Source: Crocinitomicaceae bacterium
GTDB taxonomy: Bacteria > Bacteroidota > Bacteroidia > Flavobacteriales_D > Crocinitomicaceae
Length of the DNA: 56,718 bases
Direction of reading: 5' to 3'
Assembly (NCBI GenBank): GCA_029252405.1
Contig: JAQXBM010000067.1
Location: 1-56,718, forward strand
In this document: piece by piece, positions 1 through 56,718 of the stretch
Numbering within the stretch: position 1 is the first letter of the stretch
Layout of the letters: the number at the start of each line of letters is the position of its first letter
Notes under the pieces: generated by a model
Databases searched by the model: none
The model's input: the letters and a program-made list of their open reading frames with translations, nothing else
Told to the model about the DNA's origin: nothing
Translations under genes and position numbers: made by a program

Positions 1-239
1 ACATCAATGTTGTCCATTCCAACACCACCACGTCCAATCAATTGAAGGCCTTGGCAAGCATCAATCATATCTTTCCTGACAGTTGTTGCACTCCTTACTA
101 GGAGAACACCAATGTCCTCGTTATTGATCGTTTCAATTAGATCATTTTGTTCTACTTTTTCAGTAAGAACCGTATATCCTGCAGATTCCAAAGCATCAAT
201 TCCAGCTTGAGAAATTCCGTCATTTGCAAGTACTTTCAT
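1..239 (-). CDS. serA: D-3-phosphoglycerate dehydrogenase, N-terminal part (cut by window edge)
   Basis: Reading the minus strand from an ATG at 237-239 gives an open frame to the window edge, beginning MKVLANDGISQAGIDALESA and reaching an IGRGGVGMDNIDV segment. That layout is typical of the N-terminal substrate-binding part of the D-isomer 2-hydroxyacid dehydrogenase family. SerA oxidises 3-phosphoglycerate to 3-phosphohydroxypyruvate, the first step of serine synthesis. The start abuts the serC stop (TAA at 240-242) with no spacer, so the two are almost certainly co-transcribed as serC-serA, and SerC uses the SerA product. The NAD-binding domain and catalytic residues lie outside the window, so the SerA call leans on the serC neighbour. 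Confidence 0.9.
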   Translation of the reverse strand, partial: MKVLANDGISQAGIDALESAGYTVLTEKVEQNDLIETINNEDIGVLLVRSATTVRKDMIDACQGLQLIGRGGVGMDNID

Positions 240-1307
240 TTATCCGTTTTTTCGGGTGAATTCTTTCATTACGTCCACAAGAACCTGAACGCTATCAATT
301 GTCAATGCGTTGTACATTGAAGCTCTATAACCACCAACAGAGCGGTGCCCCTTCAATCCAACAATATTTGCTTCGTTCCACATCTTGTCGAAGATCTCAG
401 ATGGAGCTCCGTCATTCAAGAGGAATGTTACGTTCATATTTGATCGGTCTTCTTTAGCAACAGGTCCAAAGAATAGTGGGTTGCTATCAATTTCAGAGTA
501 GAGTAGGTCACCCTTTGCTGTATTTCTAGTATTGGCGGCGTCAACACCTCCATTCGCGATCAGGTGTCTTAGATTCAACATTGAAGCATACACAGAAAAT
601 ACTGGAGGAGTGTTCATCATCGAGTCCTTATCGGCATGACCTTTAAGGTCTAGATATCCCGGCATAAACTGTGAAGTTGATTTACCGAGTACATCGTCTT
701 TAACAATATAAAGAGTTGCTCCAGCTGGACCTAAGTTCTTTTGTGCTCCAGCATAAATCAAATCAAATTTGGAAACATCAATAGGCTTTGAGAAAATGTC
801 CGATGACATATCACAAACTAGAGGAGCTGTTGTCTCAATGATATCTTTGAACTGCGTTCCGTAAATTGTGTTGTTAGAAGTGTAGTGCATGTAGTCAAGG
901 TCAGAAGGAATATCAAACCCTTTAGGCACGTAGGTAAAACCTTTATCCTCCGACGACGCAACTACATTCATATCAATGCCTATTGACTTCGCTTCTTTAA
1001 TTGCTTTAGTCGACCATGTACCAGTATTGATATAACCAGCTTTCTTGCTATCTCGCATCATATTCAACGCTGAGATTGTAAATCCAAGTGAAGCTCCACC
1101 TTGCAGGAAGAGCACTGAATATCCCGAAGGTACATTTAGGGCTTTTTTTACAAGTTCTTGAGCTTCATCCATCACCTTAACGAAATCTGCGCTTCGGTGA
1201 GAAACCTCTAAAATTGATAATCCGTTAAAATCCTTTACTGCTTCTGCGGCTTGTCCAAAAACTTCTTGAGGAAGAATGCAAGGACCCGCACCAAAATTAT
1301 GTTTCAT
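240..1307 (-). CDS. serC: Phosphoserine aminotransferase
   Basis: SerC transfers an amino group from glutamate to 3-phosphohydroxypyruvate to make phosphoserine; the family also serves in pyridoxal phosphate synthesis. The 355-residue protein starts MKHNFGAGPCILPQEVF, the family N-terminus, and has the PLP lysine in YAGAQKNLGPAG (about residue 190). The conserved end GLKGHRSVGGYRASMYNALT is present. Length is normal for class V aminotransferases of this type. It is the upstream partner of serA, with directly abutting stop and start. A perfect hairpin terminator (1321-1346) separates it from the THX gene upstream. I see no clear TAnnTTTG promoter in the 45-nt gap, so some readthrough may feed it. 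Confidence 0.97.
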   Translation of the reverse strand: MKHNFGAGPCILPQEVFGQAAEAVKDFNGLSILEVSHRSADFVKVMDEAQELVKKALNVPSGYSVLFLQGGASLGFTISALNMMRDSKKAGYINTGTWSTKAIKEAKSIGIDMNVVASSEDKGFTYVPKGFDIPSDLDYMHYTSNNTIYGTQFKDIIETTAPLVCDMSSDIFSKPIDVSKFDLIYAGAQKNLGPAGATLYIVKDDVLGKSTSQFMPGYLDLKGHADKDSMMNTPPVFSVYASMLNLRHLIANGGVDAANTRNTAKGDLLYSEIDSNPLFFGPVAKEDRSNMNVTFLLNDGAPSEIFDKMWNEANIVGLKGHRSVGGYRASMYNALTIDSVQVLVDVMKEFTRKNG

Positions 1308-1320
1308 ATAAATATGTTGT

Positions 1321-1346
1321 AAAAAAAAAGCTGCCGTCGGCAGCTT
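1321..1346 (-). terminator. Rho-independent terminator downstream of the THX gene
   Basis: On the minus strand an 8-bp perfect stem (AAGCTGCC / GGCAGCTT, 1328-1335 with 1339-1346) closes a 3-nt loop and is followed by a run of nine T residues (complement of 1321-1329). It lies just after the stop of the THX gene and before serC. Confidence 0.9.
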
Positions 1347-1352
1347 ACAAAA

Positions 1353-1610
1353 TTATTTTTCTTTTGCTTCTGTTGATTTAGAAGCGGCTTTTTTTGTTGT
1401 AGTTTTTTTCGCTGCTGGTTTTTTCGCTGCAGCCTTTTTTGCAGTTGTTTTCTTAGCAGGAGTTTCTTTCGCCGTTTCAGCCTTCGCTTTTGCTGGCTTA
1501 GATTTCTTTTTTGTTACCTCGACAGGCTTCGGAGCTTTCTTTTTACGTGAATTTCCGTAAGTCCCCATTACTCTTTTACCTTTTGCGGTTCTTTTATCTC
1601 CTTTTCCCAT
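1353..1610 (-). CDS. 30S ribosomal protein THX with lysine/alanine-rich histone-H1-like tail
   Basis: The first 25 residues (MGKGDKRTAKGKRVMGTYGN and following basics) match the THX family, a small basic protein first found in the Thermus 30S subunit and widely annotated in Bacteroidota. The remaining 60 residues are a low-complexity tail of repeated AKK, PAAKK and TTKKA units like the C-terminal tail of histone H1 or bacterial H1-like proteins. Usual THX proteins are much shorter, so this is a THX head with an added disordered polycation tail. The THX head is recognised from memory of the family; any role of the tail in RNA or DNA binding is inference. A TATATTTG promoter box lies 36 nt upstream and a strong terminator follows. 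Confidence 0.8.
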   Translation of the reverse strand: MGKGDKRTAKGKRVMGTYGNSRKKKAPKPVEVTKKKSKPAKAKAETAKETPAKKTTAKKAAAKKPAAKKTTTKKAASKSTEAKEK

Positions 1611-1645
1611 TTATAACAAATTAGATTTTAACGATTAATTAGGTA

Positions 1646-1653
1646 CAAATATA
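1646..1653 (-). promoter_or_regulatory. Bacteroidota -7 promoter box for the THX gene
   Basis: Minus-strand TATATTTG fits TAnnTTTG and sits 36 nt before the THX ATG, in the gap after the trmH-like gene. No good TTG -33 element is seen at the expected distance. Confidence 0.5.
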
Positions 1654-2328
1654 TTATTCTTTTTCGAGAATTCGTCGTCTAATTTCGGCTTCTACTTCTT
1701 TACCATTTCGGATAATTCCTGTGCACCACTGAATTTTGAGTTTTGTCTGTTCTTCGTCAGTCAATTTCCATTCTAAGTCTGATGATTCTAGTCTATTTCT
1801 TAGCTGATTTAGAATCAGGGCTGCGGAAACACTAATATTGAAACTTTCGGTAAAGCCATACATTGGTATTTTGACAAGCTCATCTGCCTGCGAGGCTATA
1901 TTTTCGGATATACCGTCTCTTTCAGTGCCGAAAACTAGGGCAATAGGTTGATTGATTTCTATCTCGTCGATTGTTTTTACAGCATGTGGACTAGTGGCAA
2001 CAATTTTGTATCCTTTTCCTTTGAGGTTTGTGAGGCATTTAGTTCCAGGTGAGTTGTTACCTGAGTAGCTTTGGACATCCACCCAATTACTCGATCCTTT
2101 AGCTATTTCCCGTTGGACCTCAAATTCTTGATTTTCGGCAATAATATTGAGTTCTTGTATACCAAAGCAATCACAAGAACGAAGAACGGCTGAAGAGTTG
2201 AATTCTTTGACGATGTCTTCTAGTACAACCGTTAAGTACTTTGTTCTTTCGCTGGACACGCGATCCAATAACTCCCTTTTACTTGGTGAGATAAATTCAA
2301 ATAGCTGAGAGAGAACAGAATCATTCAT
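1654..2328 (-). CDS. TrmH-family tRNA/rRNA 2'-O-methyltransferase (SpoU class)
   Basis: The 224-residue protein carries the SPOUT-class signature motifs: LVVLEDIVKEFNSSAVLRSC near residue 35 (motif 1), VFGTERDGIS (about 142-151, motif 2) and IPMYGFTESFNISVSAALIL (about 164-183, motif 3). The family transfers methyl from S-adenosylmethionine to ribose 2'-OH. The closest functional guess is TrmH, which modifies G18 in tRNA, because of the short N-terminus and a C-terminal extension containing EEQTKLKIQW and many RR residues. Assignment to tRNA rather than rRNA is inference. A bidirectional-looking terminator separates it from HU upstream. Confidence 0.85.
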   Translation of the reverse strand: MNDSVLSQLFEFISPSKRELLDRVSSERTKYLTVVLEDIVKEFNSSAVLRSCDCFGIQELNIIAENQEFEVQREIAKGSSNWVDVQSYSGNNSPGTKCLTNLKGKGYKIVATSPHAVKTIDEIEINQPIALVFGTERDGISENIASQADELVKIPMYGFTESFNISVSAALILNQLRNRLESSDLEWKLTDEEQTKLKIQWCTGIIRNGKEVEAEIRRRILEKE

Positions 2329-2344
2329 TGTTTTTAGAACAAAA

Positions 2345-2380
2345 AAAAGGGAATCAACTCAAATGTGAGGATTCCCTTTT
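2345..2380 (-). terminator. Terminator downstream of the HU gene
   Basis: Eleven-bp perfect arms (2345-2355 and 2370-2380, AAAAGGGAATC / GATTCCCTTTT) enclose a loop with a further CTCA/TGAG pairing and are flanked by A and T tracts on both sides. It begins 18 nt after the HU stop. The symmetry could let it stop transcription in either direction. Confidence 0.9.
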
Positions 2381-2398
2381 TGAAAAGTAAATTTCAGA

Positions 2399-2671
2399 TT
2401 AGTTAACTTTACTAGAAAGCTCAGATCCAGCTTTAAAACGTACAACGTTTTTAGCTGCAATTTTAATTTCTTTACCTGTTTGTGGGTTACGTCCAGTTCT
2501 AGCTGCTCGGTTGGATACAGAAAATGATCCAAATCCTACTAATGAACAACGATCTCCTTTTTTAAGGCATCCTGTGATTGCTGTTTGAAATGCTTCTAAT
2601 GCTCTTTTCGCATCAGCTTTTGAAAGACCAGCGTCTGAAGCCATTGCTTCAATTAACTCTGCTTTATTCAT
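2399..2671 (-). CDS. HU-family DNA-binding protein
   Basis: A 90-residue histone-like protein that binds and bends DNA as a dimer. The whole HU fold is visible: MNKAELIEAM at the N-terminus, the GFGSFSV strand, and the beta-arm motif GRNPQTGKEIKI (about residues 60-71) followed by VVRFKAGSELSSKVN. Length is exactly that of HU/IHF subunits. It is monocistronic, with a textbook promoter upstream (TTG 2738-2740, 19-nt spacer, TATATTTG 2711-2718) and a strong terminator downstream, as expected for an abundant protein. Confidence 0.97.
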   Translation of the reverse strand: MNKAELIEAMASDAGLSKADAKRALEAFQTAITGCLKKGDRCSLVGFGSFSVSNRAARTGRNPQTGKEIKIAAKNVVRFKAGSELSSKVN

Positions 2672-2710
2672 AGTCTCTGTTTTTAGTTTGTGTTAATAAT
2701 TTTACCGTGA

Positions 2711-2740
2711 CAAATATATTCTAATATCCATGCTACACAA
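2711..2740 (-). promoter_or_regulatory. Promoter of the HU gene (-33 TTG, -7 TATATTTG)
   Basis: On the minus strand TTG (2740-2738) and TATATTTG (2718-2711) are separated by exactly 19 nt, the known Bacteroidota housekeeping consensus. The -7 box is about 40 nt before the ATG. Confidence 0.75.
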
Positions 2741-2767
2741 GGGTTGCGGTACAGAAATGGGTAGAAA

Positions 2768-2796
2768 TGTGGAAAACTATGGACATTTGTTGATAA
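2768..2796. other. Two one-mismatch DnaA-box-like sites in the fmt-HU gap
   Basis: TGTGGAAAA (2768-2776) and TGTTGATAA (2788-2796) each differ by one base from the DnaA box complement TGTGGATAA, are in the same orientation and are 11 nt apart. The rest of this 189-nt gap holds the HU promoter and nothing else I recognise. Such near matches are common in AT-rich DNA. Confidence 0.3.
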
Positions 2797-2860
2797 AGAA
2801 GGGTACTTATTGCCCTGTTTCACGCTAAAGTCGCCGAATAACGCTACGAATCAAAGGTTT

Positions 2861-3814
2861 TTATAGACTAAATGAGTTAATTTTATTACCCGCGATAAAC
2901 TCTTTGAAGGACATTCTTCTTTTTCCTTCTAATTGAATTTCTACAACCCTGAGATAGAAATCGGAACATGGTACTAGGATTCCCGAATCATCTGATTTTA
3001 ATTCTGTACTATCTAATGACCGAATCTCTGTTTTGCTCGTTGCAAAGAATTTAACCGTCTTGACAGTATCATTACCAATGTTAACCGTTGACCAGGCGCC
3101 AGGATACGGATCCAAACCTCTACAAAAATTGTGGACATTTTCAACGTCTGTAGAGAAGTCTATCTTACAATCCTGTTTGAATATTTTTGGTGCAGGCTTC
3201 AATTCTTCATGTTGAATCAATTCGCTTTGATCCAATCCTTGAGCATTTCCGTTCATTATTTTCTTGACGGTTGATAACGTTGTCTCTGCGCCGAGTTCCA
3301 TAAGTTCCGTATACAACTCACCAACCGTTGTATTCTCTGAAATGGCAGTTTTGTTCTGTTCAATAATATCTCCTGTGTCAATTTCTCGCTCGATAAAAAA
3401 CGTAGTAACTCCAGTTTCAGTCTCTCCGTTTATTATTGCCCAGTTGATTGGGGCAGCTCCGCGATATTGCGGAAGTAAGGATGCGTGAAGATTAATAGTT
3501 CCAAGTCGTGGCATTCCCCAAACAACTTCTGGCAGCATTCGGAACGCTACAACAACAAAAAGATCAGCCTTCAAAGCAGCTAGTTCAGAAACAAAGTCTT
3601 CTTCCTTGAGTTTGGTTGGTTGAAGGATATTCAATTCGCTGTCAAGTGCAAATTGTTTAACAGCACTCGCATGCATCTTACGGCCTCTTCCTGCTGGTTT
3701 GTCAGGCGCAGTAATTACACCTATGATATTGATGCTTTCATCAGTCAAAAGTTTAGCCAATATGGATACGGCAAATTCGGGAGTCCCCATAAAAACGATA
3801 TCTATTTTCTTCAT
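2861..3814 (-). CDS. fmt: Methionyl-tRNA formyltransferase
   Basis: Fmt formylates Met-tRNA(fMet) from 10-formyltetrahydrofolate for translation initiation. The start MKKIDIVFMGTPEFAV is chosen because it is the family N-terminus. An upstream in-frame start would overlap the MATE gene, while this ATG lies one base after the MATE stop. The formyltransferase domain shows APDKPAGRGR and the catalytic block NLHASLLPQYRGAAPINWAI (about residues 105-125); the C-terminal Fmt domain follows, including LDPYPGAW. The protein is about 317 residues, normal for Fmt. It is the last gene of the rlmI-MATE-fmt operon. Confidence 0.96.
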   Translation of the reverse strand: MKKIDIVFMGTPEFAVSILAKLLTDESINIIGVITAPDKPAGRGRKMHASAVKQFALDSELNILQPTKLKEEDFVSELAALKADLFVVVAFRMLPEVVWGMPRLGTINLHASLLPQYRGAAPINWAIINGETETGVTTFFIEREIDTGDIIEQNKTAISENTTVGELYTELMELGAETTLSTVKKIMNGNAQGLDQSELIQHEELKPAPKIFKQDCKIDFSTDVENVHNFCRGLDPYPGAWSTVNIGNDTVKTVKFFATSKTEIRSLDSTELKSDDSGILVPCSDFYLRVVEIQLEGKRRMSFKEFIAGNKINSFSL

Positions 3815-3815
3815 A

Positions 3816-5144
3816 TTAGATTTGTTTCTTTTTCCAATTAAAAAATTTAAGATAGGTAATTGATAATATTCCAATCACACCGAAGTATATATATTCTACT
3901 GTCCAAACGTAATAAATATCCCATTTCAATACTTTAATAAATAAGTATGCACTCACCAAGTAGGTAGAAACAGCAATTAGTTCTATGTAAAATGTGAATC
4001 TCGTGTTTCCGCTGCCAGAGATCGTATAGAAGTATATACTGCAAAATCCATAAAGAAGCATAGATCCAAATACGAACCTCAATGTCTCTGCGCTAGTCTC
4101 AATGAACTCTTGTCGTGGATTTATAAGTTCTATCAATTTCTCTGGGTAGAGTAGTGCGCCATGAAAAATAACAACTAGAAAAATAATAGTTAGAATTTGT
4201 ATTCTCCGCATGGCAATTAACACTGAGTCAAAATCCTTTTTTCCCATGTATTGACTAACATACGTCTTGGCCGTGGCACCCAATCCCCATATTGGAACGA
4301 AGGCAAGAAAGTATAGCGAACGAATGTTTTGAGATACGGTCAATTCGAATACTCCAATTTGCTCAATCCAGAAAAAGAAAATTGTCCAAGTGAGAAGTGC
4401 CACTATTCCTTGCAGCATTATTGGACTTCCTAGAACCAGCAGTTTTTTGATTGAGGACCACTTAACTCTAATACTTGTGAGGATTTCATGTTTCTTAACT
4501 GATGGATTAAAGGTGATCGCTATCAAAAGGAAAATCAATCCAGCAAAATCGGAGAGAGTGGATGCCAAGGCAGCTCCTTCCAGTCCCATTTCTGGTAATC
4601 CGAAATGCCCAAAGATCAAGCTGTAATCTAAAGCAATGTTTGTTGATGCGATTACAATAGAATTAATAAGTATTAATAAGGTACGTCCTGTAGCCGTTAG
4701 ATAGGCAAGTACAACCAAGGAGATTGTCGATGGAATAAACCCATAACTTCTTATTTGAATGTAGTCTATCTCAAGCTGAGCTAACTCTGCATTTCTAGCA
4801 CTGGCTGTTATAATGTCTGGTATGAATAGCCATGACAGTATAAATAGAACAGCAGCGATGATGAAATTGATGGCAATTGAACTTCCGAAGATTCTTGGTA
4901 AAAGAGAATCCCTTTCTTCACCAATTCTTCGTGCCATCAATATTTGAGTTCCCTCATTCAGTCCGACAAGTGTCATGAACATGGTGATGTAAACCAATCC
5001 ACCATTTCCAGCAGCGTCAAAAGCTAAAGTGTCGTATCTGCTTAGGAATGACGAGTCAGTTAATAAAACAATAGACTGTATAAATGACGAACCCATTAAT
5101 GGAATCGCAATGGACAGTATTGTTCTATAGCTTAAACTCAGCAT
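3816..5144 (-). CDS. MATE-family multidrug efflux transporter
   Basis: A 442-residue membrane protein made almost wholly of about twelve hydrophobic helices, with the paired-domain layout of MATE antiporters (NorM/DinF type). Visible signatures are the N-terminal IAIPLMGSSFIQSI, GNGGLVYITMFM, and the second-half PIMLQGIVALLTW and GLGATAKTYVSQYMGK. Such proteins export cationic drugs or metabolites using sodium or proton gradients; the substrate here cannot be told. It is translationally linked to its neighbours: its ATG overlaps the stop of the rlmI-like gene by one base (TAATG) and its stop is one base before the fmt start. Confidence 0.88.
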   Translation of the reverse strand: MLSLSYRTILSIAIPLMGSSFIQSIVLLTDSSFLSRYDTLAFDAAGNGGLVYITMFMTLVGLNEGTQILMARRIGEERDSLLPRIFGSSIAINFIIAAVLFILSWLFIPDIITASARNAELAQLEIDYIQIRSYGFIPSTISLVVLAYLTATGRTLLILINSIVIASTNIALDYSLIFGHFGLPEMGLEGAALASTLSDFAGLIFLLIAITFNPSVKKHEILTSIRVKWSSIKKLLVLGSPIMLQGIVALLTWTIFFFWIEQIGVFELTVSQNIRSLYFLAFVPIWGLGATAKTYVSQYMGKKDFDSVLIAMRRIQILTIIFLVVIFHGALLYPEKLIELINPRQEFIETSAETLRFVFGSMLLYGFCSIYFYTISGSGNTRFTFYIELIAVSTYLVSAYLFIKVLKWDIYYVWTVEYIYFGVIGILSITYLKFFNWKKKQI

Positions 5145-6313
5145 TACTCAACGTGAATCACCAGCCCTTTCAGGTATTCACCTTCAGGGTGAAATGCATT
5201 AATGGGATGATCAGAAGGTTGGTGAAGTTGTTCTAAAATTCGAACATTTCTGCCTGATTCGATGGCCGCAGCTATTACTGTGTTCGTAAACAGTTTCTTA
5301 TCCACAACTTGAGAACAAGAGAAAGTAAAAATGATTCCTCCCGGTTTAATCTGGCGAATAGCATGAGCATTCAATCTTTTGTAGCCTTGGATGGCCTTAT
5401 GACGTTTATCCCTATGCTTGGCGAAAGCTGGAGGGTCCAATACAATAATGTCGTATTCATCACCCAAATCTTTGATATGTGCCATCGCATCAGCGACTAT
5501 TGAAGTATGCTTGTCTTCGAAATTATTCAATCGAATATTTTCTTCCGTCAACTGAATTGCCTTTTTCGAACTGTCCAATGAATCAACTTTGATTGCACCG
5601 TGTTGCAGCGCGAGAAGACTAAATCCACCTGAGTAACAGAAAGTGTTCAAGACAGTTTTCCCTTTTGAATACTTGGCTAACAAAAGTCGGTTTTCTCTTT
5701 GATCAATAAAGAATCCTGTTTTCTGACCCGTCACCCAATCGATGTTGAATTTAACCCCATTTTCCAACGCAACATGTGGAGTAGAGCATTCACCGTGAAG
5801 ATATCCGTCTTCGTTATCAACTCTTTCTGGCAGAGTATCCGATGATTTTGAATAAACGGCGATTAATTCATCTCCAAGCGCGCTAACCAAAGCTGCAGTA
5901 ATATGTTCTAATGATTCGAACATTCCAATACTATGACATTGAATAACGGCCACTCCTGCATAATAATCAATGATTAATCCAGGAAGGCTATCTCCCTCGC
6001 CATGCACCAATCGACATATATTATTGTTTTCATTGATTAAATTCTGCTGCAATCGAACATCCACGGCATCCTTAATTCGGTATCGAAAGAAATCGGCATC
6101 AATGGGTTCATCATGAAAACTGAGAACTCGAACAGCGATTGTCGCATGTTGAAAATGACCTCTAGCGATGAAATAATTCTCATGATCCGTCACCGTAACT
6201 AAATCTCCATCTTTCAGGTGAGAAGTGTCCGTAGAAATCGCACCTGAAAAGATCCAAGGATGTCGGCGATCAATAGAGTGACTTTTATTCTTGTGTATGG
6301 CTATTATATTCAT
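5144..6313 (-). CDS. RlmI-like 23S rRNA (cytosine-5) methyltransferase
   Basis: The 389-residue protein has an N-terminal PUA-like domain (HPWIFSGAI, then GDLVTVTDHENYFIARGHF, about 18-55) and a class I SAM-dependent methyltransferase domain. That domain contains TGQKTGFFIDQRENR (about 195-210), the SAM loop NTFCYSGGFSLLAL, VLDPPAFAK (about 295) and FSCSQ with the likely catalytic cysteine. This order and length match the RlmI/YccW family, which methylates C1962 of 23S rRNA in E. coli. It heads the rlmI-MATE-fmt operon and is preceded by a full promoter. Exact target base is inferred from the family only. Confidence 0.87.
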   Translation of the reverse strand: MNIIAIHKNKSHSIDRRHPWIFSGAISTDTSHLKDGDLVTVTDHENYFIARGHFQHATIAVRVLSFHDEPIDADFFRYRIKDAVDVRLQQNLINENNNICRLVHGEGDSLPGLIIDYYAGVAVIQCHSIGMFESLEHITAALVSALGDELIAVYSKSSDTLPERVDNEDGYLHGECSTPHVALENGVKFNIDWVTGQKTGFFIDQRENRLLLAKYSKGKTVLNTFCYSGGFSLLALQHGAIKVDSLDSSKKAIQLTEENIRLNNFEDKHTSIVADAMAHIKDLGDEYDIIVLDPPAFAKHRDKRHKAIQGYKRLNAHAIRQIKPGGIIFTFSCSQVVDKKLFTNTVIAAAIESGRNVRILEQLHQPSDHPINAFHPEGEYLKGLVIHVE

Positions 6314-6332
6314 CGTTTTCGTTATTCGAAGG

Positions 6333-6362
6333 CAAAAATACGTCTACTTGTACATCCACCAA
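6333..6362 (-). promoter_or_regulatory. Promoter of the rlmI-MATE-fmt operon
   Basis: On the minus strand TTG (6362-6360), a 19-nt spacer and TATTTTTG (6340-6333) match the Bacteroidota consensus exactly. The -7 box lies 20 nt before the ATG at 6313. Confidence 0.75.
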
Positions 6363-6399
6363 CAGGAAAGTTGATATTTTTACCACCAAATGAAGGATT

Positions 6400-6819
6400 A
6401 TGAACTGTAAAGTGCACTTTTATCTGTTGAATGACGATTTTTCTGTCGAGCATGCCGAGGCAAATCATGATGGGAAGGAGTCTGAAAATAACCGTTTACA
6501 TGAGTGGGAAGATGAGTTGGAGATTACAACTGAAGTGACAGGCATGGAAATGCACGAAGACGTTTCATTCCCTCTTCAAGGTCAATTTCCAGATGGTAAA
6601 GATTTCAATTTTGATATTACAAAAATGCGTCTGTTCGAGTTATCTGGGGAACAAAAAACCATTGTGGGTTGCTCAGAAACACTATTCGACTCATTTGAAT
6701 GGTCTCAGGATGAAAATCACACCTTGAAGGTTTACCTTAAAGATTATGAGCCACTTACGAATCCCATTCCAGGGATTTACATCGCTGCTCAAGAGTTCCC
6801 AAAAGAATTGATGTTCTAA
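6400..6819 (+). CDS. Unknown small acidic cytoplasmic protein
   Basis: I do not recognise this 139-residue protein. It has no signal peptide or membrane helix, is acidic, and seems a compact alpha/beta or all-beta domain: VHFYLLNDDFSVEHAEAN, FPLQGQFPDGKDFNFDITK, then VYLKDYEPLTNPIPGIYIAA. The regular alternation of charged and hydrophobic residues suggests beta strands. Its stop overlaps the start of the ABC ATPase by one base (TAATG), so the two are translationally coupled, and the protein may be a partner or regulator of that ATPase; that is inference. A poor promoter candidate (TATTTTTA at 6375-6382) precedes it. Confidence 0.75.
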   Translation: MNCKVHFYLLNDDFSVEHAEANHDGKESENNRLHEWEDELEITTEVTGMEMHEDVSFPLQGQFPDGKDFNFDITKMRLFELSGEQKTIVGCSETLFDSFEWSQDENHTLKVYLKDYEPLTNPIPGIYIAAQEFPKELMF

Positions 6820-7760
6820 TGCTAGAACTTCAAAATGTATCACTGAAGTTTAATGAGAAAGTAATTCTTGAAGATATTTCATGTTCCATTGGCGCTGGCG
6901 AGATTGTTGGCATTATTGGAAAGAGTGGAATGGGGAAGACCTCACTACTTAAAGTGATGTCTGCACATCTAGAAGTAAACTCAGGAAAAGTTATTTACGC
7001 TGGAAAAGCGTTGATTGGACCAAATGAAAAGCTAATTACCGGATACGAAGATTTGCAAATTGTCAATCAGGATTTCGCGCTTGACTTGTATCATACGGTA
7101 GAGGAAAATGTGCGAGAGAAGGTTTTGCATCTTCCCAAAAAAGAACAGCTCATACTTATTGATGAGGTTTTGTCTTTGGTGGAGTTGGATCATTTGCGAT
7201 TACAAAAAGCACATTTACTTTCAGGAGGGGAGCAGCAGAGGTTGGCATTGGCCAGAGCTCTAGCTTGCGAGCCAACGTTCATTTTTCTTGATGAACCATT
7301 CGTCCATTTGGATCAGGCCTTGCGCTTTCGTATCATGAATTATTTGAAGCGTTTGAACGAAGTTAGAAACATTGCGATTGTGCTCGTTTCGCACGACGGA
7401 TCAGAATTGATGGGACTTGTGAATCGATTATTGCATCTTCAAAATGGAAAGATTGTTCGTGATGATCATCCACATAATTTGTTCTATCAACCCGTTAGTG
7501 TTGAGCAAGCTGAGTTATTAGGGACAATCAATCAACTGGAGATAAAAGGAGATGAGATTCTTTTTCGTCCGAATGAATATTCATTGGATTCTGGAAGCAT
7601 CAAAATTGAAGTCGGATTTAAACGATCGTTAAATACAGGGCTACTGGTGCTGAATTACTTTGTAACTCCAAATGGGACAAATATTGTACTTTCGAGCAAA
7701 CATGAATTGAAATCAGTGGACCACTTTTATATTCAGAAAAGAGATGAGCATCAGTCGTAA
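6819..7760 (+). CDS. Orphan ABC transporter ATP-binding protein
   Basis: A complete ABC ATPase of 313 residues: Walker A GKSGMGKTSLLK (about 34-45), Q-loop in LQIVNQDFAL, signature LSGGEQQRLALARAL (about 139-153), Walker B FIFLDEPFVHLD, and H-loop LVSHD. After residue 215 a roughly 90-residue C-terminal extension resembles the accessory (TOBE-like) domain of importer ATPases such as PotA or MetN types. No permease or binding protein lies nearby. The upstream gene is unknown and the downstream gene is a YihY/BrkB membrane protein with which it overlaps by 17 nt. It might energise an unlinked permease, or work with the YihY-like protein; the latter is speculation. Confidence 0.85.
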   Translation: MLELQNVSLKFNEKVILEDISCSIGAGEIVGIIGKSGMGKTSLLKVMSAHLEVNSGKVIYAGKALIGPNEKLITGYEDLQIVNQDFALDLYHTVEENVREKVLHLPKKEQLILIDEVLSLVELDHLRLQKAHLLSGGEQQRLALARALACEPTFIFLDEPFVHLDQALRFRIMNYLKRLNEVRNIAIVLVSHDGSELMGLVNRLLHLQNGKIVRDDHPHNLFYQPVSVEQAELLGTINQLEIKGDEILFRPNEYSLDSGSIKIEVGFKRSLNTGLLVLNYFVTPNGTNIVLSSKHELKSVDHFYIQKRDEHQS

Positions 7761-8610
7761 GAACCTTATCGCAAGTACTATCAAGGAGTTTATATCCGAA
7801 CGTTCTTTCATGCACGGAGCGGCGTTGGCTTATTACGCGGTATTTGCGTTGGTACCAATTCTATATTTGAGTGTTGCCGTATTCGGAAGGGTTGTTGGGC
7901 ACAATACCATGGTCGATATCATTACCAATTTTCTAACGGAACAAATTGGGCTTGGTGATGTAACAGGAATTCTAGATTTTTTGAATCAGGTTGACTTGGG
8001 CGGCGGTAACATATTTATGGAGATTATCGGGATGATAGCATTGATGTTTTCATCGACGGCTTTGATCAATTCTCTGCGCCGCAGCATGAATGATTTCTAC
8101 GATTTGGATAAACTCACTGGTTCACGAAAGAAACTGATCGTAAGAGGTGCATTGTTCCGATTGGTATCCATGTTGTTCATTACTGGAACCACGGTCTTGT
8201 TGGTGATATTTTACTTCGCAGAGACGATTTTTCTATCCGTAGGAAACGACTTACTTGAGAATTACAGTTTCCTTAATACGGTATTTACGTATCTCGCGCA
8301 ACACGGAATCCCACTTTTGGCCAATGGAATAATTTTCACATTCGTATTCAAATATTTGCACGATGGTAAAGTCGTCTGGAGGAGGGCAATACAAGGTGCT
8401 ATCGTGACCAGCATCCTCTTGTATTTAGGGCAATTGGTGATTCAATATTACCTTAAGAATTATTTCTTTGCAGCAAATGGAGGAGTTATCGGAACTGTAT
8501 TAATCATCCTAGTTTGGGTGTATTATTCCTCGCAAATCATCTTTTTAGGCGCGAAATATGTCGCAGTGAAATCCAGATTGAATGGTGAGCCTATCACTTT
8601 AAGAGATTAA
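7744..8610 (+). CDS. YihY/BrkB-family inner-membrane protein
   Basis: The 288-residue protein has about six membrane helices and the family hallmark near the N-terminus, HGAALAYYAVFALVPILYLS (about 23-42), then LMFSSTALINSLRRSMNDFY and the C-terminal GGVIGTVLIILVWVYYSSQI with FLGAKYVAV. BrkB/YihY proteins were once called ribonuclease BN by mistake; their transport substrate is not established. It overlaps the ABC ATPase gene by 17 nt, implying co-transcription and translational coupling. Length is typical for the family. Confidence 0.87.
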   Translation: MSISRKNLIASTIKEFISERSFMHGAALAYYAVFALVPILYLSVAVFGRVVGHNTMVDIITNFLTEQIGLGDVTGILDFLNQVDLGGGNIFMEIIGMIALMFSSTALINSLRRSMNDFYDLDKLTGSRKKLIVRGALFRLVSMLFITGTTVLLVIFYFAETIFLSVGNDLLENYSFLNTVFTYLAQHGIPLLANGIIFTFVFKYLHDGKVVWRRAIQGAIVTSILLYLGQLVIQYYLKNYFFAANGGVIGTVLIILVWVYYSSQIIFLGAKYVAVKSRLNGEPITLRD

Positions 8611-8625
8611 TAAATCGTCAATTAA

Positions 8626-8656
8626 TTGTTTATATTTTAAGAAATGATTACATTTC
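8626..8656 (+). promoter_or_regulatory. Candidate promoter and operator of the S24-type regulator
   Basis: TTG at 8626-8628, a 20-nt spacer and TACATTTC (8649-8656, one mismatch to TAnnTTTG) form a plausible promoter. The -7 region coincides with a perfect inverted repeat, GAAATG-ATTA-CATTTC (8641-8656). A palindrome covering the -7 box directly upstream of an HTH regulator is the usual layout of an autoregulatory operator; binding is not shown. Confidence 0.45.
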
Positions 8657-8683
8657 CAACGAATTATTGATTAAAATATCGAC

Positions 8684-9484
8684 ATGGCAATTGGAATTAA
8701 TCTTAAACTCTTAAGAAAACGCTTGGGTAAATCTCAGGAAGAAGTGGCAAATGACCTAAGTTTAACGCGAAGTTCATACTCTGGATATGAGAACAATGTG
8801 GCTCAACCGAATCTGGATAGTCTGATTCTTTTTAGTGATTATTACAGAGTTTCAATCGATGATTTAGTGCGAAAAGATTTTCAAGAGCTAAAGGAATCGG
8901 AATGGGAAAAGATCGACAAGGGACTTTCTGCCGATGTTAAAGGACAGAAATTACGTGTTCTTACTGCAATGGTAGATGAAAACAACGAAGATATCATTGA
9001 AATGATCCCAATGAAAGCGAGTGCTGGTTATACTGCTGGTTACGCGGACCCCGATTATATCAAAGTGCTTCCAACCTTTCACCTTCCTTTCTTATCTAAG
9101 GACAGAAAATACCGTTCGTTCCCAATAAAGGGTGATTCTATGCCGCCTGTTGTTGAAGGTTCATTCGTGGTGGCTGAGTTTATTCAAAATTGGATGTCGA
9201 TTCGAAGTGGAACGCCCTGTATTGTTGTTACTAAGGATGAAGGGATTGTGTTCAAAGTGGTCCACAATTTATTGAGTTCAGAACAATCATTTCAGCTCTG
9301 TTCGACAAATACTTTCTATGAACCTTACATGGTGCACGCGAATGACGTTTTGGAAATTTGGAAGTTTGTGAATTACATTTCACCAGAATTACCTGAGGTT
9401 CGATTGGATGACAAAGAACTTTCGAAAACCCTTCAAGGATTGCAACAGGAAGTTCACGCATTGAAAGCGATTGTCAAAAATTAA
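8684..9484 (+). CDS. XRE-family regulator with LexA/CI-like S24 peptidase domain
   Basis: The 266-residue protein has an N-terminal helix-turn-helix (about 5-62, LGKSQEEVANDLSLTRSSYS) and a C-terminal S24 domain. The S24 domain keeps the catalytic pair: Ser152 in KGDSMPPVVEGSFVVAE and Lys191 in VFKVVH, 39 residues apart as in LexA. An Ala114-Gly115 bond in KASAGYTAGY lies about 38 residues before the serine, where LexA and CI are self-cleaved. It could therefore be a RecA-responsive repressor, though many Bacteroidota S24 regulators have no proven cleavage. It overlaps recQ tail to tail by 4 nt. A palindrome overlaps its own promoter. Confidence 0.87.
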   Translation: MAIGINLKLLRKRLGKSQEEVANDLSLTRSSYSGYENNVAQPNLDSLILFSDYYRVSIDDLVRKDFQELKESEWEKIDKGLSADVKGQKLRVLTAMVDENNEDIIEMIPMKASAGYTAGYADPDYIKVLPTFHLPFLSKDRKYRSFPIKGDSMPPVVEGSFVVAEFIQNWMSIRSGTPCIVVTKDEGIVFKVVHNLLSSEQSFQLCSTNTFYEPYMVHANDVLEIWKFVNYISPELPEVRLDDKELSKTLQGLQQEVHALKAIVKN

Positions 9485-11355
9485 TTCCGGTATTCTCCTT
9501 CTTCAAAGTGAATCATTTCCTCCAGCATTAACTGGCGGATAGCACGTTCGATCATGTCTCGTTTTATCGAGAGTCGATTGACCAATGTGTCCAGAGTTGC
9601 AGGAAGCAGGGTAGGGATTAGTTCAATTAATTCTTCATACGAATGATTGCTATTCGCTTCTTCACGACAGCGATCACAGTTTCCGCATTTGTCGACCTCA
9701 CTTCCAAAATATTTGGAAATTAGTTGTGTTCTGCAACCTGAAGATTGGATGTAATCAACCATTGATGCTAGTTTGGAGTTTTCCAAATCTCTGCGCTGTT
9801 CGTAAATCGAGAAATCGAGTTTCAAGTAATTATCGGGAAGTCGCTCATGAAGCAAACTGATTTTAGGCAATGATGTTCTAAAATTGATATCGATTACGCC
9901 ATATTGTTCTAAATGCTCCAGTTGCCTCGTTAACTCAGTAGTGTTAATTGACAAACGTTTCGCCATTTCAGATTCATGAATGGATACGAAATGATCGAAT
10001 ATTCCAGAATGTGATCTGGATAACAACGTGATAAGCTTTGCGACCGAATCGTGCCCGACTTGAAACTTGTAAAGGGCCGAGCTTCCAATCGAATACTTTA
10101 ATCGTGTAGGTTGAAAATTACTTTCAGAAAAGAATAGATCCCCGTTCGTTTGGAGGATTTTCAGTGCATGATAAACTTCGGTTATTGAAAAACTGAACGA
10201 TTTTGTGAATGCGCGCAAGTCAAATGGGTAGGTTTCATTCTCTCCCGAGCCAATGGCAATTTTTAAGAAATTGCACACACTTGAGTATATCTGTTTAATC
10301 CGTTCTTTTGACGGGTACTTCGCATCCAATTGCTGTTGCATGGTTGTTAAATCCTTTTCTTCCCAAAAGGCAATCGCTTCGGCGTAAGCACCATCACGTC
10401 CGGCTCTTCCAGCCTCTTGATAGTAGGCTTCCAAAGTATTCGGAATTTCAAAATGAAGCACAAATCGCACATTTGATTTATCGATTCCCATTCCGAAAGC
10501 ATTGGTGGCGACCATAATTTTGATTTTGTCTTTCATCCAATTGGTGAGCATGTAAGCTCGATCTTCTGCGCTCAATCCACCATGGTAAAATCCAGCGTTA
10601 ATGTTCTTAGCACGAAGCTGGCGAACAACTTCTTTTACACTTTTTCTCGTCTGACAGTATACAATTCCCGTTTCCTGACCACGATTTTGGCAATAATCAA
10701 TGATCGATCCAAGCTTATTTTGACTTGCTCGGACGTGATAACTCAAATTATCCCGATTGAGTGGAGCACTGTATTCTTTGGGTGATTTCAATGCTAAATA
10801 TTCCGCAATATCCTCTTTCGTTTTTGCCGTTGCAGATGCCGTAAAGGCGGCTACAGGGACTTCAGGGTGAAGTTCTCGAATAGTCGAGATCTCTCTATAT
10901 GCTGGTCGAAAATCATGTCCCCACTCTGAAATACAGTGGGCTTCATCAACCACAATCAAACTGACGGGCATTTCTTTGAATCGTTCAAGGAACAGCTCAG
11001 ATTTTAATCTTTCAGGACTTGTGTACAAAAATTTCACTCCTCCAAAACGACAATTGTCCAACGCAATATCGATTTCGCGATAACTCAATGTGCTCGTAAT
11101 TAATTGAGCTTTAATTCCTTTTGCCGTTAATTGATCAACTTGATCTTGCATCAGTGCTATCAGTGGAGAAACAACCAAGGTGATTCCGTCCAAAGCCATC
11201 GCTGGCACTTGAAAACAAACCGATTTACCACCACCGGTGGGGAGAATTGCCAGCGTATCGTGACCATAGATTATTCCATCCACAATTTCTTCTTGCAACG
11301 GGCGAAAGGACTCGTGTCCCCAATGCTTCAGCAGTATTTCTCGACTTCTCTCCAA
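9481..11355 (-). CDS. recQ: ATP-dependent DNA helicase RecQ
   Basis: RecQ is a 3'-5' helicase acting in recombinational repair. Visible are WGHESFRPLQEEIV (Q motif region), Walker A ILPTGGGKSVCFQ (about 37-49), VVDEAHCISEWGHDFRP (DEAH box), QEAGRAGRDGAYAEA (motif VI), and the zinc-binding RQC segment with CRTQLI, CGNCDRC. The C-terminal HRDC domain appears missing or very short at 624 residues, which is frequent in this phylum. The start is a TTG (11353-11355): a TGA stop is immediately upstream in frame, no in-frame ATG occurs before the conserved core, and a TAATTTTG promoter box sits 18 nt upstream. Confidence 0.95.
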   Translation of the reverse strand: MERSREILLKHWGHESFRPLQEEIVDGIIYGHDTLAILPTGGGKSVCFQVPAMALDGITLVVSPLIALMQDQVDQLTAKGIKAQLITSTLSYREIDIALDNCRFGGVKFLYTSPERLKSELFLERFKEMPVSLIVVDEAHCISEWGHDFRPAYREISTIRELHPEVPVAAFTASATAKTKEDIAEYLALKSPKEYSAPLNRDNLSYHVRASQNKLGSIIDYCQNRGQETGIVYCQTRKSVKEVVRQLRAKNINAGFYHGGLSAEDRAYMLTNWMKDKIKIMVATNAFGMGIDKSNVRFVLHFEIPNTLEAYYQEAGRAGRDGAYAEAIAFWEEKDLTTMQQQLDAKYPSKERIKQIYSSVCNFLKIAIGSGENETYPFDLRAFTKSFSFSITEVYHALKILQTNGDLFFSESNFQPTRLKYSIGSSALYKFQVGHDSVAKLITLLSRSHSGIFDHFVSIHESEMAKRLSINTTELTRQLEHLEQYGVIDINFRTSLPKISLLHERLPDNYLKLDFSIYEQRRDLENSKLASMVDYIQSSGCRTQLISKYFGSEVDKCGNCDRCREEANSNHSYEELIELIPTLLPATLDTLVNRLSIKRDMIERAIRQLMLEEMIHFEEGEYRN

Positions 11356-11373
11356 TCAATTCTTCTATCAACT

Positions 11374-11442
11374 CAAAATTACTGATTTATTCTGCGCAAT
11401 ATGAGGTCGACTTTGATTATTGCTAGATTCTACGTACTTTTG
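11374..11442. promoter_or_regulatory. Divergent promoter pair for recQ (minus) and ilvE (plus)
   Basis: Minus strand: TAATTTTG at 11381-11374 precedes recQ. Plus strand: TTTG at 11412-11415, a 19-nt spacer and TACTTTTG at 11435-11442 precede ilvE, a near-perfect consensus promoter. Because the plus promoter lies inside an upstream extension of the ilvE frame (ATG at 11401), it shows that the longer start is not used. Confidence 0.75.
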
Positions 11443-11460
11443 CGGCACAGAAATGCTCCT

Positions 11461-12531
11461 ATGTTACACGACGAACTTACCATAAAAACAACACCAATCG
11501 AAGCAACGCGTATTAATGCGGTTGATTGGGATAATCTTCCTTTCGGAAAAGTGTTTTCAGATCACATGTTAGTGATGGATTACAAAGATGGGGAGTGGCA
11601 GCAGCCAGAGATTTTGCCGTTTGGAGCATTGGACTTGCATCCTGCGACTTCAGCAATTCATTACGGGCAGTCGATCTTTGAAGGCATGAAAGCTACCAAA
11701 GATGACGACGGAAATGTGTTGATCTTTCGACCAGATTTGAATGCAAAACGTTTTCACGAATCATGTGAGAGAATGTGCATGCCGACTTTAGATGAATCAA
11801 CCTTTGTTGAGTTAATCAAGAAGACCGTGGACATGGATCGTGCATGGGTTCCGTCGAAAGATGGGTACGCATTGTACATTCGTCCGTTCATGTTCGCAAC
11901 GGATGATTTTATCGGAATCAAACCTTCAGATACATACAAGTTCATCATTTTCACATGCCCTGTAGGAGCTTACTACTCGCAACCTGTGAATGTGAAGATT
12001 GAAGAATACTATACTCGAGCTGTTGAAGGTGGAGTTGGACGAGCGAAGACTGCAGGGAATTACGCAGCATCTCTTTACCCAGCGAAACTAGCAAAGGAAC
12101 AAGGTTTCGATCAATTAATCTGGACGGACGCGAAAGAGCACAAATACATCGAAGAATCGGGAACAATGAATATTGTTTTTGAAATTGATGGAAAAATTGT
12201 CACTCCTGCAGAAGATACAGATACAATCCTTCGTGGTGTTACGAAGAGATCTGTTGTCGATGTCGCTAAAAGCTGGGGACTTCCTGTTGAAGAAAGACAA
12301 GTATCGGTTGAAGAAATCGTTAAAGCGCTTCGTGAAGGAAGAGTGACAGATGCTTTTGGAGCGGGAACAGCAGCAACTATTGCACAGATTGCGAAAATCG
12401 GTTACCGCGATGAGTTGTTTGAACTTCCTGATCCAAAAACGAGAGAAACTTCAAATAAGATCAGTTCTTACCTCAAGGATTTGAAAGCTGGGAAGGCGGC
12501 CGATGAATTCGGTTGGTTGCTAAAATTCTAG
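11461..12531 (+). CDS. ilvE: Branched-chain amino acid aminotransferase
   Basis: IlvE interconverts leucine, isoleucine and valine with their 2-oxo acids using PLP and glutamate. The start MLHDELTIKTTPIEATRI at 11461 is preferred over an in-frame ATG 60 nt upstream because a consensus promoter lies between them. Fold-type IV signatures are clear: LHPATSAIHYGQSIFEGMKA (about 60-79), the PLP lysine in GRAKTAGNYAASL (about 198-210) and EESGTMNIVFEI, then the phosphate-binding GAGTAATIAQI. Its 356 residues fit the eukaryote-like branch of the family common in Bacteroidota. Its TAG stop overlaps the stop of the convergent kelch-like gene. Confidence 0.95.
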   Translation: MLHDELTIKTTPIEATRINAVDWDNLPFGKVFSDHMLVMDYKDGEWQQPEILPFGALDLHPATSAIHYGQSIFEGMKATKDDDGNVLIFRPDLNAKRFHESCERMCMPTLDESTFVELIKKTVDMDRAWVPSKDGYALYIRPFMFATDDFIGIKPSDTYKFIIFTCPVGAYYSQPVNVKIEEYYTRAVEGGVGRAKTAGNYAASLYPAKLAKEQGFDQLIWTDAKEHKYIEESGTMNIVFEIDGKIVTPAEDTDTILRGVTKRSVVDVAKSWGLPVEERQVSVEEIVKALREGRVTDAFGAGTAATIAQIAKIGYRDELFELPDPKTRETSNKISSYLKDLKAGKAADEFGWLLKF

Positions 12532-13727
12532 TAAATCACAAACTTCTTAATAGAGGATCTCGATTCATTTTGAATTGAAATCAAATACGTTCCTGGCTTG
12601 AAATAATCAAGTGGAATCGCATTATTGTTCCCAATTTCACCGGACTGAATCTTTGTTCCATCTATGGAAGAGATCTGATATTGAAGATTCCCAACGGAAC
12701 TTGCGAAGTGGATTTTCAGAAAATCTTTGGCGGGATTGGGATATATCGAGAAGTCATCGAATTCTTCATCAGGAGTGTTCAGAAACAAGTCATACTTCCA
12801 TGTCTCCGTCAACCGAACATCGTTTAAGTTGATTCCAGCACTGTAGTAAATTGCTGTATTCGATGAAAAGCAAAATGCTCCTCGTCGCTGATCTGAAGGC
12901 AAGTTTTCTGAAAGTGTCCAGCTATCGGAAGCGACAGAATACCTCCACATATCATTGTATGAATTACCAATTGAATCTCGGCCTGCGACAATCACAAGTT
13001 GATCTTCAAGAATGCACATCCCAGAATACGTTCTTCCAACGCCTGGGAAATTGTTGAGTAACACCCATGTATCAGTGGAAGGCGAGTATTCGTAAAGTGC
13101 ATTTTGATAATTTCCGTTGTTGTTTACTCCAAGCGTCAAATACCCCTTGCCTTGATAAGAAATTGCTGATGCGCGCCAAAGTGATTCAGGAAGAGAATTC
13201 TTTTGAGTCCAAGAATCTCCTGACATCGAGTACGCCCAAACTTCTGAAATCGCTCCGCTAGTTTGAGTTTGTCCGCCTAAGATGTAGGCTGTGTCTCCAA
13301 TTACAAAACACGAGGCTCCACTTCTTCCATCAGAAGGCAAGGAGGAAACTTCTATCCATGAATCTGAGATAGGATCATATTTCCATATATCATTCAGGTA
13401 ACCCGCTCCATTCAATCCACCGAAAAGGTATCCGTGCGTGTCAGAAGCAAACCCATTCGAGTATTGACGGGCCTCGGCCGAAGGTAATCCTGAAATAGGT
13501 GACCAAGAATCTGTGTTGAGATCGATGGCGTAGAAATCATTTGTTGGTGTCCAAGTTGAGTTCAGTCCAGTTCCGCAATAGGTAGTAGAACCAATTGAAA
13601 ATGAAGTGCCATCGTCGCGTGCGGTAGAAGGGAAGTCGTCTATTTGAGTCCACCCTTGCGCGTGTATCCGAGTGCCATTGAGGAGCGTAATCCCGAAAAA
13701 TAGTACTGCGATAAGAACCGTTTTCAT
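12528..13727 (-). CDS. Secreted kelch-repeat protein with T9SS type A sorting domain
   Basis: From MKTVLIAVLFFGITLLNGTR the protein has a Sec signal peptide (cleavage likely after IHAQ) and about 399 residues. The body is built of repeated kelch-type units with the pattern Y..D...D.W, for example YAIDLNTDSWSPISGLPSAE, DIWKYDPISDSWIEVSSLPS and ALYEYSPSTDTWVLLNNFPG, giving roughly six blades of a beta propeller. The last 80 residues are a T9SS type A domain, with FSIYPNPAKDFLKIHF and a final GTYLISIQ..KKFVIY strand pair. It is therefore probably released or attached at the cell surface. Ligand unknown. The start 75 nt inside the longest frame is chosen for the signal peptide. Confidence 0.85.
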   Translation of the reverse strand: MKTVLIAVLFFGITLLNGTRIHAQGWTQIDDFPSTARDDGTSFSIGSTTYCGTGLNSTWTPTNDFYAIDLNTDSWSPISGLPSAEARQYSNGFASDTHGYLFGGLNGAGYLNDIWKYDPISDSWIEVSSLPSDGRSGASCFVIGDTAYILGGQTQTSGAISEVWAYSMSGDSWTQKNSLPESLWRASAISYQGKGYLTLGVNNNGNYQNALYEYSPSTDTWVLLNNFPGVGRTYSGMCILEDQLVIVAGRDSIGNSYNDMWRYSVASDSWTLSENLPSDQRRGAFCFSSNTAIYYSAGINLNDVRLTETWKYDLFLNTPDEEFDDFSIYPNPAKDFLKIHFASSVGNLQYQISSIDGTKIQSGEIGNNNAIPLDYFKPGTYLISIQNESRSSIKKFVIY

Positions 13728-13858
13728 AAGTTCGATTTGAAGTATAAACTGCTGATTTATTAGTTTATTGCTTGAACATAACGGTATCATTGAGTTATCC
13801 ATTTTTGGATGTGGAAAAGCTTTTCAGTTTCCTTGCCTCGTTCTTGATCGAATATACC

Positions 13859-13866
13859 TATATTTG
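13859..13866 (+). promoter_or_regulatory. -7 promoter box upstream of the response regulator
   Basis: TATATTTG fits TAnnTTTG, 22 nt before the ATG at 13889. No TTG occurs at exactly 19 nt; the nearest is at 13833-13835. Confidence 0.5.
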
Positions 13867-13888
13867 CTATCTAAAATGATTCTAAATA

Positions 13889-14572
13889 ATGAAAATTGTC
13901 CTCGCTGATAGCAATGAACTGGTCCGATTAGGGATTCGCTCTGCGTTGAAGAATGACCTTAAGGTCGAGTTGGTGGGGGAAGCAACTTCAAGTGAATCAT
14001 TATTGGATCTCGTAAAAAGTTTCGAAACAGATGTCGTTGTTGTCGATTATACATCAAAAGGTTTTTCAATTGATGTAATCGTTAAATTGAGATCACTTCG
14101 CAAGCACATCCACATTTTGGCTATTACACCTGAGCAATCGGCGCAAACAGTTGTTGATGCGCTGCGATCTGGAGTAATGAGTTATGTGAAGAAGGATTGT
14201 TCAATCACTGAAATCGTAGATGCCGTGCGCGAGACGGGCAAGGGAAACAAGTTTTTCTGTGGACAAATCCTCGAGACAATCCAGGTGGCGAATTTGGATG
14301 TCGATGATATTGATCTTGATGCCTTTTCATGTGAGCCAGTCGTTTTATCGGAGCGTGAATCGGAAATAATTGTTCTCATTGCGGAGGGAAATACGAATGC
14401 TCAAATTGCAGACATGTTATTTTTGAGCAATCACACCGTTGGAACTCACCGAAAAAATATAATGTCAAAATTGGGCGTTCGAAACACAGCAGGAATTGTT
14501 ATGTATGCAGTGAAAACCAATTTGATCTCACCGAATAAGTTTCTCTTTGCTGGAGAAACGAGCGTTTCGTAG
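13889..14572 (+). CDS. NarL/LuxR-type response regulator
   Basis: The 227-residue protein joins a receiver domain to a LuxR-type helix-turn-helix. Receiver residues are acidic Asp7 (ADSNE), phospho-acceptor Asp53 in VVVVDYTS, Thr80 in LAIT and the conserved lysine in YVKKD (about 102). The DNA-binding domain begins at LSERESEIIVLIAEGNTNAQ (about 153) and contains the recognition helix region SNHTVGTHRKNIMSKLGVRN. It should activate or repress transcription once phosphorylated. No histidine kinase is in the window, so it is an orphan; the downstream sigma-factor unit 100 nt away may or may not be its target. Confidence 0.92.
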   Translation: MKIVLADSNELVRLGIRSALKNDLKVELVGEATSSESLLDLVKSFETDVVVVDYTSKGFSIDVIVKLRSLRKHIHILAITPEQSAQTVVDALRSGVMSYVKKDCSITEIVDAVRETGKGNKFFCGQILETIQVANLDVDDIDLDAFSCEPVVLSERESEIIVLIAEGNTNAQIADMLFLSNHTVGTHRKNIMSKLGVRNTAGIVMYAVKTNLISPNKFLFAGETSVS

Positions 14573-14671
14573 TGAGCACATCTCTCTAGTTTTCAGTCTT
14601 CAAAAAAAATAGTGTATTTTCAATGAACCTTTCTATTTGTTAGGTGTATAAGAATACAAATCCGTGAAATT

Positions 14672-16018
14672 ATGCGCGTATTAATTTATACAATGTTTAT
14701 TCTATCATCTGGAACTCTCCTTGCTCAGCAGGGTAATGAGACGCTAAATAGTACAAATAAGGCTCCAGTAACGAATAATAATACCAATGTTGTTTCTCCA
14801 AACATGGAATTGGAAACTATAGAGGAAGAATCGATTCAAGCTGATTCTACCCTTGTGGTTCCTGCATCTATTTCGACCAAGTCTCTTGAGCGAAAGGAAA
14901 TTCAAAGAAAACCGGCAAGAGGGAAAAAATACAAATCTTCGACACGAATTCAAGAATCACCTGCCATCCAATCTGAACCAGTGATGGACGAAAAAGTGAT
15001 GGAGGATGCTGAAATGATCAATACTCAAGATGGTTCCTACGGAAATTCACAATCCGTAAAGGCTGTCGAAATGAAAACCGTTTCAACCAATTTTTCATCG
15101 ACATACTCAACTTCAGATACACAGCGAACAAGTCGTTCACCGTCAATCCAACAACAAGTTCAAATGAACCAAGCCGTTGATTATTTTGAAGTCAATGCAC
15201 CTGGGTCTTTCGAATCACATTACTTCAAGTACGTTGCAGGAAACTACAATACTGAACTTATTTCAGACTTAAAAGCTGCCGAGAATATTCGACCGAATAA
15301 TGCAGATGTCCATGTTCAATTGGCAGGTTACTATATGATCGAGGAAGACGTGGACTCTGCATTGATTTATACCGAAAAATTGCGTGAGTCGAATCGCCTA
15401 GCAGATAACGTTGTTTCGTATTCGGAAGATATTCTGAGATCAGTTCCTGAATCTGGAACCTTGATTACACATGGATTTGATGATGGTTACGGAAGTTACT
15501 ACGCTCAGAATAGTGTGGGTGTTCGACAAGATGTTACACTCGTTTCATTGGACTTCCTTCAAAGTGATACGTACAAAGAAGAATTGAAGGAGAAAGGATT
15601 CGAATTACCGGAATCGGATGTTGTTGATGTTGATTATCTCGCTGAATTCTGTTCGATGAATGTCGAAAAGAATCTGAGTATTTCCTTGACAATGCCAAAG
15701 GAGTATTTTCAAGCCATTCAAGACAAGTTATATGTAGTTGGATTGGTGTTTGAGTATCATCCAGAAAGCTTCGATAATTTCTCGCGAAATGACTTTTTAT
15801 GGAATAATTCTATGGAAAAGGACGTGATTGCGAATCCTATTGATGAGAAAGGAAGGCAATTATCAGCGAACTACTTGCCGATGTTGTTGCATCTCAGGAA
15901 AGTCTATCAAGTGACTGGAGAAGAAAAGAAATTAAAGGAAGTCGACGAAGTCAGTGACCAAGTTGGCGTCCAATGTCGGAAATATGAACAAGTTCAAAAG
16001 GTGAAATCGAGCTATTAA
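14672..16018 (+). CDS. Secreted protein with TPR-like and DUF2723/GT117-like C-terminal region
   Basis: A 448-residue exported protein. A signal peptide (MRVLIYTMFILSSGTLLAQ) is followed by about 140 residues of low-complexity Ser/Thr/Asn/Lys sequence. Then comes a TPR-like stretch (about 180-255, including NADVHVQLAGYYMIEEDVDS). Residues about 258-365 read PESGTLITHGFDDGYGSYYA, GVRQDVTLVSLDFLQSD and LTMPKEYFQAIQD. This order closely resembles, from memory, the soluble periplasmic C-terminal part of DUF2723 (glycosyltransferase family 117) membrane proteins, here without any membrane domain. Its stop codon abuts the ATG of the ECF sigma factor, so the two are coupled. Function unknown; it may sense or modulate envelope glycan processes. 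Confidence 0.75.
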   Translation: MRVLIYTMFILSSGTLLAQQGNETLNSTNKAPVTNNNTNVVSPNMELETIEEESIQADSTLVVPASISTKSLERKEIQRKPARGKKYKSSTRIQESPAIQSEPVMDEKVMEDAEMINTQDGSYGNSQSVKAVEMKTVSTNFSSTYSTSDTQRTSRSPSIQQQVQMNQAVDYFEVNAPGSFESHYFKYVAGNYNTELISDLKAAENIRPNNADVHVQLAGYYMIEEDVDSALIYTEKLRESNRLADNVVSYSEDILRSVPESGTLITHGFDDGYGSYYAQNSVGVRQDVTLVSLDFLQSDTYKEELKEKGFELPESDVVDVDYLAEFCSMNVEKNLSISLTMPKEYFQAIQDKLYVVGLVFEYHPESFDNFSRNDFLWNNSMEKDVIANPIDEKGRQLSANYLPMLLHLRKVYQVTGEEKKLKEVDEVSDQVGVQCRKYEQVQKVKSSY

Positions 16019-16609
16019 ATGCGGTTGATTCGACCACAATATAAAACGCTGTCTGATGAAGATTTGATGATTGCTGTTGGTAAAGGCGACCAACGCGCAT
16101 TCGATGAAATCTATAATCGGTACTCAGGTCCATTATTGGGCTACTTCATTCGTATGCTCTGGAAAGACCGCGAAAAAGCGGAAGATTTTGTACACGATAT
16201 CTTCGCGAAGATTGTTCGAAAGCCTGAATTGTTCGATCCGAAAAGAAAGTTTAAAACATGGGTTTATTCCGTTGCGAATAACATGTGTAAGAACGAATAC
16301 AAGAAACAAGAAGTTCGAAAAAATACGTCGAATGGATTGGATGAACACTATGCAATCGGCGATACAAACACCGATGTTTTTGGAGAAGTGCAAGACCGCT
16401 TTTTCAGAGAAGAGTTTGAACAAAGCTTAGACGCCTTGGACACGAAACACAGTGAGGCGTTCAAATTAAGACACATTGAAGGATTCTCGATTAAGGAAAT
16501 CGCGGAAGTCCTCGAAATTAGTGATGGTACCGTTAAGTCACGTTTGTTTTACGCAACGAAGTACCTCGCGGAGAGTTTAAAAGAATTTAACCCTGTAATG
16601 AATAGATGA
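16019..16609 (+). CDS. ECF-type RNA polymerase sigma factor
   Basis: The 196-residue protein has region 2 (DQRAFDEIYNRYSGPLLGYF, then EDFVHDIFAKIV and FKTWVYSVANNMCKNEYKK, about 25-100) and region 4 (EAFKLRHIEGFSIKEIAEVL, then SDGTVKSRLFYA, about 143-180), the two-domain form of extracytoplasmic-function sigma factors. Its ATG directly follows the stop of the secreted protein gene, and its stop is one base before the next start, making a tight three-gene unit. The partner anti-sigma is presumably the one-helix protein downstream, although that lacks a recognisable zinc anti-sigma motif. Promoter targets are unknown. Confidence 0.94.
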   Translation: MRLIRPQYKTLSDEDLMIAVGKGDQRAFDEIYNRYSGPLLGYFIRMLWKDREKAEDFVHDIFAKIVRKPELFDPKRKFKTWVYSVANNMCKNEYKKQEVRKNTSNGLDEHYAIGDTNTDVFGEVQDRFFREEFEQSLDALDTKHSEAFKLRHIEGFSIKEIAEVLEISDGTVKSRLFYATKYLAESLKEFNPVMNR

Positions 16610-16610
16610 T

Positions 16611-17387
16611 ATGGAAAGGGATGTAATGGATATCGTAAGAGAAAAGGAATTTATCGAGTTGTCGGCTGCCGAGCGCGCTGAGTTGGGTGAATTGTGCTCT
16701 TCTGAGGATGAGTATAACCAAGTGAAGGCAATGTTCGCAGGAATTAGCGCGATGGATTGGTCAAATCCAACACCAAAAGCCGAAACGAAAGAAAGTTTGG
16801 ATCATCTGTTTGCTCAGAAGCATCCGAAAGCTGCGCCGATTTGGTACAACGCACCATTGGCAGTACTTGCACCAAAAGGTAAGCCGTTTTATCGTCAGCC
16901 CTTGGTGCAAGCGGCAGCGGTTGGTTTGTTGATTTTCTTAGCGTACCCATTCATGAATTCGGATGTGATGACTTCTGATACAGCACAAGTTGCTGTGTTG
17001 GAAAAAGAGAGCACATCATCTGAGTTGAAAGAGGTTGATGGGAAAGTAAGTGACGATATGGATACATCTTCTAAAGAGGATGTAAACGGACAAGATGATA
17101 CTTCGATTGAAACGAGATCTGAAGTTTTTACTCCAAGCGAATTTACTTCAGAACCGGCAAAACCTGTTTCGACAGCTTCTTTAACTCCAAGAGATTTAGT
17201 TTCAGCGGTTACTGAGGAGACAACCTTCCGTAAGGAATCAGAAATTCTGTTGAGTTCTGCAGGAAGTGCTTCTGAACCAGGATCGACGCATCCAGACGGT
17301 ATTTTTGTTGGTGATAAAGCGGAAATCTTTTCTGTTCCTGCGAGCAGAGAGCCTGCAGTATTTGATTTGTTGACTTCGACGTTTTAA
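16611..17387 (+). CDS. One-helix membrane protein, likely anti-sigma factor
   Basis: A 258-residue protein with a cytoplasmic-looking N-terminal part of about 100 residues (EFIELSAAERAELGELCSSE), one membrane helix (LVQAAAVGLLIFLAYPF, about 103-119) and a Ser/Thr/Glu-rich, probably disordered periplasmic tail of about 130 residues. This topology and its position right after an ECF sigma factor are those of anti-sigma factors. The N-terminus lacks the HxxxCxxC motif of zinc anti-sigma proteins; it is acidic and helical. An in-frame ATG 15 nt downstream (MDIVREKEF) is an alternative start with a better purine-rich leader. Function is inferred from context and topology. Confidence 0.7.
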   Translation: MERDVMDIVREKEFIELSAAERAELGELCSSEDEYNQVKAMFAGISAMDWSNPTPKAETKESLDHLFAQKHPKAAPIWYNAPLAVLAPKGKPFYRQPLVQAAAVGLLIFLAYPFMNSDVMTSDTAQVAVLEKESTSSELKEVDGKVSDDMDTSSKEDVNGQDDTSIETRSEVFTPSEFTSEPAKPVSTASLTPRDLVSAVTEETTFRKESEILLSSAGSASEPGSTHPDGIFVGDKAEIFSVPASREPAVFDLLTSTF

Positions 17388-17409
17388 GATCGATTAAATC
17401 AACTTATTT

Positions 17410-18030
17410 CTAATTGGACACTTGTTCTTCTTCTTGATTTGATCTTGGAGAATACAGTACAATCACCAATAAAAGAAGCGCCAAGAAAACCAAGGCGTAC
17501 ATCTCAATTTTAGAGAACATATTTACGCTTTCCACGGCTTCTGTAGCCAGGCGCTTTTGGTATTTCCCCTCATTCATTTGCTCCGTTGCCAAGTCATTAA
17601 TGTTTGACTTGATATCAGAAAAAATTAGCGCACATTGATTGTTGTAAAGCGAATCTTCGAATTGCGACGAATTCTCCAGCGCAATTAATTTCGAATGATT
17701 GTTGATGAGCTCATCCAATAGATACTTTTCGTCTTTTGTCGCTCCCGATCGTGGAAATTGTTCGAGTGATTCCCCAATGTTTTCGTTGACAGCAATGCAT
17801 TTGGTCGTAAAGTAATTCGAATCCTGCAATGCATGCGCTATTTCTTTCTCGTGAAATTTGATGCTCAAGTTCAGAAGGGCTTCCTTCGCAACAAGTCGCT
17901 CGTTGTAGATGCTGTCTACGGATTCTTCAACACGCACGAAGTTATTTTGATCGAGAAGATTAGTCGCAAGAATAACCAAAAACACACATACGATCGCTAC
18001 CGCCCATTTTATCTTTGTAAGTATGTCCAT
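17410..18030 (-). CDS. Four-helix-bundle (MCP-like) sensory membrane protein without a signalling domain
   Basis: The 206-residue protein has an N-terminal helix (IKWAVAIVCVFLVILATNLL, about 7-26), a periplasmic helical stretch of about 145 residues with the NxxxVxxSVDSIYNERL pattern of the 4HB_MCP sensor domain, and a second helix near the end (MYALVFLALLLLVIVLYSP, about 176-194). Chemoreceptors and histidine kinases use the same sensor, but here nothing follows the second helix except a short acidic tail. It may be a stand-alone sensor that works with a separate protein. No partner is evident nearby. It converges on the sigma-factor unit; no terminator is visible in the 22-nt gap. Confidence 0.75.
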   Translation of the reverse strand: MDILTKIKWAVAIVCVFLVILATNLLDQNNFVRVEESVDSIYNERLVAKEALLNLSIKFHEKEIAHALQDSNYFTTKCIAVNENIGESLEQFPRSGATKDEKYLLDELINNHSKLIALENSSQFEDSLYNNQCALIFSDIKSNINDLATEQMNEGKYQKRLATEAVESVNMFSKIEMYALVFLALLLLVIVLYSPRSNQEEEQVSN

Positions 18031-18167
18031 TGTTCTTGATTTTGTAAAATGATTTGCAACTTAATTCTGACCACAAAATAAAGAAAGATTTTCCATAAGT
18101 TTTTATATATAATCCAAATGGGAAGGATTAGAATTATTTATGATTCACAGTTAGCTTGTTACTGGAG

Positions 18168-18344
18168 CTAAATCCTCATAATTTTTTGATAGAACACTTG
18201 GTGATCCGTTCGAATTTGCACGACTAAAAAACGTGATTGAAGTTCACGAATGTCGACCTTTTCGGATTTCGATAAATTCTCAGCTTTAATGATTAATTCA
18301 CCAATGGAATTAAAAAGAAACCCTAGAACCCGATTTTTTTCGTT
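18168..18344 (-). pseudogene. Fossil of a T9SS type A C-terminal sorting domain
   Basis: The minus strand between a TAA at 18345-18347 and a TAG at 18168-18170 has a 58-codon frame with no start codon at its head. It reads LFNSIGELIIKAENLSKSEK, VDIRELQSRFLVVQIRTD and HQVFYQKIMRI. Every element of the last two thirds of a T9SS type A domain is there in order (the xYNxxGEL strand, the IDI..L turn, the V.I.T strand and the final QKI.R strand). It aligns by eye with the C-terminus of the M14 peptidase at 19501. The YPNP motif and all upstream sequence are missing, and the first 22 nt overlap the AAA ATPase 3' end in another frame. It is the remnant of a lost secreted-protein gene. The rest of the 18031-18322 gap holds only a weak hairpin (18122-18175). 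Confidence 0.7.
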
Positions 18345-19402
18345 TTAGATTTTTGGGTGAATTTCTTAGTTTGAATATTGAAAATCTCGGCAATTGTCAA
18401 TTCTTTATCGACTGGATCTTCTCCCAAAGAGATTAAAAGGGCATTTGTTTTCTCTTTTGACAGGGCTTGAAAATTGTAATATGCGATCATTCTTCCTTTT
18501 CTGAGAAGAGCCTTGTCAATTTTTTCGATACTCGTATTGAAGGTACAAATGATTTTCACGTTCAAATAATCGCTAAATAGGCCATCTGTTAGCTGCAGAA
18601 TAGTTGAAACGACTGAGTTTTCATTGAGATGTTCACGCGTGGAAATTACCTTTTCAGCATCTTCTATAATCAGAACGGCATCTTTGTGTTTCAATAGGAA
18701 AGTGATGAATCCAGGATCAAGAAGTTCACTCACAAATTCGTTCTGAATAAAGATGAAGGTTTTCTTCAGATGGGAGCTTATCAGATGTTTAATGTACGAT
18801 GTTTTACCGGTACCAGGCTCTCCGTGAAGCAGAATCAACCCAGCTCTTTTTTCATTTAAGGAGTTCTCAACAATCGCAGCAATTTCTGAAAAATCATCGT
18901 TGTAGGTTGCGTCCGCGTCAAATTCGAACTCTTCCAAATTGACTTCCTTCGTCTTGAAGTTACTCTTATCCTTTGAAAGGATATTGAATGTAGGTGTCTT
19001 CTTCTCACCTAGGGTAATTCTCAATTTGTGATTTGTATTGAGCACCCATTCTTCCGTTGTTGAATCGTTCGCATCATAAAGAAAATCGACATCAAGAAAA
19101 TTGTTTTCAAGACAAAACCATACGAGAAGGCGATTGGTCTTGCTTTTCAGTAGATACTTGTATGCGTAGTCGTTTTCCAGCTCTGCATCCTTGTTGTCTT
19201 CAGTTATCCAAGTCTTAAAAACAACTTCAAAATCCATAGAATCTTCGTTGATCATTGTAATGATCTTTTCCATGTTTTCTTTGCTTACCTCAACGGCAAT
19301 TTCGGCATACAAATCGGATGCGATCGTATCGAAACAAACAGTGAAATACGCGTTTCTGTCAAAGTCGAGATAGGAATCGAAGGATTTAATTAAGTCTGTC
19401 AT
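18323..19402 (-). CDS. AAA-family ATPase of unknown role
   Basis: The 359-residue protein has an unrecognised N-terminal half rich in acidic and aromatic residues, then a classical AAA module: Walker A LLHGEPGTGKTSYIKHL (about 193-209), Walker B AVLIIEDAEKV (about 240), sensor 1 IICTFNTSIEKID and an arginine-finger-like LLRKGRM. The arrangement resembles the BCS1/spastin-type AAA proteins that remodel or unfold substrates. It stands alone in its transcript, with no toxin, nuclease or peptidase partner. Its last codons meet a T9SS-domain fossil in a different frame, so the 3' end may have been reshaped by deletion and the C-terminus KSKTKKIGF may not be original. Confidence 0.82.
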   Translation of the reverse strand: MTDLIKSFDSYLDFDRNAYFTVCFDTIASDLYAEIAVEVSKENMEKIITMINEDSMDFEVVFKTWITEDNKDAELENDYAYKYLLKSKTNRLLVWFCLENNFLDVDFLYDANDSTTEEWVLNTNHKLRITLGEKKTPTFNILSKDKSNFKTKEVNLEEFEFDADATYNDDFSEIAAIVENSLNEKRAGLILLHGEPGTGKTSYIKHLISSHLKKTFIFIQNEFVSELLDPGFITFLLKHKDAVLIIEDAEKVISTREHLNENSVVSTILQLTDGLFSDYLNVKIICTFNTSIEKIDKALLRKGRMIAYYNFQALSKEKTNALLISLGEDPVDKELTIAEIFNIQTKKFTQKSKTKKIGF

Positions 19403-19500
19403 ATGAATGCTGTTCTGGCTGAATGAGTGTTTTAATTTGATTTTGATTAGTGAAATTACGAAATGCTTAGCTAAGATACGTTCTCAAAGGAAAAGCTTGA

Positions 19501-22113
19501 TTACTTCAAGAGCTTCGTTCGATAGATTTTTCCGTCTGATTCTGCAGTAATAAAAAGTAGGCTTCTTCCAAACGAGCTCGCATCGATGCTGTCCAAGCCG
19601 ACAATATTTTCTTGTTCAAAGAGTAGTTTCCCTAAGGCGTTGTACACTTTAAGATCAAAAGAACCTTCGATTCCTTGAATTGAGAAGAAACCCTCTACTG
19701 GATTTGGATAAACAGCTATGTCATCATCATCATTTATTTCTGAAAGACCAACGTTGCTATTATCAATTTGTATACATGCGAAATCGTCAAAAGTGAATCC
19801 TTCGAAATCGGCATTATAGTAAGCATCTTGTGAATTGGAACCATCCGTTTCAAACACAAAGCGGAAATAAACGGAACTCGCACCAGCAAGGGATGAGTTG
19901 TTCTGGTCATCAATCACTATTTCCTCCAAAATCCATTTGTTCTGAGTATCCCCATCGTATAATTGGATTCCATCCGGTTGAAAGTCGTTGTTGGCCGATG
20001 ATTTCCCAGAATAAGTGTTGTTCCCATCCGGAGCTCCTGGCTTTGTGAACTTCCCGCACAACGGAAACCAAGAGGCTCCATTTGGTGAAGCTTCTAGTTG
20101 AACGTAATCAAAACTGCGTTCAAGATCCCATTTCGCGTAATACTGAATCTGAACATGATCGGCATTCGAAAAATCAAGGGGATTGTTCAATTCCAGTGAT
20201 TTTGATTCATCATTGGAATAGGGTGGAGCTACTGTTGAAGTAATGGCAGCGTTGCCGGAATAGGAATCGGCAGTAGTCGACCATGAACCTCCAGCACTTG
20301 TCCAATTGCTCAAAGCATCCGTATCTGGATCATCTCGAAAAATAACGTTGGGTTGATATATCTTTTGAATCGTCTTGGTATAGAGCACATTGTCCGAGGC
20401 ATAATCATTCGATAAACTCACTTCAAAGGTGATCGTGTCGAAAGCTTGAATACCTGCATCCAGAAGGTAATTGATGGCAACTTCGTTTTGCTGAAGTACA
20501 GACATTCCAGAAACTGTCACCGGAGGATCAACCGAAACGATGTTAGCAGAAATGGGCGTAATTGAAACTTCAAAATCACTTGCAGTTTGCCCCAGATTTT
20601 CAACGGCAAAGTTGAGTGTTCCAGTTGTAGAATTGATCTCTGACTGATTGAGATCATGCAGTTTTGCGTATTTCCCACTAAAGTATGCGGCTAAGAAATT
20701 CGCGCGCATTGCTCGTTTGGCGATGATCACAAAATTTGAAGGATTTGGCCAAAAACCGCCTTCATCGAAATCTCCGTTCTCAGGGGTCCAAGCCATGGTG
20801 TTCTTACCCGAACCTGTTCCAGTTGGTGTTCCGTTAGCGCTCACTCCCGCAGGACCTCCAAGCATCCAATCATTCATGTTTCCGCTGTTGAGCGAGCTGA
20901 TTGATGTACTTGGACCGTAGGCATAACGATTGTGATATGTCATGTCGTGGTTGTACTTCGAATATTCATCCGGGCGTGGATTGGTGATGTTTGTTCCTGC
21001 ATATGCGTGCAGCATGGCGTTCTTGTATGAATGATGATTGAGCGCTAACTTGAAATCGTGTTCAAGGAAAAAGTCACGCATAATCTGTGTTTCATTTTCC
21101 GAAAATGGAGCTGAACCTAAATACGTGTTCGAGCAGTCGTTTGTCGAAGCACCTCCATTTCCCCAGTAATAAGCAGAGTTTCGATTCAAATCAATTCCTT
21201 CTAAGAAAGTAGAACACCCGCTGCCGCCAATATTTCTGTTCTTGCGTTGCATGCCTCCTCCGTTCGGATTCACCAATTCGTTGTACACAAATCCATCTGG
21301 GTTGAATACAGGAATAAAGTACATTGCTTGGTTATTGACCAAATTCTGAATGTCTTGATCCGTATCATAGTTTTCCAAAACATACCACATGAAATAGAGT
21401 AATTGCATCAAAGAACCTGCTTCTCGGGAATGCACCAAAGATTGATAAAGCGTTTCGGGTTCGTTGGACTCGTCTATGTCAGGATTATCAGAGATTCGAA
21501 CGTAAAAAATTGTTCTTCCTTCTAAAGTCATCTGATTCGTTGGAGAAGCATCCAAACGTGTTGAAATCAGGTTGGGGTAGAGTGCGCGCATGCTATCGAG
21601 CTCGTCCAGCACTTGGTCATATGTCAAACAACCACCGAAGGAAATAGGCGATGAATTCGGATTAAGATGAAAGTTATTTGGAACGGCCCAGTCGATTTCG
21701 TCGCAGTCGTCGTGCTGCCCGACGTTTTTTAATACGGTCTTGCCTTTTTTTTTTCGTGATTGCGCTTTCATGGCGTTCAACTCAGCGCGTGCTTGAGGTA
21801 ATTCCTCAGATTGCTTCTCATAGCGTGCAGACATGTCTTCGATCAAAACCGTGTAGTCAATGCCTTCGTTTTCCAGTTGACTCAAGGTGTATTCGCTTAA
21901 TTCAAGAAGTAAGCTGTCATTTCGTTGGATGACGCCACACGTCAAATCGACACCAACTTCATTCAGAATATTGAGTTCTGATTTATTCGGTTTGGGAATG
22001 GCAACGCGCTTATAGATTGGTGTTTCTGGCAATGAGTCGTTTTCAGCTTGAGCTGCTGATCCAAAACCCAGCAAGAGAATACATGTGAAGAGCGTAAAGT
22101 TGTTCAAGGACAT
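19501..22113 (-). CDS. Secreted M14 zinc carboxypeptidase with T9SS type A sorting domain
   Basis: An 870-residue exported peptidase: signal peptide ending GFGSAAQA, a propeptide-like region to about 150, then the M14 domain (SYDQVLDELDSMRALYPNLI onward in pattern; here TYDQVLDELDSMRALYPNLI). Zinc ligands are visible as HSREAGS (about 229-235, HxxE) and a later histidine in LALNHHSYKN; IDLNRNSAYYW gives the substrate-binding Asn-Arg pair, and MAWTPENGDFDEGGFWP carries the likely catalytic glutamate. A beta-rich region with an immunoglobulin or MAM-like fold follows (about 580-780). The end IAVYPNPVEGFFSIQG to KIYRTKLLK is the T9SS signal. It should trim C-terminal residues from extracellular peptides. 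Confidence 0.93.
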   Translation of the reverse strand: MSLNNFTLFTCILLLGFGSAAQAENDSLPETPIYKRVAIPKPNKSELNILNEVGVDLTCGVIQRNDSLLLELSEYTLSQLENEGIDYTVLIEDMSARYEKQSEELPQARAELNAMKAQSRKKKGKTVLKNVGQHDDCDEIDWAVPNNFHLNPNSSPISFGGCLTYDQVLDELDSMRALYPNLISTRLDASPTNQMTLEGRTIFYVRISDNPDIDESNEPETLYQSLVHSREAGSLMQLLYFMWYVLENYDTDQDIQNLVNNQAMYFIPVFNPDGFVYNELVNPNGGGMQRKNRNIGGSGCSTFLEGIDLNRNSAYYWGNGGASTNDCSNTYLGSAPFSENETQIMRDFFLEHDFKLALNHHSYKNAMLHAYAGTNITNPRPDEYSKYNHDMTYHNRYAYGPSTSISSLNSGNMNDWMLGGPAGVSANGTPTGTGSGKNTMAWTPENGDFDEGGFWPNPSNFVIIAKRAMRANFLAAYFSGKYAKLHDLNQSEINSTTGTLNFAVENLGQTASDFEVSITPISANIVSVDPPVTVSGMSVLQQNEVAINYLLDAGIQAFDTITFEVSLSNDYASDNVLYTKTIQKIYQPNVIFRDDPDTDALSNWTSAGGSWSTTADSYSGNAAITSTVAPPYSNDESKSLELNNPLDFSNADHVQIQYYAKWDLERSFDYVQLEASPNGASWFPLCGKFTKPGAPDGNNTYSGKSSANNDFQPDGIQLYDGDTQNKWILEEIVIDDQNNSSLAGASSVYFRFVFETDGSNSQDAYYNADFEGFTFDDFACIQIDNSNVGLSEINDDDDIAVYPNPVEGFFSIQGIEGSFDLKVYNALGKLLFEQENIVGLDSIDASSFGRSLLFITAESDGKIYRTKLLK

Positions 22114-22217
22114 AGTGCTAAGTTAGGCATTTCCTGCTGATTGCACACGAGCGGGAGAGGCGACTCTTAGTATGACTAAATCGAAAATATGTAGAGTTTA
22201 CCTGAATTATCGAATAG

Positions 22218-22721
22218 TTATTCCAAACGAACTTTCAGGTAAAAAATGAGTTCCATGTTTCCATAATCTGTCGAAACGGTGCGCATGGAAAGGACTTTTT
22301 GTTTGATTTTGTCCTCTGCGTTGCGAAAGCATTTATCCACGCCTCTGACAACTTCGATGGTTTCAAAACCGCCGAATTTGTTCGTTTTCGCTGAGAAGTA
22401 GGTGTTTCCTTCGATCGCCAGTTCAATGCACATTTGACTCACTTCCACGTCATTCAAAGCTTCCGTGAAGAGCAATGAATCGACACATTCCAGTTCAGCT
22501 ATTTCAAGGGTGTCTGGTCCAATTACTCCGTAGGCAATAACCACATCGGTAATAGGTATGTACTCCCGAACTGTTTTCACCGATGGGAGTTCTGAATGTT
22601 CGTATTTCTCGTAGCTTCCGCTGCATCCAGATCCACTTGTCACGACTTCTACCTCAACTTCTCGCTGAGTGCCACAAGAAATGGCAAAAAAAGCACTGAT
22701 GATAAAAAAGTAAACTCTCAT
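22218..22721 (-). CDS. Lipoprotein with a TonB-C-like domain
   Basis: Starting at MRVYFFIISAFFAISCG the protein has a lipoprotein signal with cysteine in AISC and about 167 residues in all; an ATG 27 nt upstream is less likely. After a low-complexity spacer the segment AIEGNTYFSAKTNKFGGFET, IEVVRGVDKCFRNAEDKI and MELIFYLKVRLE resembles the C-terminal TonB fold (beta strand, GG.. IEVVRG turn, helix, strand) often found as a stand-alone domain in Bacteroidota. No TonB membrane helix or proline-rich linker is present, so it is not a normal energy transducer. Function unknown; the domain call is by eye. Confidence 0.65.
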   Translation of the reverse strand: MRVYFFIISAFFAISCGTQREVEVEVVTSGSGCSGSYEKYEHSELPSVKTVREYIPITDVVIAYGVIGPDTLEIAELECVDSLLFTEALNDVEVSQMCIELAIEGNTYFSAKTNKFGGFETIEVVRGVDKCFRNAEDKIKQKVLSMRTVSTDYGNMELIFYLKVRLE

Positions 22722-22817
22722 AGGTCGATGTGTTAATGATGTATACAAATTAGATGTTTCAGCAGTCCAATTTCCATAAATTGCTAATGAGTTTAGTTGG
22801 GTATTAATGCACTCTAA

Positions 22818-23582
22818 TTAATACCGAATCACAAAGTGCTCCTTCTCCTGATGCTCTCTTTTCAAAACGATACCTACGCGAAATAAATCCAAGCTCATAT
22901 GAAATCTGGGATCCTTAACGATGCTCTCCCAAGCTGATTTCATCGAGTCGCTCCAGCGGATATCATCCAAAATGAAGATTGTTTCGTCATGAGAATGCGC
23001 CTGAAGTCGATCCAAATAGTTGATTAATGCTTCACCGTCGTGATGACCATCAATGAAGATCATATCAAATACTTTTTCTTTTGGAAGTTGATCGAGAAAA
23101 TTAGAAAACGTCCCCAGTTTACTATCAACATTGAGCAGGGTTTTCAGATTCTCCAAAGCCACTGATCGCGTATTCGTGCAGGCTTCAACTGTGGTAATCT
23201 TCGATTCATTGGATCCGAGTGAAAAATAACTCGATCCAACGCCTAAGGAAGTTCCAAATTCAAGAATTTTCTCTGGTCTATAATGTTTCGACAAGCGATA
23301 AAGTAATTCACCGTACTTTCCTTTTGACGAACTCATTTTGAAAATAGCGGAAACTTTTCGTTTCGATCCAAGCTTTTTCGATCCTGCGCCGAAGTCCTGA
23401 ATTTCAATCTCCTGCGAGCTGTTTCGCAATTTATCGAATAGATTCTCCAAATACTTCGAATCTTGCGACCCAACTTTCGTCCTAATGCAGTCGTCTACAA
23501 AGTCATACACAAAAGGAGAATGTATTCCATGCCTCCCTTTAGCATTCCAACGATATTTTATATATTCGAGCGGCAAAAACAT
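22818..23582 (-). CDS. Class I SAM-dependent methyltransferase
   Basis: A 254-residue cytoplasmic protein with a Rossmann-type methyltransferase core: ILEFGTSLGVGSSYFSLG (SAM loop, about 106-123), ITTVEACTNTRSVALENL, FDMIFIDGHHDGEALINYLD (motif IV, about 169-188) and TIFILDDIRWSDSM. These are features of the O-methyltransferase / Methyltransf_24 group. The N-terminus KYRWNAKGRHGIHSPFVYDF is a Bacteroidota-typical lead-in. The substrate cannot be inferred. It diverges from the DUF4301 gene with only 37 nt between the starts. Confidence 0.85.
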   Translation of the reverse strand: MFLPLEYIKYRWNAKGRHGIHSPFVYDFVDDCIRTKVGSQDSKYLENLFDKLRNSSQEIEIQDFGAGSKKLGSKRKVSAIFKMSSSKGKYGELLYRLSKHYRPEKILEFGTSLGVGSSYFSLGSNESKITTVEACTNTRSVALENLKTLLNVDSKLGTFSNFLDQLPKEKVFDMIFIDGHHDGEALINYLDRLQAHSHDETIFILDDIRWSDSMKSAWESIVKDPRFHMSLDLFRVGIVLKREHQEKEHFVIRY

Positions 23583-23619
23583 TGACCGAAAATTAAAGAA
23601 ACTTTTACAATAAATAGGT

Positions 23620-24987
23620 ATGGTTGAAACAACCAGTAGTTTGATTCAAAAAGCACAGGTTTTCGACCAACAACCGACCATGAATTTGAGTGAAGCTTGT
23701 TCCATTGAAAATGGAATTTTACGAATTCATGATGAAGAGAAACCAGCGATTCTTTCTGCCTTTGAAGAGTTGAATTCTACCGTCGCTTTCTTTATTCCAG
23801 CTTCGGGGTCAGGATCGCGGATGTTTGATGAATTGTACCGATTCATGGAATCTTCCATTCATACTGATGGTTCGAAGAAGTTTTTTGATGCTTTCAAATC
23901 TTTGGCTATTTACAAATCATTGAGTGACGAGAAAAAATCTGAAATTGATCAGATGAGTGAGGTTGAAATTACTCGTTTTTTGCTCAGCCCAACCGGTTTG
24001 AATTTATTGAGACGCCCAAAAGGATTGATTCCATTTCACAGCAAAGGAGAAGAGATCCTTAACGCTTTTCAAGAGCACGTGCTGCAAATTGCTGAGATCT
24101 TTCCGAATCGTCCAATTGCACACTTTACATTGCAAGATGGATTCCAGCACCATGTGCGACAATCAATTTCCGAGATAACGGAGAAAACAGGAATGGACGT
24201 CAGTTTCTCTATTCAGAATCGAAATACTGATGCGTTTTGTTTTGATGAGAACCGAAATATGGTTGCAGATGATGGAATTCCACTTCGCCGACCAGCAGGA
24301 CACGGTTCACTTTTAGTAAATCTGAATGACATCGACGCCGATGTTGTGCTCATTAAAAACATCGATAACATCCAACACATTTCGAAAAGCGATGCTTCAA
24401 ACGAAACATGGAAATTGTTGATGGGTACTTTAGAGAAGTTTCAAAGTGAACTAACAAACCTTCAAAAGAACTATTCTCAAGAGGAATTCTCTAAGCTGAA
24501 TGATACATACAAGTTCATTGCGCCAAGTGAAGAACTCAACGAGGAGCTATTGGAAAAGATAGTTTCTCGTCCTACCCGTATTTGCGGGATGGTCTTGAAT
24601 GAAGGCGCTCCAGGTGGAGGACCATTCTGGATTGAAAAATCAGGGGAGCTGACGAAGCAGATTGTGGAGAAAGTACAAATTTCTGATGCTGCAGATCAAC
24701 AGGTGATTCTAACGGGAAGCAGTCACTTCAATCCAGTAATGATTGTTGCTTCAAAAAATGATTTAGCTGGAAATCGACTCAATCTACATGATTTCTCTCA
24801 CGATGAGCAATATTTGGTGGTAAAAAAACCATACGATGGAAAGACCATTTACTACCGCGAGCTGCCAGGTCTTTGGAACGGAGGAATGTATTACTGGAAT
24901 TCGATCTTCGTGGAAATCCCTTCGCGTGTGTTTAGTCCTGTAAAAACAGTTCTCGATTTGACAGCAGATCAACACCTTGAGTGGTAA
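23620..24987 (+). CDS. DUF4301 family protein
   Basis: The 455-residue protein carries the DUF4301 hallmarks: FFIPASGSGSRMFDELYRFM (about 51-70, a GxGxRM loop as in sugar nucleotidyltransferases), RPKGLIPFHSKGEEILNAFQ (about 131-150), PLRRPAGHGSLLVNLNDID, VVLIKNIDNI and the NEGAPGGGPFWIE segment. The family is confined mostly to Bacteroidota. The GSGSRM loop plus PKGLIPFH resembles the nucleotide and sugar-binding signature of nucleotidyltransferases, so an enzyme of that superfamily is plausible, though no activity is known to me. Two small unknown genes follow on the same strand. Confidence 0.87.
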   Translation: MVETTSSLIQKAQVFDQQPTMNLSEACSIENGILRIHDEEKPAILSAFEELNSTVAFFIPASGSGSRMFDELYRFMESSIHTDGSKKFFDAFKSLAIYKSLSDEKKSEIDQMSEVEITRFLLSPTGLNLLRRPKGLIPFHSKGEEILNAFQEHVLQIAEIFPNRPIAHFTLQDGFQHHVRQSISEITEKTGMDVSFSIQNRNTDAFCFDENRNMVADDGIPLRRPAGHGSLLVNLNDIDADVVLIKNIDNIQHISKSDASNETWKLLMGTLEKFQSELTNLQKNYSQEEFSKLNDTYKFIAPSEELNEELLEKIVSRPTRICGMVLNEGAPGGGPFWIEKSGELTKQIVEKVQISDAADQQVILTGSSHFNPVMIVASKNDLAGNRLNLHDFSHDEQYLVVKKPYDGKTIYYRELPGLWNGGMYYWNSIFVEIPSRVFSPVKTVLDLTADQHLEW

Positions 24988-25046
24988 AAAGTTCCAATTT
25001 TTTCCTACTTTGTAAGACTACAAGAATTAACCCTTAATATCATACT

Positions 25047-25547
25047 ATGAAACGCATCATTTTTGGCAGCGCACTTTTAATTCTATTAATCGGCGTAACT
25101 TCCCTCGCACCGTCGCAAAAGCACAAGTACAAATCGAAAGAAGCGAAGCTTTCAGTGACTTTTCCTGCAGAGTTTGAAACATCAACTGAAACAAAGTCAA
25201 ATTATACTTCTGTAAAAACGCAAGCAATTGTTGATGAGATGATCTTTTTGCTGATCCACAGCGAGCACGAATCAGATGTTTCGGATCATGAAGGATTGGC
25301 GGAAATTTCCCTAAATGCTTTCATGGATGGAATAGGAACTACGCCAACTGAAAAGTCTAAGTGGCTCGTTAAAAAGAACAGTGGATTGAAGGCTACTTTC
25401 GATGTAGAGGACAAGGATTTAGTGGGTGACTATAGAGTGATACTTGTTGGGCAAATTCAATATCAAATTACGGCTGTTGCACCAAAGAGTGCTTGGGATG
25501 AGGAAAAAGCAATGAAGTTCTTCAAATCATTCAAAGTTAAAAAGTAA
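25047..25547 (+). CDS. Unknown exported protein
   Basis: A 166-residue protein with a signal peptide (MKRIIFGSALLILLIGVTSL). The mature part is a single domain starting KAKLSVTFP-like strands (EAKLSVTFPAEFETSTE), a central region and the ending WDEEKAMKFFKSFKVKK. The pattern of early strand FPAEFE and a final FFKSFKV helix-strand is common in small Bacteroidota periplasmic proteins of the PsbP/DcrB-like fold; this likeness is only by eye. It sits six bases before the next small gene, so the two are probably co-transcribed. Confidence 0.7.
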   Translation: MKRIIFGSALLILLIGVTSLAPSQKHKYKSKEAKLSVTFPAEFETSTETKSNYTSVKTQAIVDEMIFLLIHSEHESDVSDHEGLAEISLNAFMDGIGTTPTEKSKWLVKKNSGLKATFDVEDKDLVGDYRVILVGQIQYQITAVAPKSAWDEEKAMKFFKSFKVKK

Positions 25548-25553
25548 GAAAGC

Positions 25554-25970
25554 ATGGATTACAGAGAGAAAATCGGAACAAAAGAGAATCCGTTGAAGTT
25601 AAAAACGCCACCACTTTCATCAGAATATACGATGCATGTGGATGAAAAAGACGGCGAAGATATTTTGGTGTGTACGGTTGGAAAAACCATTTTACACTAT
25701 CAACTGCGCTGTTTGGAAGATGCCAAGAAAATGTTGGAGGATCACGGAGATTGGATGGAAATGGGCAGCAAAGACGAAAAAGTCGATACGAAAGAAGGAA
25801 CATTTGAACATTGGGGAAGATCTGAATCGAATCCAGTTGGAGGATGGTACGGATTAAAGAAAAACTTCCGTGGTCGATTTGGAATGTACATTCCACCGTT
25901 GATGGAAGCCTTGGGAATGGCAGAAATCACGCACGAAAAGCGAGGGAATAAGATTCGCGCCAATCAGTAA
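25554..25970 (+). CDS. Unknown small cytoplasmic protein
   Basis: A 138-residue soluble protein with no signal or membrane helix. It starts MDYREKIGTKENPLKLKTPP, then DILVCTVGKTILHYQLRCLE, a basic-acidic middle and EHWGRSESNPVGGWYGLKKN, RGRFGMYIPPLMEALGMAEI. The GGWYG and FRGRFGMYIPP motifs are distinctive and suggest a conserved small domain, but I cannot name it with certainty. The gene follows the exported protein by six bases and is closed by a G+C hairpin with seven T residues. Confidence 0.7.
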   Translation: MDYREKIGTKENPLKLKTPPLSSEYTMHVDEKDGEDILVCTVGKTILHYQLRCLEDAKKMLEDHGDWMEMGSKDEKVDTKEGTFEHWGRSESNPVGGWYGLKKNFRGRFGMYIPPLMEALGMAEITHEKRGNKIRANQ

Positions 25971-25992
25971 AATTGAAAAGAATGAATTCAAG

Positions 25993-26021
25993 CGCGGGTA
26001 AGAAATTGCTCGCGTTTTTTT
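25993..26021 (+). terminator. Rho-independent terminator after the 25554-25970 gene
   Basis: CGCGGG (25993-25998) pairs with CTCGCG (26009-26014) with one G-U, followed by TTTTTTT (26015-26021), 22 nt after the stop codon. Confidence 0.75.
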
Positions 26022-26089
26022 GTGGATTATAATTCCGAAGTTTAAGTATGAATTCAGAGGAAATTGTGATAGTCCAGCGAAGGACGAGA

Positions 26090-26968
26090 CTAAAGCCTAC
26101 CAACCTTCAAAAACTCACCATCGCTCCAAACTTCTATTCTCAGAAGAATCATGTCTAAATCGTAGAAGTACATTTTTCCTCCCCAAACTTTTCCTTCCTT
26201 GAACGTTCCATGAAAAATGATTTCACGCTGATCGTTATACTTTTTATCGTTGACAAGGTTGGATTGCAGTGAACTATCAGAGTAGTCGATTAAATATTCC
26301 TCGCTATCTCTCCAAGTTCCTTCTTTATTAAGACTTGAGTCCACTTTGTAAACAAAACTGGTAGTATCATTTTTCCATTTCGGTCCGTGCGTTACAGTTT
26401 CATTTCTCACATAACCGTGCTTGACAACTTCCAAGATTTGATCGCAGCTGTCCTCTCGGTATAGTGCTGTGCTAATCGGAACTCCACTCGAGTCCATGAC
26501 TTCAATTGCCTTTAAGCAACCAGATGTAAAATACGCGAATGCCGTATCAATTTTTTTCCCTTCATCATTGTAGGTACAATAGAAAAATAATCTGCCTTCC
26601 TCGTCATACTTGGTATGAGTCCCGGCATATCTGTTTCTTCTAAATTCACCTTGTTCTTTTAAGTTCCCGTTTCTATGGTACTTCCAATAAGCCCCATTTG
26701 GACGATTTTGAACGTAGGTTCCTTTTAGCTTAGGTGTGATTCCATCCTCCCAATATTTAATCCAAAGTCCCTCCTTGCGATCACTATCGTAAACTCCTTC
26801 CTCAATTTTCCCGTTTGTCGGATAACCAGCAGGTGGACGATCTTTTCCGTAGAAAATCCAGCGTCCTTGCTTTTGACCGTGTCGATCTTTATGGTTGAGC
26901 GTGTCGCTTTGAGCATGCATTCCATGAACGCAGAAAAGAGTAAAGAAGATGGTTAGAAAGCGAAACAT
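26090..26968 (-). CDS. Exported MORN/YwqK-like repeat protein
   Basis: The 292-residue protein has a signal peptide (ending MHAQS) and a series of MORN-like strands of the YwqK type: QGRWIFYGKDRPPAGYPTNG, EGVYDSDRKEGLWIKYWEDG, LKGTYVQNRPNGAYWKYHRN, LKEQGEFRRNRYAGTHTKYD. The later part (about 150-290) is less regular but ends with IIFHGTFKEGKVWGGKMYFY, again repeat-like. Such repeats form extended beta sheets; in Bacteroidota they are common in exported proteins of unknown function. It is the last gene of the transporter-DUF58-MORN run, nine bases after DUF58. Confidence 0.8.
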   Translation of the reverse strand: MFRFLTIFFTLFCVHGMHAQSDTLNHKDRHGQKQGRWIFYGKDRPPAGYPTNGKIEEGVYDSDRKEGLWIKYWEDGITPKLKGTYVQNRPNGAYWKYHRNGNLKEQGEFRRNRYAGTHTKYDEEGRLFFYCTYNDEGKKIDTAFAYFTSGCLKAIEVMDSSGVPISTALYREDSCDQILEVVKHGYVRNETVTHGPKWKNDTTSFVYKVDSSLNKEGTWRDSEEYLIDYSDSSLQSNLVNDKKYNDQREIIFHGTFKEGKVWGGKMYFYDLDMILLRIEVWSDGEFLKVGRL

Positions 26969-26977
26969 GAGCGTAGT

Positions 26978-27901
26978 TTAATGAAGCTTCTGGCGCTTCA
27001 ACAAATACTTCAGCAAGACTTCGTTAAATCCTTCTCCAATATTTGCAGGCATGAAATCAATGCGATAATCGGCGCAACGCATCTCAATATCCTTGAAATA
27101 AGCATTCACAGCTTTCGTGTAATTCTCTCTAAATTGACTCGGTTGAAGCTTAATTTTTTCTCCGGTTTCCATGTCCACAAACTGATACGGACGGTTTTCA
27201 AAGGCAAAATCAATCTCAGCGCTTTTGTCAACGGTATGGAAAAGAATGACTTCGTGCTTGTTGTGCCTTAAGTGTTGAAGCGCTTGAAACAACTCATCCA
27301 ATTGGGTTGGATCATCCAATAAATCAGAAAAAATAACAATCAAACTACGTTGGTGACATTGCTCCGCGATTTGATGCAAACACTCAACAGTAGAAGCTGT
27401 TTTACTCGCGCCACCTTTGTCATATTGAGTCAATAACTTCTCCATTTCGCTGTACAAATAACGATGGTGGCGTTGCGATGACTTCGCTGGAGTATGAACA
27501 TTCAATTTATCTGTAAACAGTGAAATTCCAACAGCATCGCGTTGTTTACGAAGTAATTCAATAATTGAGGCAGCGGCGTAAACCGAAAATTCCAGTTTGT
27601 TCTCTTCTTTGTCGGCAGGGTAGAGCATGGACGTGGAACAATCAATCACCAATTGACATCTCAAGTTGGTTTCTTCTTCGTATTTCTTTGTGAAGAGCTT
27701 TTCCGTACGTCCGTACAATTTCCAATCGATGTGACGAGTAGATTCTCCTTTGTTATACAAACGATGTTCAGCAAATTCAACAGAGAAGCCATGAAAAGGA
27801 CTTTTGTGGAGTCCAGTAATGAAACCTTCTACCACTTGCTTAGCAAGAATCTCAAGGTTACCGAATTGGGCAAGCTTACCTCTGTGAATCGTTTTACTCA
27901 T
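26978..27901 (-). CDS. DUF58 domain protein (MoxR-associated, VWA-like)
   Basis: The 307-residue protein contains the DUF58 core: GFSVEFAEHRLYNKGESTRH, IDWKLYGRTEKLFTKKYEEE (about 55-75) and a von Willebrand A-like fold starting LVIDCSTSMLYP with a partial metal-ion site (DCSTS). DUF58 proteins usually pair with a MoxR AAA ATPase and act in envelope or cofactor maturation. Here no moxR gene is adjacent, since the neighbours are a DMT transporter upstream and a MORN protein downstream. It is 29 nt after the transporter stop. Confidence 0.87.
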   Translation of the reverse strand: MSKTIHRGKLAQFGNLEILAKQVVEGFITGLHKSPFHGFSVEFAEHRLYNKGESTRHIDWKLYGRTEKLFTKKYEEETNLRCQLVIDCSTSMLYPADKEENKLEFSVYAAASIIELLRKQRDAVGISLFTDKLNVHTPAKSSQRHHRYLYSEMEKLLTQYDKGGASKTASTVECLHQIAEQCHQRSLIVIFSDLLDDPTQLDELFQALQHLRHNKHEVILFHTVDKSAEIDFAFENRPYQFVDMETGEKIKLQPSQFRENYTKAVNAYFKDIEMRCADYRIDFMPANIGEGFNEVLLKYLLKRQKLH

Positions 27902-27930
27902 AGGAACGAAAGATAAGTAAAATTAGACAA

Positions 27931-28824
27931 TTACAATCGTGTTCGGATGAGTGTATTGGACAAAACACCGATCAGTACGATTGCTATTCCCAAATCAACT
28001 TGCCAAGTGAATTGCTCACTGAAAAAGAAATACCCAACGACGAAGGCATAAATGATAGTCAAATACTTGAAAGGAGTAATCGTTGCTGCCGCTCCTTCGT
28101 GAAGCGCCTTGGTCATGTAGATTTGAGCAAATTGAGTGAAAATTCCAATGGTCAATAAAATCAGCCACTCAATACCTCGAGGCATGGTGAATTCAAACAA
28201 GCAAAGGATTACCATTAATGGTATAGCGACCATTGGGAAATACATTACGATAACAATAGGAGAATCAGTTGTTCGCAATTTCATAATTGCAGTATAAGCT
28301 ATTCCAGAGATGAAAGCGGAAACCAATCCCATTCCCATCCAGAAGAATGAAATTTCTTCAAAACGTACGTCAGTCTCTCCCAATTGTGAAATCGCAATCA
28401 GGGCAACCCCAGCAAATGACATGATGATAAAAAACCATTGAAGCACTCGAACGCGTTCTTTGAGTAAAATCATGGCGAGCATCACCGTGAAAATAGGAGA
28501 CATGTTTTGAACAACGATCGCAATAGCGAGAGGGATGTGGTGAATGGTGTAGAAGAAAATCGTTAGGGCAAGAGTTCCAGCCAATCCACGAATTATGAGC
28601 CACTTTTTATTCACTCCCCACATGGAAAGTCCGCGGTACCGGATAATCGACCAACTAATCACAAAAGTGATGATGGAACGCGCCAACACAAGCTCGTGAC
28701 CAGGGTACACTTGAACATTATCGATCAAATGTTGTTCGGGTCCCATTCCAAGAATCTTCACAAAGAAGTTCACCACGAGGAAACAGAGTCCAGAGATAAG
28801 AATGTATACAATGCCCTTATTCAC
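27931..28824 (-). CDS. DMT/EamA-family transporter
   Basis: A ten-helix EamA-type permease with two repeated halves: LVLARSIITFVISWSIIRYR, LAGTLALTIFFYTIHHIPLA and IAIVVQNMSPIFTVMLAMIL in the first, and YTAIMKLRTTDSPIVIVMYF to EGAAATITPFKYLTIIYAFV in the second. DMT members export metabolites or drugs; substrate unknown. I place the start at a GTG (28822-28824, VNKGIVYILISGL) because a TACTTTTG promoter box ends four bases before it and the longer frame would run through that promoter to within 5 nt of the divergent gene start. The predicted mRNA would have almost no leader. Confidence 0.82.
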   Translation of the reverse strand: MNKGIVYILISGLCFLVVNFFVKILGMGPEQHLIDNVQVYPGHELVLARSIITFVISWSIIRYRGLSMWGVNKKWLIIRGLAGTLALTIFFYTIHHIPLAIAIVVQNMSPIFTVMLAMILLKERVRVLQWFFIIMSFAGVALIAISQLGETDVRFEEISFFWMGMGLVSAFISGIAYTAIMKLRTTDSPIVIVMYFPMVAIPLMVILCLFEFTMPRGIEWLILLTIGIFTQFAQIYMTKALHEGAAATITPFKYLTIIYAFVVGYFFFSEQFTWQVDLGIAIVLIGVLSNTLIRTRL

Positions 28825-28828
28825 GCCG

Positions 28829-28836
28829 CAAAAGTA
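28829..28836 (-). promoter_or_regulatory. -7 promoter box of the DMT transporter operon
   Basis: Minus-strand TACTTTTG (28836-28829) fits TAnnTTTG and ends four nucleotides before the GTG at 28824, so transcription should start at or beside the start codon. The flanking TACTTTTGCGGC string is identical to that at the ilvE promoter. Confidence 0.6.
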
Positions 28837-28903
28837 CACCGATTTCTCGTCAACCTTACAAACAATAAAATTAAATATGTAGATTAGCGTTAATAACAAC
28901 GGA

Positions 28904-29554
28904 GTGAAGAAAATCTACAGCATATTAATCATCTTTTTGAGCCTTTCGAGCTACTCAAATGCTCAGTCAATTACACCGAAATATTCCTACAATGTGGAGT
29001 TGTGTTTGCCCGTTGCAATGAGCAATCAACCGTTCAATGATTTTATGCAAGGCCTAGTTGGTGTGTCCACTTATGGTCAATATTCCTTTCCATTTCACTT
29101 GAATGTGGGAGCAGGAATTCGTTATTCGTACTTCACCATTAATGAATTTAGCGTTCCAAGTCCCGTTTTTGGTGGGGTTCATTCTGGAACAGCATTTATC
29201 AAAGTTGGGTACGACGAGTTTCACAACGATCGTTTCGGAACTGATTTTGGATTGAAGGCAGGATATTCTCATACTTTTTTCGATACGGATTTGAACAAAG
29301 ATGAAGGTGTTAACCCGGTTGATATCGGAAGTACTTATGCTGAATTCACAACAGCATTCATTCTTACCGCGAATGAAAAGTCATCCTACCGCTGGATCAT
29401 TGGTTACGGAATGCAAGGATTCGGATTTTCTCCCCAGCAAATAGGTCTTGAGACCAACGGTGGCTATGATCCTGCGAATTTCAAACGAATTACGACCTAT
29501 CTCGTCGTAGGATTCGGTTACACCTATTATTTCGACAATAATAACGGCGGATAA
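28904..29554 (+). CDS. Exported protein, probable outer-membrane beta barrel
   Basis: A 216-residue protein beginning with a GTG (VKKIYSILIIFLSLSSYSNA, signal peptide ending SNAQ). The mature sequence alternates hydrophobic and polar residues with many glycines and aromatics: YSYNVELCLPVAMS, FHLNVGAGIRYSYF, DFGLKAGYSHTFFD, YRWIIGYGMQGFGF and the end YLVVGFGYTYYFDNNNGG. That is the look of an eight-stranded outer-membrane barrel. Specific function cannot be given. It diverges from the transporter and is followed two bases later by prmC, so prmC may be co-transcribed with it. Confidence 0.72.
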   Translation: MKKIYSILIIFLSLSSYSNAQSITPKYSYNVELCLPVAMSNQPFNDFMQGLVGVSTYGQYSFPFHLNVGAGIRYSYFTINEFSVPSPVFGGVHSGTAFIKVGYDEFHNDRFGTDFGLKAGYSHTFFDTDLNKDEGVNPVDIGSTYAEFTTAFILTANEKSSYRWIIGYGMQGFGFSPQQIGLETNGGYDPANFKRITTYLVVGFGYTYYFDNNNGG

Positions 29555-29556
29555 TC

Positions 29557-32466
<2,910 letters not shown>

Positions 32467-32467
<1 letters not shown>

Positions 32468-32928
32468 TGAGCGCAGCACCAAATAATATCTGGTCTTCCA
32501 TCAAGCGATTGTTGGTTGTGGTTGATTTCAAAGAAATCGATAACATGAATCAGTGGCGTGAATCAATCAAGTTTAGCGGACTCAATATTCACGACAGTAA
32601 AATCATGGGTATTGTTGAGTCGAAGAAAGAGCGCTTAATTTTAGGAGAAATGAGCTCGGTAGTTTTCATCTCGGAAAAAGACTACGGATTCATTGGTCGA
32701 TTAAAAAATGAGGACGCGCAACAAACATTTAATGACCGATACGATGCACTGATAATTGTAGGTGAAATTCCAAAGAAAATTGAGAAATCGATTTCAAAAA
32801 TGGCTTTCAAAATTGACATCAGCCTGAACTCGGAAAATAGCGCTCAAACAATTAACCTCCAAACGGAAGAGACAGCGCCGAAGTATATGCTTAAATTTGT
32901 AAAACAAACATTAGAAAGAATATCATGA
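32467..32928 (+). CDS. Small conserved protein between ligA and dapA (DUF6913-like)
   Basis: A 153-residue soluble protein: WSSIKRLLVVVDFKEIDNMN, SIKFSGLNIHDSKIMGIVES, VVFISEKDYGFIGRLKNEDA, YDALIIVGEIPKKIEKSI and the end YMLKFVKQTLERIS. The alternating strands and helices fit a small alpha/beta domain. I recall a Bacteroidota family of this kind in the same place between ligA and dapA (annotated DUF6913), but cannot confirm that here. It is translationally coupled on both sides (start shares bases with the ligA stop; stop overlaps the dapA ATG), so it is expressed with essential genes. No function known. Confidence 0.75.
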
Positions 32929-33806
32929 CAAATCCATTTGAGGGTACAGGTGTAGCATTGGTAACACCATTTAATGATGATCGAACCATTGATTTTAATG
33001 CTCTAGCTAGGCTTGTTGATTATCAGGTAGATAGCGGAGTAAATTTCTTGGTTGTTCAAGGGACGACAGGGGAGTCTCCAACTCTAAGTTTTAATGAGAA
33101 ATTGGTCGTGCTAAAATGTGTTCAAGACATCAACAAAGGTCGATTAAAGATTGTATTTGGTGTTGGTGGGAATAACACTTTCGAGACTGGTGAAATCTTG
33201 AAGAATTTGCCTTCAGGAATTGATGGTATTCTTTCTGTTTCGCCATATTACAATAAGCCTACTCAAAAGGGAATCATTGAACATTTCAAGTACCTTGCAA
33301 GTTGCACTGAACTGCCAATCATTTTGTACAATGTTCCGGGAAGAACAGGATCAAACATGCTGCCTGAAACAACTTTAGAGTTGGCCAAAATTGACAATAT
33401 TGTCGCAGTGAAGGAAGCATCAGGTGACATGGAACAAATCATGGAGATCGTTCACAAGAGACCTGATGGATTTGGTGTTCTCTCTGGAGATGATGCTATC
33501 GTGATGCCGTTAATTTCTGTCGGAGTAGACGGTGTTATTTCGGTAGTTGCAAATGCACTTCCGAAGAAATTCTCTTCCATGATCGATCATGCGTTGAATG
33601 GAGATTTCGCTACCGCGCGTAAACTACATTACGATCTTTTACCATCTACGAATCAGTTTTTCGCAGAAGGAAATCCAGGAGGTGTGAAGATTTCACTTTC
33701 GGAACAAAATTTAATGAAACCAATCATGCGACCACCTTTATATCCAGTATCGGAAGCGTTGGAGCAACAAATACGAATAGAAACGCAGCGCGTTCTGAAG
33801 TCATGA
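32925..33806 (+). CDS. dapA: 4-hydroxy-tetrahydrodipicolinate synthase
   Basis: DapA condenses aspartate semialdehyde with pyruvate in lysine and diaminopimelate synthesis. Its 293 residues show FEGTGVALVTPFN at the N-terminus, the binding motif VQGTTGESPTLSFNEK (about 44-59), SPYYNKPTQKGIIEHF, the tyrosine in LYNVPGRTG (about 138-146) and the Schiff-base lysine in IVAVKEASGD (about 160-169). Family length and order are standard. It overlaps the DHH phosphoesterase gene by 4 nt (ATGA). DapB, a later step, lies far away at 52991 in the parAB operon. Confidence 0.97.
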   Translation: MTNPFEGTGVALVTPFNDDRTIDFNALARLVDYQVDSGVNFLVVQGTTGESPTLSFNEKLVVLKCVQDINKGRLKIVFGVGGNNTFETGEILKNLPSGIDGILSVSPYYNKPTQKGIIEHFKYLASCTELPIILYNVPGRTGSNMLPETTLELAKIDNIVAVKEASGDMEQIMEIVHKRPDGFGVLSGDDAIVMPLISVGVDGVISVVANALPKKFSSMIDHALNGDFATARKLHYDLLPSTNQFFAEGNPGGVKISLSEQNLMKPIMRPPLYPVSEALEQQIRIETQRVLKS

Positions 33807-34813
33807 AATTAGCCAAAGAAATAGTACAGTCGATTCAAGAGGCAAAGAACATTGTGATTACGAGTCACAAGTCACCTGATGGAGATTCCATCGGAAGTTC
33901 ACTCGGAATGTTGCGTTTTATCCGAGCATTGGGACAAGATGCAACGATTTGTCACCCAGACGCATGCCCATCTTTTCTCGAATGGTTGAAAGACGGTGAT
34001 GAAATTGTGGATTTCGATGCAGATCAAGATCGCGTCATCTCCTTAATGGATAATGCAGATTTGATTTTCTGCCTCGATTACAACGGTTCTGGACGCATGG
34101 GCAAAGATATGGGAGGTGTTCTCCTTGCCGCTGATGGAAAGAAGATCATGATTGATCATCATCCTTATCCTGAGGATATTTTTGAGCTGTCGGCTTCACA
34201 TCCTGAAGTGTGTTCAACTTCGCAATTAATCATTGAGTTAATGGTTCAATCGGGTAACGAAAAATTGCTGAGTCAATCTATCGGAACGCCACTTTATCTC
34301 GGAATTGTAACCGATACAGGTTCTTTCCGTTTTTCATCTGTAACGGCGCGAACACACGTACTGATTGGAAAGCTCATTGAAAATGGAGTAGAACAAGCGA
34401 ATGTTCATGAAAACACCTTCAATCATAACCGATTGGATCAAATGAAACTACGTGGATACGCAATTGCTGAAAAGCTTGAAGTATTGGCCGATGAAGAATT
34501 GGCGATTCTTTCCTTATCTGAAATGGATTTGGAGCGATTCAATTACATCAAAGGAGATACTGAAGGTTTGGTGAATGTTGCTTTATCAATTGAAGGCGTT
34601 TCTGTGGCTATTTTGATGACAGAAAAGGATGGGAAAGTGAAAATGTCTTTCCGTTCAATGGGATCAATCGTTGTGAACAAATTCGCTGCTGATAATTTCG
34701 ACGGTGGAGGGCACATGAACGCTGCAGGCGGAATTAGCTTCCTTTCGCTCGAAGAAACAATTGAAAAAGTGAAGAAGTTGGCGCCAACTTACTTTGGAAA
34801 AACACATGCATAG
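33803..34813 (+). CDS. nrnA: DHH-family phosphoesterase, NrnA-like oligoribonuclease/pAp phosphatase
   Basis: The 336-residue protein has the DHH phosphoesterase metal motifs: VITSHKSPDGDSIGSSLGML (about 20-39, with the DxD), LIFCLDYNGSG (about 92-102) and IDHHPYPED (DHH). The DHHA1 domain ends FDGGGHMNAAGGISF, which matches the GGGH substrate-binding motif. Bacterial NrnA degrades short RNAs and dephosphorylates 3'-phosphoadenosine 5'-phosphate; this is assigned by family. It overlaps the gldI-like gene by 8 nt, an arrangement known in other flavobacteria. Confidence 0.9.
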   Translation: MKLAKEIVQSIQEAKNIVITSHKSPDGDSIGSSLGMLRFIRALGQDATICHPDACPSFLEWLKDGDEIVDFDADQDRVISLMDNADLIFCLDYNGSGRMGKDMGGVLLAADGKKIMIDHHPYPEDIFELSASHPEVCSTSQLIIELMVQSGNEKLLSQSIGTPLYLGIVTDTGSFRFSSVTARTHVLIGKLIENGVEQANVHENTFNHNRLDQMKLRGYAIAEKLEVLADEELAILSLSEMDLERFNYIKGDTEGLVNVALSIEGVSVAILMTEKDGKVKMSFRSMGSIVVNKFAADNFDGGGHMNAAGGISFLSLEETIEKVKKLAPTYFGKTHA

Positions 34814-35324
34814 ATTACGCTACATATTACCGTTTTTGGTTCTGTTCATTTCGTGTGAAGAGGAAGTCCCTGAGCAACCTATAGAAGTCAATTGGACAAA
34901 AGATGATTCATACAAACTGGGCAGAGATGTTGCAGCGAATGAAGAAATCAAAATCCGTTTGTTTTTGGAGATGCACAAAGATTGGGAGTTGACTCAAACG
35001 GGAACAGGGTTACGTTATTATGTGTACGAAAAAGGTGAAGGGCCTAAGCCAGCGCGAAAGCAAACGGCCGAAATCGAATACGTCGTAAGTTTATTAGATG
35101 GCACCGAATGCTATAAAACGGAAGACGACGAGTATGAAGAATTGTTGATTGATCAAAGTGATGTCGAAACTGGCGTACAAGAAGCAATCAAGTTGTTGAA
35201 CGTTGGAGACCGAGCAAAATTGATTATTCCAAGTCACATTGGACACGGTCTCTTGGGAGATCAAGACAAAATACCACCACTGACCACTTTAGTTGTTGAT
35301 ATCCACTTAATGGGAATTAAATGA
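34806..35324 (+). CDS. gldI: GldI-like FKBP-type peptidyl-prolyl isomerase lipoprotein
   Basis: Starting MHRLRYILPFLVLFISCEEE, the protein has a lipoprotein signal with cysteine in FISC and about 172 residues. A spacer leads to one FKBP domain: GLRYYVYEKGEGPKPARKQT, AEIEYVVSLLDGTECYKTED, then AIKLLNVGDRAKLIIPSHIG and a final strand TTLVVDIHLMGIK. GldI of gliding flavobacteria is an essential FKBP lipoprotein of this size needed for GldN/T9SS function, and sits beside a DHH phosphoesterase. Family and context support GldI, but other FKBP lipoproteins exist, including the next gene. It is coupled to that gene by an ATGA overlap. Confidence 0.72.
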   Translation: MHRLRYILPFLVLFISCEEEVPEQPIEVNWTKDDSYKLGRDVAANEEIKIRLFLEMHKDWELTQTGTGLRYYVYEKGEGPKPARKQTAEIEYVVSLLDGTECYKTEDDEYEELLIDQSDVETGVQEAIKLLNVGDRAKLIIPSHIGHGLLGDQDKIPPLTTLVVDIHLMGIK

Positions 35325-36172
35325 AAAGATTAAATCTACTTTTTGGATTGTGTTGTGCAGTCGCATTAGCCTCTTGTGACCCGACTGTGGTCGATACAGA
35401 TAAAGACGGGGAAGAGAAGTCTGATCCAATCGCGGAGGTCAAAATTGCAGAAATCGATCAAAAGAAAGAGGTAGCAGATACGTTGAAAATGGACAACGGC
35501 ATTGTGCTTCGTTGGTTCGAACACGGTGATGGCGAAGAGTTGAAGCGTGGTTCAGTTTTCTACATTGATTACAAAGTAATGCTCGACAATGGAGAGGTAG
35601 TAGATGGCAATCATCTATTGCTGAAAGATTCAATTCCTTTCCCTATTGGCTTCCAAATGCAGGGCGAAGGCTGGGATATTGCTCTTTCAAAAATGAAAGT
35701 TGGAGATTTTGTGGAGGTTTATCTTCCAAGTAAATACGCTCGTGGAGAAAGAGAAATCAAGGGTGTTATTCCGGCAAATTCAAACAATACCTTGAAGATC
35801 CGCGTGCTGAGCAAAATGAAACCGACGCGCTCAGTTGATGGGAACAAAGTATGGGTATTTGAGGAGAATAAAGAGAACAAATTACTCTTTGATGACGAAG
35901 AAATGATCACTTTCCACACAATGACGAGCACACCATCGAATAGAAATTACGCAAATACCTACAGTACAAATCGTCCGTTTGACCTGAAACTAGAGGACTA
36001 CGGGACAGTTCCAGGACTGAAGAAAGCGTTAATTAATGCTAAATCATCTGATCGCATGTTTATCTACGTTCCGAGCCGAGAAGCCTATGGTAGCAAGGGA
36101 TACCTAGATGTTGTGAAGCCAAATGAAGATCTTCTCTACAATGTGATGGTCATGGACGTCGTCAAGAAGTAA
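35321..36172 (+). CDS. Two-domain FKBP-type peptidyl-prolyl isomerase lipoprotein
   Basis: A 283-residue lipoprotein (signal MKRLNLLFGLCCAVALASCD, lipobox LASC). Two FKBP-like domains follow. The first (about 58-165) has RGSVFYIDYKVMLDNGEVVD, PFPIGFQMQGEGWDIALSKM, KVGDFVEVYLPSKYARGE. The second (about 190-283) has EEMITFHTMTSTPSNRNYAN, VPGLKKALINAKSSDRMFIY and VPSREAYGSKG. The second is degenerate. It lies directly after the gldI-like gene and overlaps it by 4 nt, so it is probably a partner in folding exported or outer-membrane proteins. Whether both domains are active cannot be told. Confidence 0.87.
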   Translation: MKRLNLLFGLCCAVALASCDPTVVDTDKDGEEKSDPIAEVKIAEIDQKKEVADTLKMDNGIVLRWFEHGDGEELKRGSVFYIDYKVMLDNGEVVDGNHLLLKDSIPFPIGFQMQGEGWDIALSKMKVGDFVEVYLPSKYARGEREIKGVIPANSNNTLKIRVLSKMKPTRSVDGNKVWVFEENKENKLLFDDEEMITFHTMTSTPSNRNYANTYSTNRPFDLKLEDYGTVPGLKKALINAKSSDRMFIYVPSREAYGSKGYLDVVKPNEDLLYNVMVMDVVKK

Positions 36173-36182
36173 TTTAAAATCC

Positions 36183-36190
36183 TATTTTTG
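36183..36190 (+). promoter_or_regulatory. -7 promoter box of the M23 peptidase gene
   Basis: TATTTTTG fits TAnnTTTG, begins 11 nt after the FKBP stop and ends 22 nt before the ATG at 36213. No TTG is at 19 nt. Confidence 0.45.
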
Positions 36191-36212
36191 TGCTTTAGTA
36201 ATTGATGCCAGC

Positions 36213-37145
36213 ATGCGTTTTCTCCAAATAATCTTCTTTTTAGCTTGTTCATTGCCTGTTTTTGGACAGACAATTCTCGACACCATTCCAACCGAAAAAG
36301 GAACGATGATCGTGTACGCAGATCGTACATGGATTTATCTTGAAGATCTGAATTTCACGGGGATTATGAATGAGCGCATTCAATCTGAAATAGAAGAAGA
36401 TTCACTCAACTATGTTCAACCTTGGAACAATGAGGTGTGCTATACATCACAATTAAAGAATGATCTCTCAAGATTGAAAGACACTGTTTGGTTATGTGTT
36501 GAAGATGATGTGAATGGAGGATTTGTGATGCCAGTTGATGGTATCGTTACTTCCAATTACGGGTATCGCCGTGGTCGCCGTCACAATGGTACCGACATTG
36601 ATTTGAATACAGGAGATACCGTTCGCGCTGCATGGTCAGGAAAAGTGCGCTACGCGAAGTACAACGAAAGCGGATTTGGAAACTTGGTCGTTATTCGACA
36701 CCACAACGGATTAGAAACGTTTTATGCGCACAATAGCAAGCTGCTCGTCGCACCGAATCAAGAAGTGGTAGCAGGTGAGCCGATTAGTTTAGGCGGGAAC
36801 ACTGGGCACTCTTACGGATCGCATTTGCATTTTGAGGTACGCTTCTACGATGCTCCAATGGATCCAGCGCACATCATCGACTTCAAAAAGCAAGAAATCA
36901 AGGATGAAAACTTGATGGTTCACAAAGGATTGTTCAGACCAGGAGCGAGAGCAGGAACTAAAACTCCGGCACATACGGCTAGCAGCACTGCAGCTGGAGC
37001 ACGCAAGTACTACAAAATTAGATCAGGAGATACATTGGGAGGAATAGCCCAACGAAATAGAACGACTGTTTCGAAATTGTGTCGATTAAATGGAATAAAG
37101 CCAACGACGGTTTTAAGAATTGGACGCAATCTTCGGATCAGATAA
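36213..37145 (+). CDS. Exported M23 metallopeptidase with C-terminal LysM domain
   Basis: A signal peptide (MRFLQIIFFLACSLPVFGQ) precedes about 290 residues. The M23 (LytM) domain has the first zinc ligand region RRHNGTDIDLNTG (HxxxD, about 128-135), GNLVVIRHHNGLETFYAHNS, and the second pair GSHLHFEVRFYD (HxH). The C-terminal 45 residues are LysM: KYYKIRSGDTLGGIAQRNRT, SKLCRLNGIKP. Such proteins cut peptidoglycan cross-links or activate amidases during cell wall remodelling. It has its own promoter box after the FKBP operon. Confidence 0.93.
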   Translation: MRFLQIIFFLACSLPVFGQTILDTIPTEKGTMIVYADRTWIYLEDLNFTGIMNERIQSEIEEDSLNYVQPWNNEVCYTSQLKNDLSRLKDTVWLCVEDDVNGGFVMPVDGIVTSNYGYRRGRRHNGTDIDLNTGDTVRAAWSGKVRYAKYNESGFGNLVVIRHHNGLETFYAHNSKLLVAPNQEVVAGEPISLGGNTGHSYGSHLHFEVRFYDAPMDPAHIIDFKKQEIKDENLMVHKGLFRPGARAGTKTPAHTASSTAAGARKYYKIRSGDTLGGIAQRNRTTVSKLCRLNGIKPTTVLRIGRNLRIR

Positions 37146-37189
37146 TCGTTATTACCTAAAAAGTTCGCTTTTTGAACTCAACATTGAAA

Positions 37190-37999
37190 ATGAAGAAATT
37201 CACATACATATTTGCAGGATTGACCGCGATCATTCTCGCTTCAAGTTGCTCGGATTACAACCGCGTGTTGAAATCAGACGACTACGGCGATAAATTCGAC
37301 ATGGCCAATTACCTGTACGATTCAGTTGCAACATCGAGCTCAAAGGTTCGTTCAATTGCACTTTACGAACAGATTTATCAACGAACGCCAAAACAAGGAG
37401 AAGGCGAATTGGCTTATTTCAGAATTGGAAAAGCGTACTACGAAGGTGGAGATTACTACATGGCAGGATACTACCTTAGTCAGTTTCCACAGCGATTCCC
37501 ATTCAGTCCAAAGGCGGAAGAGTCAACATTTTTGAGTGCAATGTGTTCGGTGAACAACTCACCAGATTGGTCATTGGATCAGTTGGAAACGGAGGTCGCG
37601 ATCAACAACTTACAGCAATTCGTAAACAGGTACCCGAATTCAACCCTGATTGATTCATGCAACAATATCATTGATGGATTGCGATTCAAGCTCGAAACAA
37701 AGGCGTTCGAATCAGTTCGATTGTATTCGAAAACGGAAAGATTCATGGCGGCTGAGAGTTCAGCAATGACGTTCATGGAGGATTATCCAATGTCAGAATT
37801 CAAAGAGGAAGTACATTATTTGCTCGTACTGAATTCTTACTACCTCGCGAAAAACAGCATCGAAAAGAAAAAAAAGGCGAGAATTGAGCAGACTATCGAA
37901 AGATATAGTACTTTTGTAGCTGCGTTTCCTGACTCAAAATACGTGCGTACGCTAGCTTCGTACGACGATGTGATGAGAAAGGATTTGAAAGAATACTAG
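37190..37999 (+). CDS. bamD: Outer-membrane protein assembly factor BamD
   Basis: From MKKFTYIFAGLTAIILASSC the protein has a lipoprotein signal (ASSC) and about 269 residues, forming the TPR array of BamD: SDYNRVLKSDDYGDKFDMAN, YDSVATSSSKVRSIALYEQI, FRIGKAYYEGGDYYMAGYYL, SQFPQRFPFSPKAEEST and later NNLQQFVNRYPNSTLIDSCN. BamD helps insert beta-barrel proteins. A TTG 18 nt upstream is a poorer start because it would add residues before the signal. It leads the bamD-rpoZ-coaBC-porD-recN run. Confidence 0.93.
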   Translation: MKKFTYIFAGLTAIILASSCSDYNRVLKSDDYGDKFDMANYLYDSVATSSSKVRSIALYEQIYQRTPKQGEGELAYFRIGKAYYEGGDYYMAGYYLSQFPQRFPFSPKAEESTFLSAMCSVNNSPDWSLDQLETEVAINNLQQFVNRYPNSTLIDSCNNIIDGLRFKLETKAFESVRLYSKTERFMAAESSAMTFMEDYPMSEFKEEVHYLLVLNSYYLAKNSIEKKKKARIEQTIERYSTFVAAFPDSKYVRTLASYDDVMRKDLKEY

Positions 38000-38014
38000 T
38001 AAATTAAGAAGAAG

Positions 38015-38347
38015 ATGAGTTTTAAAAATAGCACAGCAGAGAAAACAACGATCACTCGTGACACAGTAACTTTTGAACAAGAAACTGAAAATCTCTACGA
38101 AGCAATCGTAATGATGTCAAAACGTTCGAATCAAATGAGTGTTGATTTGAAAGAAGAGTTGACTCAAAAACTTCAAGAATTTGCATCAACAACGGATAAC
38201 TTAGAGGAGATCTTTGAAAACCGTGAGCAAATCGAAATTTCTCGTTTTTACGAACGCCTTCCAAAACCAGTTGCAATGGCAATTGAAGAGTTCCTAGAAG
38301 AAAAAATGTACTTCAGAAGAACAGAGGAAGCACCGAAGACTATATAA
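38015..38347 (+). CDS. rpoZ: RNA polymerase omega subunit
   Basis: A 110-residue protein of the Bacteroidota omega family: TRDTVTFEQETENLYEAIVM, MMSKRSNQMSVDLKEELTQK and EISRFYERLPKPVAMAIEEF. Omega helps assemble and stabilise RNA polymerase. The ISKRxNQ-like motif (here MSKRSNQM) is the conserved core. Its position between bamD and coaBC is typical of the phylum and supports the call. Confidence 0.87.
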   Translation: MSFKNSTAEKTTITRDTVTFEQETENLYEAIVMMSKRSNQMSVDLKEELTQKLQEFASTTDNLEEIFENREQIEISRFYERLPKPVAMAIEEFLEEKMYFRRTEEAPKTI

Positions 38348-38366
38348 TTAAATTCCCGTTTAGAAC

Positions 38367-39566
38367 ATGCAAGGTAAACGCATCCTTCTCGGAATAACTG
38401 GGGGAATCGCGGCTTACAAAATTGCGTTCCTTATACGCTTATTAAAAAAATCAGGGGCAGAAGTCAAATGTATTATGACTCCTGCCTCTTCTGATTTTAT
38501 ATCACCGCTCGTCGTATCCACACTTTCCGAAAATCCTGTTGGAATTGAGTTTTGGAACAAAGACGATGGTACCTGGAACAATCACGTTGATTACGGACTT
38601 TGGGCTGATATTTTCGTCATTGCTCCGCTTACGGCTAATACCTTAAGTAAAATGGCCTCAGGAAGCTGCGATAATCTGTTGTTGGCCACATACCTTTCCA
38701 TGAAATCGAATACCGTTATCGCTCCGGCGATGGATCTCGACATGTATGCACATCCAACGACCGCTCGAAACTTGACGCAATTAGAATCTGACGGAGTGGA
38801 AATCATTCCAGCAGAAGATGGACAATTAGCTAGCGGACTCGAAGGAACAGGACGAATGGCAGAGCCCGAAACTATCTTCAGCAAAATTGAAGATTACTTC
38901 GAATCGAGGAAAGATCCGAAAATCAAGGGAAAGAAAGTGGTGATTACTGCTGGTCCAACCTATGAAAATATTGACCCCGTTCGTTTTATTGGAAATCATT
39001 CCAGTGGAAAAATGGGATTTGCAATCGCTGAAAAGTTCTTGGCTGATGGAGCGGAGGTTGTGTTAGTCGCTGGTCCAACGAAGTTGAATTTAGAAGCCCC
39101 AGGATTGAAACTCCTTCGGGTTCGATCGGCTGAGGAAATGCTTGCGGCTGTGCAGGCTGAATGGGAATCATGCGATTATGGCGTGTTCTCAGCAGCAGTA
39201 GCGGATTACCGTCCTGCGGATGTTGCGGAGCAAAAGATCAAGAAATCTGACGAAGAAATGTCAATTCGATTGATCAAAAACCCAGACATTTTGAAATGGG
39301 CAGGCGACAACAAAAAGGATCAAATATTGGTCGGCTTCGCCTTGGAAACGAATGATTTAGAGTTAAATGCTCAGAAAAAACTGAACAAGAAAAACCTAAA
39401 TTTCATCGTCATGAACACGCTCATGGATCCTGGCGCGGGATTTGGACACGATACAAACAAAATTAGTATCTTAGATGATCACAATAATTTTAAGTCTTTT
39501 GAGAAAAAGTCTAAGAAAGAAGTGGCAAAAGATATTATCGATTATTTGAAAAATTATAATTCATGA
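38367..39566 (+). CDS. coaBC: Bifunctional phosphopantothenoylcysteine decarboxylase/synthetase
   Basis: CoaBC makes 4'-phosphopantetheine for coenzyme A. The N-terminal CoaC half has GITGGIAAYKIAFLIRLLKK (about 6-25), the catalytic-histidine region NNHVDYGLWADIFVIAPLTA (about 73) and ATYLSM...APAMDLDMY. The C-terminal CoaB half has VVITAGPTYENIDPVRFIGN, HSSGKMGFAIAEKFLADGAE, AVADYRPADVAEQKIKKSD and VGFALETNDL. Length 399 is standard. It overlaps the porD-like gene by 4 nt. Confidence 0.97.
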   Translation: MQGKRILLGITGGIAAYKIAFLIRLLKKSGAEVKCIMTPASSDFISPLVVSTLSENPVGIEFWNKDDGTWNNHVDYGLWADIFVIAPLTANTLSKMASGSCDNLLLATYLSMKSNTVIAPAMDLDMYAHPTTARNLTQLESDGVEIIPAEDGQLASGLEGTGRMAEPETIFSKIEDYFESRKDPKIKGKKVVITAGPTYENIDPVRFIGNHSSGKMGFAIAEKFLADGAEVVLVAGPTKLNLEAPGLKLLRVRSAEEMLAAVQAEWESCDYGVFSAAVADYRPADVAEQKIKKSDEEMSIRLIKNPDILKWAGDNKKDQILVGFALETNDLELNAQKKLNKKNLNFIVMNTLMDPGAGFGHDTNKISILDDHNNFKSFEKKSKKEVAKDIIDYLKNYNS

Positions 39567-40468
39567 ACAGAATAGGTGCAATCCTTTCAGTATTAATGTT
39601 AACGTTTGGCGCATCTGCGCAAGAGTTGAACTGTCAAGTAACTATTATCAACGATCCTAGCCTTGAGGTGACGAGTGTTGAACAAGAAATCTTCAAACAA
39701 TTGGAAGAGACGGTTTACGACATCATGAATACACGTAAATGGACGAATGACAATTTTGAAGTGGAAGAACGCATCAATTGTCAATTGCAATTTCAAATTA
39801 ACAGCATACCTGCTCCAAATAGCTTCAGCGGATTCCTACAAGTGCAATCTTCGCGACCAGGGTTCAATTCAAGCTACAACACGGTACTTTTCAATTACCA
39901 GGATGATGACCTAGCATTTACGTATTCGCGTGGTGCTGTTTTGAATTTCTCAGAGAATCAATTTAGAGATAATTTGACGTCGATTTTGGCATTCTACGCG
40001 TACTACATCATTGGGATGGATTACGATTCATTCAGTAAAGATGGAGGGACGAAGTATTTCCAGAAAGCACAGGAGGTTGTAACATTAGCGCAGACTTCAA
40101 GTGCTCCGGGGTGGAAGTCGAATCAATCAGGAAAACGAAACCGTTACTGGTTGGTGGATAATGTTCTGCACGAGTTGTTCTCTCCACTTCGCACGTGTAA
40201 TTTCGAGTACCACCGAAAAGGAATAGATAAACTCTACGAAAGCAAAGAAGAGGGACGTGCTAACATTTACAGTGCGCTAAACAGATTGGTGAAAGTAGTT
40301 TCTACTCGACCAAACTCGCTTAATCTATTGAATTTTATTCAGGCGAAAACGAATGAGTTAAAGAGTTTATATGAAGATGCGGAAGTAAAGGACAAAACGA
40401 AGATTGTTAATCTTCTCAAGCGACTTGATCCTGCCAATTCCTCCAAGTACCAAGAAATACTCGGATGA
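39563..40468 (+). CDS. porD: PorD-like (DUF4835) type IX secretion protein
   Basis: The 301-residue exported protein (signal ending GASAQ) matches the DUF4835 family: ELNCQVTIINDPSLEVTSVE at the mature N-terminus, FKQLEETVYDIMNTRKWTND, FLQVQSSRPGFNSSYNTVLF, ILAFYAYYIIGMDYDSFSKD and a C-terminal helical part. DUF4835 includes PorD, a protein needed for T9SS function in Flavobacterium and Porphyromonas. It lies between coaBC and recN with 4-nt overlaps at both ends, a conserved arrangement in the phylum. Confidence 0.85.
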   Translation: MNRIGAILSVLMLTFGASAQELNCQVTIINDPSLEVTSVEQEIFKQLEETVYDIMNTRKWTNDNFEVEERINCQLQFQINSIPAPNSFSGFLQVQSSRPGFNSSYNTVLFNYQDDDLAFTYSRGAVLNFSENQFRDNLTSILAFYAYYIIGMDYDSFSKDGGTKYFQKAQEVVTLAQTSSAPGWKSNQSGKRNRYWLVDNVLHELFSPLRTCNFEYHRKGIDKLYESKEEGRANIYSALNRLVKVVSTRPNSLNLLNFIQAKTNELKSLYEDAEVKDKTKIVNLLKRLDPANSSKYQEILG

Positions 40469-42114
40469 TAGCCTCATTGCGCATAGAGAACTTTGCCTTA
40501 ATTGACGAAGTTCATATTCAGTTTACCAAAGGATTTACCGTCATTACAGGAGAAACAGGATCAGGAAAATCGATTCTGCTCAATGCTTTGAACCTAATCT
40601 TGGGCGAGCGAGCAAATTTCTCAGTTATTGGTGATCGAAAAGATAAATCCATTGTTGAGGCGCAAATTCAAATTGCAGACTTTGATTTAAACACCTTCTT
40701 CGAACAAGAAGAATTGGATTATTTCGACAACTGTATCATTCGTCGCGAGATCTCAAAGCAAGGTCGTTCTAGAGCATTCATCAACGATACACCGGTTCAA
40801 CTGGCCACCTTGAAGGAGCTTTCTTCTCGATTGATTCACATTCATTCTCAGTACAACACGCTTGAACTCAAAGACGTCAATTATCAATTGAACATTTTGG
40901 ATTCCTTGGCAGGAAATAGTAACGTTGCGAAGCAATTCAAAGCTGATTTCAGAGCATTCTCACAAGAGAAAAAAGAACTGAAGGCCTTACAAGCACAGTT
41001 AGCGGAATTAGCATCCACAGCGGATTACAATCAATTTCAACTGAACGAATTACTTGAGTTGAACTTGGATTCAGTGGATTTCGAAAAGATTCAATCAGAT
41101 TTAAAAGCGGCCGAAAACTCAGGAGACTTAAAAGCATGCTATGCTGAATTGTCCGAAGGTTTGAACAGTGATGACGGCGCCATTGATCGATTAGAAAGAA
41201 TGAAGAATTTCGTAGCGAAGTACACTTCAATGGATGAAACACTTTCTTCTTTGAATCAGCGAATTGAAAGCAGCTTGATTGAACTCAAAGATATCGCGTT
41301 AGAGGCGGAAGGCCGTTTGGAAGACATGGATATCGATCCAGAGAAGATTGATGAGTTGTCTGAGCGCATGAATAGCTTCAATCGCGTTTTGTACAAGCAC
41401 AACGTTCAAACACAAGAGGAGCTAGTTGCTCTCAGAAATGAATTGGATTCAAGTGCTGTCAATTCTGGAGAGTTGGAAGTGGAAGTTGAAAAACGAAAAG
41501 AAAACTTGTCAAAAACGGAGTCCGAATTGACGAAGCGAGCGGCCGATCTTCATGAAAAACGTATTAAAGCGGCTCCGCAGATTGAAAAACAATTGAAAGA
41601 AGCACTGAACGAACTCAAATTGGTCGACACAGCACTCAACTTCAACGTAACTAAAAGCGCTGATGTGAATGAGACTGGAGCTTCCAAAATTGAGATGTTG
41701 TTCAGTCCAAATAAAGGAATTGAGCCCGTTCCAATTCACCGCGCAGCCAGTGGTGGAGAGTTATCCCGTGTGATGCTCGCCTTGCAAAGTTTGATGGCAG
41801 CCAAAACGAAATTGCAAACGGTTTTGTTTGATGAAATCGATACAGGTGTTTCTGGTGATGTGGCACAGAAAGTAGGAAATACCCTCGAAAAGATGGGGAA
41901 AGGAATGCAAGTCATTGCCATTACTCACCTTCCTCAAGTCGCAGCGAAAGGTGAACAACATTTCCGTGTTTCAAAGGCCGTTGTTGATGGCAAAACTAAG
42001 TCGAGCGTTATCGAATTAAGCGCTGAGGAGCGAGTAGAGGAGACAGCGCGATTAATGAGTGGAGATGTGATCAATGAAGCGGCATTGGAAAATGCACGAG
42101 CCTTGATGTCTTAA
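40465..42114 (+). CDS. recN: DNA repair protein RecN
   Basis: RecN is an SMC-like ATPase acting on double-strand breaks. The protein has Walker A GETGSGKSILLNALNLILGE (about 30-49), long coiled-coil regions rich in Glu/Leu (about 150-370), the ABC signature ASGGELSRVMLALQSLMAAK (about 427-446), Walker B TVLFDEIDTGVSG and the end motif HLPQVAAKGEQHF. Its 549 residues match RecN. It overlaps the porD-like stop by 4 nt. Confidence 0.97.
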   Translation: MIASLRIENFALIDEVHIQFTKGFTVITGETGSGKSILLNALNLILGERANFSVIGDRKDKSIVEAQIQIADFDLNTFFEQEELDYFDNCIIRREISKQGRSRAFINDTPVQLATLKELSSRLIHIHSQYNTLELKDVNYQLNILDSLAGNSNVAKQFKADFRAFSQEKKELKALQAQLAELASTADYNQFQLNELLELNLDSVDFEKIQSDLKAAENSGDLKACYAELSEGLNSDDGAIDRLERMKNFVAKYTSMDETLSSLNQRIESSLIELKDIALEAEGRLEDMDIDPEKIDELSERMNSFNRVLYKHNVQTQEELVALRNELDSSAVNSGELEVEVEKRKENLSKTESELTKRAADLHEKRIKAAPQIEKQLKEALNELKLVDTALNFNVTKSADVNETGASKIEMLFSPNKGIEPVPIHRAASGGELSRVMLALQSLMAAKTKLQTVLFDEIDTGVSGDVAQKVGNTLEKMGKGMQVIAITHLPQVAAKGEQHFRVSKAVVDGKTKSSVIELSAEERVEETARLMSGDVINEAALENARALMS

Positions 42115-42132
42115 ACTTAACTCGGGCAAAGC

Positions 42133-43074
42133 ATGAACTTTCAACTCAATTTCCCGATTCCAAAATCAGAAATAGATATTAAGCACGGAGACAAAATTGC
42201 ACTCATTGGAAGTTGCTTTTCTGATTCTGTGTCAACGCATTTCACAAAGTCTGGATTTCAGGTACTCTCAAATCCATTTGGAACAATTTTTCATCCAACG
42301 GCGATTGCGAGTTGTTTACAGGATGTTTTGAATGATAAAGATCATGTGGATGTTGTCCAACGAAACGATTTGTTCTTTTCGTGGGATAGTGCTGAAAGCC
42401 TTGTAGGCTCTAACGAAGAGGAGTTGATTGAAACTGTCATCGCAAAACGCCAGGAATTCAAAGGATACCTCAAATCTGCAAAATTACTGGTGATTACTTT
42501 CGGCACATCTTGGGGATATCATCAGACTGAGCTTGATAAAATCGTTGGGAACAATCACAAAATGCCTGCTGCACTTTTCACTAAACGATTGATGGAGGTC
42601 GAGCCAGAAACCAATAAGTGGGAATACATTGTCAAGCGGTTAAAAGGTTTAAACCCCAATTTGAGTGTGGTGTTCACTGTCAGTCCCGTTCGTCACGCCA
42701 AGGATGGTTTGGTCAACAATAGCCGCAGTAAAGCCCGATTGATCGAATTGGTTCATTCAACATTGGAAGAAGCAGACGCTGCATATTTCCCTTCGTATGA
42801 AATTGTTATAGACGAGCTCCGCGATTACCGTTTTTTCAAGGAATGCCGGATTCATCCCAACGAAGAAGCCGTGAAATATGTTTGGAATCGATTTGAAGAG
42901 ACTTATTTCAGTAAGGAAACTCAAGATTTGAGTCAGAAGGTTCGAAATTTGCACAGAACCTTTGATCATCGAACGCTGCATCCGAATTCAGAGGAAACGA
43001 GGCGTCATTTGGATCTTTCAGAGGGAAAATTGAGCAAGCTTCGTGAGGAATTTCCTGATGTTTGGTGGGAGTAG
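42133..43074 (+). CDS. GSCFA-domain protein
   Basis: The 313-residue protein carries the GSCFA signature near the N-terminus: KIALIGSCFSDSVSTHFTKS (about 22-41), NPFGTIFHPTAIASC, LLVITFGTSWGYHQTELDKI, VVFTVSPVRHAKDGLVNNSR and YFPSYEIVIDELRDYRFFKE, then a conserved H-P pair in RIHPNEEAVKYV. The fold is SGNH-hydrolase like, with the GSCFS serine and a terminal DxxH-type pair as likely catalytic residues. Function in Bacteroidota is unknown. It is the last gene of the long plus-strand run. Confidence 0.9.
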   Translation: MNFQLNFPIPKSEIDIKHGDKIALIGSCFSDSVSTHFTKSGFQVLSNPFGTIFHPTAIASCLQDVLNDKDHVDVVQRNDLFFSWDSAESLVGSNEEELIETVIAKRQEFKGYLKSAKLLVITFGTSWGYHQTELDKIVGNNHKMPAALFTKRLMEVEPETNKWEYIVKRLKGLNPNLSVVFTVSPVRHAKDGLVNNSRSKARLIELVHSTLEEADAAYFPSYEIVIDELRDYRFFKECRIHPNEEAVKYVWNRFEETYFSKETQDLSQKVRNLHRTFDHRTLHPNSEETRRHLDLSEGKLSKLREEFPDVWWE

Positions 43075-43110
43075 CACCGTCATTTAGCTTTTACTTTAGA
43101 GAATGGAAAA

Positions 43111-43716
43111 TCATTCAAGATGATACTCAATTAGCGTCAGTTTTCGACCAGCCACTGAATTGTTCTCAAAGCCAGCTGTCCATTCAATAATTCCAATTCC
43201 ATGTTTGAGCGTCGTTGCATCATACCCGAATTTATCGTAGTGGAAGCAATCAATAAAAGTTCCCGCCGGAGTCGAAATTGAACTCACTTTATGCGCTGCG
43301 ACAATGGTTGAGTTATCTCCCCAGATGCTTGTTGTTAGTGTGATGGAGTCCAGATTAAAAAGCACGTAAGTCAAATTTTTCTCTGGGCAAGGTCCTATAT
43401 TGGCCTGTAAATCGAACAAGCATTCATCCTGAACGCTGATTACTTGAATCGGATAGAAATTGGTTTCCCACCAAACTTCATTTCCATAAGTGCCAACTGC
43501 ACTCGGCTGAATTACAAACTCTCCACTTTCGATTAAATTGCCACCAGCATCCCAGGTGCTATCTGCATAACGCCAATAATTTTCGAGATGCATAGGAATA
43601 AGTCCCGATTCTGAGAAAGAAGGATCCGTTATAGCCGAGTAATTTTCAGCATCGTATAGGCATGAATCATCGGCGTCTCCATTATTTTCAATTGTATCTT
43701 TTCCACACGAAATCAT
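43111..43716 (-). CDS. Lipoprotein of unknown function with a broken start
   Basis: The first available ATG (43714-43716) gives MISCGKDTIENNGDADDSCL, which starts only three residues before a lipobox cysteine. The same frame upstream encodes the missing hydrophobic signal (SIITNTLNLTLLTSLFFMIS), preceded directly by TGA at 43768-43770 and ATG at 43771-43773. So the natural gene was probably M-x-signal-MISC with codon 2 now a stop. The rest (about 200 residues) shows EVWWETNFYPIQVISVQDEC and SISTPAGTFIDCFHYDKFGY, a beta-rich single domain that resembles other Bacteroidota lipoproteins. Either the gene is newly inactivated, or translation begins at a CTG or other rare codon. Confidence 0.65.
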   Translation of the reverse strand: MISCGKDTIENNGDADDSCLYDAENYSAITDPSFSESGLIPMHLENYWRYADSTWDAGGNLIESGEFVIQPSAVGTYGNEVWWETNFYPIQVISVQDECLFDLQANIGPCPEKNLTYVLFNLDSITLTTSIWGDNSTIVAAHKVSSISTPAGTFIDCFHYDKFGYDATTLKHGIGIIEWTAGFENNSVAGRKLTLIEYHLE

Positions 43717-43768
43717 AAAGAAAAGAGACGTTAACAGGGTCAGGTTTAAGGTGTTTGTGATGATTGAT

Positions 43769-43811
43769 CACATGGTTATTTTCTATTGATGAATGTGTTA
43801 GTTACCATGTG
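43769..43811. repeat. Inverted repeat upstream of the lipoprotein
   Basis: CACATGGT (43769-43776) and ACCATGTG (43804-43811) are perfect 8-bp inverted arms with a 27-nt spacer. The left arm includes the vestigial ATG-TGA of the lipoprotein gene. It may be a regulator site or a chance palindrome. The rest of the 43717-43921 gap holds the terminator at 43858-43889. Confidence 0.35.
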
Positions 43812-43857
43812 AACGCAGAAAAGAAGGATTTAGTCGATTACGTAGAAAGTTAATCTC

Positions 43858-43889
43858 AAAAAAAGACCCTCATCAAATGATGAAGGTCT
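43858..43889 (-). terminator. Terminator of the sigma/anti-sigma operon
   Basis: Reading minus, AGACCTTCATCA (43889-43878) pairs with TGATGAGGGTCT (43875-43864) across a short loop with one G-U, followed by TTTTTTT (complement of 43858-43864). It lies 33 nt after the stop of the anti-sigma-like gene. Confidence 0.88.
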
Positions 43890-43921
43890 AATCCGTTATT
43901 CTAGTAGTAGTTGATAACGTC

Positions 43922-45232
43922 TTAATTCATTGTAATTGTTCCTCGGTACTCATTTGGTTCATTTGCCGCAGGATTTGAAATCACTGCTTTCCAAACATAT
44001 ACTTGAGGAGTTTCACTTCTTCGTCCTGAGCGGATATCTGTTCCGTCCCATGGAAGTGAAGCATCATTCGTTTGATACACAACCCCGCCATCGCGACCAT
44101 CGATAATAGTCAAGACAAAGTTTACATCTGCACGTTGCGTTAAAGCAAACGGCATGAATGTTTGATTACGAGGATCGACACTAGTTGGAGTGAAGGCATT
44201 CACCGCCATCAAGTTGTAATCTTCTTCAACATAAATTGTTTTTTCTACTGAAGCCTCACATTGTCCGTTATTCACAGTCAAGGTAATTGTTTTATCTCCT
44301 TTGTTGTAGAAGTGAAGGTCCGTTTCAACACCATTAGACGATTGCTTTTCAGCAGTCCAGGTGTAGGTTCCTTCTCCGTTGATCGCTGCAACATACGTTA
44401 CAGGCAATCCATTTTCGTATTTATTTGCTAAATCTACTGTGAAAGCAGCATCTGGTATACGATTCACAATGAAGTTTGAAGATGATTCAATTGTTCCATC
44501 ATTTTTGTATCCGAGAGAATAATTTCCAACTGTCGATGGTTTGAAAACAACTGCTTTGTTAGCAGGAATCGTTTTCATGATATTACCAACAGCATCTATA
44601 ATGTAGATTTCCTTGTTATTTGGATTCGAAATTGTCGCTTCCTCATTTAAACAAAGATCTTCAACAGCAGGGATTGTCATTTTCGCAGGAACATCCGCTG
44701 GAACGTGGTTTACATTGTTCTGAGTTCCTGAATTCCCATTAGCACCGTTTGATTGAGTACTAGTAGTTGTGGTATTGCTTTGATTAGTCGTTTCATTTGG
44801 AACATTTGTAGACGTCCCTTGATTGGTGTTCGTCTGCGTATTTCCTTGATCAACGCTAGAACCCTGTGATCCCTCGTCCTGTGAAATGGGAGTTTCGCTT
44901 GGATTCGAGATCACAGAAGTGTTGCCCTTTTGGGCGTCACTATTACCAATAGAAGGTTTAGTTGTATCGGCAGTAGTTTGTTCTAGTGTAGTTTCTTTTG
45001 CAACAGGTACTTTCGTTTCTTCTGGAGTTCCACCAGCAAAAATGAAATAGGATGCAACAGCAACAGCGCCAATTCCTGCGGCACCGAGATAATATCTTAA
45101 ATAGGAAGTAGGCTTAGCGACTGGGCTTGCGACATCTAGTCGAGCGCTCATCGCTTTCCAAGCTTCAGGATTGTATGGCATTTCGTGACCTTGCAAGCTT
45201 TGCTTAAATAATTCCTCAATAGGTTCTTTCAT
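43922..45232 (-). CDS. Membrane anti-sigma-like protein with PKD-like region and T9SS type B/CHU_C C-terminal domain
   Basis: Starting MKEPIEELFKQSLQGHEMPY, the protein (436 residues) has a short cytoplasmic anti-sigma-like head with the motif PEAWKAMSARLD. One membrane helix (YLGAAGIGAVAVASYFIF, about 48-65) follows, then a Thr/Asn/Gln/Ser-rich linker (about 75-180) and PKD-like strands (FTVDLANKYENGLPVTYVAA, YTWTAEKQSS). The last 95 residues read VNAFTPTSVDPRNQTFMPFA, VLTIIDGRDGGVVYQTNDAS, LPWDGTD and YVWKAVI..YRGTITMN. This is the gliding-motility/CHU_C domain used as the T9SS type B signal. It begins one base after the sigma stop; the longer TTG start is not used. A membrane-anchored protein ending in a T9SS signal is unusual. 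Confidence 0.85.
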   Translation of the reverse strand: MKEPIEELFKQSLQGHEMPYNPEAWKAMSARLDVASPVAKPTSYLRYYLGAAGIGAVAVASYFIFAGGTPEETKVPVAKETTLEQTTADTTKPSIGNSDAQKGNTSVISNPSETPISQDEGSQGSSVDQGNTQTNTNQGTSTNVPNETTNQSNTTTTSTQSNGANGNSGTQNNVNHVPADVPAKMTIPAVEDLCLNEEATISNPNNKEIYIIDAVGNIMKTIPANKAVVFKPSTVGNYSLGYKNDGTIESSSNFIVNRIPDAAFTVDLANKYENGLPVTYVAAINGEGTYTWTAEKQSSNGVETDLHFYNKGDKTITLTVNNGQCEASVEKTIYVEEDYNLMAVNAFTPTSVDPRNQTFMPFALTQRADVNFVLTIIDGRDGGVVYQTNDASLPWDGTDIRSGRRSETPQVYVWKAVISNPAANEPNEYRGTITMN

Positions 45233-45233
45233 A

Positions 45234-45827
45234 TCAATCAATGTTCATGAACTTTTCTTTTAAGACCTTCTGCAAGTTCATTTTTGCTTTTGATAAATTA
45301 GATTTCGACGTTCCTTCGCTAATACCTAAGATTTCAGCAATCTCTTTATGGGTATAATCTTCTAGAACGTACAGATTGAAAACTGCTTTGTAGGCTGGTG
45401 ACAACTGGTTAATTGCTTCCATCGCTATTTCAGCTTTCATTCCGAGGGCTTCAAATTCTTCACTTATGACTATTGGGTCTTCGGCTCCGAGTTTAAAATC
45501 CTCATCATTATCCGTTAACATTGGATTCTTTTTTGACTTTCTGATGCTATCAATCGCCGTATTCGACATGATTCTTCGCATCCATCCTTCAAATGAACCC
45601 TTATAATTAAACGCTTCTAATTTGTCAAAGATCTTAATAAAACCTTCCTGAAGAACTTCTTCTGCTGAATCCCGGTCTGTCGTGTAACGCATACAAACAC
45701 TCAACATCATACCATAATAAAGCTTAAACAACTCTTCCTGAGAGCGACGGTTGTTTTTGAGGCAACCGCTTATTATTTGCTTTAAATGCTCTTTGTTCTC
45801 CACTCTTGTTTCGTTAATTAGACGCAC
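45234..45827 (-). CDS. ECF-type RNA polymerase sigma factor
   Basis: A 197-residue sigma factor with region 2 (SQEELFKLYYGMMLSVCMRY, then SAEEVLQEGFIKIFDKLEAF and FEGWMRRIMSNTAIDSIRKS, about 29-100) and region 4 (INQLSPAYKAVFNLYVLEDY, THKEIAEILGISEGTSKSNL, about 140-180). It starts with GTG (45825-45827), no ATG being available upstream of the conserved part. The downstream gene begins one base after its stop and is an anti-sigma-like membrane protein, so the two form a regulatory pair. The region between it and mdh (45828-45966) must hold divergent promoters; I see a TATTTTG near-match for this gene but no perfect consensus. Confidence 0.93.
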   Translation of the reverse strand: MRLINETRVENKEHLKQIISGCLKNNRRSQEELFKLYYGMMLSVCMRYTTDRDSAEEVLQEGFIKIFDKLEAFNYKGSFEGWMRRIMSNTAIDSIRKSKKNPMLTDNDEDFKLGAEDPIVISEEFEALGMKAEIAMEAINQLSPAYKAVFNLYVLEDYTHKEIAEILGISEGTSKSNLSKAKMNLQKVLKEKFMNID

Positions 45828-45915
45828 GTTGATTTACGACGTTGCCTTGATTCTCAGTTTTTTGTTATTTCCATGAAAACTTGTCGCAAAATAAGGGTTT
45901 TTGGAACAAATGTGT

Positions 45916-45923
45916 TAAATTTG
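45916..45923 (+). promoter_or_regulatory. -7 promoter box of mdh
   Basis: TAAATTTG fits TAnnTTTG and ends 43 nt before the mdh ATG at 45967. The nearest TTG is 12 nt upstream, so the -33 element is weak. Confidence 0.5.
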
Positions 45924-45966
45924 CTCGCCTAGAATTAGATAAATAATTTAGATCAAATAATAACAC

Positions 45967-46905
45967 ATGAAAGTAACGGTCGTAGGAGCAGGAAACGTAG
46001 GTGCAACATGCGCAAACGTATTAGCTCACAAAGAAATTGCGAATGAAATCGTATTACTAGATATCAAAGAAGGATTTGCAGAAGGTAAAGCATTAGATAT
46101 TTGGGAAACATCACCAATCAACTTGTATGATTCTCGTACGGTAGGTTCAACTAATGATTACTCAAAGACAGCAAACTCTGAAGTTGTTGTTATTACATCT
46201 GGGTTGCCAAGAAAACCAGGCATGTCTCGGGATGACTTAATCGCGACGAATGCAGGAATCGTGAAAATGGTAACTGAGAACATCGTTAAGTACTCGCCAG
46301 ACGCGAAAATCATTATCGTTTCAAATCCATTGGACGTAATGACTTACTGTTCTTACTTGACAGCGAAAATCGATTCAAGCAAAGTATTTGGAATGGCTGG
46401 AGTATTGGATACTGCCCGTTACCGTTCTTTCCTTGCATTGGAATTGAACGTTTCTCCAAAAGATATCCAAGCGGTATTGATGGGAGGTCACGGAGATACA
46501 ATGGTTCCACTTCCACGTTACACAACTGTGGGTGGTATTCCAGTTACTGAGTTGATCGAAGAAGATAAATTGAACGAAATCATCGAGCGTACGAAGTTCG
46601 GAGGTGGAGAAATCGTTAAGTTACTTGGAACATCTGCATGGTACGCTCCTGGAGCTGCTGCAGCGCAAATGGTTGAAGCAATTGTGCGTGATCAAAAACG
46701 TGTTTTCCCAGTTTGTACTTGGTTGCAAGGTGAATACGGATATAAAGATATCTATCTCGGAGTACCTGTAGTACTTGGTAAAAACGGAATCGAGAAAATC
46801 ATCCAACTACAATTGAACGAAGACGAGAAAGCTTTATTGGCTGAATCAGTTGAAGCTGTTCGTAACGTAATGGGTGTTTTAGATAATATGAACGTAGGAG
46901 CGTAA
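45967..46905 (+). CDS. mdh: Malate dehydrogenase
   Basis: Mdh oxidises malate to oxaloacetate in the citric acid cycle. The protein (312 residues) shows the NAD-binding loop VVGAGNVGATCANVLAHKEI (about 4-23), LLDIKEGFAEGKALD with the cofactor-selecting aspartate, SGLPRKPGMSRDDLIATNAG (about 79-98; substrate-binding arginines), VSNPLDVMTYCSY and the catalytic histidine in VLMGGHGDTMVPL (about 171-183). It is the LDH-like Mdh type. A strong terminator follows. Confidence 0.98.
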   Translation: MKVTVVGAGNVGATCANVLAHKEIANEIVLLDIKEGFAEGKALDIWETSPINLYDSRTVGSTNDYSKTANSEVVVITSGLPRKPGMSRDDLIATNAGIVKMVTENIVKYSPDAKIIIVSNPLDVMTYCSYLTAKIDSSKVFGMAGVLDTARYRSFLALELNVSPKDIQAVLMGGHGDTMVPLPRYTTVGGIPVTELIEEDKLNEIIERTKFGGGEIVKLLGTSAWYAPGAAAAQMVEAIVRDQKRVFPVCTWLQGEYGYKDIYLGVPVVLGKNGIEKIIQLQLNEDEKALLAESVEAVRNVMGVLDNMNVGA

Positions 46906-46926
46906 TCCGCGAATACGATTTTTTTT

Positions 46927-46969
46927 ACTCCTCTATCCATTCTATTTTGGGTAGAGGAGTTTTTTTTTT
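46927..46969 (+). terminator. Terminator of mdh
   Basis: ACTCCTCTATCC (46927-46938) pairs with GGGTAGAGGAGT (46949-46960) over 12 positions with one G-U, followed by nine T residues (46961-46969), about 22 nt after the mdh stop. Confidence 0.95.
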
Positions 46970-46997
46970 GATAGGATAAGCTAGTAATCACGAACAA

Positions 46998-47522
46998 ATG
47001 AATAAGTATAAAGAGGTGATTCTGCCAATTGTAGAAGAAGCAAATAGCAAAATCTTCAACTTTGCGGCAGTTCTAAGCGTAATGGGTATTGCCGTGCTTG
47101 CGAGTTCCGTTGGTTTTTTAGAAGTCAGCACCTTAAGAACAATTGGGGTAATTACAGGCTTGGGTTTAATGGTGTTGCCCTTTGCTTTGAGATTCGTGAT
47201 CGATAAGCACAAGAAGATAGGAGTAATCAGGTTTTCGGATCAAGAAATTTTAACGAAACTAAACGGTGACGAACCAAGAATTTTTGATGTTACTAAATTT
47301 GAAAAGTTTGAATTCACCATTGTAGATTTTGAAGGTGAGACGAAAGCAATCGATCTTGTAAGGTCTTCTAGAACCATGAATGTAAGAAGTGGAGCTGAGA
47401 ATCAGATTTTTTGGATCTTTGACAATGAGGAACATCTTCATCAGTTTAAATTGAGCAGCGAGTTGCATAAAAGACAAGTTGTGCAATTCTTAAAGAGCAT
47501 TCAAAATCAAATGAAGAAATAG
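46998..47522 (+). CDS. Unknown protein with two membrane helices and a PH-like C-terminus
   Basis: A 174-residue protein with two adjacent membrane helices (FAAVLSVMGIAVLASSVGFL, about 23-42, and TIGVITGLGLMVLPFALRFV, about 48-67), then a soluble domain of about 100 residues: KHKKIGVIRFSDQEILTKLN, FEKFEFTIVDFEGETKAIDL and IFWIFDNEEHLHQFKLSSEL. The beta-strand-rich domain ending in a helix looks like the PH-like domain found after paired helices in many bacterial membrane proteins. No function can be given. Its start lies 28 nt after the mdh terminator. Confidence 0.72.
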   Translation: MNKYKEVILPIVEEANSKIFNFAAVLSVMGIAVLASSVGFLEVSTLRTIGVITGLGLMVLPFALRFVIDKHKKIGVIRFSDQEILTKLNGDEPRIFDVTKFEKFEFTIVDFEGETKAIDLVRSSRTMNVRSGAENQIFWIFDNEEHLHQFKLSSELHKRQVVQFLKSIQNQMKK

Positions 47523-47565
47523 TAACTTCGTTCACTATGCCATGATATTCAAACGGCTGCTGAAG

Positions 47566-47660
47566 GTATCTCAAATCGAGGCTTTTCGAAAATTTCACTT
47601 CTGAGTTAACCGCTAGTTAATGATTAAGTTAAATTTTCGATATAACGATGAGTTGAGAAT
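47566..47660. repeat. Copy A of a dispersed hairpin-like intergenic repeat
   Basis: This stretch shares TCAAATCGAGGC, CTGAGTTAA, AGTTAATG, AAATTTTCGA and GAAGAGTTG/GATGAGTTG in the same order with 56191-56285. Inside it TCGAAAATTT (about 47586-47595) and AAATTTTCGA (47631-47640) are perfect 10-bp inverted repeats, and the outer ends (TCTCAAATCG / CGATGAGTTGAGA) also pair imperfectly, so the RNA or single strand could fold as a long stem-loop. The rest of the 47523-47711 gap shows no other feature. Confidence 0.7.
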
Positions 47661-47711
47661 TCTACAGCATCGATTTATGGAAATGGAACAGTTTTAGCAT
47701 CTACTATATAT

Positions 47712-49094
47712 ATGATGAAATACTTATTTATAGCTTTTGGAATAATTTTCGCGTCGAATCTCGTTCAGGCGCAAGATTCCGTGGTGGTGGTAATGGAATT
47801 AACTGACTCGAAAGATGATGGTAAAATCAATAATGCGCAAGCAACGCTAACCTATAATGGACAAAGTAAATTACGACCATCCTCAAATGGGTTAATTATT
47901 TTTGAAACAACCGTTGGAACGAACATCAATGCGAATATTACGCATAACGCTTACGAGTCTATTTACAAGACCTTAAAGATTTCTAAGAACTATAAATCCG
48001 ATTCCATTTTCTTCAGCTACGAAATGGATTTTAGGCTAAAAATTCAAAACATTGCAGGCGTTGATATCGTAGCTCCTGGAGTTCCAAAGATTATTTACAA
48101 ATCAAAACGCTTGCATGTTCAGGATTTTGAAGTCTTGGAAGATGGACGTTTGGTGCTTTTAACTTATCCTAAGCGATTGAAAAAGGGGAGTGAGCTCTTA
48201 TTGTATGACGGATCAAACGTGGTGAATACCTTCAGCGTTCCTGGTGTAGCAACTGATTTAGTGCGCGATTATCGCGGAAACCCACACGTGGTGTGTAAGG
48301 AGAATGTATTTGGAATTCATGTCGATAAAAACAAGATCTCCATTTCCAACCTTGATAAGGGTTACTTCACTAAATACGTTGCACCTATCGTAGATACGAA
48401 TACGTCAAAAATGTACTTCTCAACATTCAATCCTGATTACCCAGCGTTCGAGTATTATGCTTACGATCAACTCGATTCAACGTATTTGAAATTGATTGGG
48501 ATCGAGGACGAACTCATGATGGAACTCTACCGAGCGGAATACAAATGGGTAGATGTTCGAACGAAACTGTGGGCGAAGAACCGAGAGATTCAAACCGGAG
48601 TTGATGCAGAGATTTGGGTAGGAGCGAATTATTTTACGCAAAGCATTTATTACAAAGAGTTGTACGCGCCTTTGTTTCATAGAAATGACTCATTGTTCGT
48701 TTTCGATTATTACAAAGACAAGCAATACATCTACAGCGCAGAAGGAGAGAAGTTGGACAGTACGTCTTTGCTTCATCACTATCTCCCCAAAAAGACAGGC
48801 TGGCAAAAGCAGTTGATCCAAGATCGAACGACAGGTGAAATTTATGCGCTGTACGATCGTGCGGGATACAGCTACCTCGGATGGATTGATACGAAAACAG
48901 GAAATGTCACGGAACAAGTGAAACTTAACAAGCGCTACGCTGAACACATCAAAATTGATGGAAACTTCGTGTATTATGTCTACCGTGAATTCGAATCGAT
49001 TGATAAGAAGCATCTCTGGAAGGAACGCTTGCCGTATGATTTTGGAGCGGGAACGGTTTCTTTGCCGAATGAAAATATTGAATCAGAGAATTGA
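47712..49094 (+). CDS. Unknown exported protein, probable beta-rich fold
   Basis: A 460-residue protein with a signal peptide (MMKYLFIAFGIIFASNLVQA, cleavage after VQAQ). The N-terminal 100 residues, with GKINNAQATLTYNGQSKLRP and NGLIIFETTVGTNINANITH, look like a carboxypeptidase-regulatory or PEGA-like sandwich. The remainder consists of repeated strand pairs such as VQDFEVLEDGRLVLLTYPKR, YRGNPHVVCKENVFGIHVDK and DRTTGEIYALYDRAGYSYLG that could form a beta propeller. No T9SS sorting domain is visible at the C-terminus. I do not recognise the family. Confidence 0.72.
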   Translation: MMKYLFIAFGIIFASNLVQAQDSVVVVMELTDSKDDGKINNAQATLTYNGQSKLRPSSNGLIIFETTVGTNINANITHNAYESIYKTLKISKNYKSDSIFFSYEMDFRLKIQNIAGVDIVAPGVPKIIYKSKRLHVQDFEVLEDGRLVLLTYPKRLKKGSELLLYDGSNVVNTFSVPGVATDLVRDYRGNPHVVCKENVFGIHVDKNKISISNLDKGYFTKYVAPIVDTNTSKMYFSTFNPDYPAFEYYAYDQLDSTYLKLIGIEDELMMELYRAEYKWVDVRTKLWAKNREIQTGVDAEIWVGANYFTQSIYYKELYAPLFHRNDSLFVFDYYKDKQYIYSAEGEKLDSTSLLHHYLPKKTGWQKQLIQDRTTGEIYALYDRAGYSYLGWIDTKTGNVTEQVKLNKRYAEHIKIDGNFVYYVYREFESIDKKHLWKERLPYDFGAGTVSLPNENIESEN

Positions 49095-49120
49095 TTCTTT
49101 AATGCTATTCTCCTAATTAT

Positions 49121-49203
49121 TTGGGCGTTCCCCTTCCGCTGTCAGGGCGGGCTATCTTTCCAAATCCCTGCGGGCGTTTTCCATTCTATCCCTAACGCTT
49201 AAA
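49121..49203. repeat. GGGCGTTCCC-type intergenic repeat element
   Basis: The segment contains GGGCGTTCCCC (49123-49133), GGGCTATC (49149-49156), AATCCCTGCGGGCG and ATCCCTAACGC (49188-49198). From memory this order of strings (GGGCGTTCCC, GGGCTATC, ATCCCT.ACGC) is a highly recurrent intergenic element in Bacteroidota genomes. TTTGGGCGTT at one end and AACGCTTAAA at the other pair imperfectly, so it may fold as a hairpin between the convergent genes. The rest of this 159-nt gap shows no gene. Confidence 0.6.
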
Positions 49204-49253
49204 GCTGCAAATAGCTTCAGATCAACGCCTACTTTCAAGAAAATGAGCTCAGA

Positions 49254-50222
49254 TCATTTCATCTTCACCTCAATCATAATTGGCATGTGATCGGAATAAC
49301 CACCCAAGTATTTTCGTCCTCCGTACATTCTCTTTGGAACAATATTTCCCTTGTATGTCGTCAATAAAAACTCTGGTGTGTAGATTTCAGCGGTTTTCTT
49401 TTTGACCTTTGTTTTCTTCTTCAAAAAGGATTTCGAAACCAGCATGTGATCCAAAATGTGCCATTCACCTCTGTAATTGTGAGAACCTCCATACTTCCCA
49501 GATTTTTCCGTAATCAGTGGTTTTAACGATTCTGAGATCAGTTGTACGGATCTATTGTCAGGATAATCGTTCAAATCGCCCATAAATACAAGGTTCATTT
49601 TCTTATTCTCAGCGAGCACGGAATCAATGAATGCACTAGCGGAAATAGCGGCTACTAAACGCTTTGGTTCAGATTCTACTTGTCCGCCATAACGACTTGG
49701 CCAGTGATTGACCATGGTGAGTATGGTGTCTTTTTTATTTCCAGTTATCGACGTGAATTTCGCCCAAACAATATCTCGAGATGGAGAACTAGGTGCTGGC
49801 ATGTCAAATCGGATGATTCCTGAATCTTCTAATTTCAAGACCGTTTTATCGTAGATGATTGCATTGTCAATTCCGCGTTGGTCCAAAGATTCGAAGTGAA
49901 CAATGTCGTGTGTTCCTTTCATAGAACCACCATCAACAACATCTTGAACAACTTGTTTGTTTTCAATTTCGCACAGTCCCAAGATCATCGGAACCTGCAA
50001 AGAATCAACCACTTGGTTGATACGAGCGATTTTCGTTTTGTAGCGATCAGATGTCCACTCATACGATCCTTCGGGTAAAAATTCGTTGTCATTTTTCACT
50101 GGATGATCCAAGGTATCGAACAAATTCTCAACATTATAGAAGGCAATCGTGCGTGTTTTGGTTTGTGCATGAACATTCGAGATTAGAATGATCGAAAAGA
50201 GAAATATAAATCGCTGTAGCAT
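49254..50222 (-). CDS. Exported endonuclease/exonuclease/phosphatase-family protein
   Basis: Start MLQRFIFLFSIILISNVHAQ gives a signal peptide (cleavage after HAQ) and about 322 residues. The EEP fold is clear: IAFYNVENLFDTLDHPVKND (first motif, catalytic Asn and Glu-rich loop), MILGLCEIENKQVVQDVVDG (metal-binding Glu), TMVNHWPSRYGGQ (His), FMGDLNDYPDNRSVQLISES (Asp and Asn) and the C-terminal SDHMPIMIEVKMK (SDH). The family includes DNases, phosphodiesterases and sphingomyelinases; the exported form suggests extracellular or periplasmic nuclease or phosphatase use. Two of the frame's earlier residues (42 nt) are excluded because they would precede the signal. Confidence 0.9.
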   Translation of the reverse strand: MLQRFIFLFSIILISNVHAQTKTRTIAFYNVENLFDTLDHPVKNDNEFLPEGSYEWTSDRYKTKIARINQVVDSLQVPMILGLCEIENKQVVQDVVDGGSMKGTHDIVHFESLDQRGIDNAIIYDKTVLKLEDSGIIRFDMPAPSSPSRDIVWAKFTSITGNKKDTILTMVNHWPSRYGGQVESEPKRLVAAISASAFIDSVLAENKKMNLVFMGDLNDYPDNRSVQLISESLKPLITEKSGKYGGSHNYRGEWHILDHMLVSKSFLKKKTKVKKKTAEIYTPEFLLTTYKGNIVPKRMYGGRKYLGGYSDHMPIMIEVKMK

Positions 50223-50287
50223 GTAAGTTCTGTTTGTTGTAAAGTTACTATTAAAAATAAGCACAAATCGTCAAGATATTTTTTTTA

Positions 50288-50398
50288 ACCACAAGGATCA
50301 CAAGTCGAGCAGAGCTCTCTCACAAAGTTGCATTTGTATTGTTTTGACTATCATTTATTTTTTTGTGTCAACCAAAGGTTGATCCGTGTCTTTGTGGT
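50288..50398. repeat. ACCACAAAG-type inverted repeat in the endonuclease-wbqC gap
   Basis: ACCACAAGGA (50288-50297) and TCTTTGTGGT (50389-50398) are inverted arms with one mismatch, preceded by a T tract and enclosing CACAAAGTTG and TTTTTGTGT strings. In memory, AACCACAAAGG...CACAAAG elements like this recur across Bacteroidota intergenic DNA. It may act as the terminator of the wbqC operon. The 50265-50411 gap holds nothing else. Confidence 0.55.
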
Positions 50399-50411
50399 GA
50401 AGAAAGTTTTA

Positions 50412-51017
50412 TTACGGTCGTGGAATCAGCATATTTCTCGTCAACGGACCGATGCACATAATTGGATCAAGAATCGAGACTGTTTGCTTAAACCCTTCAT
50501 CCGATGGAAACACCTGAATATACGGCGCTGGTTCAAATGGAGTAGTGGTGCCTTTTCTTCCCAGAAGATCGCGTGGATCATTTTCAATGGGCGGATGAAA
50601 TTCAGAAGAATGTTCAATCGTCGTTTCTAAATCCAACCAAGAAATAATCCGCTCGATGATCTGCGTGTTGTATTTCAGCAAATTGTTTTCAGGATTCATA
50701 ATCAATTCCTCAACCTCCATTCCGTAGTAATCGAAAAAGGGTGCAGATTGGTACGCACTTTTGACCGAACGCCAATGTCGTGCCCGCCAATTCTCCGTAT
50801 TTGGAATAGAAACAAGATCCATGGACGTTTTCGAACCGTTTGGGCGAATGACAGGAATAGACAAGGACAACATCCCATTTGCTCCCAAAATATCACATCG
50901 ATTTCGATACGATTGCTTTGGGAAATGTTCCTTCGCCTCCAGAATTACGCGTTCATGCTGAGCAAACTCCCTGAAATAGGCAATGCTCCCAAAATACGTG
51001 GCAGGAAAAACGGCCAT
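50412..51017 (-). CDS. WbqC-family protein
   Basis: The 201-residue protein matches the WbqC-like family: MAVFPATYFGSIAYFREFAQ (N-terminal YFGSIAYF in place of YFPPIEYF), EHFPKQSYRNRCDILGANGM, LSIPVIRPNG, IPNTENWRARHWRSVKSAYQ, SAPFFDYYGMEVEELIMNPE and the final segment with YIQVF. Family members are found near O-antigen loci and, in Bacteroidota, beside lepB; biochemical function is unclear. Its ATG overlaps the lepB stop by one base, making it the last gene of the parA-wbqC operon. Confidence 0.88.
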   Translation of the reverse strand: MAVFPATYFGSIAYFREFAQHERVILEAKEHFPKQSYRNRCDILGANGMLSLSIPVIRPNGSKTSMDLVSIPNTENWRARHWRSVKSAYQSAPFFDYYGMEVEELIMNPENNLLKYNTQIIERIISWLDLETTIEHSSEFHPPIENDPRDLLGRKGTTTPFEPAPYIQVFPSDEGFKQTVSILDPIMCIGPLTRNMLIPRP

Positions 51018-52987
51018 TACTCAATTCCAGTAAACAATCGATCCCAACGAACTCCGCCAGCTGGATTTTTGGAGAACCAAACCATGGATGCTTTTCCAAC
51101 GATATGATCTTCAGGAACAAATCCCCAAACACGCGAATCCACTGAATTGTAGCGATTATCTCCCATCATCCAGTAGTAGTTCATTTCGAACGTATAGGAT
51201 GTCGTTTTCTTACCGTCAATGAGCACAGTTCCATCGCTTTTGACAGAAAGACTATGGTTTTCGTAGGCAGTAATTACTCGGCGATACCATGCGAGATTAT
51301 TTTTATCCAGCTTAATTGTCATTCCTTTCTTCGGAATTTGAACTCTGTTGAAATTCGTATAGCTGTTGGCGATGAACAAATCTTTCGGGTAGAACTTCGT
51401 ATTCGCAATTAAATCAGAATAATTTAAGGTATAATCGTCATTCCAAGAAGCAGGTTTGTTCAGACTTAAGTAATAAGTCGCGTTTAAATCTTTGTGCTTC
51501 TTTTTGATCTTTTTCAACTGATCCGCCGTTGCATAAATGATGTAATGGTACTTAATGCTGTCCATCCCTTTATCAAGATTGATATAAGATGAATCCATGT
51601 AGTAATCCTTTCGCGCCCAATTGTTCTCCATCCCTATTTCTTCCATAAACGTACCATACATATTGCTCTCGAGGTAAACGTCGTATTTCAGATTTGATTC
51701 AGGGAAAATTGGAGCTTTTTTATCGTTTACGTAGAGCTCAGAATTCTTGATCTCAATAAAATCACCAGGCAGTCCAACACAACGCTTAATGTAGTTTTCA
51801 CGCTTATCGACCGGTCTTGGAATAATACCGTAGTGTTCAACTACGTTGAATTGTTGTTCGTAAGAAGTTGCTCTCGGGTTGTTAACCTCGACATGTGTTT
51901 GTCCGTCGGCGATGTACTTTCGAGCTTTGCTCTTCCACGATTCGATATCTTCTACGTAGAACTTATCCAATCTCGACGATGTCAAGCGTCCAATTTCAGC
52001 GTTCAGATTCCATCCTGTATTCAAGCTGTCTGGTATTCTCGATAAGCTATCCTCGTAGAATTTTTGGATTTTGACTGCTTTACTCTTGATTTCTGGATCA
52101 GTTCTGAACAAGTAATAAGACTCAGTCAAAACGTAACCGTGATAATCGTGTCCCATTAAACCTGTTGGCATGCGTGGATCGTAAATCGCAGTATCTCCAG
52201 AAGGGTAGTTAAATACGACAACATCATATCGATCTACGTCTGTGTATCCGGGCAAACGAGTATACTCAGATGTCTCCCATCCAACATAGGATTTCACATT
52301 TATCCATGGAACAGTATTGTGCACCAATGGATAAGAAACAGGAGTAACTGGAACTTTCGCACCATATGCTAGTTTGTTTACGAATAAGAAATCTCCAACC
52401 AATAGCGTTTTTTCCATCGATCCTGTTGGGATTTGGAAAGGCTCAAACACGTACGTTCGAATGATACTCGCAGCGACTAAGGCGAACAATAAAGCATCTC
52501 CCCAATCTTTTACTTTTGTTTTCTTTCCAGGTTCAGCGCGTGTTACAGCAGCGATTCCAAGTGCAATTGCATGACCAATCACTGGCAAGCACAGGAATAA
52601 GATCAAATGATCTCCCCATTCTCGTTTACCAATATCTGCGCTGTTTGCCCAATTGGTATCGGGAAGAACCTTGTCCTGAGATTGTGCAATCTTGAACATG
52701 ATGATGTACGGGAAGAAAATTCCTTGAAGTGTATCAACTAAGCTGAAATACCCAAATTTACGGATGTATGATACGTTGGCTACGGCCCACATCACCAAGT
52801 GAACTCCAGGGAAGATCAACAGGAGACTCCAAAATGGTTTTTTTGCGCCAATCTTGAACGCTACGTAGTAATTGTACACTGGAATCAGTGCTTCCCACGA
52901 TTTTCTATCTGCTTGCTCGAAGCTTTTCCACCACATTGCGATGTAAGGATGAGCGAGAATAAATAGGTAAAAATAAAGTATGTTCAT
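51017..52987 (-). CDS. lepB: Signal peptidase I, expanded form
   Basis: LepB removes signal peptides from exported proteins. This 656-residue protein has an N-terminal membrane domain of about 150 residues with several helices (MNILYFYLFILAHPYIAMWW and others), then the S26 core. The catalytic serine is Ser190 in FQIPTGSMEKTLLVGDFLF, and the catalytic lysine is Lys401 in ENYIKRCVGLPGDFIEI. The Ser-Lys spacing is 211 residues, against 55 in E. coli LepB, because a large insertion (about 215-395) lies between them. The end carries MMGDNRYNSVDSRVWGFVPE and KASMVWFS. It is in the parA-wbqC operon, four bases before dapB. Confidence 0.95.
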   Translation of the reverse strand: MNILYFYLFILAHPYIAMWWKSFEQADRKSWEALIPVYNYYVAFKIGAKKPFWSLLLIFPGVHLVMWAVANVSYIRKFGYFSLVDTLQGIFFPYIIMFKIAQSQDKVLPDTNWANSADIGKREWGDHLILFLCLPVIGHAIALGIAAVTRAEPGKKTKVKDWGDALLFALVAASIIRTYVFEPFQIPTGSMEKTLLVGDFLFVNKLAYGAKVPVTPVSYPLVHNTVPWINVKSYVGWETSEYTRLPGYTDVDRYDVVVFNYPSGDTAIYDPRMPTGLMGHDYHGYVLTESYYLFRTDPEIKSKAVKIQKFYEDSLSRIPDSLNTGWNLNAEIGRLTSSRLDKFYVEDIESWKSKARKYIADGQTHVEVNNPRATSYEQQFNVVEHYGIIPRPVDKRENYIKRCVGLPGDFIEIKNSELYVNDKKAPIFPESNLKYDVYLESNMYGTFMEEIGMENNWARKDYYMDSSYINLDKGMDSIKYHYIIYATADQLKKIKKKHKDLNATYYLSLNKPASWNDDYTLNYSDLIANTKFYPKDLFIANSYTNFNRVQIPKKGMTIKLDKNNLAWYRRVITAYENHSLSVKSDGTVLIDGKKTTSYTFEMNYYWMMGDNRYNSVDSRVWGFVPEDHIVGKASMVWFSKNPAGGVRWDRLFTGIE

Positions 52988-52990
52988 TTT

Positions 52991-53713
52991 TTAAAATTTT
53001 ATCACATCTTGCATGGTGAAAGTTCCGTTCTTTCCTTGAAGAAACTCAGCCGCAATGACTGCCCCCAAAGCAAATCCTTCTCTGCTGTGAGCGGTATGTG
53101 AAAGTTGTATAGTGTCTATTGGTGATTCGTAAGAAACAATGTGTGTTCCTGGTACATCAGGTTTTCTGAAAGATGTAACAGGGAGTTGCCAAGGTTTTAC
53201 CTCTGGCGCTGACTCTTCGCCTAATTTCCACGATTCCAATCTGTCGTTTTCCAACATGATGTCATTTGCAATGGTAACCGCGGTTCCACTTGGAGCATCT
53301 AATTTGTGAACGTGGTGCGTTTCTTCAAGACTAGCAACATAGTCGGTGTGATTAGCCATCAATTTCGCTAATCGTTTATTGATGTCGAAGAATACATTTA
53401 CGCCAATGCTGAAATTTGAAGCGTGGAGCAGCGCACCTTCTTTTTGTGCGACCAAAGTCTTCACGTATGGAAGTTGCTCATTCCAAGCGGTAGTACCTAC
53501 TACTATAGGCGTGTTCTTGTCTAAGCAATGCTCAATGTGATGCACAGCAAACGACGGAGTTGTGAATTCGATAGCCACATCAATCTGAGAAAAATCCAGC
53601 TCTTCTATCGGGTTGTGGCTCGAGGCTTTCCCTTCAATTGTATGTCCACGAGAAATGGCGATCTCTTCGATGATCTTTCCCATTTTTCCATAACCAATTA
53701 GTGCTAACTTCAT
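52991..53713 (-). CDS. dapB: 4-hydroxy-tetrahydrodipicolinate reductase
   Basis: DapB reduces the DapA product in the lysine/diaminopimelate pathway. The 240-residue protein has the NAD(P)-binding LALIGYGKMGKIIEEIAISR (about 3-22), AIEFTTPSFAVHHIEHCLDK, NTPIVVGTTAW (about 69-79), the conserved NFSIGVNVFFDINKRLAKLM and the catalytic segment EETHHVHKLDAPSGTAVTIA (about 130-149, H-H pair, lysine). It ends SHTAHSREGFALGAVIAAEF. It lies between DUF5683 and lepB in the parAB operon. Confidence 0.97.
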   Translation of the reverse strand: MKLALIGYGKMGKIIEEIAISRGHTIEGKASSHNPIEELDFSQIDVAIEFTTPSFAVHHIEHCLDKNTPIVVGTTAWNEQLPYVKTLVAQKEGALLHASNFSIGVNVFFDINKRLAKLMANHTDYVASLEETHHVHKLDAPSGTAVTIANDIMLENDRLESWKLGEESAPEVKPWQLPVTSFRKPDVPGTHIVSYESPIDTIQLSHTAHSREGFALGAVIAAEFLQGKNGTFTMQDVIKF

Positions 53714-53755
53714 AGAGTACCAAAAATAACTGTTTAACGAGAGTCTACAAGAAAA

Positions 53756-54313
53756 TTAGTGAAAATTAAGAGCTAGAGTTAATCCTGGAGTTCGGCGAGC
53801 GAGAATAACAGGATCAACAGTCAAAGATAAATCCTCTGAAACGTCAAAATTGACAAAGTGTGCCTCGACACCTGCATCCGCTAATTGAAAGAGGTAAGCT
53901 GCGCCCACTGCCAAGATTGATAAATCCCTCCAGTTCAAATATTGATTATAAAGTGTAAGAATTCCTGCGTCATCATAAACAACTGATTCAGTAAAGTTTG
54001 TTCCATCAACATAGGAAAGGTATTGTCGATTGGAGTACTCTTTGCGGTATTTTTTCTGTTCACGCTGGTTGCTCACGAGAAAATAAGTTGTCGTTCCCAA
54101 GGCAGCGTAAATCAAAGGGACTTTCCAAAATGCTTTCTTTTTTCCCTTCGGCATTGCCAGATGATTGTAGACTTGTCCTGCTCCAGGCACAACAGCAGAA
54201 TATAAAATTGCTCTGCGAATAGAATGGGGCTTAACGGTATCACCAACGTATAAAGTGTCTTCTGCAAATGCAGAGGAAGAAATCAATAAAAAGAAGAAAA
54301 CGAGTCGTTTCAT
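53756..54313 (-). CDS. DUF5683 family membrane protein
   Basis: A 185-residue exported or membrane protein (signal MKRLVFFFLLISSSAFA). The domain reads SIRRAILYSAVVPGAGQVYN, HLAMPKGKKKAFWKVPLIYA, ALGTTTYFLVSNQREQKKYR and INWRDLSILAVGAAYLFQLADAG-type strings (here LNWRDLSILAVGAAYLFQLA), matching DUF5683. The pattern VPGAGQVYN with small helices suggests an inner-membrane protein with two or three spans. Its place between parB and dapB is conserved in Bacteroidota. Function unknown. It overlaps parB by 4 nt. Confidence 0.88.
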   Translation of the reverse strand: MKRLVFFFLLISSSAFAEDTLYVGDTVKPHSIRRAILYSAVVPGAGQVYNHLAMPKGKKKAFWKVPLIYAALGTTTYFLVSNQREQKKYRKEYSNRQYLSYVDGTNFTESVVYDDAGILTLYNQYLNWRDLSILAVGAAYLFQLADAGVEAHFVNFDVSEDLSLTVDPVILARRTPGLTLALNFH

Positions 54314-55209
54314 TTACGATTCATCAATTCCATGATGCGATTCAAATCGACATCGGAACTAAAGTTAACAATGATTTTTCCGCTTCCGTTTGGCGTTTTC
54401 TTGATGTCAACTTTCGTTGCAAGTTGATCTCCAAGGTGCTCCTTGAACGTATATTCGTTCTCGCTTATTTGCGGCTTTGCGATTTTCGGAGTTGGTTCCT
54501 TCTTTGCAATGGCTTCTCCACGAATAATTGCTTCAATGTCTCTTACTGAAAGATTCTCTGCTACAACGCGTTCGAACAATTCAATTTGTGTCGCTTCATC
54601 TCCCGCAGAAACAATTGCACGGGCATGACCCATTGTGATTTGTTTTTGCTTAACACCCGCTTGAACAGGGGCTGGCAGTTTCAACAAACGCAAGTGGTTC
54701 GTAATGCTTGAGCGACTCTTTGATATCTTCTGACTCAATTGATCTTGCGTCAAATCACATTCTTCGATTAAACGTTCGTAAGAGAGTGCAACCTCGATTG
54801 GATTCAAATCCTCACGCTGAATATTCTCAACCAATGCCATTTCCAACATCGCTTGATCATTGGCAATTCGCACGTAAGCTGGAACTTCAGTCAATCCTGC
54901 GAGCTGAGCAGCGCGGAAACGACGTTCACCTGAAATCAATTGGTATTTATCTCTACCGAGCTTTCTTACCGTTAACGGTTGGATGATTCCATGCAAAGCA
55001 ATAGAGGTACTCAATTCTTCGAGCGCTTCTTTTTCAAAATTTGAACGAGGGTTAAACGGATTCGCTTCAATGTTTTTCACTGGAAGCGTAGAAATTGAAC
55101 CTACAATTCCTGTCCCACTTGATTTTGAAGTGATATCAGTTTCTGCATTTTCAAGTAATGCACTTAATCCTTTTCCTAGAGCAGATCGTTTCTTAGAACT
55201 AGCGGCCAT
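54310..55209 (-). CDS. parB: Chromosome-partitioning protein ParB
   Basis: ParB binds parS sites near the replication origin. Starting MAASSKKRSALGKGLSALLE (ATG at 55207-55209; the earlier in-frame codon is TTG), it has the N-terminal nuclease/CTPase region FNPRSNFEKEALEELSTSIA, GIIQPLTVRKLGRDKYQLIS, GERRFRAAQLAGLTEVPAYV (about 87-106) and ENIQREDLNPIEVALSYERL, then the HTH LTQDQLSQKISKSRSSITNH. The C-terminal dimerisation domain follows. It overlaps the parA stop. No perfect parS site is visible in this window. Confidence 0.96.
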   Translation of the reverse strand: MAASSKKRSALGKGLSALLENAETDITSKSSGTGIVGSISTLPVKNIEANPFNPRSNFEKEALEELSTSIALHGIIQPLTVRKLGRDKYQLISGERRFRAAQLAGLTEVPAYVRIANDQAMLEMALVENIQREDLNPIEVALSYERLIEECDLTQDQLSQKISKSRSSITNHLRLLKLPAPVQAGVKQKQITMGHARAIVSAGDEATQIELFERVVAENLSVRDIEAIIRGEAIAKKEPTPKIAKPQISENEYTFKEHLGDQLATKVDIKKTPNGSGKIIVNFSSDVDLNRIMELMNRK

Positions 55210-56011
55210 TGTCAATCGTTATTTTTTTATCCTCGTTGGATATTTTCGTTAAATCATTTTTCTGCAGAATCTCACGCGTGAAATTCAAGTAGTTGATCGC
55301 ACCTTTGCTCGAAGCATCGTGCATCACAATCGTTTCTCCATAACTCGGAGCTTCGCCCAATTTCGTGTTTCTATGGATCACAGTATCAAATACAATTTCT
55401 TGGAAGTGCATTTTTACTTCTTCCACCACTTGATTCGCTAAACGCAGACGTGTATCGTACATCGTGAGCAGAATTCCTTCAATTTCCAAATCTTGGTTCA
55501 ATCGACCTTGAACAATTTTAATCGTGTTCAACAATTTCCCCAATCCTTCCAAAGCAAAGTATTCACATTGAACAGGAATCATTACAGAGTCGGCTGCTGT
55601 GAGTGAGTTTACCGTAATCAATCCAAGAGAAGGTGAACAATCAATCACAATGAAATCGTACAAATTACGAACCTTGTCCAATGCCAATTTCAGCATGTGT
55701 TCACGGTTTGGCAGGTTGATCATTTCCAATTCAGCTCCAACCAAATCAATGTGCGAAGGAAGGATGTCCAAATTCGGATTATTCGTTGAAACAATTAAAT
55801 CTTTTGGGTCGACATCATTGATCAAACAATCGTAAATGTTCCGCGAATTTTGAGGATCCAATCCAAGACCAGACGTCGCGTTCGCTTGAGGATCAGCATC
55901 TACAACCAATGTCTTGTATTCCAAAACACCTAGGCAGCCGCCTAAATTGATTGCAGTTGTTGTCTTTCCAACACCACCTTTTTGATTTGCAATTGCAATT
56001 ATTTTTGCCAT
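55199..56011 (-). CDS. parA: Chromosome-partitioning ATPase ParA (Soj)
   Basis: The 270-residue protein is a deviant Walker-type ATPase: IIAIANQKGGVGKTTTAINL (about 4-23, KGGVGKT), VVDADPQANATSGLGLDPQN, FIVIDCSPSLGLITVNSLTA (about 117-136) and PVQCEYFALEGLGKLL. ParA works with ParB to separate replicated origins. It heads the operon parA-parB-DUF5683-dapB-lepB-wbqC and is preceded by an intergenic region with DnaA-box-like sites and a weak -7 box (TATCTTTA at 56064-56057). Confidence 0.97.
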   Translation of the reverse strand: MAKIIAIANQKGGVGKTTTAINLGGCLGVLEYKTLVVDADPQANATSGLGLDPQNSRNIYDCLINDVDPKDLIVSTNNPNLDILPSHIDLVGAELEMINLPNREHMLKLALDKVRNLYDFIVIDCSPSLGLITVNSLTAADSVMIPVQCEYFALEGLGKLLNTIKIVQGRLNQDLEIEGILLTMYDTRLRLANQVVEEVKMHFQEIVFDTVIHRNTKLGEAPSYGETIVMHDASSKGAINYLNFTREILQKNDLTKISNEDKKITIDNGR

Positions 56012-56104
56012 GTACGTTTTCTCTTATTAGGAATTGCACGGTAACGCGCAGATGTGTAAAGATACGCTAAACTTCCGTAAAAATTGCTCGGATACTATGC
56101 ATAG

Positions 56105-56160
56105 TTATCAACGAAAAAAATGTGGATAGCGTGTGGATAAGAAGGACTAAATTTTTATCC
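56105..56160. other. DnaA-box-like cluster upstream of parA
   Basis: Within 36 bases lie TTATCAACG (56105-56113, two mismatches), TGTGGATAG (56121-56129, one mismatch) and TGTGGATAA (56132-56140, a perfect DnaA box complement). TTATCC (56155-56160) follows as a half-match. The 56012-56296 gap is otherwise A+T-rich and holds repeat copy B. A cluster next to parAB fits a replication origin or a DnaA-controlled promoter. Confidence 0.5.
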
Positions 56161-56190
56161 TTGAAATTATTTCAGATAAGATCAACTCAA

Positions 56191-56285
56191 AACTTTCAAA
56201 TCGAGGCGTTTTGGGAATTTTACGCCTGAGTTAACAACAGTTAATGGGGAAGGACAAATTTTCGAAAGGACGAAGAGTTGGATGT
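56191..56285. repeat. Copy B of the dispersed hairpin-like intergenic repeat
   Basis: Shares an ordered set of strings (TCAAATCGAGGC, CTGAGTTAA, CAGTTAATG, AAATTTTCGA, GAAGAGTTG) with 47566-47660. It lies immediately downstream of the DUF3276 gene. The internal inverted arms are less perfect than in copy A. Confidence 0.7.
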
Positions 56286-56296
56286 TTGGATTGGTC

Positions 56297-56635
56297 TTAT
56301 AAATCGTCGAAGGATACTTCGGGAAACTCATCAACTGACTCTTCTTCTTTTTCAATGAATCTCGAATGATTGGAATCGTAAGACTCGCCATTTTTGATCG
56401 ATTGAATCATGTCTAAGGCATCAGCAAGCCCATTTTGGAACTTCTCAAAATCCTCTTTGTAAAGGAATAATTTGTGCTTTTGATACGATTCTCGACCGTC
56501 GACCGTCGTTTTCTTACTTTCCGTTAGGGTAAGATATAGATCGTTGCTTTTTGTGGACTTTACATCGAAGAAATACGTTCGTTTTCCTGCTCTCACCACC
56601 TTTGAATAAACCTCGCTGTTTCTATCGTATTCCAT
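56297..56635 (-). CDS. DUF3276 family Pur-alpha-like nucleic-acid-binding protein
   Basis: A 112-residue soluble protein: EVYSKVVRAGKRTYFFDVKS, TKSNDLYLTLTESKKTTVDG, ESYQKHKLFLYKEDFEKFQN, then an acidic tail EEESVDEFPEVSFDDL. This is the PUR-alpha-like DUF3276 family (known in Borrelia as a DNA/RNA-binding regulator and widespread in Bacteroidota). Basic strands in the first half fit binding of single-stranded nucleic acid. It is a single gene ahead of the DnaA-box cluster, with repeat copy B downstream. Confidence 0.85.
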   Translation of the reverse strand: MEYDRNSEVYSKVVRAGKRTYFFDVKSTKSNDLYLTLTESKKTTVDGRESYQKHKLFLYKEDFEKFQNGLADALDMIQSIKNGESYDSNHSRFIEKEEESVDEFPEVSFDDL

Positions 56636-56647
56636 AACTTAGATGTA

Positions 56648-56667
56648 ATATTTGTCTAAACAAATAT
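56648..56667. repeat. Perfect 8-bp inverted repeat upstream of the DUF3276 gene
   Basis: ATATTTGT-CTAA-ACAAATAT (56648-56667) lies 13 nt before the DUF3276 ATG and includes a CATATTTG near-match to the -7 consensus just beyond. It might be an operator or a chance palindrome. The remaining bases to the window edge (56668-56718) show no gene. Confidence 0.35.
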
Positions 56668-56718
56668 GTGGCTTTTTTTTTAAATAAGTGAATTAAAGCG
56701 CGTAGAGAATTCAGAAAG

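Follow-up and report, generated by a model that had tools for sequence, protein, structure and literature searches.

We describe a gene pair on the reverse strand of a contig from a Crocinitomicaceae bacterium (assembly GCA_029252405.1, contig JAQXBM010000067.1; 'the window' is the whole stretch of 56,718 nucleotides that was analysed), in which an ECF sigma factor is followed by a membrane-anchored protein whose C-terminal tail is, by profile comparison, homologous to the type B CTDs of the T9SS. The pair is widely conserved, and the sigma-linked tails examined lack the RWG signature carried by most TIGR04131-matching proteins of the same genome. From these computed features we infer an anti-sigma activity, a docking partner, a signal and targets. 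Our favoured reading, which falls somewhat short of an even chance, is an autoregulated ECF sigma/anti-sigma pair on the plan of the Dma (dual membrane-spanning anti-sigma) proteins, the tail of which would be a tethered T9SS pseudo-substrate docking at the outer membrane.

An ECF sigma factor and its membrane-anchored neighbour

The features of the locus are as follows.
45967..46905, plus strand: lactate/malate dehydrogenase-family gene, a divergent conserved neighbour (family scan)
45821..45848, minus strand: predicted ECF autopromoter, AAGGCAAC-N16-CGTC, upstream of the sigma gene (conserved dyad)
45234..45803, minus strand: ECF sigma factor; open frame from GTG 45827, likely start GTG 45803
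43922..45232, minus strand: membrane-anchored anti-sigma-like protein, 436 aa (ORF, alignment, model)
45125..45232, minus strand: cytoplasmic head, residues 1-36, two helices, putatively sigma-binding (alignments, model, head profile)
45041..45100, minus strand: transmembrane (TM) helix, residues 45-64 (model, hydropathy)
44687..45034, minus strand: Thr/Asn/Gln-rich disordered linker, residues 67-182 (low pLDDT)
44462..44686, minus strand: PKD/Ig-like domain 1, residues 183-257, with invariant Cys194 (alignment, model)
44219..44461, minus strand: PKD domain 2, residues 258-338, with invariant Cys325
43925..44218, minus strand: T9SS type B CTD (CHU_C)-like tail, residues 339-436 (profile comparison; structure matches including T9SS CTDs)

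The two genes are on the minus strand and, as a preliminary description of this DNA had stated, lie one base apart: the ORF of the sigma factor ends at 45234 and the ATG of the membrane protein stands at 45232. Sigma regions 2 and 4 are both present (Pfam Sigma70_r2 at 8.4e-16 and r4_2 at 2.2e-17; NCBIfam TIGR02937 at 1.1e-30). The true start of the sigma gene is probably GTG 45803 and not the annotated GTG 45827, because the latter overlaps the predicted -10 box.

The topology given in the same description, a head, one TM helix, a linker and PKD-like strands, is upheld by the sequence and by an AlphaFold2 model built on a 56-sequence alignment (the window protein and 55 of 77 named homologues). 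The model places the head helices at residues 6-13 and 22-34 and the TM helix at 45-64, predicts a disordered linker (pLDDT below 50 across most of 70-174) and gives the beta domains, from about residue 190 to 436, a pLDDT mostly above 90. Across the 56 aligned sequences, the linker (the equivalent of residues 67-185) measures 89-121 aa, with a median of 107. The protein would sit in the membrane N-in, since its N-terminus is hydrophilic with Lys/Arg ahead of the helix, and Trp25 of the head is invariant in both a 29-sequence alignment and the 56-sequence one.

Invariant in the same two alignments are Cys194 and Cys325, one in each PKD/Ig-like domain. In three homologues (L029, L036 and L132) the head is present twice in tandem before the TM helix, and these duplicated heads might offer room for two sigma molecules.

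This N-terminal layout speaks against the idea that the protein is an ordinary T9SS cargo protein lying beside a sigma gene by chance, which we regard as very improbable even though a search of the class found many long proteins that resemble it in the PKD as well as the CHU_C parts. The hydrophobic helix begins only at residue 45 (as judged from sequence and model), so that 44 hydrophilic residues precede an internal TM helix, unlike a typical signal peptide; moreover, the sigma neighbour is kept across many families and RWG is absent from the tail.

Clostridium RsgI/SigI systems pair an anti-sigma head and TM helix with an extracellular sensor, there a carbohydrate-binding module in a Gram-positive. 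The window protein shares this plan of head, helix and sensor and differs in the type of sensor and in Gram status.

The Dma anti-sigmas of Bacteroides, which in Bacteroides thetaiotaomicron work with ECF21 sigmas (Das), combine a head, a TM helix, a disordered tether and a C-terminal beta-barrel, and span from the outer membrane to the cytosol (PMC13088901). The window protein, also from the Bacteroidota, resembles them in its N-terminal head (whose sigma binding is putative here), in the TM helix at 45-64 followed by a long tether of low pLDDT, in its C-terminal beta domain and in the adjacent ECF sigma. Unlike them, it has a PKD stalk and a type B CTD-like domain in place of the barrel, and it is not known to reach the outer membrane. 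Because its C-terminus is a PKD plus CHU_C-like beta domain and not an outer-membrane beta-barrel, the protein is not a member of Dma. The preliminary description knew of no system of this form; judged by these sources, the overall plan has its precedent in Dma whereas the CHU_C tail is new, and the novelty is a swapped tail on the Dma plan. No anti-sigma factor with a CTD tail was met among the titles and abstract openings listed by searches of open-licence papers.

The C-terminal tail and T9SS type B CTDs

The motifs from which the preliminary description had read a type B signal lie at residues 347-435. In a single-sequence HMM scan, the window copy matches neither TIGR04131 nor PF13585, even at E <= 10, and it is not among the 48 TIGR04131 matches of its own genome; a Pfam and NCBIfam scan of the 436-aa protein returned nothing meaningful, including no anti-sigma family model. 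At the level of the lineage, however, an hhalign profile-profile comparison of 20 tails of the window lineage with 28 cargo CTDs from the same genome gives 98.6% at E 1.2e-15, whereas the adjacent PKD-like domain, taken as a control, reaches only 0.6% at E 0.094. In a diverse alignment of 29 sequences, 21 match PF13585 and 14 match TIGR04131 (E <= 10), and the canonical NGDGxND form occurs among homologues from other families. The type B assignment thus stands for the lineage profile and the homologues, if not for the window copy taken singly, and these comparisons indicate that the sigma-linked tail family is homologous to T9SS type B CTDs (TIGR04131/PF13585, CHU_C). Unlike T9SS cargo, the window protein appears to be membrane-tethered in place of having a signal peptide.

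Foldseek with the tail alone gave nothing at E <= 0.001. Its structure matches include T9SS CTDs amid generic beta-sandwiches, with unrelated folds scoring a similar Z, and a fold search with the whole model was swamped by PKD/fibronectin-like repeats, which left the tail undistinguished.

Cargo and sigma-linked tails part at the RWG signature. Setting aside the sigma-linked L233, RWG is found in 42 of the other 47 TIGR04131 matches of the genome (26/28 and 16/19); three of the exceptions have a different residue before WG, L295 has RFG, and L299, with a TIGR04131 score of 12 bits that is far under the cut-off, has neither. None of 120 sigma-linked tails, all different yet of shared ancestry and therefore not independent, carries it: 0/56 in the window family, 0/39 in a distant set (20 loci from the order and 19 from the class) and 0/25 in a short type, that of L233. 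A WDG-like pattern (a simple one) is present in 114/120 sigma-linked tails as against 27/28 cargo CTDs. The NGDG-like pattern occurs in 16/39 distant long-type and 13/25 short-type tails, in 11/28 cargo CTDs and in 0/56 of the window family.

In Flavobacterium johnsoniae, altering any one of five type B motifs stops secretion of the SprB CTD (PMC12618676), and our guess is that RWG is one of these five. Because RWG is absent from the sigma-linked tails and motif changes block secretion in F. johnsoniae, the tails appear to be under selection against export, and the loss suggests a non-exported pseudo-substrate or mimic. The same absence (120/120) speaks against an improbable variant in which the tail is exported through SprA to the surface while the N-terminus stays cytoplasmic, making the protein a T9SS-routed, dual-membrane-spanning reporter of surface conditions, as proposed for the Dma barrel; a plugged SprA pore would also presumably cost the cell. 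That variant would draw on a tether of about 107 aa and PKD domains that should be long enough, on the retention of most of the CTD core, and on the reach of Dma proteins from cytosol to outer membrane (PMC13088901).

The chief competing explanation, a serious one that we nonetheless consider somewhat unlikely, is that the tail is an Ig scaffold derived from a CTD and has an unrelated ligand. The pair would be the same, but its CHU_C-like domain would serve only as a periplasmic Ig-like scaffold or ligand binder (glycan, envelope stress, peptidoglycan) with no T9SS contact. This would accommodate RWG in 0/120 sigma-linked tails and an NGDG-like pattern in 0/77 tails of the window's family, a CTD fold of generic beta-sandwich type, to which unrelated structures match with similar Z, sister anti-sigma-like proteins with unrelated tails, and a T9SS regulon that was not found in an own-genome motif search and at 14 gldK loci (see below). 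It accommodates less readily that the CHU_C-like domain sits at the extreme C-terminus, as in cargo, in two sigma-linked lineages, and that NGDG-like (16/39 and 13/25) and WDG-like (114/120) patterns are retained beyond the apparent needs of a generic scaffold.

Conservation of the pair and its relatives

Among the named genomes, for which the best 80 of 151 relatives were used, the sigma gene lies directly upstream in 76 of 76 assessable loci (75 sigmas scored by script and L081 by eye), the other four loci stopping at a contig edge. Most of these genomes are MAGs whose titles name Flavobacteriales, Crocinitomicaceae or Fluviicola; a few are isolates, such as Brumimicrobium, and some titles (for example Kuenenia) look mislabelled. 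In other families of the order, the sigma gene is found in 19/20 loci (L143 is cut), and in 19/19 loci taken from the class search, one of which belongs to this family, two to this order and 16 to other families of the class. The dehydrogenase (mdh-type) gene accompanies the pair on the opposite strand in 72 of the 80 named loci and was not found in eight; it is present in 13/20 loci of the other families and was seen in 8/19 class-search loci within 1.5-kb flanks. At least 53 of 295 genomes in the class search, which also catches CHU_C cargo, carry a nearly full-length match whose frame is shorter than 520 aa. A search of the phylum at E <= 1e-50, a threshold too strict to rule out relatives elsewhere, matched 3/148 genomes, all of this order. 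The pair therefore looks old and widely conserved, as judged from these loci. A count of 150/150 family genomes was rejected as an orthologue count, as that total includes CHU_C cargo matches. Seven neighbours of the window gene were scanned; none matches a PorP/SprF-type family and three match nothing.

Within its own genome, the window sigma is one of 30 sigma matches, and the five closest to it are each followed by a protein of the same general plan. In a tree of 27 sigmas, from which L225, L226 and L253 were left out, the window sigma and these five group together as a single clade (support 97/91). One of the five represents a second CHU_C-tailed lineage: L233 (G000:C21:33266-34135) is a protein of 290 aa with head, TM helix and CHU_C domain beside its own sigma, scoring 50.5 bits with PF13585 (cut-off 27) and, in two scans, 33.0 and 35.9 bits with TIGR04131 (cut-off 35). 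Its type is matched in 89/100 family genomes, CHU_C-only matches included, and a sigma gene adjoins 24 of the 25 loci fetched, the exception (L278) being a contig start. Because the L233 sigma groups within the clade with that of the barrel-tailed L239 (92/86; inner branches are weak), the CHU_C tails of the two lineages may go back to separate acquisitions.

Other members of the clade carry other tails. L231, L235 and L239 have a TM helix, a linker and a barrel-like tail, as judged from sequence, and in this are similar to Dma anti-sigma factors, with weak matches to barrel families (PF13568 at 0.015 in L235, PF01617 at 0.0052 in L231, none in L239), and the ECF sigma at L238 (G000:C62 near 102061) is followed by a protein with a TM helix and VWA domains (PF12450 at 8.4e-38), perhaps a VWA-tailed anti-sigma factor. 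A head profile run against 29 sigma-downstream ORFs placed L233 (3.2e-5) and the barrel-like-tailed L231 (1.1e-4), an own-genome relative and not a Bacteroides Dma, directly behind the window protein, which had been part of the training set; L235 (0.056) came near the unrelated L246 (0.11), and L239 and L238 lay in the noise, so that the head match is significant in only two of the five relatives. The preliminary description had held that its reading would be refuted if similar sigma-linked proteins elsewhere lacked the tail and the regulator worked without it; of these two points, the first was found, as relatives with barrel-like and VWA tails exist in the same genome, and the plan in general therefore needs no CHU_C tail. 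Related anti-sigma-like proteins thus appear to carry different tails; this hints at a modular build of Dma-like anti-sigma factors, in which the sensor tail is swapped while head and tether stay the same.

Separately, the window holds at 16019-17387 (plus strand) another ECF sigma gene with a single-TM protein behind it, a sigma/anti-sigma-like pair outside the six-sigma clade.

Head and neighbourhood together bear on whether the membrane protein is an anti-sigma factor at all, or instead has some other role, as an envelope protein transcribed along with the sigma or as one of its targets. We hold the latter to be quite unlikely: the window copy does match no anti-sigma family model, but the conserved head with its invariant Trp25 lies beside a sigma in each assessable named locus, is shared by two more sigma-linked proteins encoded in this genome, and belongs to a plan which, by analogy, is that of the Dma anti-sigmas.

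Predicted autopromoter and proposed mechanism

A CAAC-N16-CGT dyad occurs in 67 of 76 upstream regions of the sigma genes, whereas the best dyad in one shuffled set reached 18. In the genus (34 genomes), the strict motif was matched 22 times, as against 14 times for the reversed control; 17 of the 22 precede a sigma gene like that of the window and five lie elsewhere. The sigma would accordingly have a conserved autopromoter, and we predict autoregulation from this motif. A relaxed motif in the window's own genome gave five matches against 11 for the reversed control, by which a wider regulon was not found, and the strict motif is present in 0/14 gldK loci, each taken with flanks of up to 1.5 kb, which would count against a direct T9SS regulon. 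In Flavobacterium psychrophilum, SM6 sECF promoters with a CGT -10 box are described that serve T9SS genes as well as one ECF/anti-sigma pair (PMC9723704); the window resembles this case in having a predicted ECF promoter with a CGT box at such a pair, a comparison that concerns the promoter only, the anti-sigma there being THC0290_1773.

All 18 genomes tested that encode the full-length protein have SprA, as do 14 of the 19 tested that lack a match (drawn from 23 such genomes in the class search). T9SS presence therefore does not predict the window-type protein, and the distribution of SprA is weakly compatible with a T9SS link.

T9SS sensing by the pair is a plausible hypothesis. According to our favoured reading, the head would hold the sigma at the inner membrane and the disordered tether would cross the periplasm, with the PKD stalk and type B-like domain replacing the Dma barrel. 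The tail, as a non-exportable pseudo-substrate, would dock on a part of the T9SS, for which a carrier of the PorP/SprF type or the translocon SprA is the likeliest candidate. If cargo competed or the docking partner were lost, tension or exposure would change and free the sigma, which would transcribe its own operon and further targets. Docking of a tethered tail is awkward in this scheme because type B CTDs are described as being put onto carriers after export, at the surface (PMC9143113, PMC12635249).

A link between a CTD-bearing protein and an ECF sigma has been described in Porphyromonas gingivalis, where PorA, a T9SS CTD protein, acts upstream of the sigma through PorXY-SigP (PMC7712824). 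The window pair would share this link, but PorA differs in being a separate surface protein that works by a two-component route, has no anti-sigma head and carries a CTD that binds PorV (PMC7712824); since it binds PorV, we take the PorA CTD to be of type A.

Our broader interpretation, possible but clearly short of an even chance, is that Bacteroidota have made a T9SS signal into an inner-membrane-tethered decoy that reads T9SS occupancy or health at the outer membrane and passes it on through its own ECF sigma, with loss of RWG in both sigma-linked lineages marking the change from cargo to sensor. RWG kept or lost may then be a signature that tells exported CTDs from regulatory ones. For the way in which cells monitor their T9SS, the one route found described is PorA-PorXY-SigP, which runs through a two-component system. 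The pair described here is a conserved and genetically compact candidate sensor, the tail of which hints at its own partner.
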